The position numbers and the translations under genes were made by a program. A DNA stretch of 6,573 nucleotides from an uncultured Bacteroidales bacterium (lineage in GTDB: Bacteria > Bacteroidota > Bacteroidia > Bacteroidales > Paludibacteraceae). The stretch lies in contig CAIQOG010000417.1 of NCBI GenBank assembly GCA_903873355.1, positions 1-6,573 on the forward strand, given 5' to 3'. Every line of letters starts with the position of its first letter. The stretch's first letter is position 1. The notes under the pieces were generated by a model. The model saw only the letters and a program-made list of their open reading frames with translations, had not been told where the DNA came from and did not search any database. Positions 1-6,573 of the stretch are shown in pieces.

Positions 1-1107
1 GCATTAAAATTCATTGTAGAGACGAGGCATGCCTCGTCTCCAACAATTTCGTCTCCGACGAAATTGTTAACAGCCATCAATCAAGTCAAAGTTGAAGATT
101 ACCTCACCCGTGTCATTTCCAGCGAAATGAGTGCCACCGCTTCCAACGAATTATTGAAAGCACATGCGGTTATTTCGAGAAGTTGGTTATTATGCCCGTT
201 GCAAGAGCAAAGAATAAAGAATAAAGAACAAAGTCAACTTTCTGAGACAAAAACTATAAACTATAAACTATCAACTATCAACTACACGAAGTGGTACGAA
301 CGCGATGCCCATACTCATTTTGATGTTTGTGCCGACGATCATTGCCAGCGCTATCAGGGCATTACCCGTGCCAGCACCGCAGCGGTGGAAAAAGCCATCG
401 AGGCTACCCGGGGCGAAGTGTTGATGTACGAAGGACAAATCTGTGATGCCCGTTTCAGTAAATCGTGCGGTGGTGCTACCGAAACTTTCGAAAACTGCTG
501 GGCACCAGAGCATCTCCCCTACCTCAGCAAAGTAATAGACAACCCCACTACACCCGAAGGTTATGAGTTGGATTTGACTGTGGAAGCCAATGCTGAGAAA
601 TGGATACGCGAAAGTCCGGAAGCTTTCTGTAATACTTCTGATAAGAAAATCCTTTTGCAAGTGCTGAATAATTACGACCAGGAAACCACGGACTTTTACC
701 GCTGGAAAGGGGAGTACTCACAGGCTGAACTTTCTGAGATTATTTGTCGTCGTTCGGGCATTGAATTTGGCGAAATCATTGATTTAATTCCTGTAAAACG
801 TGGAGAATCCGGTCGTATAATTGAACTAAAAATAGTCGGAACCAAACAAACTGTGATAGTGGGCAAAGAACTTGAAATCCGCAAATGGTTATCCAACTCG
901 CACCTGTATAGCTCGGCATTTGTGGTGGATAAAGCGGAAATCGTGAACGGCATACCACAACGTTTCGCCCTTACAGGTGCAGGCTGGGGACATGGCGTGG
1001 GGCTTTGCCAGATTGGTGCTGCTGTAATGGGCGAGAAAGGATATCGGTACAATGAGATTTTGTTGCATTATTTTCTGGGGGCGGGATTGAAGAGGATATA
1101 CCCCTAA
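1..1107 (+). CDS. SpoIID/LytB (amidase-enhancer-like) domain protein, 5' partial
   Basis: SpoIID-family proteins act outside the cytoplasmic membrane on peptidoglycan; characterised members are lytic transglycosylases cutting denuded glycan, or amidase enhancers. The frame is open from base 1, so the true start lies left of the window. Base 64 is only an internal TTG. Visible family motifs are VEDYLTRVISSEMSA (about 91-135), LKAHAVISRSW (154-186), FDVCADDHCQRYQGITRAST (near 319-378), RFSKSCGGATETF and, near the C-terminus, GWGHGVGLCQIGA (982-1020). The SEM glutamate near base 124 matches the catalytic glutamate of SpoIID. Two stretches look like repeat DNA read in frame: bases 16-68, between ALKFIVE and LLTAIN, and bases 205-291, a variable linker ending before KWYERD. 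The stop TAA (1105-1107) lies inside an intergenic repeat copy. ampG starts 50 bases downstream, probably in the same operon. The family is secure; the exact enzymatic role is not. Confidence 0.88.
   Translation, partial: ALKFIVETRHASSPTISSPTKLLTAINQVKVEDYLTRVISSEMSATASNELLKAHAVISRSWLLCPLQEQRIKNKEQSQLSETKTINYKLSTINYTKWYERDAHTHFDVCADDHCQRYQGITRASTAAVEKAIEATRGEVLMYEGQICDARFSKSCGGATETFENCWAPEHLPYLSKVIDNPTTPEGYELDLTVEANAEKWIRESPEAFCNTSDKKILLQVLNNYDQETTDFYRWKGEYSQAELSEIICRRSGIEFGEIIDLIPVKRGESGRIIELKIVGTKQTVIVGKELEIRKWLSNSHLYSSAFVVDKAEIVNGIPQRFALTGAGWGHGVGLCQIGAAVMGEKGYRYNEILLHYFLGAGLKRIYP
16..40. repeat. REP-like palindrome preceded by GTAG, inside the SpoIID frame
   Basis: Bases 19-40 form a perfect 22-bp palindrome: the arm GAGACGAGGCA is followed directly by its reverse complement. 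GTAG at 16-19 overlaps its left edge. A GTAG tetranucleotide 5' of a palindrome is the hallmark of REP sequences mobilised by RAYT (TnpA-REP) proteins, so REP origin is plausible but inferred. It is read in frame as about ETRHASS. Confidence 0.7.
42..68. repeat. 12-bp inverted repeat with 3-base loop
   Basis: AACAATTTCGTC (42-53) and GACGAAATTGTT (57-68) are perfect reverse complements separated by TCC. The repeat follows the REP-like palindrome after one base, so the two hairpins look like one compound element of about 50 bp. It is translated as roughly TISSPTKLL within the SpoIID gene without creating a stop. Confidence 0.75.
252..285 (+). repeat. Heptamer tandem repeat AACTATM within the SpoIID gene
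   Basis: About 4.9 head-to-tail copies of a 7-base unit: AACTATA twice, AACTATC twice, then AACTAC. Three units make 21 bases, so the peptide also has a 7-residue period (TINYKLS then TINYTK). Just upstream, 210-228 holds a second short AATAAAG-type duplication. The tract fills the variable linker between the N-terminal SpoIID segment and KWYERD. Confidence 0.8.
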
Positions 1108-1120
1108 CCCCTAAAGGGGA
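1100..1120 (+). repeat. Intergenic repeat copy 1, left arm; contains the SpoIID stop codon
   Basis: The core CCCCTAACCCCTAAAGGGGA begins at 1101. It holds a small self-palindrome (CCCC-TAAA-GGGG) preceded by a second CCCCTAA unit. The SpoIID gene terminates at the first TAA (1105-1107), so the repeat supplies part of its last two codons (Tyr, Pro) and its stop. It is the inverted partner of 1203-1223: 20 of 21 positions match, and the odd one becomes a G-U pair in the plus-strand RNA. Confidence 0.9.
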
Positions 1121-1157
1121 ATAAGAAATATTACTAATGATCGTTTGAAAATTTTAT

Positions 1158-2495
1158 ATGACAAAAAATAAAAAAGAAATACTGAACGAAATTAACCACA
1201 ACTCCCCTTTAGGGGTTGGGGGTCATAAAACCCCCTGGACCTGGATTCCAAGCCTGTATTTTGCCGAAGGTCTGCCTTATGTGGTTGCCATGACGGTGGC
1301 TGTAATTATGTACAAACGGCTTGGCATTTCGAATACCGATATTGCGTTGTATACCAGTTGGCTGTATCTGCCGTGGGTTATAAAACCATTTTGGAGTCCG
1401 TTTGTGGATATTATAAAAACAAAACGCTGGTGGATTGTAAGTATGCAGTTGCTGATTGGTGCAGGACTTGCCGGAGTTGCGTTTCTTATTCCCACGACGT
1501 TTTTCTTTCAGGCAACGCTGGCCGTGTTATGGCTGATTGCCTTCAGCTCGGCGACTCACGATATTGCTGCCGATGGTTTTTATATGCTTGGGTTGGACAG
1601 TTCGCAGCAGTCGTTCTTCGTGGGCATCCGCAGCACTTTTTACCGGTTGGCCATGATTTCGGGTCAGGGATTGCTGATTATTGCTGCAGGTGCTTTGGAA
1701 CATTATACAGGTAATCTTCGACTGGCATGGAGCATCACGTTCTTTATTTTGTCCGGTTTATTTCTGCTGTTCTTTATTTATCACCGATTTATTCTTCCAC
1801 GTCCTGATTCCGATATTACTAAAGCTGAAAACAGTCCCAAAGAGATTTTCAGGGAATTCGGACTGACTTTCGCTTCGTTCTTTCAAAAGAAAGGAATTGG
1901 ACTGGCAATTGCTTTTATGCTTCTTTACCGGCTGGGTGAAGCTATGCTGGTGAAAATGGCATCGCCTTTTTTGCTTGATGCCCGCAATGTCGGCGGACTC
2001 GGGCTGAACACCGAACAGGTGGGCCTGGTTTACGGTACAGTGGGTATTATTGCCCTGACCCTGGGTGGAATTGTGGGTGGAATAGCTGCTTCACGCAAAG
2101 GTCTGAAATACTGGATTTGGCCAATGGCACTGAGCATCACACTGCCGCATTTGGCTTATGTGTATCTGTCTTGGTTCGTGCCAACCAGTTTTATTCTGAT
2201 AAATATTGCAGTCGCCATTGAACAGTTCGGTTACGGGTTCGGCTTCACGGCATACATGCTTTACCTCATTTACTTTGCCGACGGTGAACACAAAACGGCT
2301 CATTACGCGATGTGTACTGGTTTTATGGCATTGGGAATGATGCTTCCGGGAATGATTGCCGGAAAACTGCAGGACATGTTCGGGTATCAGCATTTCTTTA
2401 TCTGGATCATGATTCTGTCCATTCCCACGCTGGCTGTTATTCCTTTTCTGAAAATTGATAAGGAGTTTGGGAAGAAGAAGACCCCTAACCCCTAA
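1158..2495 (+). CDS. ampG: AmpG-like MFS permease (probable muropeptide importer)
   Basis: This 445-residue inner-membrane transporter of the major facilitator superfamily matches the AmpG group, whose characterised members import GlcNAc-anhydroMurNAc muropeptides for wall recycling. The hydrophobic profile fits about 12 membrane segments, with a charged central loop near residues 210-230 (PRPDSDITKAENSPKE). Group-specific signs are SLYFAEGLPY (32-41), the first-half motif KPFWSPFVD (76-84) followed by KTKRWW, and SATHDIAADGFYM (131-143), which corresponds to the SASQDI region of E. coli AmpG. The ATG at 1158 is preferred because the next Met (residue 45) falls inside the first membrane segment. 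Residues 16-22 (SPLGVGG) are encoded by repeat copy 2, and the C-terminal TPNP plus the stop come from copy 3. Upstream SpoIID supports a wall-recycling role. The specific substrate is inferred. Confidence 0.85.
   Translation: MTKNKKEILNEINHNSPLGVGGHKTPWTWIPSLYFAEGLPYVVAMTVAVIMYKRLGISNTDIALYTSWLYLPWVIKPFWSPFVDIIKTKRWWIVSMQLLIGAGLAGVAFLIPTTFFFQATLAVLWLIAFSSATHDIAADGFYMLGLDSSQQSFFVGIRSTFYRLAMISGQGLLIIAAGALEHYTGNLRLAWSITFFILSGLFLLFFIYHRFILPRPDSDITKAENSPKEIFREFGLTFASFFQKKGIGLAIAFMLLYRLGEAMLVKMASPFLLDARNVGGLGLNTEQVGLVYGTVGIIALTLGGIVGGIAASRKGLKYWIWPMALSITLPHLAYVYLSWFVPTSFILINIAVAIEQFGYGFGFTAYMLYLIYFADGEHKTAHYAMCTGFMALGMMLPGMIAGKLQDMFGYQHFFIWIMILSIPTLAVIPFLKIDKEFGKKKTPNP
1203..1223 (-). repeat. Intergenic repeat copy 2, right arm; encodes AmpG residues 16-22
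   Basis: This is the inverted partner of copy 1, separated by 82 bases that include the ampG start codon. It is read in the only stop-free frame of this orientation, giving SPLGVGG. Its G-run (1218-1223) can also pair with ACCCCC at 1230-1235 across a 6-base loop, giving a third possible fold. Confidence 0.9.
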
Positions 2496-2500
2496 AGGGG
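2480..2500 (+). repeat. Intergenic repeat copy 3, left arm; contains the ampG stop codon
   Basis: Same core as copy 1, starting GACCCCTAACC. The ampG frame passes the first TAA out of phase, encodes TPNP, and stops at the second TAA (2493-2495). It is a perfect 21-base inverted match to 2591-2611, 90 bases away. Confidence 0.92.
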
Positions 2501-2536
2501 AATTTAGAAAAGCAAATTACCAAAAATCCGCCAATC

Positions 2537-2563
2537 AATGCAAATTTTATTTACCTTTGCATT
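2537..2563 (+). promoter_or_regulatory. Putative tyrA promoter: TAnnTTTG box in an inverted repeat
   Basis: TACCTTTG at 2552-2559 fits the Bacteroidota -7 consensus TAnnTTTG. No clear TTTG -33 element is visible at the usual distance. The box overlaps a perfect 8-base inverted repeat, AATGCAAA (2537-2544) and TTTGCATT (2556-2563), which could be a regulator site. A start near 2566 would leave a leader of about 50 bases containing repeat copy 4. Confidence 0.5.
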
Positions 2564-2590
2564 CAATTTAATTCAAACAATCCCAAAGTC

Positions 2591-2611
2591 CCCCTTTAGG
2601 GGTTAGGGGTC
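2591..2611 (-). repeat. Intergenic repeat copy 4, right arm; immediately upstream of tyrA
   Basis: Perfect reverse complement of copy 3. It ends 7 bases before the tyrA ATG. Its AGGGG (2605-2609) lies 9 bases before the ATG, the usual distance of a Shine-Dalgarno sequence, and resembles AGGAG, so the repeat may supply the ribosome binding site. Confidence 0.9.
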
Positions 2612-2618
2612 CTCTTAT

Positions 2619-3392
2619 ATGAAGATATTAGTTCTTGGTGCCGGAAAAATGGGCACATTTCTTACCGATGTGTTGTGCATCAATCACGAAGTAGCGCTTT
2701 TCGACACTGATCCAAAGCGTCTGCGGTTTGTGTTCAACACCCAACGCATGACCGATTTCGAAGAAGTTCGTGCGTTTGAACCGGAGTTGGTTATCAACTG
2801 CGTAACGCTGAAATATACCATTGAGGCTTTTCAGGCTGTATTGCCATATCTGCCAAAGAATTGTATTCTATCGGATATTGCTTCGGTTAAAACAGGCATT
2901 CAGGAATACTACGAAGCAAGCGGTATGCGCTATGTATCCACCCACCCGATGTTCGGGCCAACCTTTGCAACACTCGATAACCTGAGTACACAAAGCGCCA
3001 TTATTATCTCAGAATCCGACCACATGGGTAAGGCATTTTTCAAGGATTTGTACGGTTCGCTGAAACTCCGGATTTTTGAATACAGTTTTGAGGAACACGA
3101 CGAAACCATTGCTTATTCGCTGTCTATTCCGTTTGCATCAACGCTGGTTTTTGCTTCGGTAATGATACCACAGGAAGCTCCCGGAACGACCTTTAAGCGC
3201 CACATGGATATCGCTAAAGGATTGCTGAGCGAAGATGATTATCTGCTTGCAGAAATTCTATTCAACCCACACACGCATAATCAAATGGAGAAAATCCGTG
3301 CAGAATTGAAAACGTTGATGGAAATAATTGATGACAAAGATATGGTGCGTATGCAGGCATTTCTGAAAAAAGTGAGGAAAAATATTGAATAA
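2619..3392 (+). CDS. tyrA: Prephenate dehydrogenase (TyrA)
   Basis: A 257-residue cytoplasmic enzyme converting prephenate to 4-hydroxyphenylpyruvate with NAD+, the dehydrogenase step of tyrosine synthesis. The N-terminal Rossmann fold shows LGAGKMG (6-12), with Asp30 at the end of the second strand, favouring NAD over NADP. SDIASVKTG (85-93) and STHPMFGPT (107-115) are the family's active-site segments, with His109 in the expected HPM.GP position. EEHDETIAYSLSIPF (158-172) begins the helical C-terminal dimerisation domain. There is no fused chorismate mutase and no C-terminal ACT domain, so this is the short monofunctional form common in Bacteroidota. It has its own probable promoter but follows ampG on the same strand by 123 bases, so read-through is possible. 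I see no other aromatic-pathway gene nearby. The close resemblance to Bacteroides TyrA is from memory. Confidence 0.93.
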   Translation: MKILVLGAGKMGTFLTDVLCINHEVALFDTDPKRLRFVFNTQRMTDFEEVRAFEPELVINCVTLKYTIEAFQAVLPYLPKNCILSDIASVKTGIQEYYEASGMRYVSTHPMFGPTFATLDNLSTQSAIIISESDHMGKAFFKDLYGSLKLRIFEYSFEEHDETIAYSLSIPFASTLVFASVMIPQEAPGTTFKRHMDIAKGLLSEDDYLLAEILFNPHTHNQMEKIRAELKTLMEIIDDKDMVRMQAFLKKVRKNIE

Positions 3393-3511
3393 GATTTTAG
3401 AGGCAAGAACCAAGATAAAAGACTAAAAAAAACTCAATTATAAAATTAGTGTAATTACCTCCCGATGGTCACTGACCGTTGGTTCGTATTAATTCTTAAA
3501 ATTAGCAGATT
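3393..3511. other. tyrA to small winged-helix gene spacer, with possible operator
   Basis: This 119-base AT-rich gap lacks the CCCCTAA repeats found at the other co-directional junctions. The only structure I see is GGTCACTGACC at 3467-3477, two 5-base half-sites around one base, 35 bases before the next ATG. It could be a repressor site, possibly for the small downstream DNA-binding protein, but that is inference. I cannot identify a convincing TAnnTTTG box. Confidence 0.3.
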
Positions 3512-3688
3512 ATGGAAACAAAACAAATTGTACTGGAAGCCATGAAGAAAGTTGGCGCTCCGGTAAATGCAGGAAAACTGGCAGAACTTACAGGTCTCGA
3601 CCGCAAAGAAGTGGATAAAGCTATGAAAGCCCTGAAAACTGAAGGTGCTATCGTTTCTCCCAAAGTTTGCTTTTGGCAACCGGCGTAA
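3512..3688 (+). CDS. Small winged-helix (HTH) DNA-binding-like protein, 58 residues
   Basis: The frame runs from the ATG at 3512 ([15 protein letters not shown]) to a TAA at 3686-3688. The protein consists almost entirely of one winged helix-turn-helix unit: helix 1 (about 4-14), helix 2 [10 protein letters not shown] (19-28), recognition-like helix [17 protein letters not shown] (29-45) and a short wing (46-55) ending CFWQP. The pattern of a [18 protein letters not shown] turn followed by a basic helix and EGAIVSP resembles MarR/ArsR-like folds. I recall very similar short proteins in many Bacteroidota, annotated only as transcriptional regulators or hypothetical. No sensing or oligomerisation domain is present. 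The gene stands alone between tyrA and a terminator. Coding is supported by regular heptad-like helices and by the terminator directly downstream. Its DNA target is unknown. Confidence 0.78.
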
Positions 3689-3709
3689 TCAATTATTCAA
3701 TTCCCCGCT

Positions 3710-3734
3710 CGGCTATGCCGCTTGGCTTGCCAAG
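3710..3734. repeat. Two adjacent small hairpins
   Basis: CGGC-TAT-GCCG (3710-3720) is followed immediately by CTTGG-CTTG-CCAAG (3721-3734). They lie 21 bases after the small gene's stop and before the terminator. The GC-rich patch stands out from its AT-rich surroundings and may be another dispersed repeat or an mRNA 3'-end structure. Confidence 0.4.
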
Positions 3735-3745
3735 AATTTCCAATT

Positions 3746-3786
3746 AAACCGACCACTCAGCTTAATGCAAGAGGTCGGTTTTTTTT
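3746..3786 (+). terminator. Rho-independent terminator between convergent genes
   Basis: AAACCGACC (3746-3754) pairs perfectly with GGTCGGTTT (3773-3781), and the T-run continues to 3786. An inner CTT/AAG stem (3761-3763 with 3769-3771) may shorten the loop. It serves the small winged-helix gene on the plus strand. On the minus strand the same hairpin begins directly after the murI stop but is followed only by TTTAATT, so termination there is probably weaker. The murI stop (3785-3787) overlaps the T-run. Confidence 0.85.
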
Positions 3787-4660
3787 ACCCCACATCAATA
3801 TGCTCTGCCTGAATTTCTTCATTTAGGAAAATGGAAGCGGAAGATGCAAATTTAGCCACTGATTCGGTGGTAAGATAGCGAATAGAAGCTCCTGTTGTAC
3901 ATTTGGCAGCCATATCGGGATGGCGTTGGAGGTAATCAGCCAGACTTTGAGCCACAATTTCACCCTGTGAAACCACCTTTACCGACTCCGGCAGATAACT
4001 TTTAATTTGCTCAACAATTAGCGGGTAATGCGTACAACCCAGCATCACCGTGTCAATCTGAGGATCCGCAGCAAGGAGGTTTTCCACGTTTCTGCGGATA
4101 AAATAATCAGCGCCTTCGGTGTTATGTTCGTTATTCTCAATCAGCGGAACCCACAGCGGACAAGCTTCGGAAGTAACCACGATGTTTTCGTGCAGTTTGG
4201 CTATTTCGAGCGGATAGGAATTGGACTGAACCGTTCCGGCGGTTGCCAGCAAACCAATATGTTTGGTTTTGGTCATTGCACCAACCGCTTCCACGGTAGG
4301 ACGAATAACTCCCAGCACACGCCGGTTCGGGTCAATCAATGGCAGGTCTTTTTGCTGAATGGTGCGCAGCGCCTTGGCCGAAGCCGTGTTACAAGCCAGC
4401 ACCACCAACTGACAACCCATTTCAAACAGTTGATTTACACATTCCAGCGTAAATTTATACACCACATCAAACGAACGGGTGCCATACGGCGTGCGGGCAT
4501 TGTCGCCCAAATATATATAATCGTATTGAGGCAGTTCAGTACGGATTTTCTCCAAAATAGTCAAACCGCCATAACCCGAATCGAAAATGCCGATAGGACC
4601 TACCCCTAACCCCTGAAGGGGAACTGAGTTAGTTTTGTTTGATATATATTTGTCAATCAT
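3785..4660 (-). CDS. murI: Glutamate racemase with repeat-encoded N-terminal extension
   Basis: MurI converts L- to D-glutamate in the cytoplasm for UDP-MurNAc-peptide synthesis. The 291-residue product shows PIGIFDSGYGGLT (22-34) with the conserved Asp27-Ser28, YLGDNARTPYG (50-60), the first catalytic cysteine Cys90 in ACNTASA, GVIRPTVEA, and the second catalytic cysteine Cys209 followed by His211 in GCTHYPL. The enzyme therefore looks active. Family members usually begin within a few residues of the IGIFDSG segment. Here about 21 residues precede it, and residues 14-20 (PLQGLGV) are encoded by repeat copy 5. No usable start codon lies between the repeat and residue 22, so the ATG at 4660 is the only reasonable choice. 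It lies 41 bases downstream of the M23 gene and is probably co-transcribed with it. Confidence 0.94.
   Translation of the reverse strand: MIDKYISNKTNSVPLQGLGVGPIGIFDSGYGGLTILEKIRTELPQYDYIYLGDNARTPYGTRSFDVVYKFTLECVNQLFEMGCQLVVLACNTASAKALRTIQQKDLPLIDPNRRVLGVIRPTVEAVGAMTKTKHIGLLATAGTVQSNSYPLEIAKLHENIVVTSEACPLWVPLIENNEHNTEGADYFIRRNVENLLAADPQIDTVMLGCTHYPLIVEQIKSYLPESVKVVSQGEIVAQSLADYLQRHPDMAAKCTTGASIRYLTTESVAKFASSASIFLNEEIQAEHIDVG
4602..4621 (+). repeat. Intergenic repeat copy 5; encodes MurI residues 14-20
   Basis: Inverted partner of copy 6 (4682-4701), matching at 19 of 20 positions across a 60-base spacer that contains the murI start codon. The mismatch is base 4615: on the coding strand CAG replaces the TAG that a canonical copy would place in this frame. 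The murI frame thus reads CCC CTT CAG GGG TTA GGG. Confidence 0.92.
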
Positions 4661-4681
4661 TTTAATTATAGTTTCTTAATC

Positions 4682-4701
4682 CCCCTTTAGGGGTTAGGGG
4701 T
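4682..4701 (-). repeat. Intergenic repeat copy 6, abutting the M23 stop codon
   Basis: Read on the minus strand, the canonical core ACCCCTAACCCCTAAAGGGG begins at the base right after the M23 stop TAG (4704-4702). It keeps the unmodified TAAA centre, unlike copy 5. Confidence 0.92.
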
Positions 4702-5670
4702 CTAATCAAACATCTGTCCTGCATTGTTGCTCATCTGAACCATCTTATCGTATTCAGCCGGCGACAAATCGAGGTAATAATAATTCTGCGGATTCATAAT
4801 TGTTCCTTTGTAATGAACCTCATAATGCAGGTGCGGACCGGTCGATTTCCCGGAATTTCCCACAAGGCCGATAACATCACCACGTTTTACCTGCTGTCCT
4901 GCACGTACTTTGACGGCACTCATGTGACCATACAGAGTAAAATAACCGTAACCATGGTTAATCTGAACACAAGTTCCATAACCCTGTTCCCAACCTGAAC
5001 TTACTACAACTCCATTTCCCGTTGCAAAAATATTGGTGCCGATTGGTGCTGTAAAATCCATTCCGGCGTGGAAACGACGCGAGTGATAAATGGGGTCAAT
5101 TCGCCATCCATAACCTGAAGCCATACGGGTTAGATTTTTATTCAAAACAGGTTGTATAGCTGGTAAATTCTCAAGCATTGTTTCTTTATTCTTTGCCAGT
5201 AAAATCAGCTCATCGTATGATTTTGACTGAATATAAAGTTCCTTTTTCAGCTCATTCAGTTTTTTGGAAGTGGCAACCACAATTTCCGAATTGGTCATAT
5301 CAAGCAATTTCTCATAATACTCTGTGTTTGCCGAACTTCCCCTTCTTACTGATAACGGAATTGGATCGGCCTGGAAAATAACGCGGTATAAATTGTCGTC
5401 GCGCTGTTCAAGATCGCTCATAACATACCGAACTTCCTGCAATTGCCTTTCAAGAACCTTATACTGAGCTTCCATATGTGCCTTTTCCTGCACAAGTTGT
5501 TTTTCTTCAGGAGACTGGATAGTAGAAACAAAAATAAAGAAAAATATTATTCCCAGCGATAATCCGGAAAGTGCATGAATAGCCAGTTGTTTAAGCCAGT
5601 GAGCAATGGTGTGCTCAACCTGCTCATAACTCAGTGTTTCGGGATTGAAGTGGAATTTTATTTTGGCCAT
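4702..5670 (-). CDS. Membrane-anchored M23 (LytM-type) metallo-endopeptidase
   Basis: A 322-residue cell-wall hydrolase predicted to cut peptide cross-links in peptidoglycan from the periplasmic face. There is a cytoplasmic N-terminus of about 32 residues, one membrane segment (about 33-50, rich in Ile and Phe), then a coiled-coil-prone stretch (about 54-90, and again near 130-165). The peptidase domain covers about 185-295. All zinc and catalytic residues of the family are present: His201 and Asp205 in FHAGMDF, His249 in LYGHM, and His280 and His282 in GPHLHYE. It is therefore likely to be an active enzyme rather than an EnvC/NlpD-like activator. The start ATG (5670-5668) gives a typical MAKIKFHF opening. 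It is the first gene of a probable two-gene unit with murI and diverges from alaS. Related proteins in Bacteroidota are often next to alaS, in my recollection, which would make this a conserved divergent pair. Confidence 0.9.
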   Translation of the reverse strand: MAKIKFHFNPETLSYEQVEHTIAHWLKQLAIHALSGLSLGIIFFFIFVSTIQSPEEKQLVQEKAHMEAQYKVLERQLQEVRYVMSDLEQRDDNLYRVIFQADPIPLSVRRGSSANTEYYEKLLDMTNSEIVVATSKKLNELKKELYIQSKSYDELILLAKNKETMLENLPAIQPVLNKNLTRMASGYGWRIDPIYHSRRFHAGMDFTAPIGTNIFATGNGVVVSSGWEQGYGTCVQINHGYGYFTLYGHMSAVKVRAGQQVKRGDVIGLVGNSGKSTGPHLHYEVHYKGTIMNPQNYYYLDLSPAEYDKMVQMSNNAGQMFD

Positions 5671-5791
5671 AAGAAAAAATCATTCTTACCGAAAAAGATT
5701 CCCGGTAAAAATTTCAGTAAATTAAATAAAAATCAATCGCTTCTAATAGAAAATCAACCTTTTAATGCAATTTTTACAACTACAATTGCTA

Positions 5792-5799
5792 CAAAAGTA
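5792..5799 (-). promoter_or_regulatory. Putative -7 box for the M23-murI unit
   Basis: On the minus strand this reads TACTTTTG, an exact TAnnTTTG match. Transcription would start near 5785, giving a leader of roughly 115 bases before the M23 ATG. No TTTG -33 element is clear. It is the left arm of a perfect 8-base inverted repeat whose right arm is the alaS -7 box. Confidence 0.5.
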
Positions 5800-5811
5800 A
5801 TAAATTTGAGC

Positions 5812-5819
5812 TACTTTTG
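5812..5819 (+). promoter_or_regulatory. Putative -7 box for alaS
   Basis: TACTTTTG, an exact TAnnTTTG match followed by CATTC. An ATTG (5785-5788) lies 23 bases upstream, somewhat far for a -33 element. A start near 5826 would give a leader of about 90 bases that includes both arms of the repeat pair at 5849-5902. Confidence 0.55.
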
Positions 5820-5848
5820 CATTCTTTATTTGAGATTATTAACCTAGA

Positions 5849-5870
5849 ACCCCTAAATCCCCTAAAGGGG
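5849..5870 (+). repeat. Intergenic repeat copy 7 in the alaS leader, left arm
   Basis: A divergent family member: the usual TAA between the two CCCC runs is expanded to TAAAT. The half CCCCTAAAGGGG (5859-5870) is canonical. Confidence 0.85.
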
Positions 5871-5880
5871 ACTCTTTGAA

Positions 5881-5902
5881 CCCCCTTCAGGGGGCAGGGG
5901 GT
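5881..5902 (-). repeat. Intergenic repeat copy 8 in the alaS leader, right arm
   Basis: A variant with G5 runs (CTTCAGGGGGCAGGGGGT). Separated from copy 7 by only 10 bases, it can form a hairpin: CCCCTAAAGGGG pairs with CCCCTTCAGGGG at 11 of 12 positions around a loop of about 11 bases. The copy ends 16 bases before the alaS ATG. Confidence 0.82.
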
Positions 5903-5918
5903 CATAGCAAATTAAAAT

Positions 5919-6573
5919 ATGACTTCACAAGAAATTCGCCAATCGTTCCTCGATTTTTTTGCATCGAAAGACCACAAAATTGTTCCATCGGCACCCATGG
6001 TTATCAAAGATGATCCCACGTTGATGTTCACCAATGCGGGAATGAATCAGTTCAAAAACATTATTCTGGGTAATGATCCGATTAAGTATGCGCGCGTTGC
6101 AGATTCACAAAAGTGTCTGCGCGTAAGCGGAAAACACAACGACCTGGAAGAGGTTGGTCACGACACCTATCACCACACCATGTTCGAAATGTTGGGTAAC
6201 TGGTCGTTTGGCGATTATTTCAAAAAAGAAGCCATCGAATGGGCGTGGGAATATCTGGTTGACGTGTTGAAACTGGACACCGACCGACTTTATGTCACTG
6301 TTTTCGAAGGATATGCGCCAGAAGGACTTGAACGTGACGACGAAGCAGCTGCAATATGGGAACAATTCCTTCCAAAAAGTCGTATTATCAACGGAAACAA
6401 AAAAGACAATTTCTGGGAAATGGGCGATACCGGACCATGCGGCCCTTGCTCCGAGATACACATCGATATCCGCAACAACGACGAACGAGCTAAAATTGAC
6501 GGCCTGACGTTGGTAAACGGAAGTCACCCACAGGTAATTGAGATTTGGAACAACGTGTTCATGCAGTATAACC
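5919..6573 (+). CDS. alaS: Alanyl-tRNA synthetase, N-terminal part (3' truncated by window)
   Basis: AlaRS is the class II synthetase that charges tRNA-Ala in the cytoplasm. The frame opens at the ATG at 5919 and stays open to the last base, covering 218 codons of an enzyme usually near 870 residues. It begins [20 protein letters not shown], the standard AlaRS start. Motif 1 is in the [14 protein letters not shown] region, motif 2 is [20 protein letters not shown], and [18 protein letters not shown] is the diagnostic ATP/alanine-site stretch. [12 protein letters not shown] at the end is also typical. Only part of the catalytic domain is in view; the tRNA-binding, editing and C-Ala domains lie beyond the window. 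No strong Shine-Dalgarno sequence is seen (AGGGGG is 17 bases upstream). A hairpin-forming repeat pair occupies the leader. Confidence 0.96.

Follow-up and report, generated by a model that had tools for sequence, protein, structure and literature searches.

The 6,573-nt stretch of DNA analysed here (the window, from an uncultured Bacteroidales bacterium) carries four inverted pairs of a short sequence at its gene boundaries, which raises the question of what these pairs are and how the adjoining genes accommodate them. The original prediction proposed either a small non-autonomous REPIN- or MITE-like element or a boundary element kept by selection. The existence of an element is well supported, and our favoured reading, which we hold to be probable, is that each pair is a copy of a non-autonomous, translation-compatible palindromic element whose spread by mobility we infer and which is probably mobilised by DUF559 proteins. 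All eight arms and the four pairs that they form were recovered as predicted, with spacers of 82, 90, 60 and 10 bases for pairs 1, 2, 3 and 4, and in the window every pair had its left arm forward (F) and its right arm reverse (R). The features are as follows.

1100-1120, plus strand: pair 1 left (F) arm, including the SpoIID-like stop codon at 1105-1107
1121-1202, plus strand: pair 1 spacer, class A type, with the AmpG-like start codon at 1158
1203-1223, plus strand: pair 1 right (R) arm, in-frame NSPLGVGG near the AmpG-like N-terminus
2480-2500, plus strand: pair 2 left (F) arm, including the AmpG-like stop at 2493-2495 (C-terminus ..KKKTPNP)
2552-2559, plus strand: TACCTTTG within the pair 2 spacer, which we take to be a promoter-like motif
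2591-2611, plus strand: pair 2 right (R) arm, class B, followed after 7 bases by the prephenate dehydrogenase start at 2619
4602-4621, minus strand: pair 3 arm within the murI N-terminus, translated as NSVPLQGLGV; TTCA variant
4658-4660, minus strand: murI start codon, class A, between the pair 3 arms
4682-4701, minus strand: pair 3 second arm, immediately past the stop of an M23 peptidase gene (4702-5670, minus strand)
5849-5870, plus strand: pair 4 left arm, CCCCTAAATCCCC variant, downstream of what is presumably a promoter-like site of alaS
5881-5902, plus strand: pair 4 right arm, in the alaS 5' leader; alaS start at 5919

That the arms are copies of one short repeat was borne out, their occurrence being far beyond chance, but there is no single exact 20-mer: individual arms have a few base differences, and a variant is found in pair 4, whose left arm reads CCCCTAAATCCCCTAAAGGGG. 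The predicted placement of the pairs at junctions likewise stood, but the arms are partly coding, as they contribute stop codons, codons of the AmpG-like gene and codons of murI. Counting from the arm core's first base, the AmpG-like start codon of pair 1 lies 57 nt away, and the murI arm, being the TTCA variant, contains no stop in the murI frame. The TACCTTTG of the pair 2 spacer is also present in relatives without arms and is thus probably host sequence; the spacer of pair 2 looks like host sequence, something that insertion in one piece leaves unexplained. The window itself lacks a DUF559 gene.

Eleven related genomes were searched with a 19-base arm core at up to 3 mismatches, using the reversed pattern as control. 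The two richest genomes returned 189 and 196 matches with no match to the control in either, and in the remaining nine the control gave 0-1 matches per strand. Across 751 kb of the related genome with 196 arms, neighbouring arms were arranged as 38 FR, 3 FF, 3 RR and 0 RF, with a median spacer of 79 bases. Among 86 FR pairs, 79 lay at co-directional junctions, 4 at divergent and 0 at convergent junctions, 1 was intragenic and 2 were at an edge, the background in tiles of genome G007 being 434 co-directional, 60 divergent and 62 convergent junctions. Copies in the relatives examined were thus mostly paired, polarised and located at junctions, rather than single, randomly oriented and intragenic. 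Orthologous sites in relatives were found both filled and empty, and MurI genes at ~94% identity occur with and without the element.

The original prediction overlooked the translation of the element, with its donation of start codons, and the association with a DUF559 nuclease. By reading frame, the start codon lies inside the spacer in 37 of 87 downstream genes, and copies with the downstream gene's start codon between the arms were designated class A. In these 37 genes translation of the right arm yields an N-terminal tail (..NSPLGVRG.. or ..NSVPLQGLGV..), as it does for the window's AmpG-like and MurI genes, and in 24 of them the next in-frame ATG, GTG or TTG lies at least 15 codons beyond the arm. 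The TTCA variant was present in 16/37 class A arms versus 2/50 class B arms. A tail was found on 38 of 120 MurI homologues among the matches listed, the query itself being tailed. The centre of the element had been predicted to be free, and most spacers have indeed diverged, so that the spacers as a conserved element body hold only partly; but class A copies share a common internal polarity in 21 of 21 cases, and the pair 2 spacer carries the TACCTTTG common to relatives. Class B copies were also considered as reversed class A copies, an interpretation that was rejected: 17 of 21 class B copies were scorable, 12 having the class A polarity and 5 the reverse.

These data suggest an element usually of ~90-140 bp, consisting of two inverted ends and a mostly A+T-rich centre, in which the end core, CCCC-TAA-CCCCTNAAGGGG, reaches inward to ~36 nt in many copies. 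In this lineage it is located at gene junctions, above all co-directional ones. Two frames meet a stop codon in the left end, and some upstream genes terminate there; in many copies the centre carries the downstream start codon and the right end stays open, adding an N-terminal tail. With its own stops, its own start and an open right end, such an element could colonise tight operons, and even N-termini, with both genes left intact. Its spread would be by DNA mobility, with DUF559 (Vsr-like) nucleases as the catalysts. The genes of these nucleases often carry such flanking ends, and DUF559 is also found in frame within conserved enzymes, where some of the copies have similarly laid-out ends on both sides.

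The case for DUF559 was developed from the loci that encode it. Of 46 testable DUF559 loci, 24 had inverted ends that exceeded both controls; the other 22, including ValRS and 2 of 3 LeuRS, had none above the controls. An inverted-end score of at least 36 was reached by 10/19 DUF559 loci versus 2/1200 random intervals. DUF559 occurs in frame within conserved enzymes, often between inverted ends of arm-like layout, and host domains and DUF559 shared a single frame in all 10 proteins scanned. Two IleRS inserts gave dN/dS values of 0.075 and 0.074 and, by these ratios, are under purifying selection. A Foldseek search with a DUF559 model (mean pLDDT 75) returned 3hrl (E 9.5e-6) and, second, I-Bth0305I (E 3.4e-3), a Vsr-like homing endonuclease of the EDxHD class, and an IleRS insert also has a weak sequence match to I-Bth0305I; as modelled, DUF559 has a Vsr-like nuclease fold. 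Homologues of a DUF559 protein of G007 carried the tail in 76 of 120 cases among the matches listed (of 571), with a tailed query, and 8 of those listed begin MFYGALP. Tail occupancy by itself does not mark an engine gene, given the tails on listed MurI homologues.

In a distant genome, G465, a DUF559 gene has one pair on either side, in the order FR-DUF559-FR. The arm of these pairs has 17 matches in that genome, 16 of them within FR pairs, and no match in any of five others. Junction preference and tails were not seen in G465: no translated tail was seen at the seven places fetched, and at two of the seven the pairs appear to lie between convergent genes when short ORFs that span an arm are left out of account. 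A second DUF559-linked arm, in G476, had 1 match and no amplification. A strict one-to-one pairing of one DUF559 subfamily with the arm is not supported across genomes. At E 1e-20 the subfamily linked to the window arm was not found in the arm-rich draft genomes G003, G009 and G010, and solely distant embedded copies (40-44%) passed this threshold in G001, also a draft; the draft genome G023 has a 46% relative, yet no arm was found there. DUF559 is a better engine candidate than the RAYT transposase, and it probably mobilises the element.

Whether the pairs are instead true REPINs, that is, doublets of REP sequences mobilised by a RAYT (HUH, Y1) transposase that has since been lost or unlinked, was weighed against this reading and judged quite unlikely. 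REPs are known as inverted doublets named REPINs (PMC6006769, PMC3733652, in the sections available), and the pairs resemble these in that they too are inverted doublets of short hairpins whose centre varies and whose polarity is fixed; RAYTs were found in 6 of 8 genomes searched. However, none of 30 fetched PF01797 loci (35 listed) was flanked by CCCCTAACCCCTAAAGGGG arm pairs, locus L095 having one stray arm-like match with 3 mismatches, and the arm-bearing genomes G006 and G010 gave no PF01797 match; the arms bracket DUF559 genes, not RAYTs, and RAYT was rejected as the engine. By inspection, no GTAG tag lies beside the hairpin, and CGTC, the tag of one REP class according to the same sections (PMC6006769, PMC3733652), occurs in some copies away from the hairpin, ~15 bases inside one end. 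The original prediction of a small non-autonomous element whose ends are conserved agrees with the high copy number, the constant FR polarity and the filled and empty sites; a REPIN in the strict sense is not supported. The MITE-type features found were terminal inverted repeats, high copy number and the lack of a gene of its own. These features and the small centre would also suit a MITE derived from a conventional DDE transposon, on which DUF559 hitch-hikes by tolerating or tracking these ends, and by eye a ~200 bp repeat in G004 embeds an arm variant within different outer ends. But no target-site duplication was seen by inspection at the four window junctions, in agreement with the original prediction, or at two IleRS insertion sites, and DUF559 is the coding sequence that was found enclosed by F and R arms; where ends of this layout flank it, DUF559 is itself a candidate MITE parent. 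A DDE origin is accordingly the least probable account, and very improbable.

A boundary element under selection may account for the pairs, and was considered in the form of a selected leader copied as a regulon, the arms forming a long mRNA hairpin (in class A with the start codon in its loop) that controls translation, decay or processing. RNA folding was strong for pairs 1-3 (z -7.1, -7.2 and -6.0), but good folding is expected of any inverted pair, and pair 4 folds weakly (z -1.75). The window and L019 have the same pair 4 without a single difference, in a neighbourhood that is ~78% identical; trp-like and nif-like clusters of G007 use the element repeatedly (gene names by eye), and the absence of convergent junctions among the 86 pairs of this lineage also suits a leader. 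Against it, occupancy of the same gene differs among near relatives, as in MurI, and arm-bounded DUF559 inserts inside enzymes would be senseless as leaders; no Rfam family matched the window at gathering score, and a known RNA family was discarded as the identity of the pairs. Overall a selected leader was considered unlikely.

The element, translated and apparently mobile, is best read as REPIN-like in layout and RPE-like in translation. RPEs, the Rickettsia palindromic elements, are short palindromic sequences that have inserted into numerous unrelated genes, where they are translated in the reading frame of the host protein (PMC10969869, in the part available), and the present element resembles them in its in-frame translation and its spread over unrelated genes, both in the 37 class A genes and in the DUF559-bearing inserts. 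It differs in lying mainly at junctions, in often holding a start codon, and in its inverted Y-N3-hairpin ends and association with DUF559, the available part of the RPE account (PMC10969869) naming no nuclease. The many inverted doublets of short palindromes and the arrangement in G465 recall the REPtron, in which inverted hairpin doublets are scattered through the genome and also stand on either side of a single enzyme gene (PMC6006769, PMC3733652, in the sections available); unlike in REP/REPIN-RAYT systems, the enzyme here is a Vsr-like nuclease by its model and not an HUH transposase, no GTAG lies at the arms and many copies are translated. I-Bth0305I shares the Vsr-like fold and a place in a mobile element, but it is a mobile intron protein according to the PDB, whereas DUF559 elements are in-frame protein inserts. 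As nuclease-bearing, in-frame inserts within conserved enzymes, at apparently the same site in different genomes for LeuRS and MetH, they are like inteins; unlike these, the insert is ~150 aa and mostly DUF559 plus arm-encoded peptide, and no Hint or splicing domain was found in the Pfam matches of two DUF559 sequences and the 10 host proteins. No description of DUF559 with palindromic arms, or of in-frame DUF559 inserts, was found in titles and abstract openings or in the sections available of PMC10969869, PMC3733652, PMC12907096 and PMC6006769.

A wider reading, which we advance tentatively and with slightly less than even confidence, is that these are translated mobile elements widespread in Bacteroidota, in which a Vsr-like DUF559 nuclease, flanked by its cognate inverted Y-N3-hairpin ends, would home in frame into conserved enzymes without splicing, while many non-autonomous offspring with their own stop and start codons would colonise operon junctions, in the Paludibacter-type lineage at least. 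Each nuclease would be matched to its own arms, in a counterpart of REP-RAYT that is built on a nuclease, and housekeeping proteins would continually acquire N-terminal tails and loops in their interior. If so, stop and start signals of its own allow a mobile element to persist where operons are gene-dense, essential enzymes gain new N-termini and loops from it, a role is suggested for DUF559, and annotated N-termini or odd insertions in these genomes should be treated with caution as they can be element sequence. DUF559 was found in 109 of the 198 Bacteroidota genomes sampled.

All eight copies of the ~20-base arm, and their arrangement as four inverted pairs, were found in the window as claimed in the original prediction. 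In each pair a forward (F) left arm is followed by a reverse (R) right arm:

1100-1223, F then R: pair 1, at the SpoIID/AmpG junction
2480-2611, F then R: pair 2, before prephenate dehydrogenase
4602-4701, F then R: pair 3, at the murI/M23 junction
5849-5902, F then R: pair 4, in the alaS leader

The genes of the window encode SpoIID-like, AmpG-like (MFS), prephenate dehydrogenase, MurI-like racemase, M23 peptidase and AlaS proteins, and the best matches of the 6.6-kb sequence were uncultured Bacteroidales and Paludibacter-type MAGs. The SpoIID-like gene also contains an in-frame low-complexity stretch, CPLQEQRIKNKEQSQLSETKTINYKLSTINYTK (192-290), built of short repeats, AACTATAAACTATCAACTA among them; this may be a further family of translated repeats.

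Genome-wide arm counts were taken from genomes of relatives rather than from the window's own. With up to 3 mismatches allowed, the 19-base core was matched 93 + 96 times (plus and minus strands) in G001, 77 + 79 in G002, 73 + 79 in G009 and 99 + 97 in G007; a reversed-pattern control gave 0–1 per strand across 11 genomes. At up to 2 mismatches any match was found in 47 of 295 sampled genomes of the order, and more than 30 in G007 only. In 751 kb of G007, tiles picked partly by arm density so that arm densities are not genome-wide, 102 arms were located at up to 4 mismatches, and adjacent arms closer than 300 bases were oriented 38 FR, 3 FF, 3 RR and 0 RF (median spacer 79). Twenty more G007 fragments, taken around listed matches, gave 20 FR, 5 RF, 3 FF and 2 RR; four of the RF and five of the FR belong to a single tandem array at a gene for DUF559, a Vsr-like nuclease domain (locus L179), and the fifth RF to two tandem pairs in L176. 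In 398 kb of G001 there were 33 arms, with 10 FR and 1 FF.

By a simple ORF caller, 86 FR pairs from G007, G001, G004/G005 fragments and the window lay at 79 co-directional, 4 divergent and 0 convergent junctions, while one more lay within a gene and two at the edge of a contig; the same caller gave a G007 tile background of 434 co-directional, 62 convergent and 60 divergent junctions. For 42 pairs (window plus G007 tiles), the stop codon of the preceding gene fell 3–17 bases ahead of the left arm in 25, within the arm in 7, just past it in 2 and at a greater distance upstream in 4; none was found for the remaining 4. Several pairs sit in trp-, nif- and nuo-like clusters (names assigned by eye).

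The right arm is often translated. In 37 of 87 downstream genes (class A) an in-frame ATG lies between the arms, at 51–65 nt from the core in 28, and its frame runs on through the right arm, giving N-terminal tails typically of the form MSNIKNRTDGSNFSSPLGARG and MNKEKDMQNNTNFSSPSGVGG; in the other 50 (class B) no between-arm start was found and the start lies outside the pair. Since the next possible in-frame start is at least 15 codons past the arm in 24 of the 37, the start codon inside the element is likely the one used by class A genes, judging from reading frames. Two different frames of the right arm are translated. Arms with the TTTA form close the VPLQGLGV frame by a TAG, so that the lack of class A genes with TTTA in this frame holds by construction; the TTCA form occurred in 16/37 class A arms versus 2/50 class B arms. 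Class A copies share an internal polarity (21/21, leave-one-out); class B is mixed, since of the 17 copies scored 12 have the polarity of class A and 5 are reversed.

Loci of relatives were compared for filled and empty sites. The pair 1 site is empty in L005, where the SpoIID stop overlaps the AmpG start, and holds a diverged pair in L004 and the left arm alone in L007. In L001 (6337-7037) it holds instead a gene like RAYT, the REP-associated transposase (PF01797 match G001:C29:2518-2763, E 2.2e-5), with GTAGGGACAGGTCGTGACCTGTCC palindromes, which makes the junction a possible hot spot of unrelated elements. Pair 2 is present in L003, L005 and L007, its left arm is decayed in L002, and the site is empty in L001, L004, L012 and L019. 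Because a promoter-like site in its spacer is common to relatives with the empty site, pair 2 is not easily explained by one-piece insertion; its two arms may have inserted separately, or an exchange may have followed. The pair 3 site is filled with a different spacer in L012 and empty in L019, and the pair 4 site is empty in L012 and filled with the same element in L019. Pair 4 is letter-identical to L019 (~13471-13524) in surrounding DNA that is ~78% identical, which points to a recent insertion, to exchange or to strong constraint. MurI homologues sharing the tail seen in the window (38 by strict pattern among 120 listed of 7995) occur alongside 92–95% identical ones with a short N-terminus. 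Other repeat families (AACTTTTCCAAAGTTTGGAACTTTGGAAAAGTT; repeated TTATTTACTTCGTG) occupy the pair 1 and pair 4 junctions of L012 (2470-2680 and 7260-7430).

Two candidate enzymes were considered. RAYT matches were found in 6 of 8 genomes searched, and none of the 30 loci examined (35 matches listed) was arm-bracketed. The L179 array (3437-4867), in which tandem element copies with the CCCCAAGCCCCTAAAGGGG variant flank the DUF559 gene on both sides, led to a DUF559 search, which gave 21 matches in 9 of 11 genomes, several in frame within long genes. Pfam recovered host domains plus DUF559 in all 10 proteins scanned; hosts, identified from Pfam, NCBIfam, orthology and sequence, are IleRS (G004 and G006, at different sites), ValRS, LeuRS (three genomes), PurL, HsdM and MetH (two genomes). 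Filled IleRS genes stand beside empty orthologues, site 1 being filled in G001 and G004 and site 2 in G001 and G006; each insert is bounded by inverted ends of the CCCCCTAAATCCCC..GGGGGACTT type and takes the place of a few codons of a native loop. The two DUF559 inserts have dN/dS of 0.075 and 0.074 versus 0.015 in an IleRS flank, computed with synonymous sites near saturation, and these values indicate that purifying selection acts on the encoded nuclease. In a sample of 198 Bacteroidota genomes, 109 carry DUF559, and at least 24 of the matches listed lie in open frames over 600 aa (counted by eye). In L257, which has long inverted ends, the domain is joined to the C-terminal end of a PurL/PurQ-like protein and not placed internally.

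Inverted ends above both controls were found at 24 of 46 testable DUF559 loci (50 in all), including 10 of 16 embedded ones; among the 46, none were found at the ValRS insert and two of three LeuRS inserts. An end score of 36 was reached by 10 of 19 loci of the first DUF559 set versus 2 of 1200 random intervals. Ends in distant genomes share a layout of pyrimidine half, ~3 nt and hairpin, e.g. CCCCTCCC-TAA-CCCTCCCCGAAGGGGAGGG. This arm has 17 copies in G465 (16 in FR pairs) and 0 in five other genomes, and two of its FR pairs in G465 enclose a DUF559 gene. Two of seven G465 places look convergent, no translated tails were seen at the seven, and a second DUF559-linked arm was not amplified in the same test, all of which argues against a simple extension of the picture.

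For the window-type arm, one G007 DUF559 protein is flanked by FR pairs and carries both arm peptides (..NSPSGVRD.., ..RTPNP). Among 120 listed of its 571 homologues, 76 are tailed upstream of MFYGALP (strict pattern) and 8 start at MFYGALP. This frequency is suggestive of a tie between DUF559 and the arm, not proof, because the query is itself tailed, MurI reaches 38 of 120 listed, and the MFYGALP-type subfamily was not found in several arm-rich genomes. For a predicted model of the family (mean pLDDT 75), fold matches were an endonuclease-like protein and I-Bth0305I, a homing endonuclease. A Caulobacter DUF559 protein is described as Vsr-like (PMC12907096).

To the observed arms, with their polarity, place, open reading and presence or absence at sites, a mechanism may be fitted in which the DUF559 nuclease would nick or cut arms or target junctions and repair would then copy the segment that the arms enclose. 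Short pairs would be non-autonomous copies, and those supplying stop and start codons would persist in tight operons. A regulatory role of strong mRNA hairpins would be a rival account, or a later benefit; hairpin z is about -6 to -7 for pairs 1–3 and -1.75 for pair 4. Parts of the element resemble Rickettsia palindromic elements (RPEs), REPINs and Vsr-like homing endonucleases; no description of their combination was found in the literature searched, which lay mostly outside subscription journals.

An arm variant, CCCCAAGCCCC, occurs near contig ends in G004 (L196, L198, L199, L200, L201 and L202), enclosed by a larger ~200 bp repeat that has outer inverted ends of a different kind, AAGTAATGGAAT..ATTCCTATTACTT.
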